This document shows, one piece after another, positions 1 to 64,000 of a stretch of 64,000 nucleotides of DNA. Source of the stretch: Frankia alni ACN14a (GTDB lineage: Bacteria > Actinomycetota > Actinomycetes > Frankiales > Frankiaceae); contig NC_008278.1 in assembly GCF_000058485.1 (NCBI RefSeq), positions 6,814,962 through 6,878,961 of the forward strand. The letters run 5' to 3'. Position numbers and translations under genes: made by a program. Numbering within the stretch: the first letter of the stretch is position 1; the number at the start of each line of letters is the position of its first letter. The notes beneath the pieces were generated by a model. That model saw only the letters and a list, made by a program, of their open reading frames with translations. It searched no databases and was not told the DNA's origin.

Positions 1-851
1 TGCCAGGACTCCCCCATCGACAGCAGCGCCAGCGGCCACACGTTGGCGGAGCGGTCCCGCGAGCGGTACGGCCGGGAGCCGAGCACGTGGCAGATGCTGT
101 TCACCGACCAGGTGACGTGGTGGAGCGTGGCGACCCGGACGAGGCCCGCCCAGAAGAACGCCTGCACGGCCGCCTCGAACGAGCCGCCCCAGAGGCCGCC
201 GATGATCGCTGGCGCGGCGAGGCTGACGAAGGCGCAGCCGGCGAACGAGCGGCTGACCTTCACGATGTCCGGGTCGTCGAGCAGGTCGGGGGCGAAGCGG
301 CGCTGGTCGGTCTGCTCGACGTCGAACAGCCAGCCGACGTGGGCGTGGTAGAGGCCCTTCATCATCGACCATGTGCCGGGGCCGTAGCGCCACGGCGAGT
401 GTGGGTCGCCCTCGGCGTCGCTGAAGGCGTGGTGGCGCCGGTGGTCGGCCACCCAGCGGATCACCGGGCCCTCGATCGCCATGTTTCCGGCGACGGCGAG
501 CGCGATGCGCACCGGCCGGGACGTCTTGAATCCACGGTGGGTGAAGTAACGGTGGAATCCGACCGTCACCCCGTGCCCGCTGATGGCATAGAAGATCAGG
601 GCAAGGACGACGTCATGCCAGGAGATCCACCGGCCCCACAGGGCGGGTATCGCGGCGACCACCGCGACAAGCGGAATGATGATCGTCGTCACCATGATGA
701 TCTGTTCGGCCCGAGCCTTCGCCATCGACCTGGGCCTGGTGGCGTTGCCCCGGTTGTTGGCGGGATCGGCGCGGCCGAGCCCCGCAGTCGTTTCCCGGTC
801 GTCATCCGGCGCCCGATTGTTGCTCGGTGTCACCGTGTCGGTAGCGGTCAT
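1..851 (-). CDS. acyl-CoA (delta-9 type) fatty acid desaturase, C-terminus beyond left edge
   Basis: Membrane di-iron desaturase that introduces a double bond into acyl chains. Reading leftward from an ATG at 851, the frame is open to the window edge, so only about 283 N-terminal residues are present. After a roughly 50-residue polar leader there is a hydrophobic segment, then the histidine boxes HRYFTH and HRRHH. The stretch HHVTWSVNSICH follows, and the fragment ends at GESW, just where the last HNxHH box should begin. This order of boxes is diagnostic of the acyl-CoA desaturase/DesA3 family. Other starts inside the polar leader (for example an internal Met before AKARAEQ) are possible. The gene is separated from tRNA-Gln by about 500 bp and is transcribed away from it. 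Confidence 0.88.
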   Translation of the reverse strand, partial: MTATDTVTPSNNRAPDDDRETTAGLGRADPANNRGNATRPRSMAKARAEQIIMVTTIIIPLVAVVAAIPALWGRWISWHDVVLALIFYAISGHGVTVGFHRYFTHRGFKTSRPVRIALAVAGNMAIEGPVIRWVADHRRHHAFSDAEGDPHSPWRYGPGTWSMMKGLYHAHVGWLFDVEQTDQRRFAPDLLDDPDIVKVSRSFAGCAFVSLAAPAIIGGLWGGSFEAAVQAFFWAGLVRVATLHHVTWSVNSICHVLGSRPYRSRDRSANVWPLALLSMGESW

Positions 852-1360
852 CGCCTCGTCCCGTCCATCGCGGCAGGTCCACTGCGCCGGCACTCCACCG
901 GCCACGGTAGCCCGCCGATGTGACAACAGTCCCCATTGCCGGCGTCCACCACGCAAACGGGCCACTCGGCAGGGCGGCCCAGCCTGCCGGCCTGCCGGCA
1001 TCGCTGTACATCGCTGTATGCCCACCGGCCGGCACCCGCCCGAATGGTCTACGTCTCGTGGGGGTACCCGCCCCACCGAGGTCACCACCCGGGCCACCCC
1101 GACGGGCATCCCGCAGAACGTGCTCGGACCTCGCCCGGCGACCACCACGGCACCCGACACCGCTCACCTCGGGCGGCACGCCCCGTAATGGCGCCGCGGT
1201 GGTGTGGTGCGCCCCGATCGCCGCGGGCGCCCGATGCATCGGGCTGTGCGGGGTCGGCGGGGACCGCGGCGCGGCCCGACCCGCGGGACAGTGGTCCGCG
1301 ACCCTGCTTTTACCATCCGCGCCACCCCACGATGGTAGAGTTGGCATGTTTTCCCCGCGG
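852..1360. other. intergenic, no gene recognised
   Basis: About 500 bp between the divergent desaturase gene and tRNA-Gln. Several open frames exist on both strands, but all have the arginine/proline/glycine-heavy composition of GC-rich noncoding frames, and none resembles a known protein. The promoters of the desaturase (leftward) and tRNA-Gln (rightward) must lie here. A TAGAGT hexamer at 1336-1341 is a plausible -10 for the tRNA, without a convincing -35. Confidence 0.6.
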
Positions 1361-1432
1361 TCCGCCGTAGTGTAATCGGCAGCACAGGAGATTTTGGTTC
1401 TCTTAGTCCACGTTCGAGTCGTGGCGGCGGAG
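1361..1432 (+). tRNA. tRNA-Gln (anticodon TTG)
   Basis: A full cloverleaf can be drawn. The acceptor strands TCCGCCG and CGGCGGA pair perfectly. The anticodon stem GGAGA/TCTCT closes a seven-base loop TTTTGGT with anticodon TTG, and the T arm has GTTCGAGTC. CCA is not fully encoded. A small hairpin (TACTGG/CCAGTA, 1436-1454) follows at once. tRNA-Gln upstream of glmU is a familiar actinobacterial neighbourhood. Confidence 0.95.
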
Positions 1433-1709
1433 CACTACTGGAGTACCACCAGTAATACCATCACAAAGAATCGCCGGGAAGTACCGCCGCGCCGGCCGGA
1501 CCGCCATCGCGATCCTTTCTCCGCGAGCGGCCGAACGCTTCGGCGGGGACCGGTCGGGTCGTTCCCCGCCGGCCGGTCGAGGCCCTCCTCCGGTGACGGC
1601 GCCCGGCGTGTTACCGGCCGCCGTCACCTCCCCGGGCCCGGTCAGCAGGTCGCGGTAGTGTGGTGCCCGTCGCCCCATCGTCGTGCAGGCCGAAGATCCG
1701 GGAGATCGC

Positions 1710-3425
1710 GTGACTTCACCACGTCCGGCCGCCGTCATCATCCTGGCTGCGGGCGAGGGTCGACGGATGCGCTCGACGACACCGAAGGTGCTGCACAGTA
1801 TCGCTGGGCGAACCCTGCTCGGGCACGTGCTGCACGCCGCCGGCACCCTGGCCGCGCCCCGCACCGCCGTCGTCGTGGGCCACGGCCGGGAGCAGGTCGC
1901 GGCGATGCTGGCCGAGCAGGCCCCGACGGTCGTCCCCGTCGTGCAGGACCGTCAGCACGGTACGGGCCACGCTGTTCGGGTCGCCCTGGCGGCGCTCGAC
2001 GGGCTCGCCCCCGACGACTCGGTGGTCGTGCTCCCCGGCGACACCCCGCTGCTCACCGGGGAGACGCTGGCCGCCCTCACCGGCCATCACCAGGCCCAGC
2101 GCGCCGCGGCGACGGTGCTGACCGCCGTCCTCGACGACGCCACCGGTTACGGCCGGGTCGTGCGCGATGCCGCAGGTGGGGTCCAGGCGATCATCGAGCA
2201 TCGCGACGCCGACGCGGCCACCGCCGCCATCCGGGAGATCAACACCGGGGTCTACGCCTTCCGTGCCGGCCCGCTCCAGGCGGCGCTGGCCCGGCTGACC
2301 AGGGAGAACGCCCAGGGCGAGGAGTACCTGACCGACGTCGTCGGGCTCCTGGTCGGCGACGGCAGCCCGGTGGCGGCGCGGGTCGTCGCCGACCCGGCCG
2401 AGGCCGCCGGGGTCAACGACCGGGTCCAGCTCGCCGCCGCCGGCCGGGCGCTGCGCGACCGGATCGTCGTCGCGGCCATGAAGGCCGGGACCACCGTCGT
2501 GGATCCGCCCACCACCTGGATCGACGCGGACGTCACCCTGGAGCCGGACACGACGATCGCCCCCCACACCTTCCTGCACGGACGCACCCACCTGGCGAGG
2601 GGCGCCACCGTCGGCCCCGAGTGCACCCTCACGGACACGATCGTCGGCGCGGAGGCGAGCGTCGTGCGGACCACGGCCGACCGCGCCGAGATCGGCGCCG
2701 GCGCCACCGTCGGCCCCTACAGCCACCTGCGCCCCGGCACCCGGCTCGGCCGAGAGGGCAAGATCGGATCCTTCGTCGAGACGAAGTCCGCCGAGTTCGG
2801 CGACCACACGAAGGTCCCCCACCTCGCCTACGTCGGCGACGCCGTCGTCGGCGAGCGGAGCAACATCGGCTGCACGACCGTCTTCGTGAACTACGACGGC
2901 GTCGCGAAGCACCGCACCGTCATCGGCTCCGACGTTCGCATCGGCAGCGACACGATGCTCGTCGCCCCGGTCACCGTCGGAGACGGTGCCTACACGGGTG
3001 CCGGGTCCGTCATCCGGGAGGACGTGCCGCCGGGCGCGCTGGCCATCCGCGAGGGGCGCCAGCGGATCATCGAGGGCTGGACGCAGCGGCGCCGGCCCGG
3101 CAGCCCCGCCGCGGCGGCCGCCGCGGCCGCCGCGGCCGCCGCCGGTGCCTCGCCGGGGCCCGCCGTCGCCGACGCGGCGACGCCGACCGACCTCCTCCCG
3201 GCCGAGTCCCGCCCAGGCGACCCCATCCCGGCCGACCCCATCCCCGCCGACTCCATCCCGGCCGACTCCATCCCCGCCGGCCCCATCCCGGCCGACTCCC
3301 TCGCAGCACAGGCGCACGGGGTCGGCACGCCCGATGCCGGCCCGCATGGTCGGGGTGACTTGACGCACACCGGCAGCGGCGAGGCCGGGATCGCTGGCGT
3401 TCCCGGAGCGGGAAGCAGAACGTAG
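1710..3425 (+). CDS. glmU: bifunctional UDP-GlcNAc pyrophosphorylase / glucosamine-1-phosphate N-acetyltransferase
   Basis: Cytoplasmic enzyme making UDP-N-acetylglucosamine for peptidoglycan and other envelope polymers. The N-terminal nucleotidyltransferase starts at once with [11 protein letters not shown] and the substrate lysine in TPKVLH. From about residue 260 there is a left-handed beta-helix of hexapeptide repeats with the acetyltransferase signature around [14 protein letters not shown]. The GTG at 1710 is preferred over the GTG at 1683 because GGGAG at 1700-1704 is well spaced from it and the family signature begins soon after. The protein (571 aa) is about 100 residues longer than usual. 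The extra tail is an alanine run followed by [10 protein letters not shown]-type pentapeptide repeats, dispensable-looking and probably disordered. prs follows 156 bp downstream. Confidence 0.95.
3216..3302 (+). repeat. 15-bp minisatellite in the glmU 3' end
   Basis: About five to six tandem copies of a 15-bp unit like GACCCCATCCCGGCC encode [20 protein letters not shown] and IPADS. They follow a GCC/GCG alanine-codon run at about 3107-3141. Copies are imperfect but stay in frame. Confidence 0.85.
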
Positions 3426-3581
3426 AGGGGTCGGTCCCAACCTTCTGACCAGCGGGGGGATGCACACCGCCCCATCGGTCCGGCCGCGCCGGCAGGCCGC
3501 GCGGGGCAGCACCTCTGCGCGCGCAGGCACGCCGCCGACGGCACCCCAGCCTGATCATCCGTCCCGTCCAAGGAGAACGCG

Positions 3582-4556
3582 GTGGCCTACCAGACCGAGA
3601 ACCGGCGCAACCTGATGCTCTTTGCGGGACGCTCGCACCCCGGCCTCGCGGCGGAGGTGGCGGCCGCACTCGACGTCGAACCCGTGCCGACGAACGCCTA
3701 CGAGTTCGCCAGCGGCGAGATCTTCGTTCGCTTCTCCGAATCGGTCCGCGGCTGCGACGCCTTCGTCCTGCAGTGCCACTCGGCGCCGGTGAACACCTGG
3801 CTGATGGAACAACTGATCATGGTGGACGCCCTGAAGCGGGCGAGCGCCAAAAGGATCACGGTGGTCGCGCCGTTCTACCCGTACGCCCGCCAGGACAAGA
3901 AGCACCGCGGCCGCGAGCCGATCTCCGCCCGGCTCGTCGCCGACCTGTTCAAGACCGCCGGCGCGCACCGGCTCATGTCGGTCGACCTGCACACCGCACA
4001 GATCCAGGGCTTCTTCGACGGCCCGGTGGACCACCTGTTCGCGCTGCCGCTGCTCGCCGACTACATCGAGAACAAGCTGGACACCTCGGAGGTCACCGTC
4101 GTGGCCCCCGACTCGGGCCGGGTCCGGGTGGCGGAACGCTGGACCGACCGGCTGGGCTGCCCCCTGGCCATCATCCACAAGCGCCGCGACCCGGACGTGC
4201 CCAACCAGGTGAAGATGTTCGACGTGGTCGGCGAGGTCCGCGGCCGCACCTGCGTCATCGTCGACGACATGATCGACACTGCCGGCACCATCACGAAGGC
4301 CGCGGAGTCGCTCAAGGAGCACGGCGCGACCGACGTGATCGCGGCGGCGACGCACGGTGTGCTGTCCGGGCCGGCGGCCGACCGGCTGAAGAACTCCGAG
4401 ATCAGCGAGGTCGTCCTCACCAACACGCTGCCGCTGCCCAGCGAGGCACGGATCGACAAGATCACCGAACTGTCGATCGCCCCGCTGCTCGCCGCCGCGA
4501 TCAAGGCGGTCTTCGAGGACGGCTCCGTGACCGGCCTGTTCGGCGGGGACGCCTAG
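3582..4556 (+). CDS. prs: ribose-phosphate pyrophosphokinase
   Basis: Makes PRPP from ribose 5-phosphate and ATP for nucleotide, His and Trp synthesis. At 324 residues it is full length for class I enzymes. Visible signatures are the flexible-loop region PYARQDKKHRGREPISA, the HTAQIQGFFDGPVDHL segment and the PRPP-binding loop VIVDDMIDTAGT at about residues 225-237. The GTG start at 3582 follows a strong Shine-Dalgarno AAGGAGAA. The usual actinobacterial successors rplY and pth are absent and trpS follows instead. Confidence 0.96.
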   Translation: MAYQTENRRNLMLFAGRSHPGLAAEVAAALDVEPVPTNAYEFASGEIFVRFSESVRGCDAFVLQCHSAPVNTWLMEQLIMVDALKRASAKRITVVAPFYPYARQDKKHRGREPISARLVADLFKTAGAHRLMSVDLHTAQIQGFFDGPVDHLFALPLLADYIENKLDTSEVTVVAPDSGRVRVAERWTDRLGCPLAIIHKRRDPDVPNQVKMFDVVGEVRGRTCVIVDDMIDTAGTITKAAESLKEHGATDVIAAATHGVLSGPAADRLKNSEISEVVLTNTLPLPSEARIDKITELSIAPLLAAAIKAVFEDGSVTGLFGGDA

Positions 4557-4671
4557 ACAGCCCCGCCGCGACGCGCGTCCCGGTCGCGTCCCGGGCACGT
4601 CCCGGGACGCCTGGGTCCGCGCGACGCGGGTCGGCACGGCGCCGGCGGTCCGCCGCTGCGGGTCGCCTCCG

Positions 4672-4677
4672 TAGACT
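4672..4677 (+). promoter_or_regulatory. candidate -10 element for a leaderless trpS mRNA
   Basis: TAGACT lies eight bases upstream of the trpS ATG, and no convincing Shine-Dalgarno is seen between them. That geometry fits a transcript starting at or next to the start codon, common in actinobacteria. No clear -35 element is visible. Confidence 0.35.
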
Positions 4678-4685
4678 GCGCAGGC

Positions 4686-5711
4686 ATGGCAGCGCAACAG
4701 CCGAAGGTCTCGCTGACCGGCATCAAGCCGACGGGCGAGCCGCATCTCGGGAACTACATCGGAGCGATCCGGCCCTCGCTGGAGCTCACGTCGACCTACG
4801 AGTCGATCTACTTCATCGCCGACTACCACGCCCTGACGTCGATTCGCGACCGCAGGGAGCTGGCGAGCTACACCCGGTCGGTGGCGGCCACCTGGATCAC
4901 GCTCGGCCTCGACCCGGCGCGCACGGTCTTCTACCGCCAGTCCGACGTCCCCGAGATCTTCGAGCTGTCCTGGGTGCTGTCCTGCGTGACCGGCAAGGGC
5001 CTGATGAACCGGGCACACGCCTACAAGGCCGCCCGCGACCGCAACGCCGAGTCCGGCGTGGCGGATCTGGACGCCGGGATCAACATGGGCCTGTTCAACT
5101 ACCCGATTCTCATGGCCGTCGACATTCTCATCATGAACACCGACGTGGTGCCCGTCGGGCAGGACCAGTCGCAGCACGTCGAATACGCCGCCGACATCGC
5201 CGGCTCGTTCAACCATCTCTTCGGCGACGTGTTCAGCCTGAGGATTCCGGAGGGAATTTACCCCGCCGGCAGCTCGGCCCGGACCCTACCCGGCACCGAC
5301 GGCCGCAAGATGAGCAAGTCCTACAAGAACACGATCCCGCTGTTCGCCCCCGAGAAGCAGCTACGGAAGCTCATCCGCGGCATCGTGAGCGACAGCACAC
5401 CGGTGGAGCAGCCGAAGGACCCGGACGCCTCGGCGGCGTTCGCACTGTTCGAGAACTTCGCCACCCCCGAGGCGGTCAAGGACATGCGGGCCCGTCTGGA
5501 GCAGGGCGGCACCGGCTGGGGCGAGCTGAAGAACGCCCTGTTCGAGACCGTCAACGCCTGGTTGTCGCCGCTGCGCGAGCAGTACGAGGCCCTCGTCGCC
5601 CCCGGCAGCGAGCTCGACGCGATCCTCGACGCCGGCGCCGAGCAGGCCCGCGACCGCGCCCGCCCCGTCCTCCAGGGCGTCCGCCGCGCCGTCGGCATCT
5701 CCCCCCTCTGA
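4686..5711 (+). CDS. trpS: tryptophanyl-tRNA synthetase
   Basis: Class I aminoacyl-tRNA synthetase charging tRNA-Trp. It shows the HIGH-type motif in PTGEPHLGNY near the N-terminus and the KMSKS loop in GRKMSKSY at about residue 208. At 341 residues it has normal TrpRS length. ATG start at 4686. It converges on rsmA, with a palindromic repeat between the two stops. In the textbook actinobacterial order this slot is held by rplY and pth. Confidence 0.95.
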   Translation: MAAQQPKVSLTGIKPTGEPHLGNYIGAIRPSLELTSTYESIYFIADYHALTSIRDRRELASYTRSVAATWITLGLDPARTVFYRQSDVPEIFELSWVLSCVTGKGLMNRAHAYKAARDRNAESGVADLDAGINMGLFNYPILMAVDILIMNTDVVPVGQDQSQHVEYAADIAGSFNHLFGDVFSLRIPEGIYPAGSSARTLPGTDGRKMSKSYKNTIPLFAPEKQLRKLIRGIVSDSTPVEQPKDPDASAAFALFENFATPEAVKDMRARLEQGGTGWGELKNALFETVNAWLSPLREQYEALVAPGSELDAILDAGAEQARDRARPVLQGVRRAVGISPL

Positions 5712-5745
5712 CCGACTCCGCTGCCGCTGCCGGGGCGTCCGCATG

Positions 5746-5790
5746 CTTATCCAGAGGGATAAATCGGGCACGGAACCCTCTGGACAAGCA
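5746..5790. repeat. palindromic intergenic repeat, copy 1 (terminator-like hairpin)
   Basis: A 14-bp stem (GCTTATCCAGAGGG with CCCTCTGGACAAGC, one mismatch) encloses a 17-base loop, between the convergent trpS and rsmA genes. Stem and loop recur almost unchanged at 22922-22966. A bidirectional terminator role is likely. The conserved loop suggests a dispersed repeat family, not two independent hairpins. Confidence 0.8.
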
Positions 5791-5824
5791 GGGAACCCGG
5801 CGCGGTCCCGACGGCGCGTCCTCG

Positions 5825-6763
5825 TCAGTCGGGCGGACCGGGCTCGGCGGCAGGGGCCCCGGCAAGCTGAGTAGCCGCGGCGGGCTCGGCGACGGCGGCG
5901 CGGCGGGCGGCGGCGAGGCGGCAGAAGGCCTCGACGTCGAGGGTCTCGCCGCGGGCGCCGGGATCCACCCCGGCCGCCTCCGCCAGGGCCGTCGCGGCGT
6001 CGCGCGAGCCGGCCCAGGGGACCAGGGCCGTGCGCAGCGTCTTGCGGCGTTGGGCGAAGGCGGCGTCGACGGCGGCGAAGACCTCGGCGCGCAGCTCCGC
6101 CGGCGCCGGCGGGGTCCGGCGGGTGAAGGCGACCAGCCCGGAGTCGACGTTCGGCTGCGGCCAGAAGACCGGGCGGGGCACGCCACCGGCCGGGCGGCTG
6201 CGCGCGTACCAGGCCAGTTTCACGCTGGGCGCGCCGTACACCCGGCTGCCGGGCGGCGCCGTGAGCCGGTCGGCGACCTCCGCCTGCACCATCACCAGGC
6301 CGCGGCGCAGCGACGGCAGCCGTTCGAGCACGCCCAGCAGCAGCGGCACCGCGATGTTGTAGGGCAGGTTCGCGGCGAGCACGTCCGGGGCGGGCACGCC
6401 CGCGGGCAGGTCCGCCGGTCCCAGCCGCAGCCCGTCGGCGAGCACCACGTGCAGCCGCGCCGCGGCCTCGGCGGGCAGCCGGGCGGCGACGGTCACCGGC
6501 AGGGCGGCGGCCAGCGGCGGGTCCACCTCGACGGCCACGACGGCGCCGGCGGTGCCGAGCAGCCCCAGGGTCATCGAGCCGAGACCCGGACCGATCTCCA
6601 GCACTGTGTCGTCCGGGCCGACCTCGGCCAGCCGGACCAGCCGGCGCACGGTGTTCGCGTCGACGAGGAAGTTCTGCCCGCGACGCTTCGTCGGCCGTAG
6701 GTCCAGCGCGTGCGCCAGCGCCCGCAGCTCGGCCGGCGCGAGCAGCGCATCGGTGCCTACCAG
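5825..6763 (-). CDS. rsmA: 16S rRNA dimethyladenosine transferase (KsgA/RsmA)
   Basis: Methylates the two adjacent adenines near the 3' end of 16S rRNA during 30S maturation. The SAM-binding site is clear: KRRGQNFL near the N-terminus, then [15 protein letters not shown] and the catalytic NLPYNI. The conserved [10 protein letters not shown] segment lies upstream of the first in-frame GTG (6649), so the true start must be further upstream. No ATG, GTG or TTG is in frame there. The only near-start codon is a CTG at 6763, which overlaps the tatD stop and implies translational coupling. The start is therefore uncertain but the gene is not. The usual partner ispE is missing downstream. Confidence 0.92.
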
Positions 6764-7590
6764 GGCCCGAACACCCGCTCGGCGTTGGCCGCGATCGACG
6801 CGCCGAGCTCGGCGACGCCCACGCCCCGGGTCTCGGCGAGCGCCCGCAGCGTCAGCGGGATCAGGTAGGGGCCGCCGGGCCGACCCCGCCAGGGCACCGG
6901 GGTGAGGAACGGCGCGTCGGTCTCGACCAGCAGCAGCTCGGCCGGCGCCACGGCGGCCGCCTCGCGCAGGTTCGCCGCGTTCTTGAAGGTCACGTTGCCG
7001 GCGAAGGACATCACGTAGCCGGCGTCGGCGCAGACCTTCGCCATCTCGGCGTCGCCCGAGAAGGCGTGGAAGACGACCGTGTCCGGAGCGCCCTCCTCGG
7101 CGAGGATGCGCAGCGTGTCCTCGTGCGCGTCCCGGTCGTGGATCATCAGCGCGCGGCCGGTCTCCTTGGCGATCGCGATGTGCCGGCGGAAACTCTCCTG
7201 CTGGGCGGCGTGCGCCTCCGGCGGGGTGCGGAAGTAGTCCAGCCCCGTCTCGCCGACGGCCCGGACCTTGTCCCGGCGGGCCAACTCGGTGACGGCGGCG
7301 AACGTCTCCTCGCTCACCCCGTGGGCGGCCTCGTTGGGATGGATGGCCACGGCGGCGTAGAGCTCCGGGTGGGCATCGGCGACGTCGGCCTGCCAGCGGC
7401 TGGTCGGCAGGTCCACGCCGACGGTGACGGCCCGGGTGACACCCACGGCGACCGCGGCCGCGATCGCGGCATCCACCTCGGTGTCCATGAGGTCGAGGTG
7501 GCAGTGGCTGTCGACGACGGCCACCGGCAGGGGATCGGGCGGCGGCGGTGGATCGCCCGCCCGGTCAGAGTTTCGCGCCACCTCACCCAT
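6757..7590 (-). CDS. tatD: TatD family metal-dependent hydrolase (DNase)
   Basis: TIM-barrel amidohydrolase-like nuclease. The metal-binding DSHCHLD lies at residues 27-33, the middle has GETGLDYFR with IHDRDAHED, and [10 protein letters not shown] carries the late metal aspartate. The 277 residues include a proline-rich N-terminal extension, so a slightly later start is possible. Its stop overlaps the beginning of rsmA. In many actinobacteria metG precedes tatD and a resuscitation-promoting factor gene lies between tatD and ksgA; neither is present here. Confidence 0.92.
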
Positions 7591-7695
7591 CCTTCCGCGT
7601 CCGGTGAAGTCTACGGCCGACGCCGGGCGCGCCGAGGAATGCGCCCATCAAGCATGGGACGCTTATCTCGTGAGCGACTGCGAGGATTCCTGCCG

Positions 7696-8820
7696 ATGAC
7701 GACGCCGTTGACCGTTGCCCTCGTCACCCCGCTGACCGGGCCGGACGCCGCCCAGGGCCTCGCCGGTCTGCGCGGCGTCACCCTGTGGGCGCGCGACGAG
7801 CGCCTCCCCGCGCCCTGGGACGAGGTGAGCCTCACCGCGTACGACGCCTACCCCGACCCCGCGGCCGCGATGCGCGCCGCCGTCGCCGCCCGCCCGGACG
7901 CCCTGCTCGGGCCCTACGGCCACCGGGCGGCCCTGGCGGCCTGCGCGGCGACCGACCGGGTGGTGTTCAACACGGGGGCGCCGTCGACCAGGTTCGTCCG
8001 GCAGGCCTTCCCCAACATCGTCAACATCGCCGCCGCCACCTCGACCTGGCCGCGCGGGGTCCTGGCGGCGGTGCGGGCGGCCGACCGGCGGGCCCGCAAG
8101 GTCGTCCTGCTCGCCTCGGGCGACACCGCGGTCGAGATCACCTCGGTGGCCAGGGCTGCCGCCATCTCCCAGGCGTTCGAGGTCGCCTCGCACGTCTTCG
8201 CGCCGGGGAAGGCCACGCTCGCCGCGACCCGGCTGCCCCCGGGCGACGTCCTCATCGTGCATGCGAGCCCCGACGACGAGCTGGCCGCGGCGAACATCCT
8301 GCTGCGCCGGCCGTGGCGGGCGGCGGCGTTCTCCACCGCCGTCAGCGCGCAGGCCACCGCCAGCCTCGGCGACCTGCGCGAGCAGCTGCTCGCCCCGGGA
8401 AGCTGGATGCCGGAGAGCACGCAGCCGACCGCCACCGGGCCGACGGCACGCGAGTTCACCGCCGACTACACCGCCCTGCACGGCGTTGCGCCGACGGAGA
8501 CGGCCGCCTGGGCCTACGTCACCGGTCTGATCCTGGGGCGGGCGATCCGGTTCTGCGGAGGCGTGCAGGACGCCTCGGTGCTCGCCGCCGCCCGCGGCAT
8601 CGACACGACGACGCTGCTCGGCCGGTTCCGGCTGGACGAGGCGACCGGGCTGCAGGTCGGCCACCAGATCCCGATCGTGCAGTGGCAGGACGGCGCGTCG
8701 CGCACCGTGTGGCCACGGGAGGCCGCCCGGGCCACCTTCGCCCACCCCCGCCGGATCACCAGCCGGCCGGCCTCGGCGCCCCCGACCGCCCGGCCGACCT
8801 CCACCACCCCGTCGACGTAG
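7696..8820 (+). CDS. periplasmic-binding-protein-like ligand-binding protein (Leu/Ile/Val type)
   Basis: The sequence has the ABC-transporter substrate-binding fold of the branched-chain amino acid/amide family: an early VALVTPLTGPDAAQGLAGLRG segment, a mid-domain FNTGAPSTRFVRQAFP and a C-terminal ETAAWAYVTGLILGRAI. It has no signal peptide, lipobox or transmembrane segment, so it is probably cytoplasmic or a sensor-type relative, not a true transporter component. No permease or ATPase genes are adjacent. The ATG at 7696 is chosen because homology begins there. An ATG at 7651 in the same frame is an alternative. Confidence 0.65.
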   Translation: MTTPLTVALVTPLTGPDAAQGLAGLRGVTLWARDERLPAPWDEVSLTAYDAYPDPAAAMRAAVAARPDALLGPYGHRAALAACAATDRVVFNTGAPSTRFVRQAFPNIVNIAAATSTWPRGVLAAVRAADRRARKVVLLASGDTAVEITSVARAAAISQAFEVASHVFAPGKATLAATRLPPGDVLIVHASPDDELAAANILLRRPWRAAAFSTAVSAQATASLGDLREQLLAPGSWMPESTQPTATGPTAREFTADYTALHGVAPTETAAWAYVTGLILGRAIRFCGGVQDASVLAAARGIDTTTLLGRFRLDEATGLQVGHQIPIVQWQDGASRTVWPREAARATFAHPRRITSRPASAPPTARPTSTTPST

Positions 8821-8988
8821 GCCGACGCCGAGGTAGGACGGCGTCGGCGTAGGACGGCGTCGGCGTAGCGGCGGGTTGCGGCGGGTGCGCCCGCCCGGAG
8901 CGGGTGAGCCGTGGTTGGCTCGGGTCACGCGGTGGAACGAGGCTCCACGACGGCCACGGCGGCGTCGTGCCGCCGCGAAGGGAGGTCC

Positions 8989-9543
8989 ATGGCGGCGGGT
9001 CCGCTCGAGCGCGCGCCGGCCGGTACATCGCGCCGCCGGGCCGTCACCATCGCCCTGGTCGGCGTCCTGGCGGTCGCGTTCACGGCGGCCACCGCACGGC
9101 TGTTCGTCTTCCCCCATCGCGACCGGCCGGCGCCGGTCGACGCGATCGTCATGTTCGCCGGCAGTCCTGGCCGGCTCGAACGGGCGGTCGCCCTGGCCCG
9201 TGCCGGTTACGCCCCGGTCCTCGCCGTCTCGACCCCGACCGCCGACGATCCCTGTCCCGGCACCATCCCCGGCGTGGAGGTGATCTGCTTCGCGCCCAGC
9301 CCCCTGACGACTCAGGGGGAGTCCCGCTGGGTGGGTGCCGCGGCGGCCCGGCGCGGCTGGCACTCCCTGATCGTGATCACCTCCACGTCGCAGAGCACCC
9401 GGGCCCGGCTACGGCTCGGCCGCTGCTATCCCGGCGAGGTCCGGATGATCGGGGTGCCGCCACCCCGCCGCATGTGGCCCTACATGATCACCTACGAGTG
9501 GGCGGCGATGGGCAAGGCCCTGCTGCTCCAGCGAGGCTGCTGA
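8989..9543 (+). CDS. YdcF/SanA-like (DUF218) membrane-anchored protein
   Basis: An N-terminal transmembrane segment (AVTIALVGVLAVAFTAATA) is followed by a DUF218-type domain: a hydrophobic strand VDAIVMFAGSPGRLERAVALA, then VLAVSTPT and LIVITSTSQSTRARL. Family members act in envelope biogenesis, but their reaction is not established. The ATG at 8989 has a strong Shine-Dalgarno GGGAGG directly upstream. An upstream GTG at 8911 has none. Convergent with rsmI. Confidence 0.7.
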   Translation: MAAGPLERAPAGTSRRRAVTIALVGVLAVAFTAATARLFVFPHRDRPAPVDAIVMFAGSPGRLERAVALARAGYAPVLAVSTPTADDPCPGTIPGVEVICFAPSPLTTQGESRWVGAAAARRGWHSLIVITSTSQSTRARLRLGRCYPGEVRMIGVPPPRRMWPYMITYEWAAMGKALLLQRGC

Positions 9544-9568
9544 CCCACGCCGCGACCCCCAGCCCCAG

Positions 9569-9597
9569 CCCCAGCGATCTTGGGGTTCCGCGGAACC
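9569..9597. terminator. possible bidirectional terminator
   Basis: Two adjacent inverted repeats lie between the convergent YdcF-like and rsmI genes: CCCCA/TGGGG around a seven-base loop, then the perfect palindrome GGTTCCGCGGAACC. There is no T-tract. Confidence 0.35.
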
Positions 9598-9617
9598 GCG
9601 CCCCTACGACGGTCGAC

Positions 9618-10745
9618 CTAGCGGGGGCGGTCGGTCGGGGCGGGGCGGGGCTCGCGGGCGGCGAGTTCGGCGGCGTAGACATCGTTGCGGGATACGCCGT
9701 AGTCGGCCGCGACCGCCCGACGGGCCTCCTTGCGCGGCATGCCGGCGGCGGTGCGCCGGACCACGTCGGCAGCCAGGACCCGCGCGTCCACTGTGTCGAC
9801 GGATCCCACCTCGAAGGCCCCGCTCTCGGCCGCGGGGTCAGTGCCGGCAGCGGAGCCGGAACCGGGCGCAGACCCGGAAGCGACCGCGGGGTCGGCGGCA
9901 GAGCCGCCCTCGGCCGCAGAGCCGGAATGGAGGTCGGCGGCGTAGTCGGGGTCGGCGGCGTAGTCGGGGTCGGCCGCGGACCCGGAATCGAGGTTGGCCG
10001 CGGGGGCGGGGTCGGCCGCCGCCTGCGCGGGGGCGAAGTCGACGGTCACCGGGCGGCGCCCGGCGCCGCCGGCGATCACCAGGGTGAACTCCCCGCGGAT
10101 CACGCGGCCGTCGGTGGCCCAGGCGAGCAGGGCCGCGAGATCGCCGCGGACGATCTCCTCGAAGGTCTTGGTCAGCTCTCGGCAGAGCACCGCGGCGCGG
10201 CCGGCACCGAAGGCGGCGATCAGGTCAGTCAGGCCCGCGGGGAGCCGGTGCGGGGACTCCAGGAACACCATCGTGCGGGTCTCGCCGCCGAGCTCGCGCA
10301 GCCGGGCACGCCGGTCGGCGCCCTTGCGCGGCAGGAAGCCCTCGAAGGTCCACCGGTCGGTGGGCAGGCCGCTGACGGCCAGGGCGGCGGTCACCGCGGA
10401 CGGACCGGGCACGACGGTGACGGCCATGCCGGCGGCGGCCGCCGCGGCGACCACGCGGAAGCCGGGATCGGACACCGCCGGCATCCCGGCATCGGTGATC
10501 AGGGCGACCGTGGCCCCCTCGCGCAGGTAGTCGGTCAGGAGGGCGGCGCGGGCGCCCTCCACCGCGTCGTAGCAGGACACGATCCGGCCGGAGATGGTGA
10601 CGCCGAGGGCGTGCGCCAGCCGGAGCACCCGCCGGGTGTCCTCGGCCGCGATCACATCCGCAGTGGCGAGGATCTCACCGAGACGCGGACTCGCGTCCCG
10701 GACATCACCGATCGGAGCGCCGCACAGCACCAGGGTCCCGGACAC
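9618..10745 (-). CDS. rsmI: 16S rRNA (cytidine-1402 2'-O)-methyltransferase
   Basis: SAM-dependent enzyme of the tetrapyrrole-methylase fold that modifies C1402 in the ribosomal decoding site. It starts GTLVLCGAPIGDVRDASPR, has AAEDTRR, the GMPAVSDPG loop and VVPGPSAVTAAL, all family hallmarks. The family is usually about 280 residues. Here 375 are present because a low-complexity insert (about residues 245-315, with AADPDY and SGSA repeats) separates the methylase domain from the conserved helical C-terminus. It is divergent from pmt, as in mycobacteria. Confidence 0.94.
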   Translation of the reverse strand: MSGTLVLCGAPIGDVRDASPRLGEILATADVIAAEDTRRVLRLAHALGVTISGRIVSCYDAVEGARAALLTDYLREGATVALITDAGMPAVSDPGFRVVAAAAAAGMAVTVVPGPSAVTAALAVSGLPTDRWTFEGFLPRKGADRRARLRELGGETRTMVFLESPHRLPAGLTDLIAAFGAGRAAVLCRELTKTFEEIVRGDLAALLAWATDGRVIRGEFTLVIAGGAGRRPVTVDFAPAQAAADPAPAANLDSGSAADPDYAADPDYAADLHSGSAAEGGSAADPAVASGSAPGSGSAAGTDPAAESGAFEVGSVDTVDARVLAADVVRRTAAGMPRKEARRAVAADYGVSRNDVYAAELAAREPRPAPTDRPR

Positions 10746-10772
10746 CCGCCCAGTGTGTCAGGAGCCAGGACC

Positions 10773-10778
10773 TACCCT
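10773..10778 (+). promoter_or_regulatory. candidate -10 element for a leaderless pmt mRNA
   Basis: TACCCT lies seven bases upstream of the pmt GTG. No Shine-Dalgarno sits in between, so a leaderless transcript is plausible. Confidence 0.3.
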
Positions 10779-10785
10779 GATCGGT

Positions 10786-12588
10786 GTGACGGCGACGACG
10801 GCCCACGTGCCCTGGAGTGCGAGCGGAGGAGGCGACACGCCGCCGGTGACCGGTCCGGACCCCCTCGGTCCACAGCGGACGCGGGCCGAGGCGTTGCGCG
10901 AGCGGCTGTGCCCGCCGATGCCGGGCTCGCCGCTGGCCGGCTGGCTGGCGACCCTGTCGGTCGCGGTCCTGGCCGGGGTGCTGCGGTTCTGGAACATCAC
11001 CCAGCCGCGCGGGGTGTACTTCGACGAGGTCTACTACACCAAGGACGCCTGGGGCCTGCTCACCGCCGGTTACGAAATCAACTCGAACGACTGTTCCGGG
11101 CCGGCGTACGTCGTCCATCCGCCGTTCGGCAAGTGGCTGATGGCCGCCTCCGAGGGTCTGTTCGGGTACACGAACTGTTCGGGAGTTCCGCACGGCGACC
11201 CGGAGCTCGGCTGGCGGTTCTCCTCGGCGTTGTTCGGCACGCTGGCCGTGCTCGTCCTCGCCCGCGCCGCCCGGCGGATGTTCCGCTCGACCCTGCTGGG
11301 CTGCTTCGCCGGCCTGCTGCTCGCCATGGACGGCCTGGAGTTCGTGCAGAGCCGGATCGGGATCCTCGACATCTTCCTGATGACCGGGGTCGTCGTGGCG
11401 CTGGCCTGCCTGCTGCTCGACCGTGACGACGGCCGGGCCCGGCTTGCCGACCGCCTGAACGCGGCCCTGGCCCGCGGCTCGGGTTCACCGCCCCCGACGG
11501 CCGACGGCTCGCCGGGGGCGGCCTCGGCGCAGTCCGTCACGACGGCAGGCGCGGCGGTCACCGCAAGCACCGCGGTCACCGCAAGCACGGCGGCCGCAAG
11601 CGGGGCGGTCTCTCCGGCCACGGCGGCCACGGCGGGCTCCGAGGCCTCGACGGCCACGGCCGGCCGGCAGGATCGGCTGCGCGAACTCTACGGGCCCCGG
11701 CTGGGCTTTCGCCGGTGGCGCCTGGCCTGCGGGGTGGCGCTCGGCCTGTCGATGGGCGTGAAGTGGAGCGCGCTCTACACGATCATCGGCCTCGCGGCGC
11801 TCGCGATCGCCTGGGACATCGGTGCGCGGCGCACCGGCGGCGCGCAGCGGCCCGTGCTGGGGGCGCTGCGGCGGGACCTGCCCGCGTGGGCGGCGACGTT
11901 CGTCGTCGTCCCGATCGGGGTGTTCCTGGCCACCTGGACGGGCTGGTTCGTCACCGACGGCGGCTACTACCGGCACTTCTACGGCAACGGGTTCGGCGCG
12001 GCGTGGCACGGCTGGTGGAAGTACCAGATGGCGGTGCTGAAGTTCCACGAGGGCCTCGACCAGGGGCACGCCTTCGCCTCGCACCCGATGAGCTGGCTGG
12101 TGATGGCCCGGCCGGTGGCGTACTACTACTCGTCGCCCGCCTACGGGACGTCCGGTTGCCATGCTCCGGCCGGCTGTTCCCGGGAGGTGCTGGCGCTGGG
12201 CAACCCCGCGGTGTGGTGGGTGGGCACCGCCGGGTTGCTCGGGATGCTCGCCTGGTGGGTGACTCGGCGGGACTGGCGGGCCGCCCTGGTGCTGGTCGGG
12301 TTCGGCTCGGCGTTCCTGCCGTGGCTGCTGTTCCCGAACCGCACGATGTTCTTCTTCTACGCGCTGCCGTGCCTGCCGTTCCTCGTGCTCGGGATCACGG
12401 CGCTGGCGGGGCTCGCGCTCGGCCCGCGGGAGGCCTCTGACGCCCGCCGGCTGACCGGCGCGCTGACGGTCGGGATCTACACGATCGTCGTGGTCCTGCT
12501 GTTCGCGTACTTCTACCCGATCCTGGCCGCGCAGGTGATCCCCTACTCCTCGTGGCGGGCCAGGATGTGGTTCCCCGGCTGGATCTGA
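10786..12588 (+). CDS. pmt: polyprenol-phosphate-mannose protein O-mannosyltransferase
   Basis: Membrane GT-C glycosyltransferase that transfers mannose from polyprenyl-phosphomannose to secreted proteins. The GT-C hallmark acidic motif appears in the first extracellular loop (YFDEVYYTKDAW), followed by HPPFGKWL and about ten further membrane segments. 600 residues from the GTG at 10786. Its divergence from rsmI matches the M. tuberculosis arrangement. An Ala/Thr/Ser-rich insert (about residues 235-295, ASTAVTASTAA type) sits in a loop between membrane segments and is not expected in the family. Confidence 0.93.
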   Translation: MTATTAHVPWSASGGGDTPPVTGPDPLGPQRTRAEALRERLCPPMPGSPLAGWLATLSVAVLAGVLRFWNITQPRGVYFDEVYYTKDAWGLLTAGYEINSNDCSGPAYVVHPPFGKWLMAASEGLFGYTNCSGVPHGDPELGWRFSSALFGTLAVLVLARAARRMFRSTLLGCFAGLLLAMDGLEFVQSRIGILDIFLMTGVVVALACLLLDRDDGRARLADRLNAALARGSGSPPPTADGSPGAASAQSVTTAGAAVTASTAVTASTAAASGAVSPATAATAGSEASTATAGRQDRLRELYGPRLGFRRWRLACGVALGLSMGVKWSALYTIIGLAALAIAWDIGARRTGGAQRPVLGALRRDLPAWAATFVVVPIGVFLATWTGWFVTDGGYYRHFYGNGFGAAWHGWWKYQMAVLKFHEGLDQGHAFASHPMSWLVMARPVAYYYSSPAYGTSGCHAPAGCSREVLALGNPAVWWVGTAGLLGMLAWWVTRRDWRAALVLVGFGSAFLPWLLFPNRTMFFFYALPCLPFLVLGITALAGLALGPREASDARRLTGALTVGIYTIVVVLLFAYFYPILAAQVIPYSSWRARMWFPGWI

Positions 12589-12967
12589 GCCGGGAGCCCC
12601 CGTGCGGGCGCACTGACCGAGCAAAGTGGGCTCGATGTGATCTCTCTCACGAGAGCCGGCCCAACTTCCCCCGCAGCCACCCAGAGCGATGCCATCCTCA
12701 CAAAGGGGCGTTCCCGCCCGGATCGGCACGCAGGCACGGGGGCAAACGAAGTTGACTGATAACCCAGAGTCGGAACAGCACACCGCTAGCAGCCTCACCG
12801 GTGGAGGCGACAGGGGGGGTCACGTACGGCGCGAGATCCCGATCGGGGATGGTGGGGCGGTCACCATGCCCCGAGGCCGCACGGCAGGCAGCGCCCGTGC
12901 GGGTCTCCCTCCGACCTCCAACCACCGGAGCCGGGTGTCGGGCGGACCGAGACTGGGAGGAACCACC
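12589..12967. other. intergenic, no gene recognised
   Basis: About 380 bp between pmt and a small gene on the same strand. I see no convincing ORF or structured RNA. The only supported element is the GGGAGGA ribosome binding site immediately before 12968. Confidence 0.5.
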
Positions 12968-13168
12968 ATGGCCGATGTGTCGGTGCGCTTCGCAATGACC
13001 GATGACAGCGAGATCGTGCTGAACCTGTCCCTCACGCAGGCGATCCGGCTCACCGAGGCGATCGCGTCGAAGGTGAGCCAGGCGATGACCGAGCAGCCGC
13101 GGGCCGGGATGAACGGCAACGCCTACGGCCCGGGCGGAGTCCGCCCCGGTCCGTACTCGACGTCCTGA
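12968..13168 (+). CDS. small hypothetical protein (66 aa)
   Basis: Function not recognised. The ATG is preceded by a good Shine-Dalgarno GGGAGGA at seven-base spacing, which makes it a real gene despite its size. The first 45 residues look like a compact alpha/beta fold (ADVSVRFAMTDDSEIVLNLS then a helix LTQAIRLTEAIASKVSQAM), and the tail is glycine/proline-rich. No membrane segment or cysteine. Convergent with the next gene 18 bp away. Confidence 0.7.
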   Translation: MADVSVRFAMTDDSEIVLNLSLTQAIRLTEAIASKVSQAMTEQPRAGMNGNAYGPGGVRPGPYSTS

Positions 13169-13186
13169 CCCGCCCGGCGGCGCCCG

Positions 13187-13750
13187 TCAGCGAGGCTCGG
13201 GCGCACCCCCGGTGAGCTGCGCGATCAGGGCCCGCAGCAGGTCGAGGTCCCGCCGACGCAGCTCGGCCGCGGAGGCGGGGTCGGGCCGCGCCGGGGTCAG
13301 CGCCGCCCTGACCCGGCGCAACTTGTCGCGCAGCGAGTCCACGACCGCGGGCGAGACCAGGCCGTCGCGCAGCACCAGCACGACGTGCCCGCCGTGCTGC
13401 ACCACATCCACCGGCTCGGCCATCGGCAGGGTGACGACCCGCACGCCGACGGGGGCCTCCTGGTCGTAGACGAGGCAGAGCTGATCCTCGGCCAGCACCT
13501 CGGCGCTGCCGTCGTCCCAGAGCACCGTCGCCCGGGCGGTGACCGGCGCCGCGCTGCGGGTCGACTCGACGCGCACCGGCCCGGCCTGTTCGGCCGGCTC
13601 ACGGCGCCCGGCCGCGTGCACGGCCAGCACGGTGCCGCGCCGCGACCAGATCCCGCCGCCGAGGTCGTCGACCGGGAAGACCCGGTCGCCCCGAGCGAAC
13701 ATCACCAGCGCGGCACGACCGTCCTCGGCGGTCGGAGGGTGGGCGGCCAT
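13187..13750 (-). CDS. conserved-looking hypothetical protein
   Basis: 187 residues from the ATG at 13750. The open frame extends to 13927, but the upstream part has the composition of noncoding GC-rich DNA. The protein shows an SH3-like or KOW-like beta pattern: FARGDRVFPVDDLGGGIWSRRGTVLAVH, then ATVLWDDGSAEVLAEDQLCLVYD. A helical C-terminal third with LRDKLRRVRAAL follows. A reader domain or small regulatory role is conceivable, but nothing specific can be assigned. Confidence 0.6.
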   Translation of the reverse strand: MAAHPPTAEDGRAALVMFARGDRVFPVDDLGGGIWSRRGTVLAVHAAGRREPAEQAGPVRVESTRSAAPVTARATVLWDDGSAEVLAEDQLCLVYDQEAPVGVRVVTLPMAEPVDVVQHGGHVVLVLRDGLVSPAVVDSLRDKLRRVRAALTPARPDPASAAELRRRDLDLLRALIAQLTGGAPEPR

Positions 13751-14164
13751 GGCGTGATCGTAGGTGGCGGCCTCGGACGCCCGCGCGGCGAGACCCCCAC
13801 CGGGGTGCGAACGCCGGTCCCGCCGCCGCCCGCGGCCACCGCGGACCGCCGGTGGCGACGGGGGTTCCACCCCTCCCGTGCCCTCCGTCGAGGCAGTGTG
13901 GACCCAGCGCCGACGCCTCGCCGACATCGCGAGTTCACACGGCGGGTCGGGCCCTAAATTCGGCTATCGGCGGTGATGGGCGTGGACCGCCCCGGCGGGT
14001 TACCTTCGCCTGGTTGCCATCGCTCGGGTGGCGACCGGCGGCGGCCGGGAGGACGCGAGCGGCTCGGCGTCGGGTTGTGCTCGCGCGGTGGCGTCCTCCC
14101 TGGTCCGTCCCCCGCAGAATCCCTGGTCGGACCCTCGGCCAGCCACGCCTCGCGGAGCCTACGA
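13751..14164. other. intergenic between divergent genes
   Basis: About 410 bp that must contain the promoters of the leftward hypothetical gene and the rightward GH15 gene. No further gene or clear operator palindrome was recognised. Confidence 0.45.
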
Positions 14165-15949
14165 ATGCCCGACACCGACTACCCGCCCATCGAGGAGCAC
14201 GCGGTCATCGGCGACCTGCGTACCGTGGCCCTGGTCGCCACGGATGGCACGATCGACTGGTACTGCCCACAACGCTTCGATGCGCCGTCGGTCTTCGCGA
14301 GCCTGCTCGACGCCGACCGCGGCGGGTCGTTCCGCATCCACTGTCCGGACTCGCGGGCGAAGCAGCTGTACCTGCCCGACTCGAACATCCTGATGACCCG
14401 GTTCCTCACCCCGCGGGCGGTCGGCGAGGTCGTCGACTTCATGGTCCCGGTGGACAGCGACGTCGCGGAGACGCCGCACGTCGTCGTCCGCCAGGCCCGC
14501 GCCGTGCGCGGGACGGCGACGTTCCGGCTGCGCTGCGACCCGCGGTTCGACTACGGGCGGGCCGCGCACACGGTGACGCTGATCCCCGGCTCGGGGGCGG
14601 TGTTCGAATCGGTCAAGGGCACCCTCGTGCTGCGCACCTCGCTGCCGCTGCGGGTCGACGGCACCGCCGTGTTCGCGGAGTTCGACCTGCCCATGGGCGA
14701 GACCGCCGACATCGTGCTCGAATGGAACTCGACGATCCGGCCGCTGATCATCGGCGAGGCGGACACGCTGTTCACCCGGACGTTGAACTACTGGCAGGCG
14801 TGGCTGCGGCAAAGCCGTTACCACGGCCGCTGGCGGGAGATGGTCCTACGCAGCGCGCTGGTGCTGAAGCTGCTGGTCTACCGGCCCACCGGCGCACTGG
14901 TGGCGGCGCCGACCACCTCGCTGCCGGAGGAACTCGGCGGGGTGCGCAACTGGGACTACCGCTACACCTGGATCCGGGACGCGGCGTTCACCACCTACGC
15001 GCTGATGGCCCTGGGCTTCACCGACGAGGCCGCGGCGTTCATGGACTGGCTGGAGCAGCGCTGCCACGAGGCGCCGAAGGACTCCGGGCTGTACGTGCTG
15101 TACAGCGTCGACGGCAACGCCCACCTGGACGAGATCGTCCTGGAGCACCTCTCCGGCTACCGCGGCTCGAAGCCGGTGCGCATCGGCAACGCCGCCGCCG
15201 AGCAGCTCCAGCTCGACATCTACGGCGAGCTGATGGACTCGGTCTACCTGTACAACAAGAAGGTCCCGATCTCCTTCCAGCTCTGGGAGGCCCTCGGCCG
15301 CCAGCTCGACTGGCTGGCCAAGCACTGGGACACCCCGGACGAGGGGATCTGGGAGACCCGCGGCGGGCGCCAGCGCTTCACCTACTCGGCGCTGATGACC
15401 TGGGTGGCCTTCGAGCGGGCCTGCCGCATCTCGCGCCAGCGGGGCCTGCCCGGCCCGACGAACGACTGGAAGGACCTCGCCGGTCAGGCGTACCGGTTCG
15501 TCCAGAACGAGGCGTGGAACCCGACCCGCGGGGCCTACATGGAGTTCCCCGGCTCACCGCGGCTGGACGCGTCCCTGCTGTGCATGCCGCTGGTGAAGTT
15601 CTCCGGGCCCACCGATCCGCGGTTCCTCTCGACCCTGGACCGGTTCGGCGAGGACCTCGTCAGCGACAGCCTGGTGCGCCGCTACGCCGCCGACGGCAGC
15701 GACGGGCTGACCGGTGACGAGGGCACGTTCAACCTGTGCTCGTTCTGGTACGTGGAGGCACTGACCCGGGCCGGCCGGGTGAGCGAGGCCCGGATGGTCT
15801 TCGAGAAGATGCTCACCTACGCCAACCACGTGGGCCTCTACGCCGAGGAGATCGGCTCCTCCGGCGAGGCGCTCGGCAACTTCCCGCAGGCGTTCACCCA
15901 CCTCGCGCTGATCAGCGCGGCGATCAACCTGGACCGCGCGCTGGCCTGA
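14165..15949 (+). CDS. glycoside hydrolase family 15 protein (trehalase/glucoamylase-like)
   Basis: 594 residues, normal for bacterial GH15 enzymes that hydrolyse trehalose or alpha-glucans. The N-terminal beta-sandwich opens with PIEEHAVIGDLRTVALVATDGTIDWYC. The (alpha/alpha)6 catalytic domain has RNWDYRYTWIRDAAF at about residues 261-275 and, near the C-terminus, the segment TGDEGTFNLCSFWYVEAL that carries a catalytic glutamate. The ATG at 14165 coincides with the start of homology. No secretion signal, so cytoplasmic. In actinobacteria such proteins often act as trehalases, but substrate cannot be read from sequence. Confidence 0.9.
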   Translation: MPDTDYPPIEEHAVIGDLRTVALVATDGTIDWYCPQRFDAPSVFASLLDADRGGSFRIHCPDSRAKQLYLPDSNILMTRFLTPRAVGEVVDFMVPVDSDVAETPHVVVRQARAVRGTATFRLRCDPRFDYGRAAHTVTLIPGSGAVFESVKGTLVLRTSLPLRVDGTAVFAEFDLPMGETADIVLEWNSTIRPLIIGEADTLFTRTLNYWQAWLRQSRYHGRWREMVLRSALVLKLLVYRPTGALVAAPTTSLPEELGGVRNWDYRYTWIRDAAFTTYALMALGFTDEAAAFMDWLEQRCHEAPKDSGLYVLYSVDGNAHLDEIVLEHLSGYRGSKPVRIGNAAAEQLQLDIYGELMDSVYLYNKKVPISFQLWEALGRQLDWLAKHWDTPDEGIWETRGGRQRFTYSALMTWVAFERACRISRQRGLPGPTNDWKDLAGQAYRFVQNEAWNPTRGAYMEFPGSPRLDASLLCMPLVKFSGPTDPRFLSTLDRFGEDLVSDSLVRRYAADGSDGLTGDEGTFNLCSFWYVEALTRAGRVSEARMVFEKMLTYANHVGLYAEEIGSSGEALGNFPQAFTHLALISAAINLDRALA

Positions 15950-16184
15950 CCGCCGCCCCGCCCTCGACCACCCGGCGGGCGGGTGGCGCGCCCGCGGCGC
16001 GCGCTCGCCTGTCGGGACCCGGACAACGCCGGCCACGGTAGCGGTAAGGCGGTACCAGCCGGCCCGCGGGCACGGCAGGATAGGACCGTACCGGACGGGC
16101 CGCACCGAGCGGCGAGGATGTGCCACGAGGCCGCCGGCGGTGATGACCGGCGCGGCGCGGGGTGTGGGGACGAGGGGCGAGGTC

Positions 16185-17723
16185 ATGGCGGGACTGGACC
16201 ATTTCCGGGTGGTCGTGGAGTCCGGGCACCCGGATCGGACCGGGGTGGTCGTCCGGCTGCCCGGCGCGCTCATCGTCGCCCGTGCCGGCCGGCCCGAGAC
16301 CGCCGAGATCACCAACAGGCTGCTCGGGCTGTGCGCCGAGGTGGCCGCGGAGGTGGGCACGACCGCGTCGACCATGGGTCGCCGGCTCGTGCGCCGGGTC
16401 GCCGGGCTCCTCGCCGACGCCGACCCCGACCGGGTGCCCGACTTCAGCCTGCTGACCACCGTCAACGACCGCGTCGCGGCGCTCGTCCACGGGGCGATGG
16501 ACGTCGTGGCGTCCGGCACCTCCGGGGTGACGCTGTCCGGCGTGGACTCGGCCACCTGGGTCGACCGCCTGCTGCCGACGGAGATCGCCCGGATCGACGT
16601 CGGGCCGACCGGCATCGTCGGCCCGACCGGCTTCCCCGGCGGCCTCGGCGACCTCGGCTTCCCTCTCGACCTGCGGATCGGCGCGGTGCCCGGGATCGGC
16701 GCGAGCCTGTCGCTCAGCGACGCGCCCGCGCTGCCCGCCCCCAAGGCGTCGGCCGACCAGCTGCTCGCCGGCTTCGATCCGCTGCGCGACCCGATGACCG
16801 GCGCCGCGCCGATCCCCACGCCCGGTTCGCGTGCCCCCGACCCGATGTCGACCACCCCGCCGGCGCTGGCCCCGCTGCTCAGCGAGGAGGAGGAGGCCAG
16901 GCGTCGCCGGGCGGCGGCGGAGCCCACCCAGGCCGCCGACCTCGACGAACTCGACGAACTCAACGAGGACCCGCCGACCGAGCTCGCCGGGCGCGAGGCG
17001 CTCGGCCACGCCGCGGTCGACTCCGGGCCGAACGGCCATCTCCGCCAGGGGCTCGGCCCGCTCGGCGGGCACGCCGAGCCCCTGACGGACAGCCTCGGCG
17101 GCGGCCTTGGTGGCGGCCTTGGTGACGGGCTCGGCGACGACCTCACCGACGACGAGCACGACGCCATGACCCAGCTTCCCGGGCAGACCTTCACCGTCTC
17201 CGACCTCATCGAGGACGACGAGGCCCCGACGATGCTGCCCAGCGGATCCGAGCCCCAGGTCGAGGGGGTGCTGTGCGCGAACGGGCACTTCAACCACCCG
17301 CAGGCGCCCTACTGCGCCGAGTGCGGCCTGTCCCTGGCCCAGCAGAGCTCCCGCACGGTCTGGGGCCCGCGTCCGACGGTCGGGGTGCTCGTGTTCGACG
17401 ACGGGCAGACGATGAACGTCGACATGGACCTGGTCATCGGCCGTCAGCCCGACCGGGACGACGCCGTCCGGGCCGGCAAGGCGCGGGCGCTGCCGGTCGA
17501 GGACGGCGAGAGCGCCGTCTCCCGGGTGCACGCCGTGATCACCCTGACCGGCTGGGACGCCGTGATCACCGACCAGGGTTCGGCCAACGGCACCTACATC
17601 GCCCCGCCCGAGGCGACCGTGTGGACTCCCCTCAACCCGCACCAGCCCGCCCCGTTGGTGCCCGGCACCCGCGTCCAGGTCGGCAAGAGGACCTTCGTCT
17701 TCAACTCCCACCTGCACGTCTGA
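16185..17723 (+). CDS. FHA-domain protein with zinc ribbon
   Basis: 512 residues. The N-terminal about 170 residues are a conserved-looking alpha/beta region of unknown function (TTVNDRVAALVHGAMDVV). A linker with Leu/Gly/Asp runs follows, then a zinc ribbon with CxxC at the end (ANGHFNHP...YCAECG, about residues 364-381). The C-terminal FHA domain (about 400-510) keeps the phosphothreonine-binding GRQ, SRVHAVI and SANGTY elements. A phosphothreonine reader in Ser/Thr kinase signalling is expected. The start at 16185 (ATG after GGCGAGGTC) is preferred over ATGs at 16140/16143. No kinase gene adjoins. Confidence 0.82.
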   Translation: MAGLDHFRVVVESGHPDRTGVVVRLPGALIVARAGRPETAEITNRLLGLCAEVAAEVGTTASTMGRRLVRRVAGLLADADPDRVPDFSLLTTVNDRVAALVHGAMDVVASGTSGVTLSGVDSATWVDRLLPTEIARIDVGPTGIVGPTGFPGGLGDLGFPLDLRIGAVPGIGASLSLSDAPALPAPKASADQLLAGFDPLRDPMTGAAPIPTPGSRAPDPMSTTPPALAPLLSEEEEARRRRAAAEPTQAADLDELDELNEDPPTELAGREALGHAAVDSGPNGHLRQGLGPLGGHAEPLTDSLGGGLGGGLGDGLGDDLTDDEHDAMTQLPGQTFTVSDLIEDDEAPTMLPSGSEPQVEGVLCANGHFNHPQAPYCAECGLSLAQQSSRTVWGPRPTVGVLVFDDGQTMNVDMDLVIGRQPDRDDAVRAGKARALPVEDGESAVSRVHAVITLTGWDAVITDQGSANGTYIAPPEATVWTPLNPHQPAPLVPGTRVQVGKRTFVFNSHLHV

Positions 17724-17816
17724 GGCCGGCCGCCCGGCCCGGTGATCTGCGCGACGCGAGAAGTCCGGCGGGGGTGGCGCGCGAAACGTCGGCACCTACG
17801 TCAGACTTGACGGACG

Positions 17817-18716
17817 ATGAGCGATTCAGAGCTGCGCGCCGGGGGTGGCCTGCCCGCCTCCCCCAGCGCGCCCGCAGAGGCCCCAGCCGAGCCGCGCAGG
17901 CAGGACGATCGGCCCGCACGCGACGAACCCGGCCCCGCCAGAGCCCGACCGGGCGTGGCCGCACCGGATGCGCCTTCGCCGGGCGAGGCCGACGCCCCGC
18001 GTCGGCGTCGCCGGGGCCGGGCGGCCCTGTGGTGGACCCCGGTCGTCGTGGTGCTGGTGGCCGGGCTGCTGGCCGCCGGCGCGGCGCTGGGCGACCTGCG
18101 CGACCGCCCGCCCGGCGAGAGCTCCGTCGACGTCGGCTTCGCCCGCGACATGTCCGAGCACCACGCGCAGGCCGTGCAGATGGCGATGATCGAGTTCGAC
18201 CGCGGCGGGGACACGTCGACCCGCAGCGTCGCCCAGGACATCGCGTTGACCCAGCAGCGGGAGATCGGCGTCATGTCGGCGTGGCTGTCGGGCTGGGGGC
18301 GGGCCCAGAGCGCCGCCGGCGCGCCGATGCGCTGGATGGGCGGCACGGGCGCGGCGGCGGGGGGCGGCCACGACGCGCACGGCGACACCGGCTCGGCGGC
18401 CATGGCCGACATGGCGGGCATGAACGGCACCGTCGGCGGCGCCGCCTCGGCCGGCGACACCGCCCGGATGCCGGGCATGGCGACCCCGAACGAGCTGCGA
18501 CGGCTCGCGACGATCCACGGCCGCGACCTCGACGTCCTGTTCCTCACCCTGATGGTGCACCACCATCGTGGGGGGCTGGCGATGGCCCAGTACGCGGCGC
18601 AGCACGCCGGGTCCGACCGCACACGCAGTCTGGCCAAGGCGATGGTGCTCAACCAGTCGATCGAGATCGACCAGATGCAGGAGGCCCTGGCCCGGCTCGG
18701 GGCGCCCCGGGCATGA
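17817..18716 (+). CDS. membrane-anchored DUF305 protein
   Basis: 299 residues. A disordered Pro/Ala/Arg-rich cytoplasmic N-terminus (about 70 aa) and one transmembrane helix (WWTPVVVVLVAGLLAAGAAL) come first. The extracytoplasmic DUF305 four-helix domain has its two His-rich signatures, MSEHHAQAVQMA (about residue 114) and MVHHHRGGLAMA (about 247). The family is ferritin-like and associated with metal handling, but the substrate is unknown. Met/Gly/His-rich stretches between the halves (MADMAGMNG, MPGMA) resemble copper-binding segments. Confidence 0.88.
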   Translation: MSDSELRAGGGLPASPSAPAEAPAEPRRQDDRPARDEPGPARARPGVAAPDAPSPGEADAPRRRRRGRAALWWTPVVVVLVAGLLAAGAALGDLRDRPPGESSVDVGFARDMSEHHAQAVQMAMIEFDRGGDTSTRSVAQDIALTQQREIGVMSAWLSGWGRAQSAAGAPMRWMGGTGAAAGGGHDAHGDTGSAAMADMAGMNGTVGGAASAGDTARMPGMATPNELRRLATIHGRDLDVLFLTLMVHHHRGGLAMAQYAAQHAGSDRTRSLAKAMVLNQSIEIDQMQEALARLGAPRA

Positions 18717-19078
18717 CCGGCCGAACCCGGCCAATGCTTCACCGAACCCGGCCATCGCTTTACCGAACCCGGCCATCGCTTTACCGAAACTGACTTTGTA
18801 TCGTCAGATCCGATTAACCGGACCGTACCGCCGGTCGTGCACCCGAGGCGTGGGGAACGCCGCCCCACCGTCGTTCCCAGGGCGATGATGCCGCCACGCC
18901 GCGTTTCCCCGGGGATCCGTCGTGTCTGTCACAGGTGCGCCGTCTCCCGCTTCACGCGTCGCCGTCTGATCGATGCATCGCGGGGTGGCGACAGGCGGCG
19001 GGCGAGTAGGGGTCCGGTCCCGCCACGGCGGCTTCGGCGCTGAGCCGACGCCGCCGTCGATCCTCGAGGTCCGCTTCC
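18717..19078. other. intergenic with minisatellite
   Basis: About 360 bp upstream of the SulP gene. It contains the 21-bp tandem array at 18722-18784 and a locally AT-richer patch at about 18780-18825 that could hold a promoter. No gene recognised. Confidence 0.5.
18722..18784. repeat. three tandem 21-bp repeats
   Basis: Three contiguous units of the form CGAACCCGGCCATCGCTTTAC begin six bases after the DUF305 stop. The second and third are identical and the first differs at a few positions. A partial fourth unit (CGAAAC) follows. Confidence 0.92.
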
Positions 19079-20692
19079 ATGACAGGTGTTTCCCCCCGCG
19101 AGGCCGCCGGCGTGGTGGCCGGGAGCGGTCGTGCGGTCGTCGGGGGACTGCGCCTGCCCGCGCTGGCCCGACGCTGGCCGGGCGCGCGCTACGTCCGGGT
19201 GGAGCTGCTCGCGGGCCTGGTGACGGCGCTCGCGCTGATCCCGGAGACGATCTCGTTCTCGGTGGTCGCCGGGGTCGACCCGAAGGTCGGCCTGTTCGCG
19301 TCGTTCACCATTTCGGTGATCATCGCGTTCACCGGTGGCCGACCAGCGATGATCTCCGCCGCCGCGGGCTCGATGGCCCTCGTGGCCGCGCCGCTGGTCC
19401 GCGAGCACGGGCTGAACTACCTGCTCGCGACCACAATCGGCGTCGGGTTGCTGATGGGTGTCCTCGGCGTGCTCGGGGTCGCGCGGCTGATGCGCTTCGT
19501 GCCGCGCACCGTGATGATCGGCTTCGTCAACGCGCTGGCCATCCTGATCTTCACCGCCCAGATGCCGCACGTCATCGGCGAGTCGTGGAAGGTCTACGTC
19601 CTCGTCGCGGGCGGACTGGCGATCCTGCTGACGATCCCCCGGGTCACGAAGGCGATCCCGGCGCCGCTCGTGGCGGTGGCGGTCCTCACGCTGGTCACGT
19701 GTGGTTTCCACGTCTCGGTGCCGACGGTCGGGGACGAGGGCCGGCTGCCCAGCTCGCTGCCGGTGCCCGGCCTCCCCGACGTCCCGTTGACCTGGGAGAC
19801 CCTGCGGATCATCGCCCCCTACGTGGTCGCGCTGACCGCGGTGGGACTGCTGGAGACGCTGCTGACCGCCCAGATCGTCGACCGGATGACCGACACCACC
19901 CACGACCCGAACCGCGAGTCCTGGGGCCTGGGCATCGCCAACGTCGTCAACGGCTTCTTCGGGGGAATGGGCGGCTGCGCGATGATCGGCCAGACCATCG
20001 TCAACGTCAACTCCGGCGGTCGCGGCCGGCTGTCGACCTTCGCCGCGGGCGGCTTCCTGCTGATGCTGGTCGTGCCGCTGCGCGATCTCGTCCGGCACAT
20101 CCCGATGTCCGCGCTGGTCGCGGTGATGGTCCTGGTCGCGGTGATGACCTTCGAGTGGCGCAGCGTCGCGCCGTCCACCCTGCGCCGGATGCCCCGCGGC
20201 GAGACCGCCGTCATGGTCGCGACGGTCGCCGTCGTGGTGCCCACCCACAACCTGGCGTACGGCGTGCTCGTCGGCGTCGTCCTGTCCGCCCTGCTGTTCA
20301 CCCGCCAGGTCGCCCACCTGGCCCTGGTGACCAGCGTGCTCGACCCGGAGGGCGGTGAACGGATCTACGCCGTCCGGGGCACGCTGTTCTTCGCCTCGAC
20401 GGGCGACCTGGTCAACGCCTTCGCCTACGGCCGCGACCCGGCTCGCGTCGTCATCGACCTGTCCAAGGCCGACGTCCTCGACTCCGCTGCGGTCGCCGCC
20501 CTCGACGACGTCCGCACGAAGTACCGCGAACGTGGCACGGAGGTGACCATCGTCGGGTTGAACCCGCGCAGCGCCGACCTGCTGCGGGAGCTGTCCGCCG
20601 AGCCGCCACCCGAGACGACGGCCGAGACGACGGCCGAGACGACTACCGAAGCGACCTCCAGGGCGACAGGGAGTGTCCGCAGAGTCGATTGA
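19079..20692 (+). CDS. SulP-family anion permease with STAS domain
   Basis: 537 residues with about eleven to twelve hydrophobic segments. The SulP signatures include ALALIPETISFSVVAGVDP and the conserved GGMGGCAMIGQTIVNVNSGGRGRLS region. A C-terminal cytoplasmic STAS domain (about 440-520) carries VVIDLSKADVLDSAAVAAL. It probably transports sulfate, bicarbonate or another small anion. The C-terminus has ETTAET repeats. The ATG at 19079 begins a hydrophilic stretch before the first helix. Confidence 0.9.
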   Translation: MTGVSPREAAGVVAGSGRAVVGGLRLPALARRWPGARYVRVELLAGLVTALALIPETISFSVVAGVDPKVGLFASFTISVIIAFTGGRPAMISAAAGSMALVAAPLVREHGLNYLLATTIGVGLLMGVLGVLGVARLMRFVPRTVMIGFVNALAILIFTAQMPHVIGESWKVYVLVAGGLAILLTIPRVTKAIPAPLVAVAVLTLVTCGFHVSVPTVGDEGRLPSSLPVPGLPDVPLTWETLRIIAPYVVALTAVGLLETLLTAQIVDRMTDTTHDPNRESWGLGIANVVNGFFGGMGGCAMIGQTIVNVNSGGRGRLSTFAAGGFLLMLVVPLRDLVRHIPMSALVAVMVLVAVMTFEWRSVAPSTLRRMPRGETAVMVATVAVVVPTHNLAYGVLVGVVLSALLFTRQVAHLALVTSVLDPEGGERIYAVRGTLFFASTGDLVNAFAYGRDPARVVIDLSKADVLDSAAVAALDDVRTKYRERGTEVTIVGLNPRSADLLRELSAEPPPETTAETTAETTTEATSRATGSVRRVD

Positions 20693-20758
20693 CGCCCACC
20701 TTCACCCCTCCGTGAATACACTCCGCCATCAGATACTCACAATGAGGATGGTGGCGGC

Positions 20759-22015
20759 ATGGGCGAGAAGGGCCTTACCGGTGGTCTGGTCGACTTCGCC
20801 CGACGCCAGCCAGCCGTGGTCGTCATCGTCGTCGTCCTCGTCGGGCTGTACCTGTCCAAGGCCAGTTCGGGCGCCGCGACCCGGGCCGTGCTCGTCCCCG
20901 GCGTCGACTTCTCGGCGCCGTCCCTGCTGACCCGCAACCGGACGACCTACGCCGTCGGCGTGGACCCACGCACCCCCGACGCGATCAGCCTGCTCTCCAG
21001 CCGGGACCGCCGGAGTTGGACCACCCTGCCCGACGCCCTGAAGACGCCGCCGGGCTGGGCCGACCCGGGCGGCGGCCTGGGACCGGCGGCGATCGGCACG
21101 TTCGACGGCTCGTACGTCCTCTACTACACGACGACCGTGCGCGGGCTCGGCATCCGCTGCATCTCGGCGGCGACCTCGGCGCACCTGGACGAACCGTTCG
21201 TGGACACGTCGCTGGCCCCGTTCGTCTGCCAGACCGACGAGGGGGGCAGCACCGACCCGAGCCCCTTCGTCGACGACGCCGGGCGCGCCTACCTGACCTG
21301 GAGCAGCCCGGGACGGTCCGGCGGCGCGGGCCCGACGCTGTGGGCCCAGCGGCTGCGCTCGGACGGACTGGTGCTCACCGGCGAGCCGGCGGTGCTGCTG
21401 CGCCCCAGCCTGCCCTGGCAGCAGAAGCGGGTGGCGAGCCCCTCGATGATCGTCGATCAGGGGAACGACCACCTGGTGTACTCGGCCGCCCCGGAGCTCA
21501 ACGGACGCCAGGTGGTGGCCAGCGCCTCGTGCACCGGTCCCCTCGGGCCCTGCCACCCGGCGCCGAAGCCGATGCTGACCGGGGGCAAGGTCGGCTTCGG
21601 CCCCGGGGGCGCCCACGCCTTCACCGACTCCCGTCATCGCTGGTGGCTGGGCCTGCACAGCTGGGACGCGCCGCCAGCGGGCGCCTACCTGCCCACCGGA
21701 CGATTCGTCGTGGTCCCCCTGCGGGTGCGCGACGACGAGCTGTCCGTGCAGGTCAAGTCGCTCACCCAGGGCCGGGTCCGCCCGCCCGAGCAGCACGACT
21801 CCCACCTCGGCGACCACGAGACCCGCGACGACCACGAGACCCGCGACGAAGAGACCCGTCACGAAGAGACCCGTCACCACGAGACCCGGCACCACGGGAC
21901 CCGCGACCACGAGACCCGTCACCACGAGACCCGCGACCACGGCGACCACGCCCGCGAGCAGAACGCCACCGACAGCGGCGGTCACGCCGGCCCTGGGATG
22001 ACCGCCGGCGGCTGA
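20759..22015 (+). CDS. GH43-like five-bladed beta-propeller protein, membrane-anchored
   Basis: 418 residues. A signal-anchor helix (about residues 20-36, VVVIVVVLVGLYLS) precedes a domain with glycosidase family 43/62 features: an early acidic blade (VPGVDFSAPSLL), GSTDPSPFVDDAGRAYLTW carrying the mid-domain Asp, and KRVASPSMIVDQGNDHLVYS as the region of the catalytic glutamate, although no clear Glu is seen there. Arabinan or xylan-like substrates are typical, but loss of catalytic residues cannot be excluded. The last about 60 residues are tandem HETRD/HETRH repeats, unlike any catalytic domain. Confidence 0.7.
   Translation: MGEKGLTGGLVDFARRQPAVVVIVVVLVGLYLSKASSGAATRAVLVPGVDFSAPSLLTRNRTTYAVGVDPRTPDAISLLSSRDRRSWTTLPDALKTPPGWADPGGGLGPAAIGTFDGSYVLYYTTTVRGLGIRCISAATSAHLDEPFVDTSLAPFVCQTDEGGSTDPSPFVDDAGRAYLTWSSPGRSGGAGPTLWAQRLRSDGLVLTGEPAVLLRPSLPWQQKRVASPSMIVDQGNDHLVYSAAPELNGRQVVASASCTGPLGPCHPAPKPMLTGGKVGFGPGGAHAFTDSRHRWWLGLHSWDAPPAGAYLPTGRFVVVPLRVRDDELSVQVKSLTQGRVRPPEQHDSHLGDHETRDDHETRDEETRHEETRHHETRHHGTRDHETRHHETRDHGDHAREQNATDSGGHAGPGMTAGG
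21801..21957 (+). repeat. short tandem repeat encoding an HETR(D/H) tail
   Basis: About nine imperfect units of 15 or 18 bp built around CACGAGACCCG encode HETRD, EETRH, HETRH and HGTRD at the C-terminus of the GH43-like protein. Confidence 0.85.
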
Positions 22016-22117
22016 CAGGCACAATGGCCCTCTCGACATCGTTGTCTGGACAACCATCAGCAACGAGTCTCAGCGACACCCGTCGCCGAGGCCGACCGCG
22101 AGGGGGACGACCTTCCG

Positions 22118-22876
22118 ATGACCGAACCCGAGGCCCCGGCCGCGCGGTCCCGACGACGGCGGCCGCGGCTGCTCGTCGTCCTGATCGGCGCCGTCGTGGT
22201 GCTGGCGATCCTGGTCGTGGGCGGCACCGCCCTCTACATCAATGTGATCAAGAAGGACGCACCGGAGGAGTTCTCCCTGGCCCAGCCGGGCGGCGACGAG
22301 ACGGTGGCGCCGACCGGCTCGCTGGCCGGCACCTGGACGATCGCGCCGGGCTCGGAGGTCGGCTACCGCGTCAAGGAGATCCTCTTCGGCCAGAACACGA
22401 CGGCGGCGGGGCGGACGAAGCAGGTGTCGGGCTCGCTCACCATCGACGGCTCGCGGGCCTCGCAGGCATCCTTCAGCGTGCAGATGGCCACGGTGGCCAG
22501 CGACGAGGCCCGCCGGGACAACCAGTTCCGCGGCCGGATCATGGACACCGACACCTTCCCGACCGCCACCTTCACCCTCGCCGAACCGGTCGACATCGGC
22601 GCCGTCCCCACCGACTCGAAGACCACCCGGGCCGTCGCCGCGAAGGGCGATCTGACCCTGCGGGGCAAGACCAGGCGGGTCACGATGACGCTGCAGTCCC
22701 GCTGGGACGGCACCTCCATCCGCACCGTCGGCCAGCTCCCGGTCGTCTTCGCCGACTACGACATCCCGAACCCGAGCTTCCCCGGCATCTCCACCGAGGA
22801 TCACGGGATCATGGAAGTCTCCCTGGTCTTCACCCGCTCCGCCGCGGCCCCCGCAACCACCGCCGCCAGGCCCTGA
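22118..22876 (+). CDS. YceI-family protein with N-terminal membrane anchor
   Basis: 252 residues. An Arg-rich start and a transmembrane helix (LLVVLIGAVVVLAILVVGG) are followed by a YceI lipocalin-like beta-barrel from about residue 70: GTWTIAPGSEVGYRVKE, then DTDTFPTATFTL and GDLTLRGKTRRVTM. YceI proteins bind isoprenoid or polar lipid ligands outside the membrane. Precise ligand unknown. Convergent with the NCS2 permease gene. Confidence 0.92.
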   Translation: MTEPEAPAARSRRRRPRLLVVLIGAVVVLAILVVGGTALYINVIKKDAPEEFSLAQPGGDETVAPTGSLAGTWTIAPGSEVGYRVKEILFGQNTTAAGRTKQVSGSLTIDGSRASQASFSVQMATVASDEARRDNQFRGRIMDTDTFPTATFTLAEPVDIGAVPTDSKTTRAVAAKGDLTLRGKTRRVTMTLQSRWDGTSIRTVGQLPVVFADYDIPNPSFPGISTEDHGIMEVSLVFTRSAAAPATTAARP

Positions 22877-22921
22877 TCCACACCACTGCCCACCGTCCCA
22901 CCCCCCTCCCCCGCATCCCCC

Positions 22922-22966
22922 GCTTATCCAGAGGGATGAATCGGGCACGGAACCCTCTGGATAAAC
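22922..22966. repeat. palindromic intergenic repeat, copy 2 (terminator-like hairpin)
   Basis: Same element as at 5746-5790: a stem TTATCCAGAGGG/CCCTCTGGATAA around a 17-base loop that differs from copy 1 by a single base. It lies between the convergent YceI and NCS2 permease genes. Confidence 0.85.
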
Positions 22967-23064
22967 GGGGCGCACGGCGGACGGACGACCGCACCGCCGG
23001 TCGGAGTGGCTGACCGGCGGTGCGGCGGGGTGCCGAGGCGCCCGCAGGCGGCGGTTCCGGCCGC

Positions 23065-23136
23065 TCAGGCAGCCCAGGCGGCCCAGGCGGCCCAGGCGGC
23101 CCAGGCGGTTCAGGCGGCTCAGGCGGCTCAGGCGCC
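23065..23136. repeat. eight tandem 9-bp repeats at the 3' end of the permease gene
   Basis: Eight units of CCAGGCGGC/TCAGGCGGC. On the minus strand each unit reads GCC GCC TGR in frame with the permease, and the permease stop codon (TGA) is the last triplet of the first unit. Confidence 0.9.
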
Positions 23137-24891
23137 CGCGGGTGCCGAGGTCGCCGGCTTGGGGCCGGTCGCCGAGGTGCTGGGCGCGGGCGCGGTGTCC
23201 GGGGTCGGGTCCACGGCGGGCGGCTTCGTGGCGTCGGCGGCCGGCGCGACCTCCTCGGGAGCGCTGCGCCGCGTCTGCGACGGGATGCCGTGCTCCCGCT
23301 CCAGCGCGATCTCCTCGGCGTCCGGCACCCGCGGCGCGGGCCTGGTCAGCGCCCAGGCCACGCAGACCACGGTGAGGAACAGGTAGCCGAGAGCAACCTG
23401 TCCGCCACCCGCATCCCACTCGACCTTCTCCGCGTGGATCAGCCCCACGAAGGACAACACCGCGCCCAGGGCCGATGCGATCGCCGCCGAGACGAACCGC
23501 TTGTCGATGATGAACGCGACGATGGAGCCGAGCACCAGGCCGGCCAGCACCGCTCCGTCCCCGAGCAGGTGCAGGCCGTGCAGCAGCACGCTGTTGCCCT
23601 CGAGGTCGGCCTCGGTGACGTTCAGGTTGACCGCCGGGTTCATCTTCGACGCCACGCCCACGGCTGTCGTCACCGTGTTGTCGATCTGCCCGGCCGCCCA
23701 GGAGGCGATGTTCGGGATGATCGCGGCGATGACGGCGGCGCCGTGCGCCTTCGGCGAGGCCTGGAACGCCTGGGCGCCGATGAGCAGCCCGATGTAGAGC
23801 AGGATCGGCACGATCGCCGGCAGCGGTAGCACGGCATTGAGCAGGCCGAACAGGCCGAGAAAGCACAACACCGCAATGACGACGCCGGTGGCCAGGGAGT
23901 AGCCGGTGCGACCGCCGGCGGCCTTCCAGCCCGGGTGACCGATGTAGACGGCGGGCGGGAACGGCGAGCCGAGCGCCGAGCCGATGATGGCGCCGAAGCC
24001 GTCGGCGAGCAGGATCGGCCGCAGGTTGTAGTTGTCCCCGGCGGACGCGGCGCTCTCCACGTTGGACATGCCCTCGGTGAAGTTGTAGACGCCGAGCGGG
24101 ATCGCCGTGGCCAGCAGCGGCGAGATGTCGGACAGGCCGTGGAACAACTTGTCGAAGTGGAAGGTCGGCAGCGACACCGCGATGTCCTTGGCCGCCTCCG
24201 ACACCGCCGGGGTGTCCATGAACCCACCGATCCAGCCGATGGCGGTGCCCAGCGCCAGCGCGACCGCGCCGATCGGCAGGTTCCACGGCAGCTTCAGGTC
24301 GGTGAGCAGGCCGACGAGCAGCAGGCCGAAGACGGGCAGCGCGATCCAGGCGGCGTCCCACATCTGCGCGGCGGGCCGCATCGAGATGAACGCGATCGAG
24401 ATGCCGGCCAGCGTGCCGAGCATGGCCGCCCGCGGCGCGTACTTGCGGATCATCGGCCCGACGAACGCGCCGATCACGACGATGATGCCGATGATGAACG
24501 CCCAGGCGAGGCCGGCCTGCCACGCCTCGACCGGGTTCTTCGTCTTCAGGTAGATCGGCAGCATGATGACGAACACGACGATGAACATGTGCGGGACGCT
24601 CGGCCCGTACGGCATCGCCGTGACGTCGTCCCGGCCCTCCTTCGCCGCCAGCCGGCGACCCAGGTAGGCGTAGAACAGGTTGCCGAGCAGCATCGCGATC
24701 CCGAGCGCGGGCAGGATCGCACCGAAGACGTCGTCCTTGGGAATGTTGACGACGAACAGGCACAGCGAGCTCAGGACGATGACGTTGACCAGCACGTTGA
24801 CGCCCAGGCCGAAGAAGGCGTTGGTGTCGCCCTTCGTCCAGTAGGGCAGGGCCGGCGCGGACGACGCCGGTCGATTCCCGATCTTGACCAT
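23128..24891 (-). CDS. NCS2-family nucleobase/ureide permease
   Basis: 587 residues with 12-14 hydrophobic segments, matching the nucleobase-cation symporter-2 (xanthine/uracil, AzgA-like) family. Recognisable are ALGIAMLLGNLFYAYLGRR, AMPYGPSVPHMF and TEGMSNVESAASAGDNYN. The C-terminal 70 residues are a Pro/Ala-rich cytoplasmic tail. It starts 18 bp after the biuret-hydrolase-like gene, so both are almost certainly one transcript. The permease probably imports the substrate of that hydrolase. ATG at 24891 with GAGGACGGG upstream. Confidence 0.85.
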   Translation of the reverse strand: MVKIGNRPASSAPALPYWTKGDTNAFFGLGVNVLVNVIVLSSLCLFVVNIPKDDVFGAILPALGIAMLLGNLFYAYLGRRLAAKEGRDDVTAMPYGPSVPHMFIVVFVIMLPIYLKTKNPVEAWQAGLAWAFIIGIIVVIGAFVGPMIRKYAPRAAMLGTLAGISIAFISMRPAAQMWDAAWIALPVFGLLLVGLLTDLKLPWNLPIGAVALALGTAIGWIGGFMDTPAVSEAAKDIAVSLPTFHFDKLFHGLSDISPLLATAIPLGVYNFTEGMSNVESAASAGDNYNLRPILLADGFGAIIGSALGSPFPPAVYIGHPGWKAAGGRTGYSLATGVVIAVLCFLGLFGLLNAVLPLPAIVPILLYIGLLIGAQAFQASPKAHGAAVIAAIIPNIASWAAGQIDNTVTTAVGVASKMNPAVNLNVTEADLEGNSVLLHGLHLLGDGAVLAGLVLGSIVAFIIDKRFVSAAIASALGAVLSFVGLIHAEKVEWDAGGGQVALGYLFLTVVCVAWALTRPAPRVPDAEEIALEREHGIPSQTRRSAPEEVAPAADATKPPAVDPTPDTAPAPSTSATGPKPATSAPAGA

Positions 24892-24909
24892 GGTGGGACC
24901 CGTCCTCTT

Positions 24910-25668
24910 TCAGGAGGCCGTGACGGCGGGTGCGGGCAGGGTGGAGTCGGCCGCGGGGGTCGAGGCGGCGAGCGCGGCGAGGAAGTCGGCGGAGGGGGCG
25001 ACCCAGCCGAAGATCCCGCCCTGGGCGGCGACCATCTCCAGCGCCACCCGCTGGAACTCGGGAAAGTAGGAGCCCACGCAGTCGCTGAGCACCAGGCACT
25101 CGAAGCCGCGGTCGTTGGCCTCGCGCACGGTCGTGTGCACGCAGACCTCGGTCGTCACCCCGGCGACGACGAGGCTGGTGATCCCCTTCTCGGCGAGGAC
25201 GTCACCGAAGGCGGTGGCGTAGAAGGCGCCCTTGCCGGGCTTGTCGATGACGTACTCGCCGTCGACCGGCGCGAGCTCGTCGATGATGTCCTGCCCGTAC
25301 TCGCCCCGGATGAGGATGCGGCCCTTGGGACCGAGGTCGCCGATGCGCAGCGCGGCGTCGCCGCGGTGCAGCTTCGCCGGCGGAAGGTCGGACAGGTCGG
25401 GCAGGTGGCCCTCGCGGGTGTGGATGACGGTCAGTCCCGCGGCCCGCACGGCCGCCAGCACGGCCTGCAGCGGTTCGATCGTGCTCCGCAGCTGGCTGAC
25501 GTCGTTGCCGAGACTCTCCCCGAAGCCACCCGGTTCGAGGAAGTCGCGCTGCATGTCGATGACGACGAGCGCGGTGGTTGCGGGGTCGAAGGTGAAGTCG
25601 TACGGTCGGGCGCTCACGGTCAGGGGCGCGGTCGGGGTCGGGGTCGGGGTCGTTGCGGTTTCGCTCAT
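24910..25668 (-). CDS. cysteine hydrolase, biuret-hydrolase-like (isochorismatase superfamily)
   Basis: 252 residues from the ATG at 25668. The cysteine-hydrolase triad is visible: Asp38 in VVIDMQRDF, Lys146 in DKPGKGAFY and Cys176 in TTEVCVHTT. The long matches to biuret hydrolases ([15 protein letters not shown] and [20 protein letters not shown], as I recall for the rhizobial BiuH) make biuret to allophanate plus ammonia the leading hypothesis. Ureidoacrylate or other ureide amidase activity is the alternative. First gene of a two-gene operon with the NCS2 permease, suggesting nitrogen scavenging. Confidence 0.82.
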
Positions 25669-26158
25669 GCCAGCTCTCGCCATCGGAGTCCACAGGTTTT
25701 GGATCCGCGCAGGGTCGGATCCGCGCGTCTGGAGTGCGTCGAGGGAGCTCGCCACGCCCGGCCCGATCGTCCGGTGCCTCCCCCGCCTTGTCTGGAGACG
25801 AGGGTCAGGGCACGTCGTTTCAGATCACCGCCCGGTACGTAACACGGCGATGAACTCTGTATCCCAGCTCGTATCCGGGCCCGTATACAGATCATGAGAG
25901 TGATCGACGCGGAGAATTGCGGCATTTGTGCTGGTCGGCGACTCTGGGGGACGTGGCATACGCCACTGCAAGGCGCCCACAGCGCCGAACGGGTCGATAT
26001 TGGCCCGCGGGGCTCCGCGCCGGGCGGAGTCGTGATCCACGCGCGACGGACCGCCGGCAGGCGCGGCGACCGGTCACCTGCCCGCGCCGAGCCGCGGCGC
26101 GGAGCGATCGCGTCCCTCGCGGCCCTGCCCACCGGCCGTCGCAGAAGAGGGGTGCGAT
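25669..26158. other. divergent intergenic control region
   Basis: About 490 bp between the leftward hydrolase/permease operon and the rightward thioesterase gene. It has a locally AT-richer patch with three GTAT cores and a strong near-palindrome at 25871-25888. No additional gene recognised. Confidence 0.55.
25871..25888. promoter_or_regulatory. candidate operator palindrome
   Basis: GTATCCGGGCCCGTATAC is an 18-bp palindrome with one mismatched pair. It is nested inside a wider CTGTAT...ATACAG inverted repeat (25857-25890). Location upstream of the hydrolase/permease operon suggests a repressor site. The regulator is not identifiable here. Confidence 0.5.
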
Positions 26159-27049
26159 GTGGGTGGACGGTCCGTGGAGACCATCGATCCCCAGCGGGAC
26201 GGTTCGCCGTCCGCACGGCCCGATCCGCTGGTACCGGTCAACGCCCAGGCGCCTGGCGTGTTTACGCTGAGCGATCTGCTGGCGGTGCTGGACCTGGACG
26301 GGGACGTCCCGCCGGTGCCGGCCCGATGTCTGGTGAGCGCACACGGCGGGATCCTGGGCGCGCAGCTGCTCGGTCAGCAGATCGTCCTCGCGGAGCGCCT
26401 GGCGCCGGGCAAGACGGTGCACTCGCTGCACACGATCTTCTCTCGCCCCGGGGACTGCCGGCAGCCGCTCTGGGTCGACGTCGAACGTCTCGCGCACGGC
26501 GGTTCGATCGACGCGCTGGCGCTGTCCTTCCGGCAGGGCTCGCTGCACATCTGCCGGGCGGACGTGATGCTGCGGGCCGCGGAGGCCGACTTCCTCAGCG
26601 TGCAGGCGAGCCGGGTGGACCTGCCGGGGCCGGAGGCGGGGGTGCCACGCCCGGACCGACCGATGATGCCGTGGGAGGTCAGGGTGCTGCCGCGGGCGGA
26701 GCCGCACCGGCTCGACCAGTGGCAGCGGATCCCCGATGCCGGCGCGGATCCGACAGTCTGGCGGGCCCTGCTGGCCCATTCCTGCGAGTTGCTACCGCTG
26801 GCCGATCTGCTCGCGGCCGCGGGGATCCCGCCCCTGCCCGGCGAACGACCGCAGGTCGCCGCGGCGGTGCTGTCCCAGACCGTCACGTTCCTCGATGACC
26901 TGGACGTCCGGGACTGGCACCTGTTCCAGGTCCGCACGGTGCACGCCGGCCACGGCCGCGCGGTCGGCCGCATCGAGGTCTTCGGCCCGGACGGGGTGCA
27001 GCGGGCCGCTGCCGAGGTCGTCGGGCTGCTGCGCCCGGCCCGCCCCTGA
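26159..27049 (+). CDS. acyl-CoA thioesterase (TesB-like double hotdog)
   Basis: 296 residues. The first hotdog domain has the TesB-type pattern LGAQLLGQQIVLAERLAPGK, TVHSLHTIFSRPGD and a beta strand with LWVDVERLAHGGSIDALAL. The second half resembles the C-terminal hotdog, including TVTFLDDLDVRDWHLFQVRTVHAGHGRAVG. It would hydrolyse acyl-CoA to free acid in the cytosol. GTGs at 26159 and 26174 both precede homology and the true start is not decided. Confidence 0.8.
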   Translation: MGGRSVETIDPQRDGSPSARPDPLVPVNAQAPGVFTLSDLLAVLDLDGDVPPVPARCLVSAHGGILGAQLLGQQIVLAERLAPGKTVHSLHTIFSRPGDCRQPLWVDVERLAHGGSIDALALSFRQGSLHICRADVMLRAAEADFLSVQASRVDLPGPEAGVPRPDRPMMPWEVRVLPRAEPHRLDQWQRIPDAGADPTVWRALLAHSCELLPLADLLAAAGIPPLPGERPQVAAAVLSQTVTFLDDLDVRDWHLFQVRTVHAGHGRAVGRIEVFGPDGVQRAAAEVVGLLRPARP

Positions 27050-27132
27050 CCTCACCTCCGGCCGGCCACCCATCCCGCCGACCTCGTTTCCCCGATCTCA
27101 TCCCGCCGGCCCCGAGGCCGCCGTGGGACGTT

Positions 27133-27186
27133 CCTTGTCTTTCCAGAGGGCGGTGAGTGGCTTTTTGTCCCTCTGGAAAGACAAGG
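27133..27186. terminator. perfect 18-bp inverted repeat between convergent genes
   Basis: CCTTGTCTTTCCAGAGGG pairs perfectly with its complement at 27169-27186 around an 18-base loop. It lies between the stops of the thioesterase and MFS genes and has T-rich ends. The stem core CCAGAGGG/CCCTCTGG is shared with the hairpins at 5746 and 22922. Confidence 0.85.
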
Positions 27187-27198
27187 CCGGCGCCGAGG

Positions 27199-28863
27199 TC
27201 AGACCTCGGCGGTGCGGGCGACTGCCTGCTCGTCGTCGCTGTCGGCGGTAACGGTGTCGGCGGTAACGGTGTCGGCGGTGGCGGTGGCGCTCTCAGCGGT
27301 GAGCTGCGCCGACGGCGACGACCCAGCGGCGGCCGGCTCGGGCCGGCGCAGCCGTGGCAGGAGGAACGCCACCGGGACCCCCACGGCGAAGACGCAGCCG
27401 CCGATGAACAGGCCTAGCGCGTACCCGGAGGTCAGGGCCTCGGGCTGCCCGATCCCATGGCGAAGCCGACCCTCGGTGTGGTGCGTGGCGATCGTCGTCA
27501 CGGCGGCGAGGCCGACGGCCGCCCCGATCTGCCGCCCGGTGTTGATGAGCCCGGAGGCGAGGCCGGCGAGCCGGATCGGCACCCCGGCGGTGGCCGCGGA
27601 GACCATCGAGACCATCGTGGTTCCCATGCCGAAGCCCATCACCGCGAGCGGGCCGAACACGTGCGTCCAGTACGAGCCGCCCGGCGTGATCGCCGACAGC
27701 CACAGCAGGCCCGACGAGCCCACGGCGGCGCCGAACATGACGATCGGTCGCGCGCCGAGCCGACCGATCGTCCGCGTGACGAGCTGCGACGCCACGATGA
27801 TCATCAGTGGCATCGGCAGCATCGACAGCCCCGCCCGCAGCGGGCTGTAGTTCTCCACCCGTTGCAGGAACAGGGTGAGGAAGAAGAACACCGCGAACAT
27901 CGCCGCACCGAGAAGCGCCGCGACCACGTTGGCGACCGCAATTCCCGGATAGCGGAAGATGTTCAGCGGCACCAGCGGATTGGCCGTGGTGGCCTCGATC
28001 GCGACGAAGGCGCCGAGGAGCACGACCGCAGCGGCCAGCAACCCGATCGTCAGCGGCGAGCTCCAGGACGAGGTCTCCGTGCGGACGATGGCGTAGACCA
28101 GCAGGACCAGGCCGCCCGTCACGGTCAGCGTGCCCGGCAGGTCGAGGTCGCGCACGCGGCTGACCTGCCCCCGCGACTCCACGAGCACCACGCGCGCCGC
28201 GACGACGAGCGCCACCCCGATCGGCACGTTGACGAACAGCACCCACCGCCAGTCGGCGACGTCGGTGAGAATGCCGCCGACGACCGTTCCGAAGGCGCCG
28301 CCGCTGGCCGCCGTGGCGCCCCAGGCGCCGAGCGCCCTGGTCCGCTCCCGGCCCTCCGCGAACGAGGTCATCAGCAGGCTCAGCGTCGCCGGGGCCAGCA
28401 CGGCGCCGCCGAGGCCCTGCACCGCCCGGGCGATGATGAGCTGCGTCTCGGACTGGGCGAGGCCGCCGGCGAGGCTTGCCAGCGTGAACAGCACCAGCCC
28501 GAACACGAAGACCCGGCGCCGACCGAACAGGTCCGCCGCCCGGCCACCGAACAGCAGCAGCCCGGCGAAGGCCAGGGTGTAGGCGTTCACCACCCACTGC
28601 AGACCACTGGCCGACATCCCGAGATCGGTCTGCATCGCCGGCAACGCGACGTTCACGATCGAGATGTCGAGCACCACCATGAACTGGGCCAGGCAGCACA
28701 CTGCCAGCACGGCCCACTTCGCCCGGGGGGCAGACGGCGCCGTGCCGACCGCGCCCCGCCCACCCTCGACGGAGGCCTCGACGGACACGGTGCCCCCGGA
28801 CACCCCCGCCGCCTGATCGGGACCGCCGACGCCGCCTGCGCCCGTTCCCTCCGAATGTGCCAT
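27199..28863 (-). CDS. MFS drug:H+ antiporter, DHA2 (EmrB/QacA) type, 14 TM
   Basis: About 554 residues with fourteen hydrophobic segments. DHA2 signatures include LDISIVNVALPAMQTDLG at the first helix, the motif-A loop GRAADLFGRRRVFVFG and the motif-C-like GGAVLAPATLSLLM. Probably exports a hydrophobic drug or metabolite. The ATG at 28863 is chosen because AGGAGG lies at suitable distance, while the ATG at 28872 is almost on top of it. The promoter region shares palindromes with the divergent TetR gene, implying repression by that regulator. Confidence 0.92.
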   Translation of the reverse strand: MAHSEGTGAGGVGGPDQAAGVSGGTVSVEASVEGGRGAVGTAPSAPRAKWAVLAVCCLAQFMVVLDISIVNVALPAMQTDLGMSASGLQWVVNAYTLAFAGLLLFGGRAADLFGRRRVFVFGLVLFTLASLAGGLAQSETQLIIARAVQGLGGAVLAPATLSLLMTSFAEGRERTRALGAWGATAASGGAFGTVVGGILTDVADWRWVLFVNVPIGVALVVAARVVLVESRGQVSRVRDLDLPGTLTVTGGLVLLVYAIVRTETSSWSSPLTIGLLAAAVVLLGAFVAIEATTANPLVPLNIFRYPGIAVANVVAALLGAAMFAVFFFLTLFLQRVENYSPLRAGLSMLPMPLMIIVASQLVTRTIGRLGARPIVMFGAAVGSSGLLWLSAITPGGSYWTHVFGPLAVMGFGMGTTMVSMVSAATAGVPIRLAGLASGLINTGRQIGAAVGLAAVTTIATHHTEGRLRHGIGQPEALTSGYALGLFIGGCVFAVGVPVAFLLPRLRRPEPAAAGSSPSAQLTAESATATADTVTADTVTADSDDEQAVARTAEV

Positions 28864-28888
28864 TCCCAACATCCCCTCCTAGCAGCCG

Positions 28889-28936
28889 TCGTACACCGTA
28901 CGAGGACTAGGGGCCACCCTACGCCGTACGATGTAC
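28889..28936. promoter_or_regulatory. TetR-type operator pair between divergent genes
   Basis: TCGTACACCGTACGA (28889-28903) is a perfect 6-3-6 inverted repeat. A related site with GTAC-GAT-GTAC lies at 28926-28936, 22 bp away. Both fall between the MFS exporter and TetR starts. Confidence 0.7.
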
Positions 28937-28984
28937 CAACGGCAAAAACTGCTGTTCGGCAGCGTGTTCGGAGGTGACGAGGTC

Positions 28985-29818
28985 ATGGCCGCGCCGACGG
29001 AACCGGCCGTCGGGCCGGGCGGGAGGCGCCGGGCGGGGCAGGCTCCCCCACCCGGGTGCCGAACCAGCCTGAGCCCCGAGCGGCTCGCGCTGGCGGCCAT
29101 CGCACTCGCCGACGCCGAGGGGTTGGCGGCGGTGTCGATGCGCCGCCTCGCCGCGAGCCTGGGCGTCGGGACGATGACGCTCTACTACCACGTGCGCGAC
29201 AAGGACGAGCTGCTCGATCTGATGTGGAACGAGTTCCTCGGCGGGCACCTGCTCGACGACATCCCCGCTGACTGGCGCACGGCGCTGACCGAGATCGCCC
29301 GGCGGATCCGGCAGTCCTTCCAGCGTCATCCGTGGGCGCTGGGCGTCGCGGTCCGCCCCGCCCTCGGCCCCAACAAGCTGCGCTACCTCGAGCAGTACCT
29401 CACCGTCGCATCGCGCATCACCGACGATCCGGACGAACAGCTGCGCATCATCCACTCCGTGAGTGACCTGGTCGTCGGCTGCACGCTGCGCGAACTCGGC
29501 GGCCAGGCCTACCGCGACCCGGACGAGCCCGCGGGCGAGCATGCCGATGGTCCTGCGCCGCTGCTGGAACCGCAACCGGGTTTCGACGCGATCGTCGCCG
29601 CCGAGGAGCTGCCGCGGCTGCGGTCGCTGCAGACCGCCGGGTGCCGGCTGCTGACGCCCCGCTTCGAGCAGGCCCTGGGCTGGCTGCTCGACGGGATCGA
29701 GGCCGCCCATCCGGGGGCCCGGCAGGCCAGCCCGCGTTCCGTCGAGGCGGCCACACCGGCCCCGGACCTCGTGGGCACGGCGGCCACGACCCGGATGCTT
29801 CCGAAGAAGGGGGCGTAG
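28985..29818 (+). CDS. TetR/AcrR-family transcriptional regulator
   Basis: 277 residues from the ATG at 28985. The N-terminal HTH has the TetR signature MRRLAASLGVGTMTLYYHVRDKDELLDLM. The C-terminal ligand/dimerisation domain is of the TetR_C (TetR class) type. The upstream in-frame ATG at 28931 lies inside the presumed operator and has no ribosome site, whereas 28985 follows GGAGGTGACGAGG. Divergent from the MFS exporter, so probably its ligand-released repressor and an autorepressor. Confidence 0.9.
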   Translation: MAAPTEPAVGPGGRRRAGQAPPPGCRTSLSPERLALAAIALADAEGLAAVSMRRLAASLGVGTMTLYYHVRDKDELLDLMWNEFLGGHLLDDIPADWRTALTEIARRIRQSFQRHPWALGVAVRPALGPNKLRYLEQYLTVASRITDDPDEQLRIIHSVSDLVVGCTLRELGGQAYRDPDEPAGEHADGPAPLLEPQPGFDAIVAAEELPRLRSLQTAGCRLLTPRFEQALGWLLDGIEAAHPGARQASPRSVEAATPAPDLVGTAATTRMLPKKGA

Positions 29819-29905
29819 CAGCCTTCACGGACACGACCTGAGTAGCTACCGTCGGAGAGGTCGCACGCCGCCGGCCATCCGCGAGTCGCATTCGGGGCAC
29901 CCACC

Positions 29906-32464
29906 ATGACCGCTCGACTACCTCGCCACGTCGCACCGCTCGCCGCCGGCGAATCCTCGGCGCTCGGGCCCTACCCGCTGCTCGGCCGTCTCGACGCGGG
30001 CATCACGGGCATCGTCTACCTGGGCCGCGCGCCGGGCGGCGCACAGGTGGCGATCCGTGCGCTGCACCCGGGCGACGCCCTGCGTGCCGACATGCGGGCC
30101 CGCTTCGCGGCGGCTGTCGACCGGGCCGGCGTGCTGTCCGGCCCGCATACCTGCGGTGTGCTCGACGCCGCGCCCGACACGGACCGCCCGTACGTGGTCA
30201 CCGAGTTCGTCGGCGGGCCGACTCTGGCACGCGAGCTCACCGAGCGGGGGCCGCTGTCCGCCGACGAGATCGACCGGCTCGCCCGCACCCTGCTCGAAAC
30301 CATCGACGCGGCCCACCACACGGTCGGCGCGCTGGGCGACCTGACGGCCACGGACGTGGTTCTGTCGGTCGTCGGCCCCCGCCTGGTCGACCTGGGGATC
30401 GCCGCCGCCCTGCGCCCGCTGCTGCTGTCCACGGCCGCCGCCGGGCACGGGGCCTCGGCCGGACCCGCGGCCGGCGGCGGCTACGTGCCCGGGTACGGCT
30501 ACGGGCCGGCGGCGGGCGGCTGGGACGGCCCGGCCGCGGACATCGTGGCCTGGGCCGGCATCGTCGACCTGGCCGCCACGGGCAAGGCGTCCGGCTCGGT
30601 GGAGCCGGCGGGCCGCGGCGGCTGGCGGCGCGGACAACGGCCCGAGCAAAACGACCCGACCAGCCCCGGGGTGGCTCGCGCGCTGGCCCGGGTGCGGCAG
30701 GCCGACGGCGCCTCCTTGCCCGACGTCTCCGAACTGCTGGCCCTGCTTGCCGGCACACGCCCGCGCTCGGGCCGCGCCGGGCGCGATCGCTCCCGCGCGC
30801 TCCCCCGCCAGCAGCCCGTCGCACCCGAGCCCCGACGGGGGGTGCGTGGGGACAGGCTCGTGGGTGGGGTCGCCGGGGGCCCGGCGACGGCCCCGTCCCG
30901 ATCCGGCGGTGGGAGCGGGGAGGCCAGGCCGGCCGGTGGTCGCCACAGCGTGGCCCGCGCGACCAGCCTAGAGGGCGCGCCGGACCGGCGCGGCCCGCAG
31001 ATCCGGGGTGGTCGGCGAGGCGACACCAGACCCCGCGGCGATGTCGGACCACGCGGCGATGTCGGACCACGAGGGGAGGCTGCCAGGGGCGGCCTACCGG
31101 ACCTGCCCGGACTTTCCGAGGCCAGCCTCGCGCTGCCCCCGTTGCCGACTCTGCCGCCGCCGCCGGTGCTCCCCCCGTCCCCGTCCCCGTCTCCGGTGCC
31201 GGTGCCGTCACCGGCGCAGCGGCCGGCGGGGCGTGGTCCCCGCCGGTTCGCCGCGGCCGACGGCTCGGAGCCGAGTACCGGCCGCAGGCACCCGACGCTG
31301 ACTCTCCCGCCCGTCCCGGACGCCGCGGCGGGCGGCGACCCCACCCCGTCCGCACGTCCGGCGGCCACGGCGGGAGTGCGGCGGTTGCCACCGAACTCGC
31401 CGGGCCCGCAGGAGCAGCGCCGACGCCGTCCGCGGGTCCGCCCGGTCGCCGCGCTCGCGGTGGCGGCGGCGGCCGCGGTCGCGGCGGCGGCGACCGCGGC
31501 CGGGCTGGGCGCTTCCAGCGACGACGTGACCACCGGCGCGCAGGCGCCCCTGCACGAGAATCGCTCCGGGGATGGCTCGGCCGGGAGTCGGTCCGCCGAC
31601 CGGGTCCCGCCCGCGCACCCGCCCGCCGCGCCCGCTCCGGCGGACCCCGCCGACTCCACCGACCCCGTCGCCCCTGCCGATCCCGCAGGCGCTGCCGATC
31701 CCGATGGCGCCACCGACCGCGGTGCCCCCGTCGATCCCGCCGGGACGGGCACCGGCGCTGCGACCGGACCCGACGGCGCGGCGGTGCTCGCCCCGACCGA
31801 GTACGAGCAGCAGGAGGATCTCGCCGCCGAGGACTTCGCGCTGCACACGTTGCGGCTCGCCGCGGCCGGCCGCGCCGGGGCCGCCGACGTGCCCGGGGCT
31901 CCGTCGGCCTCGGCCGGTCGCCAACCCGCGCAGGGCGCCGGGCAGGCCCCGGGCAGCGCCCCGGGCCCTTCCGTCCAGCTGCCCGAGGGGCTCCTCGTCA
32001 CTCCCCTCACGCCGACCGGACGGCCTGCCGCTCAGCCTCCGGCGTCTCGGGAGACCGCACCGACGGGGCAGCCCGGCGCGACCACGCCGGGCACGGCCGG
32101 CACGGACCGCGTCCCGGCGGTCCCGGTGGCCGCCGCGGCGGCACTGCCGGTAGCCGCGGCGGCCCTGCCGGCCGCGAGCGGCGGCGCGGCCCCGGCCGCC
32201 CAGCCGCAAGCCCGGAAGCCGGCCCGGCCGCAGGGTCAGAGCCAGGCCCAGACCCGGGCACAGGGCCAGCCCCAGGCACAGACCCAGACCCAGACCCAGA
32301 CCCAGACGCCGACCCAGACTCAGGCGCAGACTCAGGCGCAGACCCCAGCGCAGCCCCAGACGCAGCCACCGGGCCAGCCGCCCGCCGCCGGTACCTCCTC
32401 GGCTGCGCCCAGGAGCGGTCTCACCCCGGTCCAGGTGGGCATCGTCCCGCTCACCCCCCGCTGA
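29906..32464 (+). CDS. Ser/Thr kinase-fold pseudokinase with membrane segment and repeat tail
   Basis: 852 residues. The first about 270 follow the Hanks kinase layout: LGPYPLLGRLDAGITGIVYLG, YVVTEFVGGPTLARELTERG and TLLETIDAAHHTVGALGDL. However, the VAIK lysine is arginine (VAIRALHPG, about residue 51), HRDLKxxN is replaced by LGDLTATDVVL and DFG by VDLGIA. Phosphotransfer is therefore unlikely. A long Pro/Gly/Arg linker, a transmembrane helix (about 513-533) and an extracytoplasmic Pro/Ala/Gln tail ending in QTQTQT repeats follow. A scaffolding or sensor role is inferred. Confidence 0.75.
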   Translation: MTARLPRHVAPLAAGESSALGPYPLLGRLDAGITGIVYLGRAPGGAQVAIRALHPGDALRADMRARFAAAVDRAGVLSGPHTCGVLDAAPDTDRPYVVTEFVGGPTLARELTERGPLSADEIDRLARTLLETIDAAHHTVGALGDLTATDVVLSVVGPRLVDLGIAAALRPLLLSTAAAGHGASAGPAAGGGYVPGYGYGPAAGGWDGPAADIVAWAGIVDLAATGKASGSVEPAGRGGWRRGQRPEQNDPTSPGVARALARVRQADGASLPDVSELLALLAGTRPRSGRAGRDRSRALPRQQPVAPEPRRGVRGDRLVGGVAGGPATAPSRSGGGSGEARPAGGRHSVARATSLEGAPDRRGPQIRGGRRGDTRPRGDVGPRGDVGPRGEAARGGLPDLPGLSEASLALPPLPTLPPPPVLPPSPSPSPVPVPSPAQRPAGRGPRRFAAADGSEPSTGRRHPTLTLPPVPDAAAGGDPTPSARPAATAGVRRLPPNSPGPQEQRRRRPRVRPVAALAVAAAAAVAAAATAAGLGASSDDVTTGAQAPLHENRSGDGSAGSRSADRVPPAHPPAAPAPADPADSTDPVAPADPAGAADPDGATDRGAPVDPAGTGTGAATGPDGAAVLAPTEYEQQEDLAAEDFALHTLRLAAAGRAGAADVPGAPSASAGRQPAQGAGQAPGSAPGPSVQLPEGLLVTPLTPTGRPAAQPPASRETAPTGQPGATTPGTAGTDRVPAVPVAAAAALPVAAAALPAASGGAAPAAQPQARKPARPQGQSQAQTRAQGQPQAQTQTQTQTQTPTQTQAQTQAQTPAQPQTQPPGQPPAAGTSSAAPRSGLTPVQVGIVPLTPR

Positions 32465-32489
32465 CGGTGCCGCCGGCCGGGCGGCGAGA

Positions 32490-32993
32490 TCAGTCCTCGG
32501 CGCCGGGCTTCGGCGTACGACGCACGGCACCGGCCGGCCAGATGATCTCTACGGCTCGGCGCCGCCGCCGGGCGTAGTCGACGACGTCGGCCGTGCCCCC
32601 GTAGCCGCGGGCCGGCCGACCGTCCCAGACCGCGATGAGCCGGTCTGAGGCGTCGACGAGCATCCGGCTCGCCGCCATCAGGCTGGCCAGGTCCGGGGTC
32701 GGGCGGTCCTGTCGACGGATCTCGGCGGAGCAGCGCAGCAGCCGGTCGAAGTCCCGGCGGTGCGCGGCGGGTTGGAAGTCGCGGTACCCGTCCGCCGGGA
32801 TCACGGAGATCAGCCGGCCGCCGAGGGCCAGGATCACGTCGGCGACGATGGTGTCCGCTCCCTCGGCGAGGCAGGTGATCCCGGCGAAGCCCGCGTCGGC
32901 GAGAGGCGTGAGCAGCCTGCGCGCCTGCGCGGCCACGTAGCGGGCCTGATCCCCGGTGAGCCCCCGGTGGCCCGTCACGCCGACGACGACCAC
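32490..32993 (-). CDS. SLOG-superfamily nucleotide-binding protein
   Basis: 167 residues with a Rossmann-like fold of the SLOG/DprA-LOG type. It opens with VVVGVTGHRGL, then ITCLAEGADTIVADVILALGG, a strand ISVIPADGY and a later DRLIAVWDG. SLOG domains bind nucleotides or related ligands and occur in sensors linked to immunity and stress. Reaction unknown. The GTG start lies two bases after the stop of the upstream YcaQ-like gene, so translation is coupled. Confidence 0.75.
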   Translation of the reverse strand: MVVVGVTGHRGLTGDQARYVAAQARRLLTPLADAGFAGITCLAEGADTIVADVILALGGRLISVIPADGYRDFQPAAHRRDFDRLLRCSAEIRRQDRPTPDLASLMAASRMLVDASDRLIAVWDGRPARGYGGTADVVDYARRRRRAVEIIWPAGAVRRTPKPGAED

Positions 32994-32995
32994 GC

Positions 32996-34471
32996 TCAGC
33001 CGGCCGCGCCCAGGGCAGCGACCGCCCGGGTCAGTGCGGGGGCCAACGTCCCGTTCGCGACGACCTCGATGCGGTCGAGGCCCAGCCAGCCGGCGAGCGC
33101 GGCGAGTTCGGCGGCGAGTTCGGCGGCGACCGCCGCCGGACTGCTCGGATCGGGACCGTCCGACGCGGAGCCGCCAGGATCCGCACCCTCCAGCTCCGCA
33201 CCCTCCAGCTCCGCACCGCCCAGCTCCCGATCGGCCAACTCCCGATCGGCCAGATCGACACCCTCCGGATCCGCACCGGCGAGCACTCGATCGGCCGCGA
33301 CGTCCGACGGCCGACCTGCCCGACCTGCCCGACCGGGCCGCCCCGGACGGCGCGGGGCCGGGATGTCCGAGCCGGGATCGGGTTCGTGCCAGGCGGCCGC
33401 GACCCGCAGGACCCTCGCCGCCCGGTCCGCCTTGAGGTCGACCCGGGCCGCGAGCCGATCCCCGAGCAGGAAGGGCAGCACGTAGTAGCCGTAGCGCCGC
33501 TTCGGCGCGGGCGTGTAAAGCTCCAGGACGACATCCATCCCGAACAGGCGACGGGTGCGGGCACGCTCCCAGACCAGCGGGTCGAAGGGGGACAGCAGGG
33601 CACGACCGGCGGCCCGACGGGCGACGGTGAGCCCCGGGCGGGCGTACGCCCGCGCGGACCAGCCGACCACCCCCACCTCCACCAGCTCCCCGTTCTCCAC
33701 CAGCTCGGCGAGGCGGGGCCTGGCCACCGCGGCGGGCAGCCGGAAGTAGTCGGCGAGGTCACCCGCGGTTGCCACCCCGAGGCGGTCGGCGGCGTGGCCG
33801 AGCAGGATCCGGACGGCGTCGTGCGGGTCGGGGGTCGGCAGGCCGAGAACGGCCGGTGGGATCACCCGCTCCGGCAGGTCGTAGAGGCGCTCGAAGGAGG
33901 GGCGGCGGCCGGCGACGCAGAGCTGCCCCGTCCACATGAGGTACTCCATGGCCCGCTTGCCGTCCGCCCATCCCCACCAGCCACCACCACCGCGGCCGGG
34001 TTCGGCCAGGTCGGCGGCGGCGAGCGGCCCGCGGTCACGGACCTGGGCCAGCGCGTCGGCCACGTAGTCGGCGCGCTCCCGACCGAACGCGGCGATCCCC
34101 CGCCACATGCCGTCGCCGGCCAGCGCCGCCGCCGCCCGCCAGCGCAACAGCGGTTCCCAGGCGACCGGGACGAGGGAGGCCTCGTGCGCCCAGTACTCGT
34201 AGGCGTACCGCTCGACCCGAACGAGCCGATCGAACATCTCCCGGGAGTACGGTCCCAGCCGCGACCAGCCGGGCAGGTAGTGCGCCCGGGCCAGAACGTT
34301 CACCGAGTCGATCTGCACGACCCCGACCTGGGCGAACAGGGCTCGCAGGTGCCGACGATCGAGCCGGCCGGTCGGCCGCGGACGGGCCAGCCCCTGGGCC
34401 GCGAGGGCCGCTCGGCGCGCCTGGGATCCGGTCAGCAGCGCCAGCGCGTCGCCCTTCCTCCGCACCGCCAT
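32996..34471 (-). CDS. YcaQ/AlkX-type DNA glycosylase (winged-helix, HTH_42)
   Basis: 491 residues. The HTH_42 family is recognisable by VQIDSVNVLARAHYL, where QID at about residues 53-55 is the QxD catalytic motif of YcaQ enzymes that unhook DNA crosslinks. The family also shows YEYWAHEASLVP and LLSPFDPLVWERART. The ATG at 34471 directly precedes the conserved N-terminus. A low-complexity insert near the C-terminus (DRELADRELGGAELEGAELEGAD region) looks like pentapeptide repeats and is coded by 15-bp units at about 33185-33300. Upstream of and coupled to the SLOG gene. Confidence 0.88.
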   Translation of the reverse strand: MAVRRKGDALALLTGSQARRAALAAQGLARPRPTGRLDRRHLRALFAQVGVVQIDSVNVLARAHYLPGWSRLGPYSREMFDRLVRVERYAYEYWAHEASLVPVAWEPLLRWRAAAALAGDGMWRGIAAFGRERADYVADALAQVRDRGPLAAADLAEPGRGGGGWWGWADGKRAMEYLMWTGQLCVAGRRPSFERLYDLPERVIPPAVLGLPTPDPHDAVRILLGHAADRLGVATAGDLADYFRLPAAVARPRLAELVENGELVEVGVVGWSARAYARPGLTVARRAAGRALLSPFDPLVWERARTRRLFGMDVVLELYTPAPKRRYGYYVLPFLLGDRLAARVDLKADRAARVLRVAAAWHEPDPGSDIPAPRRPGRPGRAGRAGRPSDVAADRVLAGADPEGVDLADRELADRELGGAELEGAELEGADPGGSASDGPDPSSPAAVAAELAAELAALAGWLGLDRIEVVANGTLAPALTRAVAALGAAG

Positions 34472-34628
34472 CCACGCCACCCTACGACCCCCGCCCCCCC
34501 TGCCGAGGCCCCTGCGGAGATCACCGCGTGGTCCGGGAAGCGGGCCCGATCCCCCGGCGCAGACCAGGAGGCACGATCCGCGGACGCGGGCCGGGAGGCA
34601 CGGGCCGGGACGCACGGTGCGGCGGGTT

Positions 34629-35609
34629 TCAGGGGAGCAGGACGACCTTGCCCGTCGTCGCGCGGCCTTCCAGGGCCGCATGTGCCGCGGCGGCCTCGGC
34701 CAGCGGGAAGGTCTGCACGGCTGGTACCAGGGTGCCGGCGGCCGCCGCGGCGAGCGCGGCCTCCTCCAGCGCCGCCAGCCCGCCTGGCCGGCGGAACATC
34801 CGTGGGCCGAGGACGGAGGCGACGAGCAGTCCACGCTCCGTCACGTCCTCGGTGGTGATGGTGGTGGGCGACCCGGCCGCCCAGCCGAACGTGTAGTAGC
34901 GGCCGGCCGGTCCGATCAGTTCCAGGGCGGCGCGGCCGGCGGGGCCGCCCACCCCGTCCAGGGTGACGGTCACGGTGCGGCCGTCGAGGGCGGCCCGGAC
35001 GGCGTCCGGCCAGTCGGCGAGGGTGTAGTCGACGGCGAGGTCGGCGCCGAGGCGGCGCGCCGCGGCGACCTTCACGGCTCCCCCGGCGATGGCGACGACG
35101 GTCGCTCCGACGCCGCGGGCCGCCTGGACGAGCAGGCTGCCGATGCCGCCGGCCGCGGCGGTGATCAGGACGACGTCCTCGGCGGTCAGTTCGGCGACGT
35201 CGAGGATGCCGATCGCGGTGCGACCGGTACCGATCATCGCCACGGCGGCGGGGGCGTCGAGGGTGGGCGGGATGGGATGGACGTTGTCCACCTCGCGGAC
35301 GGCGAGCTGGGCGTACCCCTGGCCGGCCTGGCCGAGATGGGCGACGACCCGCCGGCCGAGCCACCCGTCGTCGACACCCGGCCCGACGGCGTCGACCGTG
35401 CCGGCGACCTCCCGCCCCGGGATGGTCGGCAGCTCGGGGCGCTGGAACGGGCCGCCGGCCCAGCCCTGCCGCAGAGTGGTGTCGACCAGGTGCACGCCGG
35501 CCGCGGCCACCGCGATGCGCACCTGGCCGGCCGCCGGCACCGGATCGTCGACCTGCTCGTGGCGGAGATTGCTCGCCGGGCCGAACTCGTGCAGCCGGAC
35601 TGCGTACAT
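34629..35609 (-). CDS. zinc-independent quinone oxidoreductase (MDR superfamily)
   Basis: 326 residues. NADPH-dependent medium-chain reductase related to quinone oxidoreductase. The N-terminal GroES-like domain has VRIAVAAAGVHLVDTTLRQG and GREVAGTVDAVGPGVD. The cofactor fold has ITAAAGGIGSLLVQAARGVGA, and no structural zinc cysteines are present. The ATG at 35609 has the strong ribosome site GGAGGACGG. The frame is open to 35666 but without a better start. Single gene. Confidence 0.92.
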   Translation of the reverse strand: MYAVRLHEFGPASNLRHEQVDDPVPAAGQVRIAVAAAGVHLVDTTLRQGWAGGPFQRPELPTIPGREVAGTVDAVGPGVDDGWLGRRVVAHLGQAGQGYAQLAVREVDNVHPIPPTLDAPAAVAMIGTGRTAIGILDVAELTAEDVVLITAAAGGIGSLLVQAARGVGATVVAIAGGAVKVAAARRLGADLAVDYTLADWPDAVRAALDGRTVTVTLDGVGGPAGRAALELIGPAGRYYTFGWAAGSPTTITTEDVTERGLLVASVLGPRMFRRPGGLAALEEAALAAAAAGTLVPAVQTFPLAEAAAAHAALEGRATTGKVVLLP

Positions 35610-35755
35610 GTTCCGTCCTCCAGGTCGCGGTCGGGGCGAGGTGCCCACGGGCTGCCGCCGATGCACCCACGAGGCGGCGCCGGCCCGTCACCGAACGCTA
35701 GAACCTGAACTCGGATTGAGGTCAATGACGCTTCCCCGCCAATCCCGCCCGGCGG

Positions 35756-36310
35756 TCAGCGCTCGCTCGCCCCGTACCAGGCCGGTCGGGCGTGCAGCAG
35801 CCACTCGGGGATGAGTTGACGCAGGGTGGCCGGGCGCAGGTCCAGGTCGGGGAGGCTCACGAGGGACGCCGAGACGATGTCGAGGTCGTCGAGCCTGGTG
35901 CCGAACTCGCCGGCCCAGGACCGGTCGGCCGCGAAGACGACGTCGAGCACCCCGACCCGCTCGCCGTGCTCGATCGTGGTGCCCTCGAGACAGCCGGCGA
36001 ACGTGACGTGGTCCAGCTCGATGCCGGCCTGTTCGTCGAGCAGGCGGCGCAAGGCCCCCTGCACCGTCTCCCCGGCCTCGACCCGACCACCGAGCAGGTG
36101 GAACCACGTCTGACCGCGTTCGTTGGCGAGCAGGATCCGGTCACCCTCGACGAGCAGCGCGCGGACGTTGATCCGCACCGGCGCCGCGACCGGATCCGTG
36201 GGGTCGACGGCCGGACCACCGGCGGTGCTGGTGGCGGTGGCGAACGGGCGAGCGGACGGTGTCACGGGCGCTCCAGGTACGGTGATCGGCGGACGGGGCG
36301 ACCTTCGCAT
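35756..36310 (-). CDS. Nudix-fold protein with degenerate Nudix box
   Basis: 184 residues. The fold is evident (INVRALLVEGDRILLANERGQTWFHLLGG), but the box reads GRVEAGE then, after seven residues, RLLDEQAGI, where the consensus is REUxEExGU. One metal-binding Glu is replaced by Gln and the RE glutamate by Leu. Hydrolase activity may be reduced or lost. The ATG at 36310 is the most plausible start, but the first about 45 residues are low complexity. Divergent from the Mop-type regulator. Confidence 0.75.
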   Translation of the reverse strand: MRRSPRPPITVPGAPVTPSARPFATATSTAGGPAVDPTDPVAAPVRINVRALLVEGDRILLANERGQTWFHLLGGRVEAGETVQGALRRLLDEQAGIELDHVTFAGCLEGTTIEHGERVGVLDVVFAADRSWAGEFGTRLDDLDIVSASLVSLPDLDLRPATLRQLIPEWLLHARPAWYGASER

Positions 36311-36490
36311 GGTGCCCCGTCGGGGCGGATGCTTGGGCGCCAACCGGTCATCCCGCCGGGGACGGGTCGGCCGAGGCCACGAACGGGCCGACCCCGCCGC
36401 ACCGCAGGAGCTCCGCGTAAACGGAAGAAACGCCGCCGAAATCACCGCAAATTCGGGTTGTGCACGTCGAACTCGCCGAAGCTACCGGGC

Positions 36491-36496
36491 TACCAT
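36491..36496 (+). promoter_or_regulatory. candidate -10 element for a leaderless mRNA
   Basis: TACCAT lies seven bases before the ATG at 36504 with no Shine-Dalgarno between. The same geometry is seen before trpS and pmt. Confidence 0.35.
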
Positions 36497-36503
36497 CACA
36501 AGC

Positions 36504-36911
36504 ATGCCGAGATTCCGGATCAGTGAGGCGGCAGCGCTGCTCGGTGTCAGCGACGACACCATCCGCCGATGGGCGGACAGCGGCAGACTGCCAACCGTCC
36601 TGGACGACGCCGGTCGCCGAGCGATCGAGGGCGCCAACCTGGCCGAGTTCGCCAAGGATATGGCAGGAGACCAGGGCAGTACAGCGACGCCCGTCGTCGC
36701 CGAGTCCGCCCGCAACCGATTTCCCGGGATCATCACCCGGGTCACCCGGGACACGGTGATGGCCCAGGTCGAGATCCAGGCCGGGCCGCACCGGCTGGTC
36801 TCCCTGATGAGCCGGGAGGCCGCCGACGAACTCGGGCTCGAACCCGGCGTCCTCGCGGTCGGCGCGGTGAAGTCGACCAACGTCGTCATCGAGATGCCCG
36901 ACCGCCGCTGA
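36504..36911 (+). CDS. HTH regulator with molybdate-binding Mop/TOBE domain
   Basis: 135 residues. An N-terminal excisionase/MerR-like helix-turn-helix (FRISEAAALLGVSDDTIRRWADSGRLP) is joined to a Mop domain from about residue 70: ARNRFPGIITRVTRD, VMAQVEIQAG, LGLEPGVLAVGAVKSTNVVIEM. The Mop fold binds oxyanions such as molybdate. It is 72 bp upstream of modB, so it is likely a molybdate-responsive regulator of the transporter. Confidence 0.88.
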   Translation: MPRFRISEAAALLGVSDDTIRRWADSGRLPTVLDDAGRRAIEGANLAEFAKDMAGDQGSTATPVVAESARNRFPGIITRVTRDTVMAQVEIQAGPHRLVSLMSREAADELGLEPGVLAVGAVKSTNVVIEMPDRR

Positions 36912-36983
36912 CCGCCCGGCGGGCCCGGTCACCCGCTTCGCCACCGTCACCGATGTCACCAGCGAGAGGGGGCCGCGCCGGCG

Positions 36984-37937
36984 ATGACGAGTCCAGGTGA
37001 CACCTCGGCCCCATGGGCCGTCCCGGACCACGCTCCGGACCGGCGACCCCGCCTGTGGACGCCGGGCCGCACCGCCCGCCGGGAGACCCGCCGCCGGGCG
37101 CCGTGGGCGCTGTGGGTGCCCGGGGCGATCGCCGCGTTGTTCCTGCTCCTGCCGCTCGTCGGCCTGCTCGTCCGGGCCCCCTGGTCCGGCCTGCCCGATC
37201 TGATCACCAAGCACAGCGTCCGCGAGGCGCTGCTGCTGTCGTTGGAGACCGCCACCGCGGCGACGGCGCTGTCGCTGGTGTTCGGCATTCCGCTTGCCTG
37301 GCTGCTGGCCCGGACCAGGTTCCCGGGCCGTTCCCTGCTACGGGCGCTGGTCACGCTGCCGCTGGTGCTGCCGCCCGTCGTCGGCGGGGTGGCGCTGCTG
37401 CTGGCGCTCGGCCGGCGCGGCATCGTCGGCCAGCGCCTGGACGACTGGTTCGGGATCACTCTGCCCTTCACCACCGCCGGCGTGGTGGTCGCGCAGACCT
37501 TCGTGGCCATGCCCTTCCTCATCGTCTCGGTCGAGGGCGCGCTGAACAGCGCCGATCGCCGCTTCGAGGACGCCGCCGCCACTCTCGGCGCGGACCCCTG
37601 GACGACGTTCCGCCGGGTGACCGTCCCGCTGGTCGCGCCCGCCGTCGCCGCCGGAGCCGCGCTGTGCTGGGCCCGCGCCCTCGGCGAGTTCGGCGCGACG
37701 ATCACCTTCGCCGGCAATTTCCCCGGGACCACCACGACGATGCCGCTGGCCGTCTACCTGGCACTGGAGACGGACACCGACGCCGCCATCGCACTGTCCC
37801 TCGTCCTGCTCGCCGTCTGCGTCGCGGTGCTGGTGGCGCTGCGCGCGCGGTGGTTCCCGGGCGCCCGGCGGCTGCTGCGGGGCCGGGCGTCCCGCCCGAC
37901 ACCGGTGACCGTCGGCCCCGAGGGCGGCCTCGGGTGA
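36984..37937 (+). CDS. modB: molybdate ABC transporter permease
   Basis: 317 residues. Binding-protein-dependent inner-membrane permease with six hydrophobic segments and the ABC-interaction EAA loop (RFEDAAATLGADPWTTFRRVTVPL). The family signature ALGEFGATITFAGNFPGTTTTMPLAVY is clear. The first about 35 residues are polar. Stop and modC start overlap as GTGA. The periplasmic binding protein gene modA, normally upstream, is absent. Confidence 0.93.
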   Translation: MTSPGDTSAPWAVPDHAPDRRPRLWTPGRTARRETRRRAPWALWVPGAIAALFLLLPLVGLLVRAPWSGLPDLITKHSVREALLLSLETATAATALSLVFGIPLAWLLARTRFPGRSLLRALVTLPLVLPPVVGGVALLLALGRRGIVGQRLDDWFGITLPFTTAGVVVAQTFVAMPFLIVSVEGALNSADRRFEDAAATLGADPWTTFRRVTVPLVAPAVAAGAALCWARALGEFGATITFAGNFPGTTTTMPLAVYLALETDTDAAIALSLVLLAVCVAVLVALRARWFPGARRLLRGRASRPTPVTVGPEGGLG

Positions 37938-38668
37938 CCGCCGGCACACCGAGGACCGCGGACCTGGGGCCGTCCGAGGGTGGGCCCGAGCCGGCGTCGA
38001 AGGCGGGCGGCCTCGATGCCCGGGTGACGGTGCGCCGCGGCCAGTTCGTCCTCGCCGTCGACGTCCAGGTCGCCCGGGGGGAGACGGTCGCCGTCCTCGG
38101 CCGCAGCGGAGCCGGCAAGAGCACTCTGCTGCGCACGCTGGCCGGGCTGCTCCCGCTCGACGAGGGCCGAATCACGCTGGCCGGGCAGGTCCTCGATGAC
38201 CCCGCGCAGCACCGCTTCGTCCCGTCCGAGCGCCGCCCGGTGGGTGTCGTGTTCCAGGACTACCTGCTGTTCCCGCACCTGCGCGCCCGCGACAACGTGG
38301 CGTTCGGTCTGCGGGCCCGTCTCGGCCAGAGCCGCCGGCACGCCCGCGACCGGGCGGACTCCTGGCTGGAACGGTTCGGGATCGGCGAACTCGGCGACCG
38401 CCGCCCCGGCGCGCTGTCCGGCGGCCAGAGCCAGCGGGTGGCGCTGGCCCGCGCGCTGGCCACGGAGCCCCGCCTGCTGCTGCTCGACGAGCCGCTGGCC
38501 GCGCTGGACAGCACCACGCGGGGGGAGGTTCGCACCTTCCTGCGCACGGTCCTGCCGACGTTGTCCGCACCCGTGCTGATCGTCACGCACGACCCGACCG
38601 ACGCCGAGGTCCTCGCCGACCGCACGATCGCCTTCGAGGCCGGCCACGTGGTGGCGGCCGGAGCCTGA
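37934..38668 (+). CDS. modC: molybdate ABC transporter ATP-binding protein
   Basis: 244 residues from the GTG at 37934, which overlaps the modB stop. ABC ATPase with Walker A LGRSGAGKST, signature LSGGQSQRVALARAL, Walker B LLLLDEPLAALD and the switch histidine in VTHDPTDAE. It lacks the C-terminal Mop/TOBE domain of E. coli ModC. That domain is supplied separately by the regulator at 36504. Energises molybdate uptake with ModB. Confidence 0.92.
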   Translation: MTAGTPRTADLGPSEGGPEPASKAGGLDARVTVRRGQFVLAVDVQVARGETVAVLGRSGAGKSTLLRTLAGLLPLDEGRITLAGQVLDDPAQHRFVPSERRPVGVVFQDYLLFPHLRARDNVAFGLRARLGQSRRHARDRADSWLERFGIGELGDRRPGALSGGQSQRVALARALATEPRLLLLDEPLAALDSTTRGEVRTFLRTVLPTLSAPVLIVTHDPTDAEVLADRTIAFEAGHVVAAGA

Positions 38669-38692
38669 CCCCGGCGGTTCGGACACACTCGT

Positions 38693-39679
38693 CTAGCGGA
38701 CGCGATCCGCGACCGGCTTCGCACCGCTGCGGCGGACCTCGGCGTCCGGGCCCGGGTACACGAAGCTGACGTGCCCCGTGTCGGACCAACGCACGGCGAA
38801 CGGCGGGTCGCCCGCGTCCGTCCGCGCCTCGCAGATCTCCCCGAGCCGGTCCGGCGCCCGCGGAATGTGGCTGTGGACCACCAGGGTGTCGCCGGGGTGG
38901 GCGTGCAGCGGGGTACGCCGGTGGGCGGGCGCGGCGAAGCCATCCATGCGGACGGCGACCGTCGTGCCCCCGCTTCCGGTGGCCCCGCCCGTCATGGCCG
39001 TCGCCGCCGCCATGCCCGTCGCGGTCATGACTGTTGTCGCCGTCATGGCTGCTGTCGCCGTCATGGCGCTCGTCTGCTCCGTCACGACCGGCGCCGCCGC
39101 CTCGCGGTGCGGGGCGAACGTCTCCTCGCACAGCGGATGCACCAGATCGGCGATCTCCCGCTCGCTGCGGATCAGCAGATCGTCGACGGAGACCAGACCG
39201 ACGATGCGCCGGCCGTCCAGCACTGGTAGCCGGCGAATCGCATGATCCCGGAAGATCTCGTAGGCCCGTTCGACGCCCATCCCGGCGGGCACGGTGATGA
39301 CCTCCGTGGTCATCAGCGCGTCGATCCGGCCGTCCGGCCCGATCCCCCGTGCGACCCCGCGCAGGACGATGTCCCGGTCGGTCACGATGCCGACCAACCG
39401 ATCCCCGGGGGTCTGCCGATCATCGGCCCGCCGATCCCCGGCCTGTCGATCATCGGCCTGCGGCTCCCCGACCAGCCGGTCCCCGACTTGCCGATCCCCG
39501 ACTTGCCGATCACTGGCCTGCCGGTCCCTGAGCTGCTGTTCGTCGGTCTGCCGATCATCGTCGACGACGAGCAGGGCGCCGACGCCCGTTCGCCCCATCT
39601 TCCGGGCCGCCTCGCTGATCGTCGTGGCTCTCGCCACGGTCACCGGCGGCCCGCTGACCACCGAACCTATGTAGGCCAT
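38693..39679 (-). CDS. CBS-pair protein with C-terminal DUF1918 domain
   Basis: 328 residues. Two CBS motifs bind adenine nucleotides: GPPVTVARATTISEAARKMGRTGVGALLVVDD, then GDRLVGIVTDRDIVLRGVARG and a second copy with TVPAGMGVERAYEIFRDHAIRRLPVLDG. The last about 65 residues match DUF1918 (GDTLVVHSHIPRAPDRLGEI, PFAVRWSDTGHVSFVYPGPDAEV). Residues 43-91 are a DRQxG/DDRQ repeat block inserted between two strands inside the first CBS motif. Hibernation or redox regulation is typical of actinobacterial CBS proteins, but the role is inferred. Confidence 0.85.
   Translation of the reverse strand: MAYIGSVVSGPPVTVARATTISEAARKMGRTGVGALLVVDDDRQTDEQQLRDRQASDRQVGDRQVGDRLVGEPQADDRQAGDRRADDRQTPGDRLVGIVTDRDIVLRGVARGIGPDGRIDALMTTEVITVPAGMGVERAYEIFRDHAIRRLPVLDGRRIVGLVSVDDLLIRSEREIADLVHPLCEETFAPHREAAAPVVTEQTSAMTATAAMTATTVMTATGMAAATAMTGGATGSGGTTVAVRMDGFAAPAHRRTPLHAHPGDTLVVHSHIPRAPDRLGEICEARTDAGDPPFAVRWSDTGHVSFVYPGPDAEVRRSGAKPVADRVR
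39407..39553 (-). repeat. 15-bp minisatellite inside the first CBS motif
   Basis: About nine imperfect 15-bp units built on GACCGGCAGGTCGGG-like sequence encode DRQVG, DRLVG, DRQAG and DRRAD. They interrupt a compact domain without shifting the frame. Confidence 0.85.
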
Positions 39680-39797
39680 GCCTGCCCCTCTCGCCCGGCG
39701 CCCCGCCCGGGTGGGCCATGCGCTCCCCCTGACGTCGTTCCCCCATTTCGAGGAGCACGCACCCGATTACGCACAGATGCTTGACGAACGAGACAGG

Positions 39798-41411
39798 TCA
39801 GGCCCGGTGTGCATGCCCCAGCAGGGTGAGGTGGTCGACGAACCAGTCCCGGGCGAGCGCGGCCACCCGCTCCAGCGCACCCGGCTCGCCGAAGAGATGC
39901 GTCGCGCCCGGCACGATCTCCAGGCGACTCACGCAGCCGGTGAGCCGCTCCCGCGCCCGCCGGTTCAGTTCGAGGACCTGCCCGTCGAGCCCGCCGACGA
40001 CGAGCAGGGTCGGCGCCCGCACGGCCGGCAGCGCATCCCAGGCCAGGTCCGGCCGCCCGCCCCGGGAGACGACGGCGGCGATGTCGAGGGCCGGGTGCCC
40101 GGCGGCCTTGGCCAGGGCCGCGGCCGACAGAGCCGCCGCGGCGCCGGTGCTCGCGCCGAAGTAGCCCAGCGGGAGGGCGGCGGTCGCGGGCACCTCCCGC
40201 AGCCACGCGGTCGCGGCAAGCAGGCGCCGGGCGAGCAGGACGATGTCGAACACGTTCCCGACGTCGTGCTCCTCGTCCGGGGTCAGCAGATCGAACAGCA
40301 GCGTGGCCAGCCCCGCGGACGCCAGGGTGTCGGCGACGAAGCGGTTGCGCGGGCTGCTGCGGCTGCTGCCGCTGCCGTGCGCGAAGACGACCACCCCGCC
40401 CGGCCGGGGGGGCACGCTCAGCCGGCCGGCGAGCCGCACCAGATCGGCGGGAATCGACACCTCCACGACCCGGCCCGCCCCGGGGCCCCCACCGTCGCTG
40501 GCACCCTCCGAACGGGCAGCCGCCGAACGGGCAGCCACCGAACGGGCAGCCACCGAACCGTCAGCCTCAGCACGGGCAGCCACCGGGCCTCCCGCCACCG
40601 AACCGACACCCTCCGAACGGGCGGCCACCGAACCGGCGCCCTCCGCCTGGACACCCGCCGAGCGGGCACCCTCCTCGCGGGCGGGCTCCTCGCGGACACC
40701 CTCCGTGCAGGCTGGCTCCTCGCGGACGGGCTCCGCCGACTCGGTGGCGCGAGGCCCGGCCGCACCCTCCAACCTGCGGGTGGCGGCCCGGCGCAGCAGA
40801 TCGGTGACCTCCTCGTCCGGTGTCTGATCGAAGTCGGCGTAGAACTCGCCGATCCCGAAGAAGCTCGCCGGCTCCTGGACGCAGATCACCTCGTCGGCCT
40901 GCCGGCGCAGCCAGTCGACGCGGTCACGGGCGGCGACAGGGGTGGCGAGCACGACCCGCTGCGCCCCCTGGGCCCGGACGACCTGGCAGGCGGCCAGCGC
41001 CGTCGAACCGGTCGCGATCCCGTCGTCGACGATGACCACGGTGCGACCGGCGAGGGGTATCCGCGGCCGACCGTCCCGGAAGCGCCGGGCGCGCCGCTCC
41101 AGCTCGGCGGCCTCCCGCGCCTCGACCTCGGCGAACGCTTCCGGACCGACGTCGGCCAGCCGCCGGGTTTCCTCGTTGACGACCCGCACCCCGCCCTCGG
41201 CGATCGCGCCCATGGCGAGCTCGGGCTGGAACGGAACACCGATCTTGCGGACGAGGACCACGTCCAGTGGCGCGGCCAGGGCCCGCGCCACCTCATACCC
41301 GACGGGGACCCCGCCGCGGGGCAGCCCCACGACGACGACGTCCTGGCCACGCAGGTGGGCCAGCCGGTCGCCGAGCTGCCGGCCCGCGTCCACACGAGTG
41401 TTGAAGATCAC
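39798..41411 (-). CDS. phosphoribosyltransferase / dienelactone-hydrolase fusion protein
   Basis: 537 residues. The N-terminal phosphoribosyltransferase-like domain has VVVVGLPRGGVPVGYEVAR and the PRPP loop VVIVDDGIATGSTALA. The C-terminal alpha/beta hydrolase (dienelactone hydrolase-like) has VVVFAHGSGSSRSSPRN, the nucleophile GYFGASTGAAAAL and the late HLF. A low-complexity linker of about 90 residues (EEPAREEGARSAG type) lies between. Start: GTG at 41411 after GGTGAGAG, at the onset of homology. Substrate unknown. The two domains are also known as separate neighbours in other bacteria. Confidence 0.85.
   Translation of the reverse strand: MIFNTRVDAGRQLGDRLAHLRGQDVVVVGLPRGGVPVGYEVARALAAPLDVVLVRKIGVPFQPELAMGAIAEGGVRVVNEETRRLADVGPEAFAEVEAREAAELERRARRFRDGRPRIPLAGRTVVIVDDGIATGSTALAACQVVRAQGAQRVVLATPVAARDRVDWLRRQADEVICVQEPASFFGIGEFYADFDQTPDEEVTDLLRRAATRRLEGAAGPRATESAEPVREEPACTEGVREEPAREEGARSAGVQAEGAGSVAARSEGVGSVAGGPVAARAEADGSVAARSVAARSAAARSEGASDGGGPGAGRVVEVSIPADLVRLAGRLSVPPRPGGVVVFAHGSGSSRSSPRNRFVADTLASAGLATLLFDLLTPDEEHDVGNVFDIVLLARRLLAATAWLREVPATAALPLGYFGASTGAAAALSAAALAKAAGHPALDIAAVVSRGGRPDLAWDALPAVRAPTLLVVGGLDGQVLELNRRARERLTGCVSRLEIVPGATHLFGEPGALERVAALARDWFVDHLTLLGHAHRA
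40495..40770 (-). repeat. 15-bp minisatellite in the fusion-protein linker
   Basis: Many diverged 15-bp units (CCGAACGGGCAGCCA-like on the plus strand) encode the Ala/Glu/Ser/Val-rich linker between the phosphoribosyltransferase and hydrolase domains. Confidence 0.8.
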
Positions 41412-42592
41412 GGCGCTCTCACCGTCCCCCGATCGGACTGGACGTCTGTGTCGTCGTGATTCCCGGGAAGGCCAGGTTCGATCCGTCCCTGGGCCACATC
41501 CGCACCACCCGATCGGGCCCCACCGAGTCCGACGCCCGCGGGGCGGCGCCACCAACCCGGTATCCCCCGGTCGGACCCCCAGCGCCGATCGGCGCTCCTC
41601 CCACCGAGCGAGGTGATCCCCGACCCGGTGCCAAACGCCAGCCGCCTTGCCAGGCTGGCATGGGGGTCCCCGCCCGCGAGACGGCCGCACGATCGGCCGT
41701 ACCTGCTCCAACACGGTCGGCGACGAGGCCCGGTCCGCCCTGGCCCCCTGCCGCAGCCGGCCCGCCGGGCGCCGACCGCTGACCGCCCGCCGGCGGGCAG
41801 TCGACCGAGCGTCGGCCGGCGGGGGCCACGGCACCCGCCGGAACTGCGCGGACGGGCACGGCCGCGGAGTCCTCGCCGCCGGGTCCGGAAACCGCCGGGC
41901 CGACGGGATGCCCCACCGGAACCGTTACGGGAGGACCGCCGGGAGACGCCCGGCACGGCCGCCCGAGCACCCCGCCCGGCCTCGTCCCGGTCAGCCCCGA
42001 ACCGCCCACCGGGTGTCCGCGAGCCGGCGCCCGAATCGGCCCCCATGCATAATGGAGAGGTGACGCTCCGTTTGCAGCACAGCGCCGCCCCTCACTGGGC
42101 GTGGCGAGTGGTCTGTCGTCCCGGGAGCTGTCCGTGTTGTCCCAGCCCTCGCGCCCACTAAGGCTCGCCGCCAGCGTGACGAGCCGGTCGGCCCGCTAGT
42201 TTCAGGGCCGGCCCGGGTGCGAGGGGCCTCGGAGTTCGGTGCATCGAACCTGGGCGCAGGACCATTCTGACCGGCGGGCCGATTCCCGCTGATCGTCCGC
42301 CGTCCCGGTCACCGGCCCCGCAACGAGCCGGCCGCGCCCCTGACCGCCACCTCCGGTCGAGATGGCGAGAGGCACCGCTCCGCCATCTCCCACCGAACGC
42401 GGGCATCCGGCGTTCGCCGAGGTCCCCAAGGATCCGCGACGCACTGCAGGCGACGTCGACCGATCAGTCTTCGGATCGGCTCAACGGTGGCCTGCCGCGC
42501 GCGATGTCCCGGCCCAGGTCCGGCCGGCAGCTCGCCGATCCTCCGGTGGGAGTCCCCCGACGTGCGTATCGATCAGGAAGGCAGCATCCGCC
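41412..42592. other. 1.2-kb stretch without a recognised gene
   Basis: Open frames occur on both strands but have the composition of noncoding GC-rich frames, and none resembles a family. The only notable element is the possible leaderless small ORF at 42060. The region must carry the promoter of the fusion gene and of the hypothetical gene at 42593. A decayed gene is possible but not demonstrable by eye. Confidence 0.5.
42060..42161 (+). CDS. possible leaderless small ORF, cysteine-containing (33 aa)
   Basis: A GTG at 42060 opens a 33-codon frame whose C-terminal part is VVCRPGSCPCCPSPRAH. CATAAT at 42048-42053 could be a -10 placing transcription at the GTG itself. No -35, Shine-Dalgarno or homologue is evident. 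An in-frame ATG lies at 42045. It resembles in style the cysteine-containing leader peptides of actinobacteria, but no cysteine gene follows. Confidence 0.2.
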   Translation: MTLRLQHSAAPHWAWRVVCRPGSCPCCPSPRAH

Positions 42593-43339
42593 GTGTCCTT
42601 CGAGGCGTGGATGGCCCGTCTGCGGGACGAGGGATACCTCGTCTGCCCGGGCAGCTCCGCGGTACCGGTCGAGATACGAGGCGTCCACCCGGACGGAGTC
42701 GGCCTGCACTTCCGTTGCCGGGGCACGTCCGTCCGGCTCGCCGTGTACCGGCCCGGTCGGGCGGCGTGGCAGGTAGCCGTCCGCGATGAGGGATGGTGCC
42801 CCGAGGAGGCCCTGCAACTGTGGGCCCACCGTCCCCTCGACGGTTCACCGCCGCCCGCCGACGCGCGGCTGGCCTTCCCCGGCGGCGCCGGGCCGGACCA
42901 GGAACTCGTCGTCGACGGCGCCCGCGCCTGGGGCTGGTCCCGCCACGAGGCGGGCCTGCTGCGACCGACCGCCGCCGCTTACCTGTTCGACCACCTCCTC
43001 GCGACCCTCCTCGGCTCCGGGGCACAGCAGGCCCCCGGCATTCGCGACCATCGCGGCTGGGCCAGCCCCGATCGTCCCGTCGGCCCCGGCGCGACGCCCG
43101 CCCGCACAGGCTCCCCGGCGCGGCGTCCAGGCGCCCCGCTCCGGGCCGGCACCACTGTCCCGGCGGGCGCGGCTGTCCCGGCAGCCGCGGCTGTCCCGAT
43201 TGGCGCCGCGGAGCACCCCGGCCGCCGAGCGGACTTCACCGAGGTGGCCCTCCCCGCCGCCCGCTCCAAGGCGCGCTCCGAGTCCGGCAGCGAGGCCCGT
43301 TCCGAGGCCCACAGCGACCGCACGGTCCCGATCGGCTGA
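42593..43339 (+). CDS. hypothetical protein with low-complexity C-terminus
   Basis: 248 residues from a GTG at 42593 preceded by AGGAAGGCAG. The first about 145 residues look folded (SFEAWMARLRDEGYLVCPG, VGLHFRCRGTSVRLAVYRPG, then a helical LLRPTAAAYLFDHLLATLL). The rest is Ala/Pro-rich with VPAGAAVP and SEARSEAHSD repeats. Family not recognised. Last gene before tRNA-Ala. Confidence 0.6.
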   Translation: MSFEAWMARLRDEGYLVCPGSSAVPVEIRGVHPDGVGLHFRCRGTSVRLAVYRPGRAAWQVAVRDEGWCPEEALQLWAHRPLDGSPPPADARLAFPGGAGPDQELVVDGARAWGWSRHEAGLLRPTAAAYLFDHLLATLLGSGAQQAPGIRDHRGWASPDRPVGPGATPARTGSPARRPGAPLRAGTTVPAGAAVPAAAAVPIGAAEHPGRRADFTEVALPAARSKARSESGSEARSEAHSDRTVPIG

Positions 43340-43434
43340 CCCGCGCTCCGGACCGGCAGATGGACGGCGAGGCACTCCGACCGGGGGTGGTCGTCACATG
43401 GTCCTCGCCGTCCTGTAAGCTTCAGTTACTTCCA

Positions 43435-43508
43435 GGGGGTGTAGCTCAGCCTGGTAGAGCGCCTCCCTCGCACGGAGGAGGCCAGGGGTTCGAGTCCCCT
43501 CACCTCCA
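43435..43508 (+). tRNA. tRNA-Ala (anticodon CGC)
   Basis: Cloverleaf with acceptor GGGGGTG/CACCTCC, including the G3-U70 wobble that is the identity element of tRNA-Ala. The anticodon stem CCTCC/GGAGG closes the loop CTCGCAC, and the T arm is AGGGG/CCCCT with TTCGAGT. Marks the left edge of the accessory region. Confidence 0.95.
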
Positions 43509-43856
43509 CAGATACTCGCAGGTCAGGGCCTTGATCGGGACAATCCGATCAGGGCTTTTGATCATTTGTCCGCCATTCGTCCGTGGGACTGGACGTCACC
43601 CGGCGGCAGCCAACGGCACGGAACAACTGTGATCTACCACACAGAAGATGCCAGTCGCTGCGGTCTGCCCGCCGCAGGCTCGGGCGTGCCGCCAGTCAGC
43701 CGGTCACGGGCTACCGGGTTGACGAAGCGGCGAGGCGCCTCGACATCCAGCCCCACCTGGCACTTCCCGGAAACAGAGGCGGTCACCGGTGCGGGCCGGT
43801 AAGACTGATCCCGACGCGAACCGCGGGGGTTGGCAACCGGGTGAGGGGGCGGCCAG
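43509..43856. other. intergenic start of the accessory region
   Basis: About 350 bp after tRNA-Ala. It has the tRNA terminator, then frames without clear coding character. One short stretch around 43700-43760 reads GYRVDEAARRLDI in one frame, reminiscent of an excisionase-type HTH and possibly a relic. The promoter of the STAND gene should lie near 43800. Confidence 0.45.
43528..43559 (+). terminator. intrinsic terminator after tRNA-Ala
   Basis: GCCTTGATCGG and CCGATCAGGGC form an 11-bp stem (one G-T pair) with a six-base loop, followed by a short T run, 19 bp after the tRNA. Confidence 0.8.
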
Positions 43857-46481
43857 ATGGGTATCGGTGAAGAGATTCGGGCACGTCGCCTCGGCGGCGC
43901 CCGCATCTCCGCGCAGCGGATATTCACCGACCGGCTTTCCGAGGCGGAGGCGTTCGCCGGCAAGGTCGACCAGTTGCGGCAACTGCGGGCAGAGCATCCG
44001 GACGTGACCCTGGATTTCGGCGCTGCCCGTCGCAACGTCCTCGCCTTCTACGGCGACGGGGGGATAGGGAAGACGAGCCTGAGCCGTGAGCTGGAGCGTC
44101 GATTCCTCGCCGCCGACCGGAAGAACCGCCAGGCCGTCCGCATCGACTTTTCCGAGCCGGCCGCCCGCGATCCCGAACTCTACATTCTGCACCTGCGGGC
44201 CGGCCTCGCTCCACTCAAGGACTTCCCGGCGTTCGACACCGGCCTGGCCCTGTACTGGGCGCGCCAGAATCCTGGGGTCGCGCTCGCCGACTTTATCGCG
44301 CACCAGTCGTCGCTGGGGACGGCCGCCCAGCGGCAGCGTTTCGCCCGCGAGCTGTCGGAATTCACACAGAGCGTCCTCGACAACGCGGGCCTGGTCGTCG
44401 GGGGCGCCAGCCGGGCGGCACGGTTCGCCTGGCGGCAGATCCAGAACTCACGGGTTGTGCGGGATCTGCGGAAGAACTGCCCGTTCTTCGAGGCCTGCGC
44501 GACCGAGCAGGACACCGAACAGCTGCGCCTACACCTCCCGCTGCTGCTGGCCTGGGACCTCATGCGCATCCAAGCCAAGCACAGCACCGGCATAGCGATC
44601 TTCCTCGACACGTTCGAGCATGTGTCGGGCCAGCGGCGTTCGGCTCGGCTCGGTGATCTCGAAGACAGCGTGGTCCGCAGCGCCTTCTTCCTGCCGACGT
44701 CGATGTTCGTCATCACCTCCCGTCGCCGGCTGGACTGGGCCGCCGACATCCGCTCACCGTCGTTGGAGTTCTGCGGGCCGACGGTGTGGCCCGGACTGAC
44801 CGACGGTCCCGCATCCGACCAGCATCGCGTCGGGATGCTCAGCGCCGAGGACAGCGCGGACTACCTCGAGCACTGCCTGGCCGACGACGCCGGGGAGCCG
44901 GTCATTCCCGCCGCGCTACGACGCGAGGTCGCCCGGCTGTCCGAAGGCATGCCGCTCTATCTCGACGTCGCCTGCAACCACTACCTGGCGCTGCTCGGCC
45001 GCGGGCACACACCGGCCGTCAGCGACTTCGCCGGCGGGCTGCCCCAGATCGTGATGCGCCTGATGGAGGACCTCGACGATCCGCAGTCCGATCTGCTGCG
45101 CGCCGCCGCGTTGCTGCGCGTCTTCGACCGGCGCACGCTGCGCGTCGCGCTACCCGAGCTCCGCTCCTCCGCGGTCGAACACTTCCTCGACCGCAGCTTC
45201 GTCCTGCACCGCGAGGACGACATCTTCTCCATCCACGAACTGCTGCAGGCCTCCGTCCGACTGCAGGACTCCTTCACCGCCAACCCGTGGTCCGCCGAGG
45301 AATGGGCCGCTGTCGCCGGCCGCCTGGTCGCCTACTGGTCCGCGCTGTTCGACGATCCCGACTCCGCGCTCTGGCAGGACCGCCGGACGCAGGCCCTGGC
45401 CTTCTGGCAGCTCGTCGGGCTGTACAGCACGCTCGGGACCAGCATCCCCGAGCTGGCGTACATCATCATGCAGGTCCAGCTCCGCGGAGTCTGGGCCACT
45501 ATCGACGCCGGCCGCGACCAACCCGAGGCTCTGCTCACCGAGCCCGGCCGGAGCCTGCTCACCCTGCTCGACGGGATGATGGAACGCCAGATCGGCGACC
45601 TCCAGCGCACCATCGACCTTCTCGCACCGTTCAGCACCGACTCGCCGCAGCCGATCGAGAACAACCTGCGGCGCCTGGCCCTGTACTACCTCGGCGAGAC
45701 CTACGACCTGCGTGGCGGTGGTGATGCCGCCGCCACTTTCCAGACCCTCGCCACCGGGCACGACGACCGCCTCGCCCACGAAGCCCTCATCGCCCTGGCC
45801 CACTCCCGATCACGCGACGGCGACAACGTGGCCGCGCTCGCCCTCGCGCAGCGCTTCGACCCGGACCTCCGCGACGGGGAACTGCGCTACCGCCTCCACG
45901 AACTCCTCGGCCACATCTGGTGGTGCGCCGGCGCGTTCGACCGCGCGGCCCACCACTTCGCCCTCACCCGGCAGACGGCCGAGGAGCAGGACTCACCGTT
46001 GCTGCTCGCGCTCGCCCGGCGCCACCTGGCCCTCGCCCAGTGCTGGAGCAATCCCATGCTCGTCCTCGCCGAGATCGACGAAACCGAGCAGCTCAACCGC
46101 GACCTCGGCCTGCCTCCCGGCATCGCGCAGTGCCAGATGTCCCGCGCCACGGCCCTCATCGGCCAGGCTCCGCTCGCGACCGTTGACGAGCTCCTTGGCG
46201 CCGCCACCGACACCTTCACCGCCGGGGGCTACCTGGACGACGCCATCGGCCCGGTTGCCATCGGAGTGTTCGCCGCCGCCGCCCACGGCGATCTCGAGCT
46301 CGCCAATGCCCGCAAGGCCGTGCTGTTCGAGCGGGCCGAAGGCCGCCGCGTCCGCCACTGGCTCGCCGCCGCCGACATCTGGACCCTCGGCGCGGACCCC
46401 CACGGCCGAGTCACCTGGCCCGAGGGGACAGAAGTCAGTGTCGCCGCCTGGACGGCGCCACTGCTCGCCCGGCGACGGTGA
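43857..46481 (+). CDS. STAND-type NTPase with TPR-like C-terminus
   Basis: 874 residues. Signal-transducing P-loop ATPase: Walker A in FYGDGGIGKTSL (about residues 65-76), Walker B in IAIFLDTFEHV (about 247-257) and a sensor-like MFVITSRRRLDW. A winged-helix-like region and an all-helical C-terminal half with TPR-like periodicity (ALALAQRFDP, HHFALTRQTAEEQDSPLLLALARRHLALAQ) follow. No N-terminal effector domain (nuclease, TIR or protease) is recognisable, so any effector is novel, very short or supplied in trans. Proteins of this build act in antiphage defence or regulation. First gene after tRNA-Ala. Confidence 0.82.
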   Translation: MGIGEEIRARRLGGARISAQRIFTDRLSEAEAFAGKVDQLRQLRAEHPDVTLDFGAARRNVLAFYGDGGIGKTSLSRELERRFLAADRKNRQAVRIDFSEPAARDPELYILHLRAGLAPLKDFPAFDTGLALYWARQNPGVALADFIAHQSSLGTAAQRQRFARELSEFTQSVLDNAGLVVGGASRAARFAWRQIQNSRVVRDLRKNCPFFEACATEQDTEQLRLHLPLLLAWDLMRIQAKHSTGIAIFLDTFEHVSGQRRSARLGDLEDSVVRSAFFLPTSMFVITSRRRLDWAADIRSPSLEFCGPTVWPGLTDGPASDQHRVGMLSAEDSADYLEHCLADDAGEPVIPAALRREVARLSEGMPLYLDVACNHYLALLGRGHTPAVSDFAGGLPQIVMRLMEDLDDPQSDLLRAAALLRVFDRRTLRVALPELRSSAVEHFLDRSFVLHREDDIFSIHELLQASVRLQDSFTANPWSAEEWAAVAGRLVAYWSALFDDPDSALWQDRRTQALAFWQLVGLYSTLGTSIPELAYIIMQVQLRGVWATIDAGRDQPEALLTEPGRSLLTLLDGMMERQIGDLQRTIDLLAPFSTDSPQPIENNLRRLALYYLGETYDLRGGGDAAATFQTLATGHDDRLAHEALIALAHSRSRDGDNVAALALAQRFDPDLRDGELRYRLHELLGHIWWCAGAFDRAAHHFALTRQTAEEQDSPLLLALARRHLALAQCWSNPMLVLAEIDETEQLNRDLGLPPGIAQCQMSRATALIGQAPLATVDELLGAATDTFTAGGYLDDAIGPVAIGVFAAAAHGDLELANARKAVLFERAEGRRVRHWLAAADIWTLGADPHGRVTWPEGTEVSVAAWTAPLLARRR

Positions 46482-46491
46482 GACGCCACCG

Positions 46492-47277
46492 CTACCGGGT
46501 GCGGTCCCGTTCGGCTGCCGCGCTGCCATACAGGTGGTGCAGCCAGTTGTAGTGGAACAACCCGCCATCGACCCGAACATCCGTCCCGGTCACATAACCG
46601 GCCTGCTCTGAACACAACCAGGCGATGACCTTCGCGACGTCCTCCGGCTCACCCACCCGCCCCAGCGCCACCAGCGCCGCGCTGCGCTCCCGGTGGGCCT
46701 GCGCCTCCTCAGTCGGAACCTGGCCCGTGTCGATCGCCCCCGGCGACACCGCATTCACCCGGATCCCGGCCGGACCGAGCTCCACCGCCAGCTCCTGCAT
46801 CAACATCGCCAGCGCCGCCTTGCTCATCGAATAGTCCGGACACATCCGCACCCGCGACGCATGCAGCGACAAATTGAACACGATCGACCCGCGCACGCTC
46901 CGGGCCAGCATGTGATCCACCACCGCGCGGGTCACCGCCCACGACCCGACGATGTTCGTCTGCAGCACCCGAGCGGCATCGGCCACCGGCAGTTCCAGAA
47001 ACGACCGGCCGTCCATGACCCCGACGTTGTTCACCAACACCCCGACACGAACATCTTCGGGGAGCGTCGCGAGGACGTCGGAGTTCACGGCGGCGAGGTC
47101 GTGCTCCACAAGCAGCGAGCCCGCAGGCAGATCCGCCGCTTCCAACGCGCCGCGGTCCCGGTCGACCGCCACGATCTTGTAGCCGTCGGCGGCGAGCGCC
47201 TGCGCCGTCGCCAGGCCGATCCCATGACCCGCGCCGGTCACCACCGCGGCAGACACTGAAGCATCATCGATGGACAC
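46492..47277 (-). CDS. short-chain dehydrogenase/reductase
   Basis: 261 residues from the GTG at 47277. Classical SDR with the cofactor motif TGAGHGIGLATA, LVNNVGV, catalytic Ser in NLSLHAS and YSMSK, and the late NAVSPGAIDTG. NAD(P)-dependent oxidoreductase of unknown substrate. The open frame runs further upstream but into the preceding gene. Converges on the STAND gene with 10 bp between stops. Confidence 0.93.
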   Translation of the reverse strand: MSIDDASVSAAVVTGAGHGIGLATAQALAADGYKIVAVDRDRGALEAADLPAGSLLVEHDLAAVNSDVLATLPEDVRVGVLVNNVGVMDGRSFLELPVADAARVLQTNIVGSWAVTRAVVDHMLARSVRGSIVFNLSLHASRVRMCPDYSMSKAALAMLMQELAVELGPAGIRVNAVSPGAIDTGQVPTEEAQAHRERSAALVALGRVGEPEDVAKVIAWLCSEQAGYVTGTDVRVDGGLFHYNWLHHLYGSAAAERDRTR

Positions 47278-47320
47278 AGGTGCCGATCCTAGAAGTACCA
47301 CTCGGTGCGAGACGGTAGCC

Positions 47321-48544
47321 CTACGGCTCCACCCCGACAAACCTCGCCAGCTCCGCCAGCCCCGATTGCTTCGCCCGCCGCACACTTGTCGCGTCCAGCA
47401 GGTCCGTGAGGATGTGGTGGGCCAGCTTCTGGTGCTTCAGCCACTCCGGCGTCAGCTGGCGGATGTCCTGTACCGCCCGGATCGCCCCCGGGTAGTCCCG
47501 GGTCGCCGTCCGGGCTTCCGCCACTGCCAGCACGTGCCGGGTCCAGGTTGCCAGCGGCAGGTTCTCGTCCCGCGCTACCCCCTGGGCCAGTCGCAGCGCC
47601 TGGGGTGCGTCGCCTGCCGTCATAGCGTTCTCCACCGCCATCGCGTCCACGCTCACCGGGCTGAAAGCCGCCCAGTACCGCGCGAAGTCCAGGCGCTCAT
47701 CCGCCACCCGGACCGCCGAGGCCCGGGCAATCGACAGCAGCTCCTTGGCCCGGGCCGGGCGGTTGTTGCGCGCCGCCGCTGCTGATGCCCCCTTCAGCAG
47801 CCGCCCCCAGACCGCCAGGTGCGTGGGCGACGCCGAGGCAATCGACGGCTCAATCGCTTCCGCCGCCCGCACACAGATGTCTTCCGCATCCCCGAACCGG
47901 CCCTGACGGATGAACGCCCAGCGGTAGCGATCTACCGCGCTCGCCGCCAGCACCGGGTCGCCCGCGGCCTCCGCCGCCTGGGTCGCCTGCCGCACCGCCT
48001 CGCAGGCCAAGTCCTCGTGCCGCAGCTGCATCAACACCGAGGCCGTCATCATCAAAGCCTGGGCCAGATACTGCCGGGCCGTCGCCTGCTCCTCGTTCGC
48101 GTACATGCCGGCCGCCGCAGTGAGGTCCGAGACCAGCTCCGGCAGCGCCTGCACCGCCTCCAGGTACCGCGCCTGGTGGTAGGCCCGCGTCACCGCCAGC
48201 ACCCGCCCCCGTAGCGACGCAAGCAGCAGACTCGGCCCCTCCGCCCGGCTCGCCGCCGGACCCGGCACCAACATCCGCCGCAGCGGCAGCACCGCCAGGT
48301 CTCCCGCGTCCATGACCGGACCCTCCCGCGCCTCCAGGAACGTGGCCGTCGGCACCGCCAAGGCCCGAGCCAAAGCGTGCAGCGAACTCAGCCGTACCCC
48401 ATCTTTGGAGCCTGCCTCCAGTTTGCAGACTAAATCCACCGATACGCCAGCCGCTTCCGCCAGCTCCGCCTGCGTCAGCGACCGGCGCCGCCGGACCTGC
48501 GCCACCCGCGATCCCAGCGCCCAGCTCTCCATTCCCGTGGCCAC
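47321..48544 (-). CDS. XRE-family regulator with TPR-like C-terminal domain
   Basis: About 407 residues. N-terminal helix-turn-helix of Cro/C1 type (VAQVRRRRSLTQAELAEAAGVSVDLVCKLEAG) followed by a long all-helical region typical of actinobacterial XRE-TPR regulators that bind a peptide or small ligand. Start at GTG 48544 after AGGA; an ATG at 48532 is the alternative. Upstream of the SDR by 43 bp and probably cotranscribed. Divergent from the recombinase-like gene. Confidence 0.85.
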   Translation of the reverse strand: MATGMESWALGSRVAQVRRRRSLTQAELAEAAGVSVDLVCKLEAGSKDGVRLSSLHALARALAVPTATFLEAREGPVMDAGDLAVLPLRRMLVPGPAASRAEGPSLLLASLRGRVLAVTRAYHQARYLEAVQALPELVSDLTAAAGMYANEEQATARQYLAQALMMTASVLMQLRHEDLACEAVRQATQAAEAAGDPVLAASAVDRYRWAFIRQGRFGDAEDICVRAAEAIEPSIASASPTHLAVWGRLLKGASAAAARNNRPARAKELLSIARASAVRVADERLDFARYWAAFSPVSVDAMAVENAMTAGDAPQALRLAQGVARDENLPLATWTRHVLAVAEARTATRDYPGAIRAVQDIRQLTPEWLKHQKLAHHILTDLLDATSVRRAKQSGLAELARFVGVEP

Positions 48545-48721
48545 CGCCAAATCCTGGACGTTCCGTCATGGTAGCTACGCACAGTAACCCCATCATATGG
48601 CGCCACGTCCGTTCCGGGGCCATTCGACCCGTCCCAAGCTTTCCCCATGCGCGGAACAGAGGCCATGCCGTGGCATCGGCCCCAAAACGCCACAAACCAC
48701 CGCGCGGGATGGGGTAACCAG

Positions 48722-49045
48722 ATGACAACTGCCCGGTCAGCCGCCTTCGGCTACATCGCCGTCCAACACGCCGATGAAGCCGAGATCGAGCAGTTCCATG
48801 ACGAGCTCATGGCCTACGCCAAAGACCACACCCTCGCCATCGTCGAAATCTACGTCGACCGCCGCATCATTCCCGGCAGCCTCCTGCGCCCCGGCCTCGA
48901 CATCCTCATTAGCAGCCTGAAGGAATACGACAGCGCCCGCGTGCTCGTCCCCACCGCCGACCATCTCTCGCCCGCCGATAGCGTCCGCACCGCCATCCTC
49001 GCCCACCTCACCGCCCTCAGAGCCGTCGTGGTGGTGACGGCGTGA
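48722..49045 (+). CDS. small protein resembling a degenerate serine-recombinase catalytic domain
   Basis: 107 residues. The layout follows the resolvase N-terminal domain: FGYIAVQHAD where active enzymes have GYxRVS, LMAYAKDHTLAIVEIYVD, then LLRPGLDILISSLKEYDSARVLVPTADHLS. The catalytic serine and its neighbouring arginine are not present at the expected place, so recombination is unlikely. A regulatory or structural role is inferred. Its stop overlaps the next gene start as GTGA. Confidence 0.6.
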   Translation: MTTARSAAFGYIAVQHADEAEIEQFHDELMAYAKDHTLAIVEIYVDRRIIPGSLLRPGLDILISSLKEYDSARVLVPTADHLSPADSVRTAILAHLTALRAVVVVTA

Positions 49046-49461
49046 CCATCTCCGGCCCGTCTCACCCGTCTACTCCCGACCCGAACCGCCACCCCCTGGC
49101 CCAGATCCGGGCCGCCCGCGGCTGGAGCTACCAGCAGCTCGCCCGCCTCATCGCCGCCCGCGCCCGTACCCAAGGCATCGGCATGGCCGCCGAACGACAG
49201 AAAGTCTGGCGCTGGGAACACCGGGGCGTCACCCCCGACCGCGCCACCCAACGCATCCTCGCCGAAATCCTCGGAGTGCCGCCCGAGCAGCGCGCCGCCC
49301 GCCCCTGGCCCGCCTGGCTCCCCACCGTCCAACCCGCCCCCTGCGCCTGCGACAACGCCGAGCTGCGGCGGGAGCTGGCGGAGGCCCGCGTCCGCCTTGC
49401 CGAGCTCACCTGCCAGGCCCAGCAGCGGCCGGCGTGCCGCACGTTGCAGCGGCAGAGGTAG
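49042..49461 (+). CDS. XRE-family helix-turn-helix protein, possibly truncated
   Basis: 139 residues. The HTH part (LAQIRAARGWSYQQLARLIAARAR, KVWRWEHRGVTPDRATQRILAEILGVP) resembles actinobacterial XRE regulators, followed by a short coiled coil. The C-terminus (RPACRTLQRQR) abuts the IS66 relic, so the original 3' end may have been lost. Start codon GTG within the upstream stop; likely cotranslated with the recombinase-like protein. Confidence 0.7.
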   Translation: MTISGPSHPSTPDPNRHPLAQIRAARGWSYQQLARLIAARARTQGIGMAAERQKVWRWEHRGVTPDRATQRILAEILGVPPEQRAARPWPAWLPTVQPAPCACDNAELRRELAEARVRLAELTCQAQQRPACRTLQRQR

Positions 49462-49469
49462 CAGAGGAG

Positions 49470-50403
49470 ACCGGATGATGTGCTGGCAGCAGAGCTGGAC
49501 CCCGGCGAGCTGGTCATCGTACTGGTGCCAGCCGGCGTAGTCATCGCGCGTCAGGTAGCCGTGCCAGCCGGCGAGTACTCCGGTGGCCTCGATCGCCTCC
49601 GACGAGTGTGAGCTGATCGCCGCGTACCACATCAGCCCGGGTGTCGGGGTGCGGACCACCAGCAGGTGCGGGCTGCCCGACGGGACCGTGCCGGTGGCCT
49701 CGTCGAGGATCCGGCGTAGCACGTTGACCGGCGACTCGTCGCCGCACAGCACCGCCTCGGCGCGCAGCGCTGCCTTCATCGCCTCGTCGAACCCGGCGGC
49801 CGCGAGGTCCCGGGCGAGCCGCTCGTCCGCGCGGGCGACGAACCCGGCCGAGACCGGCACCCCGAGCAGCGCACAGACCACCATCGCGGCCCGCTCGCCG
49901 GGCATGTTGCGTCGGACGCGAGCAGCACCGCCGCCGCGTGCAACCGCGGCCCGTAGGACACCGTGCCCACCGCCGCGTTCCGGACCCCCGGTACCGACCC
50001 GGCCCTGACCTCCCGACAGCAGCCACAGCGCCGCCGCGGCAGCGCCCACTCGACCTTTTTCAGCACCGGGTCGAGCAGGTACCAGACCTGCGCCCACCTG
50101 TCCGCGAGCACCTCGGCGCCAGCCAGGTCCGCCCGGCACGACGAGCACTCGGCCGGCGGGTCCGTCGGTAACGACCGGTCCGGCTTCGCCTCTCGGCGCA
50201 GCCCCGACCCCTTGCGCCCCCGCTACCCGCCCGGCTTCTTCTCCTTCGAACGGACCCGCTCCGAAGCCTGCCGCCGCCCGGCCTTCCGCTTCTCCTTCGC
50301 GCCGATCGGCTCCTTTGACGGAGGCGTCGAGGAGTTCGCACTGTCCATCGACACCCGCCGTCGCAGCTCGGCGACCTCCAGCTCAAGATCGCCGATCAAG
50401 TAA
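49470..50403 (-). pseudogene. IS66-family transposase relic
   Basis: Read leftward from about 50403, the N-terminal IS66 sequence is clear: ELRRRVSMDSANSSTPPSKEP, then KPGG followed by an in-frame TAG at about 50225, GSGLRREAKPDRSLP, CSSCRADL, DRWAQVWYLLDP and CGCCREV. Around 49905 the homology moves to another frame: MPGERAAMVVCALLGVPVSAGF, ADERLARDLAAAG, DYAGWHQYDDQLAGVQLCCQH. There the match ends and the C-terminal third is missing. At least one nonsense and one frameshift mutation plus truncation mean it is dead. Terminal inverted repeats were not found. Confidence 0.85.
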
Positions 50404-50475
50404 CTACCGCGACGTGTCCCCTCAACACAAACCCCAAGGTCAGCGACCTACGGCCGCTCACCCCTCAATGGACAC

Positions 50476-50504
50476 TTGACTATGTGTCGACTGAAATAAA
50501 TATT
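50476..50504 (+). promoter_or_regulatory. candidate promoter of the TIGR04141-like gene
   Basis: TTGACT at 50476-50481 and AATATT at 50499-50504 are 17 bp apart in an abruptly AT-rich stretch upstream of the GTG at 50554. Confidence 0.45.
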
Positions 50505-50553
50505 CGACTCTAATAGAGACCACTTCACAGCCGCCCTTGAGAGAGAGTTGAGC

Positions 50554-52218
50554 GTGGCACATAAGCCGTGGCTTCGTAGCAATATCTATCTCCTTCGGCG
50601 CGAATCAGGGCAGTCACTCACAGATCTTGTCGAGCTTGACGAAAACCCTGATAAGCGGATCGACAGGTACAATCTACGCATTGATGATCAACCGGCACTC
50701 CTGGTTCACGCCTCCGTCTCTCGAAGCCAGGCTCGCTGGTCAAAGTCCCTAACCGCATTGACTGGGGCAGAAATAGCAACGGGCAGCAGCAACCCCTCCG
50801 CCGTACTCCTGATAGATCTCGACGGACCCGTGTTCGCGCTCTGCTATGGCACGACCGGCATACATATGCTCAGCCAGCACGCAATTGAACAGGGGTTCGG
50901 GCTTCGAATCGCAATACGCGTACTCGAAGCAGAGAAGATTCGCCAGCTTACGCGTCTCTCGCTCGATAGCCGGGCACGCGTTGACCGCAGTTCAGTAGCT
51001 GGTGGGCAGGAGGTAGGTGGATTCGGCGTCGAGACATTCGCCGAGATTGTCAACCGCATCGCGGGCAGGACAAGTTCCCTGAATATCAGCTATGCGCGGG
51101 AGCGAGCCGTTTCGTTCTCCCTTGAAGGAGCGGACGGCCTTCGCCTCTATCTTCCCACCGATCCGCTTGCACTGATCGATGACCTCCGTGGGCTGCTCGA
51201 TGTTCTTCGGCAGCCACCAGCCGAGGGACTCGAATTTATCGAGAAGGTGGAGCGGCTCCGTCGCAAGGACCGCCGTATTCCCGGGCTGGATCGCCGCCTC
51301 GCCGAGGCTCTCGACGCTCCGGGCCAGCGTGCTGTCGGCCTCAGTGTGCCCGGTCCGTATCTCGATGAGCAGGAGGAGATACAATCATACGAGCTCAAAT
51401 TAGGGCGTAATCGCCGAGTAAGTGAGGAAGTAGAGCTTGAACAAATTCTGGGGTTAGTCGCTAAGATCAATCCGGAAGGGCGCCGAGCAGCTCTTCGCCG
51501 AGGTCGCATTGTGGGCTGCACCGACCGCGATGGCATGGAGCCCTGCGGACAGCCCACCGCAGCCGAGTTATGGGTTACGGCAGAGCTCCCTGGAGAGACG
51601 CCCGAGGACCCGCATCGCTACGTATTTCAGCAAGGTCACTGGTACGAAGTCCACGGGCAGGAGTACCTGGACTTCCTTCGACGCGAAGTGGAAAATATCC
51701 TCGATGCTCGCCTCCCTTGGAGCCTCCCGCCTTGGCCTATGGACCGCAAGACGGGGCGTCGGATTCACGAAGGTTGCTACAATCGCAAAGTCGCCGAAGC
51801 CGATGAGAGATTTGTCCTTCTCGACAAAAATTTGATTCGCTCGCCGACGCATCCAACCGGATTTGAAACATGCGATCTTCTTGGCCCGGACGGCGAACTC
51901 ATACATGTCAAGAAGGCTGACTCGTCAGCCCCTCTCAGTCATCTTTTCAGCCAAGGATTGATCTCCGCCGACACACTCTGCATCGATCGTGTCGCAGTCG
52001 ACCAATTAAAGGCAAAGATCTCTGCTGTAAGCCCGAATCACGCGCACCTCGTGGAGCGCCCTCGCGCCGTTGTCTATGCGATTCATCTAGCGGGCGGGAT
52101 GCTGACACCCGAGTCACTCTTCACCTTCGCCACTATAGCACTCGTTCGAGCCTACCGCCACATTTACAGCAGGCTTGGGATTCCTACCTATGCGATCGGA
52201 ATTCCATCGACTCCCTGA
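50554..52218 (+). CDS. TIGR04141/DUF6119-like sporadically distributed protein
   Basis: 554 residues from a GTG after GAGAGAG. Overall layout fits the TIGR04141 family: an N-terminal IYLLRRESGQSLTDL, a central CYGTTGIHMLSQHAIEQGFGLRIA and a C-terminal ENILDARLPWSLPPWP, CYNRKV and FETCDLLGPDGELIHVKK-SHLFSQG. The ETCDL...HVKK segment (about residue 450) looks like a PD-(D/E)XK core (acidic pair, then hydrophobic-x-Lys), suggesting nuclease ancestry, which is inference. Base composition is much AT-richer than neighbouring genes and TTA leucine codons occur, consistent with recent transfer. Convergent with the next gene. Confidence 0.7.
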   Translation: MAHKPWLRSNIYLLRRESGQSLTDLVELDENPDKRIDRYNLRIDDQPALLVHASVSRSQARWSKSLTALTGAEIATGSSNPSAVLLIDLDGPVFALCYGTTGIHMLSQHAIEQGFGLRIAIRVLEAEKIRQLTRLSLDSRARVDRSSVAGGQEVGGFGVETFAEIVNRIAGRTSSLNISYARERAVSFSLEGADGLRLYLPTDPLALIDDLRGLLDVLRQPPAEGLEFIEKVERLRRKDRRIPGLDRRLAEALDAPGQRAVGLSVPGPYLDEQEEIQSYELKLGRNRRVSEEVELEQILGLVAKINPEGRRAALRRGRIVGCTDRDGMEPCGQPTAAELWVTAELPGETPEDPHRYVFQQGHWYEVHGQEYLDFLRREVENILDARLPWSLPPWPMDRKTGRRIHEGCYNRKVAEADERFVLLDKNLIRSPTHPTGFETCDLLGPDGELIHVKKADSSAPLSHLFSQGLISADTLCIDRVAVDQLKAKISAVSPNHAHLVERPRAVVYAIHLAGGMLTPESLFTFATIALVRAYRHIYSRLGIPTYAIGIPSTP

Positions 52219-52241
52219 GTCTGATACTGTCCCCGATGCTT

Positions 52242-53516
52242 TCATCCAGGAGTTACTCGCTTCGCAACAATGGTAGATCTCCCGCTACGCAATGACTCCT
52301 CTATCGCATCGGCAACGATTTGAGTTCCGGTCCCGCGTGAGCCGATCCATCCGTCCGCCATAAGCTGCGTGAAGATGGTATTATTCAAGTATCGTGGAAT
52401 GTTCTTCAGGGCCAATCTTCGACCTCCGCGTGGACCCTTCATTGAATCGTCGTCGAGGAGCTCCTTAAAATCTTTTTGCGGCAGATAGAACCCTGGAGAA
52501 AGATCTCCCGACCTGGGGCTGAACGGCGTTGGCGTACAGAGTTTAATAAGACACGGAGTGGCGAGAAGACGTGGATCGGCAGCGACGTCCTCCGAGCATT
52601 TTTTGTCGACCTCGGCCATCCGATCGAGCTGTTTTTCAATGTGATTATCGGGGCGATATATCCATTGCCCACCATCCTCACCGCCTTCCATTCTCTTGTA
52701 TTGCACAAGAACAAAACAGCGATGGTTCTCGTGGTAGTAAATAAAATCGACGCCGAGAGTTTCCTCTACAGGAGTTCTATTGGCAGAGTACACGTATAGC
52801 CGATGATCTCCTTCGGGGCCCGGCCTCCGTAGCATGCCCCACCCATAATGGAGTGTCGGCTCTTGGATTGAATCAGCGAAATTCATCAGGTCGTGCTGGA
52901 TCAGCTGATCCTCGATCAGCCAGCCCGACATTCCGCTTAAAAATGGAACTGAAACCTGCGGATCGACGGGCGGTCGCCATGAAGAAAGCAATTCGCGTCG
53001 CTTAAAACCTGCAATGTCTAGAGCTATGCCAAAGGCATCTCGCTCCATCTCAAGAATCTCTCCAGCGTTACCCGGAGGGCCCTTTTCGGCGAGAAGATTA
53101 AACAGCTCTGCGATCACAGTAATGAGACCGGGACGTTCCTCTACAACGGCTTCTTGAAGACGCTCGGATTGATTTTCTGTAAGGGGGCCGTCGTCGTCGA
53201 GAAAGGCATGCGGTCCGCGCAAGGACTCGCGGATATCCTCGATGCGAAGCGGGGGATTTATTTGTCTAAACTCATCAACCTCAATTTTGCGTTCATAATC
53301 CGTCACCCGACGCCCCGGGTCGACAAGACCAATGCCCAACAGCTCGCCGGGTTGGGTAGAGCCCGAGACAAAGAATGCAACGCACCAACGTCGTGGGCTC
53401 CACTCTCGGTGCGGATACGCGAAGGTACGGCTGGCCGCAGGTAGACTCGCGCCGGTGAGCACCGAACGGATGATGTCATTGCAGCGCACCAGCGCAGTCA
53501 CAGCCACAAGAGACAT
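52242..53516 (-). CDS. probable PD-(D/E)XK-type nuclease of unknown family
   Basis: 424 residues. No family recognised overall, but LGVDFIYYHENHRCFVLVQYKRM (read as GVDFIYY then FVLVQYK, about residues 255-275) has the hydrophobic-Asp...Gln-x-Lys pattern of the Mrr-like nuclease core, preceded by an acidic stretch VEETLG. A helical N-terminus and a basic C-terminus (GRRLALKNIPRYL) surround it. AT-rich like its convergent partner, 23 bp away, and probably acquired with it. A restriction-like role is inferred. Other starts than ATG 53516 cannot be excluded. Confidence 0.6.
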   Translation of the reverse strand: MSLVAVTALVRCNDIIRSVLTGASLPAASRTFAYPHREWSPRRWCVAFFVSGSTQPGELLGIGLVDPGRRVTDYERKIEVDEFRQINPPLRIEDIRESLRGPHAFLDDDGPLTENQSERLQEAVVEERPGLITVIAELFNLLAEKGPPGNAGEILEMERDAFGIALDIAGFKRRELLSSWRPPVDPQVSVPFLSGMSGWLIEDQLIQHDLMNFADSIQEPTLHYGWGMLRRPGPEGDHRLYVYSANRTPVEETLGVDFIYYHENHRCFVLVQYKRMEGGEDGGQWIYRPDNHIEKQLDRMAEVDKKCSEDVAADPRLLATPCLIKLCTPTPFSPRSGDLSPGFYLPQKDFKELLDDDSMKGPRGGRRLALKNIPRYLNNTIFTQLMADGWIGSRGTGTQIVADAIEESLRSGRSTIVAKRVTPG

Positions 53517-53720
53517 ATTATTGGACTTAGCGAGCTGCGGCCACTACTTGAAGATCGCTGATGCGAGAGCAACCTCCACCGCAAATGAATTGGCTGAGTG
53601 TCGGGCTTCCCAGCGAGCCGCGGAACCACCCAAAGCATCAGTGGCTTATATCCATCCCCGTTGCCGAGCCAGGTTGAGGACCCGGCCGTCGCCGACGGCG
53701 AGCCCACCACATGTTCTCCG

Positions 53721-55880
53721 TCACGCATTGTCCGGAGCCGATGGCAGGAAGGGCGATTGGCGGCCGGTCCAGGTGATCCGGAGGTGTTCGCGGGCGCGGG
53801 AGCCGGCTACGTAGGCGAGGCATCGTTCCTGGGCCAGGCGCCGTTCGAGTTCCTCGGCGTCGTCGACGTCGCTGACGGGGAACGGCAGGATGTCCTCCTC
53901 GAAGCCGATCAGGGCTACCGCGCGGAATTCCAGGCCCTTGACCCGGTGCATGGTCACCAGCCGCACGCCCGGCCGCACGGCGTCGTCCGGTGAGTCGGAG
54001 GCGAGCACGAGCACGTCGAGCCCGGCGCCCCGCAGTGCCTTCTCCGCTTCCTCGACCAGTTGCCGCGTCCGCGCGACCACACCGATCTCGTTCGGCGAGA
54101 TCCCACCGTCGATCCACTCCTGGACCGCCGACGCCAGAGCGGACAGTTCGTCCTCGCGCCGAACAAAGCCGCGGGTTCTCGGCGGCGGTCCCGTGAACTC
54201 CGAACGCGCACCGGCCAGAGTGTCCGCCGTGTCCTCCAGGTCGTCGACGGTCATGCCCGCGATCACGCCCATGCACCAGCGGAGGATCTCCCGGGAGGTG
54301 CGGTAGTTGACCGTCAACCGGCGGGAACGTCCCCGCGTCTCGATGCCGAGCGCCGACAAGGTGACCTTGTAGGCGTAGATCCGCTGGTGCGCGTCGCCGA
54401 CCAGGAAGATGTCGTCCGGTCCACTCGGCACCACGTGGCGAAGCAGCCGCCAGTGGGCCGGATGCAGGTCCTGCGCCTCGTCGACGACGGCGTGCCGGTA
54501 CACGACCCCGCTGGTCGGCACCTGCGCGGCCCGGCTCGCGATCTGGGTGAAGGTCGTCCGCTCGTGCGCGTCCAGGAGCAGGGCGAACCGCTCGAAGATC
54601 TGCCACAGGGCGGCCCGGTCGATCCGGCTGAGGCGCCGGCCCCGGCCGGCCCGGGTGGCCTTGAGGTAGGTGGCTCGGTCGGTGATGCCCTGGGCGAGGA
54701 CGACGGTCGACCATTCCGCGATGAGGAAATCGACGGACCAGGCGGTCGAGGCGGCGTTCCCGGCGCTGGCGGTGCTCGCGGCGGCCTGTTCCCACAGGTC
54801 GCGGATCTTCTGATCGGTGTCACCGAGGACGGTGACCTTGCGGATCTTCTCGCGGTCCGTGTCGGTCGCCGCGAGCACCCGGCGGGCCAGGCCGTCGACG
54901 GTCAGCACGTCGACGGTCTGCAGGATCGCCGGCCCGGCCAGCTTGACCAGGTTCTCCTTGATCGACTGGGCGAGCGTCCGGGTGAAGGTCGTGAACAGGA
55001 TCTTGTCATTCGGGTAGGCGCCCGCCAGGTGCACCGCCCGGTGCAGAGCGGTGACCGTCTTCCCGGTGCCGGCCCCGCCGGTGACGCGGAACGGGCCGCC
55101 GTAGCCGTGCCGGTAGGCGATCCGGCGCTGCAGCGGATGCAGCCACACCCGCCACTTCTCGAACGAACCTTCCAGGACCGCCCGCAGATCCGCCTCGCTG
55201 GCAGGGTTGGAGAAACTCAGCCGCGACAACGGCCGTTCCAGCGCGACCAGCACGTCGTCGGTGGCGGTGGCTGGTTCGCCGGCTTCGTCACCGACGAGGT
55301 CTGCCCAGACCTCGTCGACGCTGCGACCGGCCGCGAGGTCGAGCACGGCGTCCGCCTGGGCGCGGGGCAGCTTGCTGGCGACGTCGAGCAGGCGGTCCTC
55401 GTCGGCGATGCGCAGCAGGTCGCCGGCGACCGTGCTGTCGATTCCGAGCCGGACCAGGTCGCGTTCGCGCAGCGACCCGAGGATCGGCGGCTTGCCGGCC
55501 GGGACGGGATGCGCCACGGCCGTCGCGGTCGCCTCGCTCAGGGCCAGGGTGTCGGTCAGTTCGAGCGCGCCGGTGACCTCGTTGATGCCGAACCGGACGT
55601 GGCTGGCGAAGGTGTAGGCGTCATCGTGCGGTTTGACCGCGGCGAGGACGAACCCGGCCGACTTGGGCAGCTCAAGCAGCACGGCCCGGAAGTTGTCGTT
55701 GACCCGCGCTGTGCGCACCCGCCGGTCGATGGCGCCCTTCGGCTGTTTGAGGTCGAGCCCGGGTGTGTCGGGGGCGCGCTGGAGCTTCATCAGGAAGTCC
55801 ATGACACGGGTCTTGATGCTGCCGTCCAGAGCGTCGTACGACGCCTGGAACAGGTCCGACAGGATGACGCTGACGGTCAC
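53721..55880 (-). CDS. UvrD/Rep-type helicase with RelE/ParE-like N-terminal domain
   Basis: 719 residues. Residues 1 to about 95 have the RelE/ParE toxin-fold pattern: VMDFLMKLQRAPDTPGLDLK, VRTARVNDNFRAVLLEL and HDDAYTFASHV. From about 230 onward it is a superfamily 1 helicase: Walker A GGAGTGKTVTALHRA (about 268), DEAQD (about 466), GDAHQRIYAYK, motif V VTMHRVKGLEFRAVAL and motif VI AYVAGSRAREHL. The GTG start overlaps the stop of the DUF1998 helicase gene (GTGA). Third gene of the defence-like operon. DNA translocation is expected; whether the toxin-like domain cleaves RNA or only binds is unknown. Confidence 0.85.
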   Translation of the reverse strand: MTVSVILSDLFQASYDALDGSIKTRVMDFLMKLQRAPDTPGLDLKQPKGAIDRRVRTARVNDNFRAVLLELPKSAGFVLAAVKPHDDAYTFASHVRFGINEVTGALELTDTLALSEATATAVAHPVPAGKPPILGSLRERDLVRLGIDSTVAGDLLRIADEDRLLDVASKLPRAQADAVLDLAAGRSVDEVWADLVGDEAGEPATATDDVLVALERPLSRLSFSNPASEADLRAVLEGSFEKWRVWLHPLQRRIAYRHGYGGPFRVTGGAGTGKTVTALHRAVHLAGAYPNDKILFTTFTRTLAQSIKENLVKLAGPAILQTVDVLTVDGLARRVLAATDTDREKIRKVTVLGDTDQKIRDLWEQAAASTASAGNAASTAWSVDFLIAEWSTVVLAQGITDRATYLKATRAGRGRRLSRIDRAALWQIFERFALLLDAHERTTFTQIASRAAQVPTSGVVYRHAVVDEAQDLHPAHWRLLRHVVPSGPDDIFLVGDAHQRIYAYKVTLSALGIETRGRSRRLTVNYRTSREILRWCMGVIAGMTVDDLEDTADTLAGARSEFTGPPPRTRGFVRREDELSALASAVQEWIDGGISPNEIGVVARTRQLVEEAEKALRGAGLDVLVLASDSPDDAVRPGVRLVTMHRVKGLEFRAVALIGFEEDILPFPVSDVDDAEELERRLAQERCLAYVAGSRAREHLRITWTGRQSPFLPSAPDNA

Positions 55881-58800
55881 CGGGCCTCCGCCTCCAGGTC
55901 GTTGCCTTCATTGGGCCGGCCACCCAGCCGGTCGATGATCTGGGCCGCTGCCGGTCCCGGATCGGTTCCTTCCTGCCATGTCACGATCAGCCAGCCGCCG
56001 GCGTCCAGCCACGCGTCCCGGGCCGGCTCGGCGTCCAGGACCACGGCCACCCGGTCGTCGGGCCAGGCGAGTTCGAGCTGCCAGGCCGCGTTGTCCGGTC
56101 CGACCTCCCAACCAGGCTCGGGCACGGAAAGATCCGGCCGACCGCGAACGAGGACGAGCGCGAGCGGCCGCAGCGTCGGGTCGACCAGGTCCAGCACCGG
56201 TTCCCAACCGGCGGGCAGCACCGCCAGACCGGGCTCGCTGCGGGGAGCCACCGCCAGCGGATGCAGCGACGGATCGTAGGTGTCGGCTTCCCGGACGGTG
56301 ACGAAGTCCGCGAACTGCCGCGAGGCCACACTGTCCGAGCGGGGGCGGGGCAGGAACTGGGCGAGGTTGGCCCACCGCAGCCAGTCGATCCACGCGGCGC
56401 GATGTTCGGTGCCACCGACGACCTCGTCCCGATCGTCGAGAACGCCCACCAGCCCGACCGTACCGGCCACGTCGCCGCGCTCGGCCATCACGTACAACGG
56501 GCAGCCCCGGCGCGAGGTCCGAGCCGCCCACACCATCGATCCGGTGCCAGCCGCGCCAGGGGCGCCAGGGGCGCCGACCCCCGGCGTGCTGCCAGCACCG
56601 GCAGCCGGCGGCGAGGGGTCACCGCGCCCCGCGGCGGCCAGGTGGCTCACCAGGCCGGCCCGGGTCAGCACCGAGGGCAACGTGGTGCTCGACGCGACGA
56701 GGGCCAGGGCTGCCGCCACCGCCGCCTCCGCCCACAGCGCGGCCTCCGGATCGGTCAGGTAGGTGACCAGCATCGTCATCGGGTTCCCCCAGACGACCGG
56801 CAGCCGCGGGTCAGCCACCCGCTCCCGGATCCGGTTCTGCGTCACGACGTCGACCAGGTTGTCGTCGACGTCCGCGCCCGCGCCGAGGTCGTCGAGCATC
56901 CGTGCGAAGCCTTCGACGTCGTCCCACGTCAGCGACCAGACCCGGTAGCCGGCGGCCCGCAGGGAGCGCCGTTGCCGGGCGTCGCGGTCGGTGAGGTTGT
57001 GCTCGACGGAGGCGTGGTAGCGCCGGCCGTCGAGGTAGACGGCGATCGGCAGGCTCTGCGCGTCCTGCCGGGTGAACAGGAAGTCGGGGATGGTGCGCCC
57101 GGCGGGCAGGTCGACCGGCACCTGGGCCTGCATCCGCCACCGGATGGCGCCGCCGTCGAGCAGCCGCAGCCGCAGGTCGAGCTCGGGGCGCCCGGCCGGC
57201 CCGGCCAGCGCCGTCGCGGAGCTGTCGGCGCCGGCCTGCTCGGCTACCCAGCGGCGGACGAGCTCGGCGAAGCGCAGCTCGATCTCGGTCAGTTCGACCT
57301 GGTCGATGTTGATGTCGGCGACGCTGGTGATCTCGTCGATGTCCCAGTGGTCGAGCACCTGGCCGAGCAGGTCGAGCGCGACGGCCCGGTCGGCGTACTC
57401 GACGTCGCGGGATTCGACGACGCCGAGCAGGCAGCGGTGGCAGGCCGCCCGGCCCTCGAGCCGGCACGGGCAGTCGGTGAGATGGGTGCGCGCCGCGGTC
57501 AGCAGGGCGCGCAGCCGCTCCGGATCGCCGACGCGGTCCAGGTAGCCGGTGCCGCCGGGCACCATGTCGTGCAGGACCAGGTAGCGCCGGGTGCCGCCCT
57601 GCCGGTCGGGCATGCTGACCGCGACCACCCGCAGGTGCTGCGGGTCACCGCCGAAGTCGTGGCGGAGCCCGAGCAGCAGCGCGCCGGTGAACGACACCAG
57701 CCGTTCGGACACCCGCAGGGTGGAGACCGGCAGCAGCAACCGGACCGCCTGGGTGGCGAGATCGTGGTGCAGCAGCAGGTCCTCCCACCGCTCGGCGGTG
57801 CCCCCGCGGGTCGCGCACCAGCCGCGGTGCCGGGTGGTGCCGCGCGGATTGTCGGTCTGGCTGCCGTTGACGACCCCGCAGTAGACGCAGGTCGGGAACC
57901 GCGGTACCTGCACCTCCTCGCCGGCGATGGACAGCCGCTGCCCGAACCGGCCCCGCGGCCCGACGTTGATCCGGCGGACCACCGCGCGGCGCACATACTC
58001 CGCGCCGAAGGCGACACCGCTCAGCCGCCAGGCCCGCGTGACGTGCTCCGGGTCGACGTCGACGCTGGACACCAGGGTGAACGGCACCCGCTCCCGGTCG
58101 TCCGCGTCATCGTCGATGACGGAGTCGTCCCGGCTGTGCAGCGCGGACACCCGGCGCAGCGGCAGCATCCGGTGCACCGCGCCGGTGTCGGCGACGCCGC
58201 TGCCGCCGCAGCGGGGGCAGGTGGAGACGGCCGCGTCGGCGTCCGAGGTGCCCCACCCGCAGTTCGGGCACAGCCGCCACGCCTGCCACAGCGGCTCGTC
58301 GAGCGGTCCGATGTCGACGGCGTCGATGCGGATCCGCTGGCCACGGGCGTAGAAGGCTGCGCCGGGCGCGAGCTCCCCGACGGCGGTCATGCTGCCGCGC
58401 TCGTACTGGTATTCGGCGGTCTGGTACTCCTTCTCGCCGTCGTCGGTGGTCCACCACAGCGAGACGTCGAGGACGGTCCGGTCGTCGATCAGGGTGTAGT
58501 TGGGCAGCAGGCCCATCTGTTCCAGGCCGGTGAGCAGCGGGGTGTCGCGCATCCGGTCGAGCATGAACCGGACGGCCTTGCGCTCCCCGATCCAGCGGCG
58601 GCGGTCGGCCTTCTGCTCGTCGTCGAGGTGACCCAGCCGCTCCAGATCGTTGATCGCCTGCTGCAGGGTGACCAGACGGTCACCGAGTTCGCGTTCGCGC
58701 CGGAGCCAGTCGCCGAACGCCCGGGAGACCATCCCTTCCACCCCGCCGGCGGCGAACTGGTGGACGCTGTCCCGGCTGGCGGCATCCAGGTGCGGGCCGA

Positions 58801-61800
58801 ACAGGTCGAGGAAGCCGTCCGCCAGGTCCGCGGCCGAGGCGGCGATCGCGTCGAGCAGCCGGCGCATCCATCCGCCGGGGTCGAGGCCGTGCCGGACGAG
58901 CTGGCCGGTCAGGTTCGGCGGCGGGCTCGGCAGCACCAGGTCGCCGGCGGCGACGCGGTCCAGGCAGTAGGCGAAGAACTGCCGGTAGAGCAGCTCGGTG
59001 GCGTTCAGGTAGGCGCCGGGCGGGGTCACCTCACCGTCGAGCAGATGCGACGGCTCGGCGAAATAGTAGAGATCCCGGGGCCCGCTGGGCACCCCGGCGA
59101 GGACGAGCGCGTTGCCGGTCGCCCGCCCGGCCCGGCCGACCCGCTGCAGGTAGCTCGCGGTCGTCCGCGGCAGCGACGCCAGCGTGACCGCGCCCAGGTC
59201 GCCGATGTCGATACCGAGTTCCAGCGTCGGCGTGCAGGCGAGGATGTTCGGGTCGATGGGTGAGCTGTTCGCCTTGAACCGCCGCTCGACGTCCTCCCGC
59301 AGGGCCCGGTCGAGCAGGCCGGTGTGCTCGTGGGTGACGATGCGCCGCACCCGGCCCGAGCGGTACATGCCGCGGTAGAAGTTGGCCGGCTCGCCGGCCT
59401 CGGCCGCCAGCACCCCCGGGCAGCGGAACCGCGGGCAGGGCGCGCCGTCCACCACCGCCCGGCGATGCGGCGCGATGGGCTGGACGTAGCGGCACACGCC
59501 GCAGCGCATCCGCGCCCGCCCGCCGGCCAGCGCGTCGTCCTCGACGGGCAGCAGCAGGATCCGCTCCGGATCCCAGCCGTACACGACGGCTCCGCTGCCC
59601 GTCGTCCGCCGTGCCCAGACGCCGACCTCGTCGCCGGCCAGCATCGCGGCGACCCGCAGCAGCAGGGCCTTTCCCTCCCGGGCCGGCACGCCGAGGCAGC
59701 GCACGGTCCAGTCGGTGAGCCAGGTCGCGGTGTCCCCGGACGGGTTGAGGGCGGCGAACTGCCGCCACCGTCCGCCCGAGCCGGAGGTGAAGAACGTCGG
59801 CGCCGCCATGCCCCGGGGGAACTTCGGCATCCCCTTGCGGCTGCCGCCCCAGATCGGATAACGGTCACCGTCGCGGTTGACGTAGGTGACGAGCGAGTCG
59901 TGCATGATCCCGCCGCCCGTCCGCAGCCGGTCGAGGAGGCCCCACAGCCACGGCACGTAACCGGCGGGCTCGGGCAGCAGGCCGTCCAGGCCCCGCTCCG
60001 GCAGCTGCTCGTGGACGGCCCGGGTGAGCAGGGCCAGCCTGTCGAGGTCGACGTCGTAGTCGACGGCGACCGCGCCGGTCAGCTCCAGGGTGCGGCCCAA
60101 CCGGCTGCGCAGTCCGAACTCGAGTTGGGCCTGGAAGGCCAGCCGGCTGTTCAGGATGCGGCGCAGGGTGGCGGTCGGCCGGTGCAACCACTCCCCCTCC
60201 AGGCCGAGCCGGCGGGGGAAGTCCGGCGGGGTGACCGCGTACAGGTCGGCGGCGGGGGCCCCGGCCAGCCCGCGGGCGACCGCGTGCAGGCTCGTCGGTC
60301 CTTCCCCGATCGCCCCCAGCAGCACCGACCGCAGGTTGAACTGGAACGCCCGGCCCTCGATGAAGGCGGCCCGGTGCGCGGCGTCCTGCACCGAGTCGGT
60401 GAAGACCAGCGTCTTCTTCTCGGCGTTGGCAGCCAGATCCGAGCCGAAGAGCTGGGTCAACGCGACGCTGACGAGGGTGGCGACGCTGGAGCCGAGGAAC
60501 CGGACGGCGTCGTCGGCCCCGCAGGCCGGGCAGCGCTGATCGGCGGCGGCCTCCGCGTCCGGGGTCGCGAGCACCGGGATCGTGCCCTCGTCCGGGGTGT
60601 CCAGCAGCTCCAGCGTGCTCGTCACCAGGTGGCGGACGTCGGCCTCGCCGTCGCGGGCGAGCAGCAGGGTTCGCACCCGGGCCCGGTCGCGCACGCTGGC
60701 CTGCCACACCTCCAGCGGCGAGCGGCGCAGCACGTTGCCGACCTCGGGCGCCACCGCCTGCCAGCCCGACCGGCCGCAGTGCCGGCAGTAGGCGGCCGGC
60801 AGCCAGGTCCGCTCGATCTCCAGTGCGCCGTCGTGCCACCAGGTGAACTCGGGGCGGGTGTCGACGGCCCGCAGCATCCGCCGGATCTCCCGGATCCACA
60901 GCTGCACCTCGACCTGCAGCAACGGCCGCGGGTTGCCGGCGCTGTCGCGCACCCGGGCGTAGGAGAGCAACGCGAGGAAACGCAGCAGCGCGCTCGCGAC
61001 CTCGTCCGGCCGCTCGGCCTTGCGCACCCCCCAGGACAGCACGCCCGCCTCGGCGACCCGGTCGACGGCGTCCCGCAGGGTCAGCGGGGTGGCGGACAGC
61101 GCCTGCAGGGCGGCCCGGGTGATGAAGTGGGTCCGGAGCCGCTCGCCGAGCACCACCGGGTCGGTGAGGTCGAGTCCGCCCCCGTCGGCAGGGCCGGAGG
61201 GGCCGGGGGCGCCGGGGGCGCCGGGGGCACCGGGGGCACCGGCGCCGCTGTCCTCGTGGCCGGCGAACACCGCGGCCAGCTCCGCCCAGCTCGCCGGCTC
61301 GTCGGCGGCCGGTTCGGTGACGGCGACGACCTCGTCGGGCTTCGGCACCGGCAGGGTGAAGTCGATGCGGTCGACGACCTCGGCGGGGTCGAGGCGATCC
61401 TCGCCGATCAGCGCGTCGGCGTCGAACGGGGTGCCGAACACCCGCTCGGCGAAGACACGCATGTCATCGCGCCGGGTGCCGCTGCCGAGCGTCGCCGACG
61501 TCGCCACCGGGATGACCCGACCCAGCGGCCGCCCGGGCTCCGCGACCCGCAGCGTCGCGCCGAGCCGGCGGAACAGCATCGCCACATCGGTACCCTGGGC
61601 GCCGTCGTAGGTGTGGAACTCGTCGAGGACGACGAACCGCAGCGACGCCGCCGACCGCTGCCACAGCGTCGCGTCCTCGCGGCGCAGCAGGAGGAAGTCG
61701 AGCATCTTGTAGTTCGTGAGCAGGATGTCCGGCGGGTGTTCCCGCAGCACGTCCCGCCGGTCGACGAGATGCTCCGGTGAGCTGGCGGCGTGCGTTCCCG

Positions 61801-62311
61801 TGCCGCCGATGTAAACGCCGGCGGTCACCCGGGTGAGTGCCGGCTCGTCGTGCAGTAGGCGGGCGATGCGGCGGGCCTGGTCGGTGACCAGGGCGTTCAT
61901 CGGGTACAGCAGGATCGCCTTGATGCCGTCCTCGCCGCGTTCCCGGGCCCGGCGGCAGTGGTCGAGGATCGGGATCAGGAACGACTCCGTCTTCCCCGAG
62001 CCGGTCCCGGTGGTGACGATCGTCGGCTGGGCGTTGTGACCGTCGGTGGACAGCCGCTCGAACGCCCGGGCCTGGTGGATGTGCGGCCGGAAGTCCCGCG
62101 GCAGCCAACCCAGCGGTGAGCGCCAGTTCTCATCCACCGACCGGAACGGCGTGCGCAGCCGCAGGTACGGGCCGCGGAAGATGCCGTGCTCGCGGTCCTC
62201 CAGGAACTGCCGCAGCGCCGCCCTGGCCTCGTCATCCGCGAGCGCGAACGTCGTCGTCAGGTATTCGAGGACCCCGGCCCGCGTCTCCCCCGCCAGCAAC
62301 GACGGAATCAC
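55877..62311 (-). CDS. giant DEAD/DEAH helicase with DUF1998 and C-terminal Vsr-like nuclease domain
   Basis: 2,144 residues, starting at a GTG that overlaps the methyltransferase stop. Superfamily 2 helicase: Walker A TTGTGSGKTESFLIPIL (about residue 100), DEFH box VVLDEFHTYDGAQGTD (about 230), ATSATLGSG (about 270), TPTLELGIDIGDL and QRVGRAGRATG (about 1058). Zinc clusters include CRHCGRSGW, RCPACG, CPNCGWG...CPRCGGSG and CPCRLEG...CHRCLLG, the last within a DUF1998 region (LHDMVPGGTGYLDRV). At about 1740-1790, IPDFLF, VYLDGRRYH and RDARQRRSLRAAGYRVWSLTW form a Vsr/DUF559-like nuclease. GAPG repeats act as linkers. Related to DISARM DrmA/DrmB and Druantia DruE helicases. Confidence 0.88.
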   Translation of the reverse strand: MIPSLLAGETRAGVLEYLTTTFALADDEARAALRQFLEDREHGIFRGPYLRLRTPFRSVDENWRSPLGWLPRDFRPHIHQARAFERLSTDGHNAQPTIVTTGTGSGKTESFLIPILDHCRRARERGEDGIKAILLYPMNALVTDQARRIARLLHDEPALTRVTAGVYIGGTGTHAASSPEHLVDRRDVLREHPPDILLTNYKMLDFLLLRREDATLWQRSAASLRFVVLDEFHTYDGAQGTDVAMLFRRLGATLRVAEPGRPLGRVIPVATSATLGSGTRRDDMRVFAERVFGTPFDADALIGEDRLDPAEVVDRIDFTLPVPKPDEVVAVTEPAADEPASWAELAAVFAGHEDSGAGAPGAPGAPGAPGPSGPADGGGLDLTDPVVLGERLRTHFITRAALQALSATPLTLRDAVDRVAEAGVLSWGVRKAERPDEVASALLRFLALLSYARVRDSAGNPRPLLQVEVQLWIREIRRMLRAVDTRPEFTWWHDGALEIERTWLPAAYCRHCGRSGWQAVAPEVGNVLRRSPLEVWQASVRDRARVRTLLLARDGEADVRHLVTSTLELLDTPDEGTIPVLATPDAEAAADQRCPACGADDAVRFLGSSVATLVSVALTQLFGSDLAANAEKKTLVFTDSVQDAAHRAAFIEGRAFQFNLRSVLLGAIGEGPTSLHAVARGLAGAPAADLYAVTPPDFPRRLGLEGEWLHRPTATLRRILNSRLAFQAQLEFGLRSRLGRTLELTGAVAVDYDVDLDRLALLTRAVHEQLPERGLDGLLPEPAGYVPWLWGLLDRLRTGGGIMHDSLVTYVNRDGDRYPIWGGSRKGMPKFPRGMAAPTFFTSGSGGRWRQFAALNPSGDTATWLTDWTVRCLGVPAREGKALLLRVAAMLAGDEVGVWARRTTGSGAVVYGWDPERILLLPVEDDALAGGRARMRCGVCRYVQPIAPHRRAVVDGAPCPRFRCPGVLAAEAGEPANFYRGMYRSGRVRRIVTHEHTGLLDRALREDVERRFKANSSPIDPNILACTPTLELGIDIGDLGAVTLASLPRTTASYLQRVGRAGRATGNALVLAGVPSGPRDLYYFAEPSHLLDGEVTPPGAYLNATELLYRQFFAYCLDRVAAGDLVLPSPPPNLTGQLVRHGLDPGGWMRRLLDAIAASAADLADGFLDLFGPHLDAASRDSVHQFAAGGVEGMVSRAFGDWLRRERELGDRLVTLQQAINDLERLGHLDDEQKADRRRWIGERKAVRFMLDRMRDTPLLTGLEQMGLLPNYTLIDDRTVLDVSLWWTTDDGEKEYQTAEYQYERGSMTAVGELAPGAAFYARGQRIRIDAVDIGPLDEPLWQAWRLCPNCGWGTSDADAAVSTCPRCGGSGVADTGAVHRMLPLRRVSALHSRDDSVIDDDADDRERVPFTLVSSVDVDPEHVTRAWRLSGVAFGAEYVRRAVVRRINVGPRGRFGQRLSIAGEEVQVPRFPTCVYCGVVNGSQTDNPRGTTRHRGWCATRGGTAERWEDLLLHHDLATQAVRLLLPVSTLRVSERLVSFTGALLLGLRHDFGGDPQHLRVVAVSMPDRQGGTRRYLVLHDMVPGGTGYLDRVGDPERLRALLTAARTHLTDCPCRLEGRAACHRCLLGVVESRDVEYADRAVALDLLGQVLDHWDIDEITSVADINIDQVELTEIELRFAELVRRWVAEQAGADSSATALAGPAGRPELDLRLRLLDGGAIRWRMQAQVPVDLPAGRTIPDFLFTRQDAQSLPIAVYLDGRRYHASVEHNLTDRDARQRRSLRAAGYRVWSLTWDDVEGFARMLDDLGAGADVDDNLVDVVTQNRIRERVADPRLPVVWGNPMTMLVTYLTDPEAALWAEAAVAAALALVASSTTLPSVLTRAGLVSHLAAAGRGDPSPPAAGAGSTPGVGAPGAPGAAGTGSMVWAARTSRRGCPLYVMAERGDVAGTVGLVGVLDDRDEVVGGTEHRAAWIDWLRWANLAQFLPRPRSDSVASRQFADFVTVREADTYDPSLHPLAVAPRSEPGLAVLPAGWEPVLDLVDPTLRPLALVLVRGRPDLSVPEPGWEVGPDNAAWQLELAWPDDRVAVVLDAEPARDAWLDAGGWLIVTWQEGTDPGPAAAQIIDRLGGRPNEGNDLEAEAR

Positions 62312-64000
62312 GCGCCGGCCCGCTCGACCGCCCCGCTCGGCGTCCCCGCCAACTTCACCCCACCCGGTGGTTCCGCCAGCTCCGCCCCGGTCTCCGGGTC
62401 GAGCCCGAGCCGCCGCGCGAACTCGGCGTAGGCGGCCCGCATCTCCGCCTCCCGATCCGGCTTCCGGAACGGCCCCCGATACCGATCCGCCAACTCCGGC
62501 GGCGCATCACAGTCCAACCCACGATCCGCAACCCAGGCATGCAGGATCTTGTAGTCGTCCTTCTGCTGCTTGACCCCCATCGCGTGGTGATCCTTCGCGA
62601 TCTTGCGACCCTGGGCGTCGAAGTACATCGCGTACTCGTACTTGCGCAGCACCGCGAACTGCGCCCGGTACATGAGGCACAACTGCTCCGCGGTCAGCCC
62701 GAGCATCAGCGCCGCCAACGCGTCGATCTCCACCAGCGCCGCCCGCCGATCAAAGTCGAACCGCAACGGCGTCGCCATCGTCCACTCTCGCTCGGCCACC
62801 CCAAGCGCCGGCCGGTCCGTAAACGGCGGCGTCCACCCGTCCTCGGCAAAACCCGTCTCATAAAGTTCTTCCCACAACGGCGCGTAGTCTGCCGTCAGGC
62901 AATTCAATCGCAGAGCCCGCGAGGCAAGCCATGGCCTCGCGGGGTGGCCGATCGGTAGCGGAAAGCGATCAACCGTCTCTTTGGCGACTTTGCTCATACC
63001 GCTCACCTTGACGAGATAGTCATACGGCAATGAAGACCATAGACCTGCATTGATCACCGTATTGTGTTTGCTTTCAAGGGCCAGAGAGTGGACAGCGTGA
63101 ACATGAGTCGGCCCTGGCGGAATGATTGCCGCATGAAGCGACCGCTCATTGTCGGCGCTGACCATATTCCGCCAGGCTAGACGCCAAACATCGGTGAAGG
63201 GTCGGCCATCCCAAAGACTTATCGCTTGACGGAAGGTTGCAATGTCACATGCGCGCCGATAGTTCGTGCGGGGTAGAACTTCCCGATCCAGGGCCTCAAA
63301 ATCAAATGGAGAATAGTCTTTGTTGCTTCTACAATTCAAGTTGGGTTGCCGTGCGAGTGGCGTCGCGGAAGTGAAGTGAGGCCCTTGTAGTATTACGCCA
63401 TCCCACGATCCCGGTAGATGGGTGTCCCAAACTATATAGCCATCCTTCTTTGCTTGACCTTCATCCCAGCAAAGAGACCAGTTAAATCCGATGTCCGCAA
63501 GCCGCACTCGTTGTCGTGAGATAGCCTCCAATATTTCCTGATGCTCGGCCACGAGAGGCCGCATGAGTCGGGCCTCGGTCCAAGGTGACCCTGGTGGGTC
63601 AAAAAGTCTTCCCCAGATCTGCAGAGTCTTCTCGTCGACACGAACGATACGCGAAGAGTGAGGTCGAAGGTCCCAGCCGCCTTGCGGAAACTGTATTCCC
63701 GGTATTTCCCCAAAGCCGTCGTGAACTAGAGATTCGTCAAGGATTTCGGGCCGGACAATTCGCGCAATATTTCGGAACTCGACAACTCTTGGTTGACCAT
63801 AGATATTTACTCCAAATGATTCCTTATTGTCCACTTCCGCAAAAAGAAGAAGATTGTTGCCGAATTGCGCGTGGAGGCGGAGGCGCCGATACGCCTCCAT
63901 GCGCAATGTGCCCGCTCGAGGATCCGAGTAATGCCCTTCAGGATGCAATAGACCAGAGATGCCAATCGCACTACTGGAGCGCCAAACTCGCTCAACGAAA
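62308..64000 (-). CDS. type IIG-like DNA methyltransferase, C-terminal part (N-terminus beyond right edge)
   Basis: 563 residues are visible and the frame is open through the right edge without a stop; the TTG at 63948 is only an internal codon. The segment LLHPEGHYSDPRAG followed by RRLRLHAQFGNNLLLF, FGVNIYGQPRVVEF, then GWDGVILQGPHF and LPRTNYRRACD is typical of the post-catalytic and target-recognition part of Eco57I/PglX-like adenine methyltransferases. The SAM motif and NPPY should lie beyond 64000. Codons for about 63000-63950 are AT-richer than the 3' part, suggesting a swapped recognition domain. Upstream gene of the GTGA-coupled operon. Confidence 0.8.
   Translation of the reverse strand, partial: FVERVWRSSSAIGISGLLHPEGHYSDPRAGTLRMEAYRRLRLHAQFGNNLLLFAEVDNKESFGVNIYGQPRVVEFRNIARIVRPEILDESLVHDGFGEIPGIQFPQGGWDLRPHSSRIVRVDEKTLQIWGRLFDPPGSPWTEARLMRPLVAEHQEILEAISRQRVRLADIGFNWSLCWDEGQAKKDGYIVWDTHLPGSWDGVILQGPHFTSATPLARQPNLNCRSNKDYSPFDFEALDREVLPRTNYRRACDIATFRQAISLWDGRPFTDVWRLAWRNMVSADNERSLHAAIIPPGPTHVHAVHSLALESKHNTVINAGLWSSLPYDYLVKVSGMSKVAKETVDRFPLPIGHPARPWLASRALRLNCLTADYAPLWEELYETGFAEDGWTPPFTDRPALGVAEREWTMATPLRFDFDRRAALVEIDALAALMLGLTAEQLCLMYRAQFAVLRKYEYAMYFDAQGRKIAKDHHAMGVKQQKDDYKILHAWVADRGLDCDAPPELADRYRGPFRKPDREAEMRAAYAEFARRLGLDPETGAELAEPPGGVKLAGTPSGAVERAGA

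What the first reader, a model, noticed from the sequence alone, without database searches (positions are those of the whole stretch)
50404..53720. AT-rich pair: TIGR04141-like protein facing a probable nuclease
Right after the IS66 relic the sequence changes to much AT-richer DNA carrying two convergent genes 23 bp apart. One belongs to a sporadic family of unknown function and the other has a D...QxK nuclease core. Both may be nucleases. The pair is bracketed by a transposase relic and a helicase operon, a typical cargo slot for an uncharacterised defence module.
Basis: partly seen in the sequence, partly recalled or inferred. Interest (0 to 1): 0.65.

Follow-up and report, generated by a model that had tools for sequence, protein, structure and literature searches.

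The report
Two partnered defence nucleases beside helicases
Two facing, foreign-looking genes at the end of a bacterial anti-virus gene cluster each appear to encode a DNA-cutting enzyme, one with a part shaped like readers of chemically marked DNA; in other bacteria the same two gene families travel together as one mobile unit, which suggests a back-up weapon against viruses and gives a widespread nameless protein family its first testable job.

Summary
After an IS66 relic, two convergent AT-rich genes lie 23 bp apart: P1 (50548-52218, TIGR04141/DUF6119) and P2 (52242-53516, unnamed family). P2's AlphaFold2 model (pLDDT 84.5) pairs an N-terminal EVE/YTH-like fold with a C-terminal RecU-like PD-(D/E)xK nuclease; its catalytic residues are invariant in 44 of 44 homologues. 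P1's model is poor; the six best fold matches, all to its C-terminus, are nuclease folds, weakly scored. In eight Alphaproteobacteria a 3-kb P2-P1 unit (4-bp overlap) is 90-99.9% identical while most flanks are unrelated; it sits in type I restriction operons or alone, both genes under purifying selection. A ninth pair is divergent, the window convergent. But pairing is the minority: 0 of 23 fetched P1 regions hold P2 and 8 of 80 P2 genome loci hold P1. Each family is a promiscuous defence accessory: P1 in type I RM and DISARM operons, P2 beside BREX, Gabija, type I RM and DISARM/Druantia-like genes. Here P2 ends a DrmD-like/methyltransferase/DruE-like/UvrD run. Best reading: a two-nuclease back-up module, P2 probably modification-dependent (type IV-like). 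The nuclease call is well supported for P2, moderate for P1; base reading and co-operation are inferred.

The parts
48853..50148 (-). IS66 transposase relic left of the pair
   Evidence: DDE_Tnp_IS66 E 6e-12, residues 80-226 of one frame
50548..52218 (+). P1: TIGR04141/DUF6119 protein, 556 aa, GC 57.6%, convergent with P2
   Evidence: NCBIfam TIGR04141 442 bits, Pfam PF19614 381 bits; GC
51727..52215 (+). P1 C-terminal domain (residues 394-556), PD-(D/E)xK-like; E408, D443, K455, Q469
   Evidence: VIA hits 2inb Z 6.4, 2p14 6.0, 4g6u 5.3, 3bm3 5.3, 1cfr 5.3, 6eko 5.2, 8ti9 Shedu 4.8; E408, D443, Q469 in 16 of 16 and K455 in 14 of 16 homologues. Whole model pLDDT 56; ten-residue means 62-87 over 391-540
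52242..53516 (-). P2: unnamed family, 424 aa, GC 53.6%
   Evidence: No Pfam or NCBIfam family above cut-off; one weak PADLOC match, HEC-02B E 0.0065
53079..53513 (-). P2 N-terminal EVE/YTH-like (PUA superfamily) domain, residues 2-146
   Evidence: VIA: VcaM4I EVE-HNH 6yex Z 10.2 (126 aligned, 2.9 A), 1zce 9.7, 2ar1 9.6, YTH domains 8.8-9.3, THYN1 with 5mC DNA 8.9
52344..52940 (-). P2 C-terminal PD-(D/E)xK nuclease domain, residues 193-391; E202, D257, Q272, K274
   Evidence: VIA: RecU 5fdk Z 9.7, 1zp7 9.4, 2fco 9.3; residues invariant in 44 of 44
53721..55880 (-). UvrD/Rep-family helicase, 204 bp upstream of P2 on the same strand
   Evidence: UvrD-helicase E 2e-23; 39% and 35% identical to two UvrDs in the P2 locus L079, 40% to one near P1 in L131
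55877..62311 (-). DruE-like DEAD/DEAH helicase with MZB domain, 2144 aa, overlapping uvrD by 4 bp
   Evidence: PADLOC DruE3 E 4e-85, Pfam DEAD 6e-19 and MZB 4e-11
62308..63997 (-). 3' part of a 1594-aa type IIG/DrmMI-like methyltransferase that continues beyond the window
   Evidence: Full gene in L151: REase_MTase_IIG 1060 bits, DrmMI 186 bits

Best explanation
P1 and P2 are two accessory restriction nucleases attached to a DISARM/Druantia-like helicase-methyltransferase defence operon. P2 carries a PUA-superfamily reader-like domain of EVE/YTH shape in front of a PD-(D/E)xK nuclease. Its most likely action is to dock on DNA that carries a modified base (phage hypermodification or foreign methylation) and cut it, as type IV enzymes do. 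P1 carries a second PD-(D/E)xK-like nuclease domain behind a large N-terminal part of unknown fold, and works with P2 or in parallel. Together they form a portable back-up layer that catches phages whose DNA escapes the methylation-sensing main system. Shown by computation: P2's two-domain fold with an invariant catalytic core; the operon contexts; joint transfer and purifying selection of the pair in Alphaproteobacteria. Inferred: the P1 nuclease call (moderate), base reading by P2, physical co-operation of P1 and P2, and activity in this host.
For: P2 fold; invariant E202/D257/Q272/K274 in 44 of 44. P1 C-terminus. Mobile pair: P2-P1 with a 4-bp overlap, 90.1-99.9% DNA identity in eight loci; 3-kb flanks align at length only among L038/L044/L048, other pairs sharing at most about 270 bp next to the unit. 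Three of the eight are embedded as hsdM - PDC-S14 - hsdS - P2 - P1 - hsdR (PADLOC for L044; L038 and L048 by DNA alignment, clusters and BLAST). L042 keeps hsdR-start-like sequence after P1's stop; L006, L035 and L046 more faintly. dN/dS 0.085-0.219 for P2 and 0.032-0.100 for P1 over 21 pairs of seven of the eight loci. Pairing also divergent in L058. The P1-paired label needs three changes on the P2 tree, all forced by well-supported branches. P1 inside a DISARM class 1 operon (drmD-drmMI-P1-drmA-drmB, L129) and type I RM operons (L014, L141, L145, L130). P2 beside BREX, Gabija and type I RM genes. Window P2's nearest relative in the tree, L017, lies one gene away from drmB-drmA-drmMI homologues; L079 has DruE-like, UvrD, UvrD, AAA, P2 in that order with small genes between.
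Against: Foldseek alone gave no PDB match at E <= 0.001 for either model, and profile searches found no credible PDB relative (best E 0.26 and 0.44). Pfam on 44 P2 members found neither an EVE nor a nuclease family at E <= 0.1. P1's model is weak (pLDDT 56; best Z 6.4, below the 7-8 that models without a clear match typically reach), its list also holds many non-nucleases such as GATOR1 and decarboxylases, and K455 is lost in 2 of 16 homologues. P1 and P2 show no profile similarity. P2 is absent from 23 of 23 fetched P1 regions. Of 50 P2 genomes searched, 5 hold P1, 3 of them adjacent. In samples of 396 and 398 genomes only the two centres held both families (the P2 search scored at most 4 candidates a genome, so P2 may be undercounted). 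Eight of the nine other pairs are one clade and the ninth is a near relative of it. The window's place in the tree joins two long branches. A base-binding pocket was not tested.
Confidence: 0.5

Rival explanations
1. P2 and P1 are unrelated accessory nucleases that defence-island clustering placed side by side here. P2 belongs to the helicase operon, P1 is an independent module, and their convergence is accidental.
For: P2 is absent from 23 of 23 fetched P1 regions; 72 of 80 P2 genome loci lack P1; each family has its own repertoire of host systems; here the genes are on opposite strands.
Against: Pairing occurs in tandem, divergent and convergent order, with three label changes on the P2 tree; joint transfer of the tandem pair with both genes under purifying selection. 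The window's UvrD has a homologue near P1 in L131 and others in a P2 locus, L079.
Confidence: 0.33
2. P1 and P2 are effectors commanded by the host system (helicase, BREX, Gabija or type I RM complex). The main system recognises DNA and hands it over, and the EVE/YTH-like domain of P2 is a docking fold that reads no base.
For: Embedding inside operons with overlapping genes; a BREX survey proposes PD-(D/E)xK auxiliary and back-up effectors (PMC12839542, passages seen).
Against: The P2-P1 pair persists outside type I RM operons with both genes under purifying selection, so it does not need that system. The N-terminal matches are modified-base readers and their kin, though YTH entries are many in the PDB and fold is not function.
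Confidence: 0.3
3. P1 and P2 form a heterodimeric nuclease in which each subunit cuts one strand, so that a double-strand break needs both.
For: The second-best fold match of P1's C-terminus is the small subunit of the heterodimeric enzyme R.BspD6I (Z 6.0); 4-bp gene overlap in the tandem pairs.
Against: Z 6.0 is not significant and tied within 1 with other restriction-enzyme folds; the majority of P1 and P2 loci examined lack the other.
Confidence: 0.1

Closest known systems
EVE-domain modification-dependent restriction endonucleases (VcaM4I, EVE-HNH)
   Same: Best fold match of P2's N-terminus (6yex, Z 10.2, 126 residues). The start of the VcaM4I abstract describes many such enzymes as a PUA-superfamily sensor plus a nuclease domain (PMC7897488, listing).
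   Different: P2's nuclease is PD-(D/E)xK (RecU-like), not HNH; 11% identity; no Pfam EVE match; modification dependence untested.
EVE/YTH/DCD-PD(D/E)XK fusions noted by Bell et al. 2020
   Different: I could not tell whether P2 is among their proteins (supplements not available); P2 has no named family in Pfam, NCBIfam or PADLOC above cut-off or beyond one weak match, and the passages seen do not mention TIGR04141.
TIGR04141 / DUF6119
   Same: P1 is a clear member (442 and 381 bits).
   Different: No function assigned in the family names; no held paper contains TIGR04141 and the one with DUF6119 is, by its title, about wheat MADS-box genes. New here: DISARM and type I RM context, P2 pairing, nuclease-like C-terminus.
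DISARM class 1 and Druantia (DruE)
   Same: The neighbouring operon has DrmD-like, DrmMI/IIG-like and DruE-like proteins; a TIGR04141 gene sits inside a DISARM operon in L129.
   Different: The window operon also has UvrD and P2, and its large helicase scores best as DruE with only weak DrmA matches; it fits neither system exactly.
Shedu (SduA) nuclease
   Same: One of the restriction-enzyme-like folds retrieved by P1's C-terminus (8ti9, Z 4.8).
   Different: Weak match; no PADLOC hit at E <= 0.01 in 16 of 16 P1 homologues.

Membership tests
TIGR04141/DUF6119 (P1) | Score above the curated cut-off over the full model | tested here: met
   442 bits vs cut-off 35 over residues 12-550; 381 vs 27
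PD-(D/E)xK nuclease superfamily (P2) | Restriction-endonuclease-like fold | tested here: met
   In a predicted model, residues 193-392 align with RecU resolvases at Z 9.2-9.7, 134-138 residues, 3.3-3.9 A; that RecU is of this superfamily is recalled
PD-(D/E)xK nuclease superfamily (P2) | Conserved acidic residues and D...(D/E/Q)xK lysine | tested here: met
   E202, D257, Q272, K274 in 44 of 44
PD-(D/E)xK nuclease superfamily (P1) | Restriction-endonuclease-like fold | tested here: inconclusive
   The six best rows are nuclease folds, but best Z is only 6.4, unrelated folds follow closely and the model has pLDDT 56
PD-(D/E)xK nuclease superfamily (P1) | Conserved catalytic residues | tested here: inconclusive
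   E408, D443, Q469 in 16 of 16; K455 in 14 of 16
[quoted passage not shown]
   Order of strands and helix in the model and VIA Z 8.8-10.2 to EVE/YTH-type entries; definition from a passage of PMC7641849
EVE/YTH (PUA superfamily) reader (P2 N-terminus) | Recognition by the Pfam EVE family model | tested here: not met
   No EVE match at E <= 0.1 in any of 44 members, so P2 is not filed as an EVE-family member
Type IV (modification-dependent) restriction enzyme | Cuts modified DNA only | not testable with these tools
   Needs biochemistry
DISARM class 1 (host operon) | drmD, drmMI, drmA, drmB, drmC (list recalled) | tested here: inconclusive
   DrmD-like 2e-77; methyltransferase better as IIG (1060 bits) than DrmMI (186 bits); helicase closest to DruE3 (4e-85); drmB and drmC were not sought across the whole region
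Druantia (host operon) | druE with its type-specific partners | tested here: inconclusive
   DruE-like protein present; no other Dru protein appears in the listed rows for P2, UvrD, the methyltransferase and the SNF2 helicase, but the UvrD, DruE-like and SNF2 lists are cut at 25 rows

The most novel reading that the evidence does not exclude
P2-P1 is a self-sufficient, mobile two-nuclease restriction system (EVE/YTH-like reader nuclease plus TIGR04141 nuclease) that plugs as an interchangeable back-up effector into unrelated defence operons, so that each family on its own is a universal add-on to RM, DISARM, BREX, Gabija and Druantia-like systems.
Probability: 0.3. Interest if true: 0.75.

Novelty: new variant of a known kind. 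Interest (0 to 1): 0.57.

Why it matters
TIGR04141/DUF6119 was found in about 3% of sampled species in each of two phyla (12 of 396 and 11 of 398 genomes, centres included), and I found no paper on its function. This work ties it to restriction and DISARM operons, and gives it a predicted nuclease end and a recurrent partner. P2 is an unnamed two-domain enzyme that turns up beside several known defence systems, which suggests that these systems draw on a common pool of add-on nucleases, perhaps aimed at phages with modified DNA. The roughly 3-kb alphaproteobacterial cassette is small enough to test directly.

Tried and rejected
Obligate pair: rejected (P2 absent from 23 of 23 fetched P1 regions). 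Genome-wide attraction beyond adjacency: not seen (of 50 P2 genomes, 2 have P1 away from P2, close to the background of about 3%; I gave only 50 of the 80 loci and left out five of the eight adjacent ones, so its 3 adjacent cases are no estimate of frequency). Shared ancestry of the P1 and P2 nuclease domains by profile: no signal. A hidden P1-like partner next to other P2s (for example the 530-aa gene in L083): no HMM hit up to E 1 among called neighbours other than known P1s and fragments. PDB by sequence: nothing credible. HEC-02B: one weak match in 1 of 44 members, not pursued. P1's N-terminal domain: only low-Z matches (TTM enzymes, CENP-N, RexA, RdgC), no claim made. The phages collection, searched with P1 only, gave one relative, in a Pseudomonas phage beside integrase genes; IMG/VR gave two P2 and two P1 loci. 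The join of window P2 with L017 rests on two long branches and is unsure. The tree counts label changes only among 29 labelled rows; L077 also has Gabija genes but was unlabelled there. Of the 23 fetched P1 regions, 20 were not scanned against PADLOC. An empty-site comparison within the genus was not done.
Full report
OBSERVATION. P1 (50548-52218, +, 556 aa, TTG start) and P2 (52242-53516, -, 424 aa) are convergent and 23 bp apart. Their GC is 57.6% and 53.6%; the IS66 relic to the left is 73.3% and the UvrD and DruE-like genes to the right are 70.2% and 73.9%. P1 is a TIGR04141/DUF6119 protein well over both curated cut-offs. P2 reaches no Pfam or NCBIfam family; its only PADLOC match is HEC-02B at E 0.0065. 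The relic is IS66. In the order to which the genome belongs, P2 is found in 1 of 35 genomes (its own) and TIGR04141 in 4 of 35, its own included.

SURROUNDINGS. On the minus strand P2 is preceded, 204 bp upstream, by uvrD, which overlaps by 4 bp a 2144-aa DruE-like DEAD/DEAH helicase with an MZB domain, which in turn overlaps a methyltransferase by 4 bp. Just beyond the window (L151) the methyltransferase proves to be 1594 aa (type IIG 1060 bits, DrmMI 186 bits), followed upstream by a DrmD-like SNF2 helicase (E 2e-77) and, 334 bp further, a TrwC relaxase/RecD-like protein of 1447 aa. So P2 looks like the last gene of a DISARM/Druantia-like operon close to a conjugation gene. A similar order recurs in Nocardia thailandica L079: a DruE-like tail (27% identity over 419 residues), two UvrDs (35% and 39% identical to the window's), a AAA protein and P2, all on one strand with small genes between. 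P2's nearest relative in the tree, L017 of Nonomuraea, has homologues of drmB, drmA and drmMI one gene away (31-34% identical to those of L129). L131 has a P1 and a UvrD 40% identical to the window's, separated by one gene.

P2 STRUCTURE. The AlphaFold2 model from 44 sequences has mean pLDDT 84.5. Foldseek gave nothing at E <= 0.001, its best being 2ar1 at E 0.033. VIA-align gave, for residues about 2-146, Z 10.2 to VcaM4I, an EVE-HNH restriction enzyme, 9.2-9.7 to 1zce, 2ar1, 2g2x and 2eve (EVE proteins, recalled), 8.8-9.3 to YTH domains and 8.9 to THYN1 bound to 5mC DNA; and for residues about 193-392, Z 9.2-9.7 to five RecU entries. The tool warns that models without a clear match typically reach Z 7-8, so these values are above that but not large, and YTH entries are numerous in the PDB. 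E202, D209, N246, E251, G255, D257, Q272, Y273, K274, R316 and K325 are identical in 44 of 44 sequences, the homologues being 21-33% identical to the window protein. Against this, Pfam finds no EVE or nuclease family in any of the 44 at E <= 0.1. I read P2 as a reader-like domain plus a PD-(D/E)xK nuclease; base reading itself is inference.

P1 STRUCTURE. With ten sequences the model is weak (pLDDT 56); residues 391-540 are better, at 62-87. The first six VIA rows are all to the C-terminus: XisH (Z 6.4), R.BspD6I small subunit (6.0), CdiA-CT (5.3), PspGI (5.3), Cfr10I (5.3) and PfoI (5.2). Shedu (4.8), SgrAI (4.7) and R2 endonuclease regions (3.7-4.7) follow, mixed with unrelated folds such as GATOR1 subunits (up to 4.8) and decarboxylases (4.0-4.5). 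That the first group are PD-(D/E)xK folds is recalled, not computed. E408, N412, D426, E440, D443 and Q469 are identical in 16 of 16 diverse homologues and K455 in 14 of 16. Foldseek alone found nothing significant. I rate the nuclease call for P1 as moderate.

PAIRING. Of 80 P2 loci from named genomes (the best 80 of 125), 8 have P1 next door: seven in tandem and one, L058, divergent. Of nine plasmid records with P2, eight were examined (the ninth is a near-copy of one of them) and one, Paracoccus pAMI8, is a further tandem case. In the eight tandem loci the unit of about 3.0 kb is 90.1-99.9% identical in DNA. The 3-kb flanks align at length only among L038, L044 and L048, where the order is hsdM - PDC-S14 - hsdS - P2 - P1 - hsdR (PADLOC on L044; L038 and L048 by alignment, clusters and BLAST). 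Outside that trio pairs share at most about 270 bp next to the unit (L006/L046 211 bp and 269 bp; L034/L035 60 bp and 153 bp; L034/L046 165 bp at 71%). Homology otherwise ends close to P2's start and P1's stop, but the sequence after P1's stop in L042, and more faintly in L006, L035 and L046, still resembles the first bases of hsdR in the trio. The simplest reading is that the pair left a type I operon and was kept. Both genes are under purifying selection (dN/dS 0.085-0.219 for P2, 0.032-0.100 for P1; 21 pairs of seven loci, L034 left out as a near-copy of L035). On a P2 tree of 86 of 91 loci the P1-paired label needs three changes, all forced by starred branches; three changes may also be one gain with two losses, L058 is a near relative of the tandem clade, and the window's place is unsure.

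RESULTS AGAINST AN OBLIGATE PAIR. None of the 23 fetched P1 regions (L128-L150, some cut by contig ends) contains P2, in called genes or in six frames. Of 50 P2 genomes searched whole, chosen from the 80, 5 contain P1, three of them adjacent and two elsewhere. In samples of 396 and 398 genomes P1 was found in 12 and 11 and P2 in 4 and 4, and only the two centre genomes (G000, G448) held both; the P2 search scored at most four candidates a genome, so its counts may be low. The pairing is real but the minority state, and eight of the nine other pairs are one clade.

WHAT EACH FAMILY KEEPS COMPANY WITH. P1: within DISARM class 1 in L129 (drmD, drmMI, P1, drmA, drmB, with 4-bp overlaps on both sides of P1); within or abutting type I RM genes in L014, L141, L145 and L130; near them in L015, L135/L016 (contigs of equal length, taken as one plasmid), L142 and L150. 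Seven of the 23 fetched regions show RM or DISARM genes (L129 and L130 by PADLOC; L135, L141, L142 and L145 by BLAST to PADLOC-labelled proteins; L150 by weaker matches); 20 of the 23 were not scanned against PADLOC. P2: beside BrxC and PglX homologues in seven loci, one clade (PADLOC on L024); beside GajA and GajB homologues in nine (L008, L010, L027, L029, L041, L052, L065, L072, L077; PADLOC on L027, L065 and L072), with L078 and L091 added by clusters; beside type I RM genes in L040 and L083 besides the trio; after a DrmD-like helicase and a IIG methyltransferase in L045, PDC-S68 in L017 and an Avs1b-like protein in L088, and before PDC-S06 in L059. Many other P2 neighbours were not identified.

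MECHANISM. From this anatomy the most likely role is an add-on cutting layer. The host system marks and senses DNA by methylation; P2, with a reader-like domain, would attack DNA bearing the wrong modification; P1 supplies a second nuclease. Fusions of YTH-like domains with PD(D/E)XK nucleases and EVE proteins near type I RM have been described (PMC7641849, passages), and PD-(D/E)xK auxiliary effectors have been proposed for BREX (PMC12839542, passages), so the kind is known. The pairing and TIGR04141's context were not found in print in the searches, whose library holds open-licence papers only; whether P2's family appears unnamed in a published table could not be checked.

VERDICT. Observation confirmed; interpretation partly supported. 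New variant of a known kind; interest 0.57.

Noticed in passing
L151 11258-15598 (own genome, right of the window): A 1447-aa TrwC relaxase/RecD-like gene lies just upstream of the helicase operon, suggesting an integrated conjugative element or its remnant.
   Followed up: partly
window 49174-49254, -: ARAGORN calls a tRNA-Gly(ccc) within the IS66 relic region, overlapping several open frames; possibly spurious.
   Followed up: no
L060 7116-8792 and 9704-11050: Two P2 paralogues in tandem in a gammaproteobacterial MAG.
   Followed up: no
L129 1415-15516: A DISARM class 1 operon (drmD, drmMI, drmA, drmB recognised) carries a TIGR04141 gene between drmMI and drmA.
   Followed up: yes
L112 2890-4599 (Pseudomonas phage vB_PaeS-D14B): A TIGR04141 relative sits beside integrase genes near the end of a phage record, as phage-borne cargo.
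   Followed up: no
L003 and L004 (relatives of the window genome): Divergent TIGR04141 proteins in which the otherwise conserved lysine K455 aligns with valine; possibly inactive, repurposed or misaligned.
   Followed up: no
L074/L150 and L084/L149: Two genomes hold P2 and P1 at separate places; one P1 (L149) carries an internal stop.
   Followed up: no
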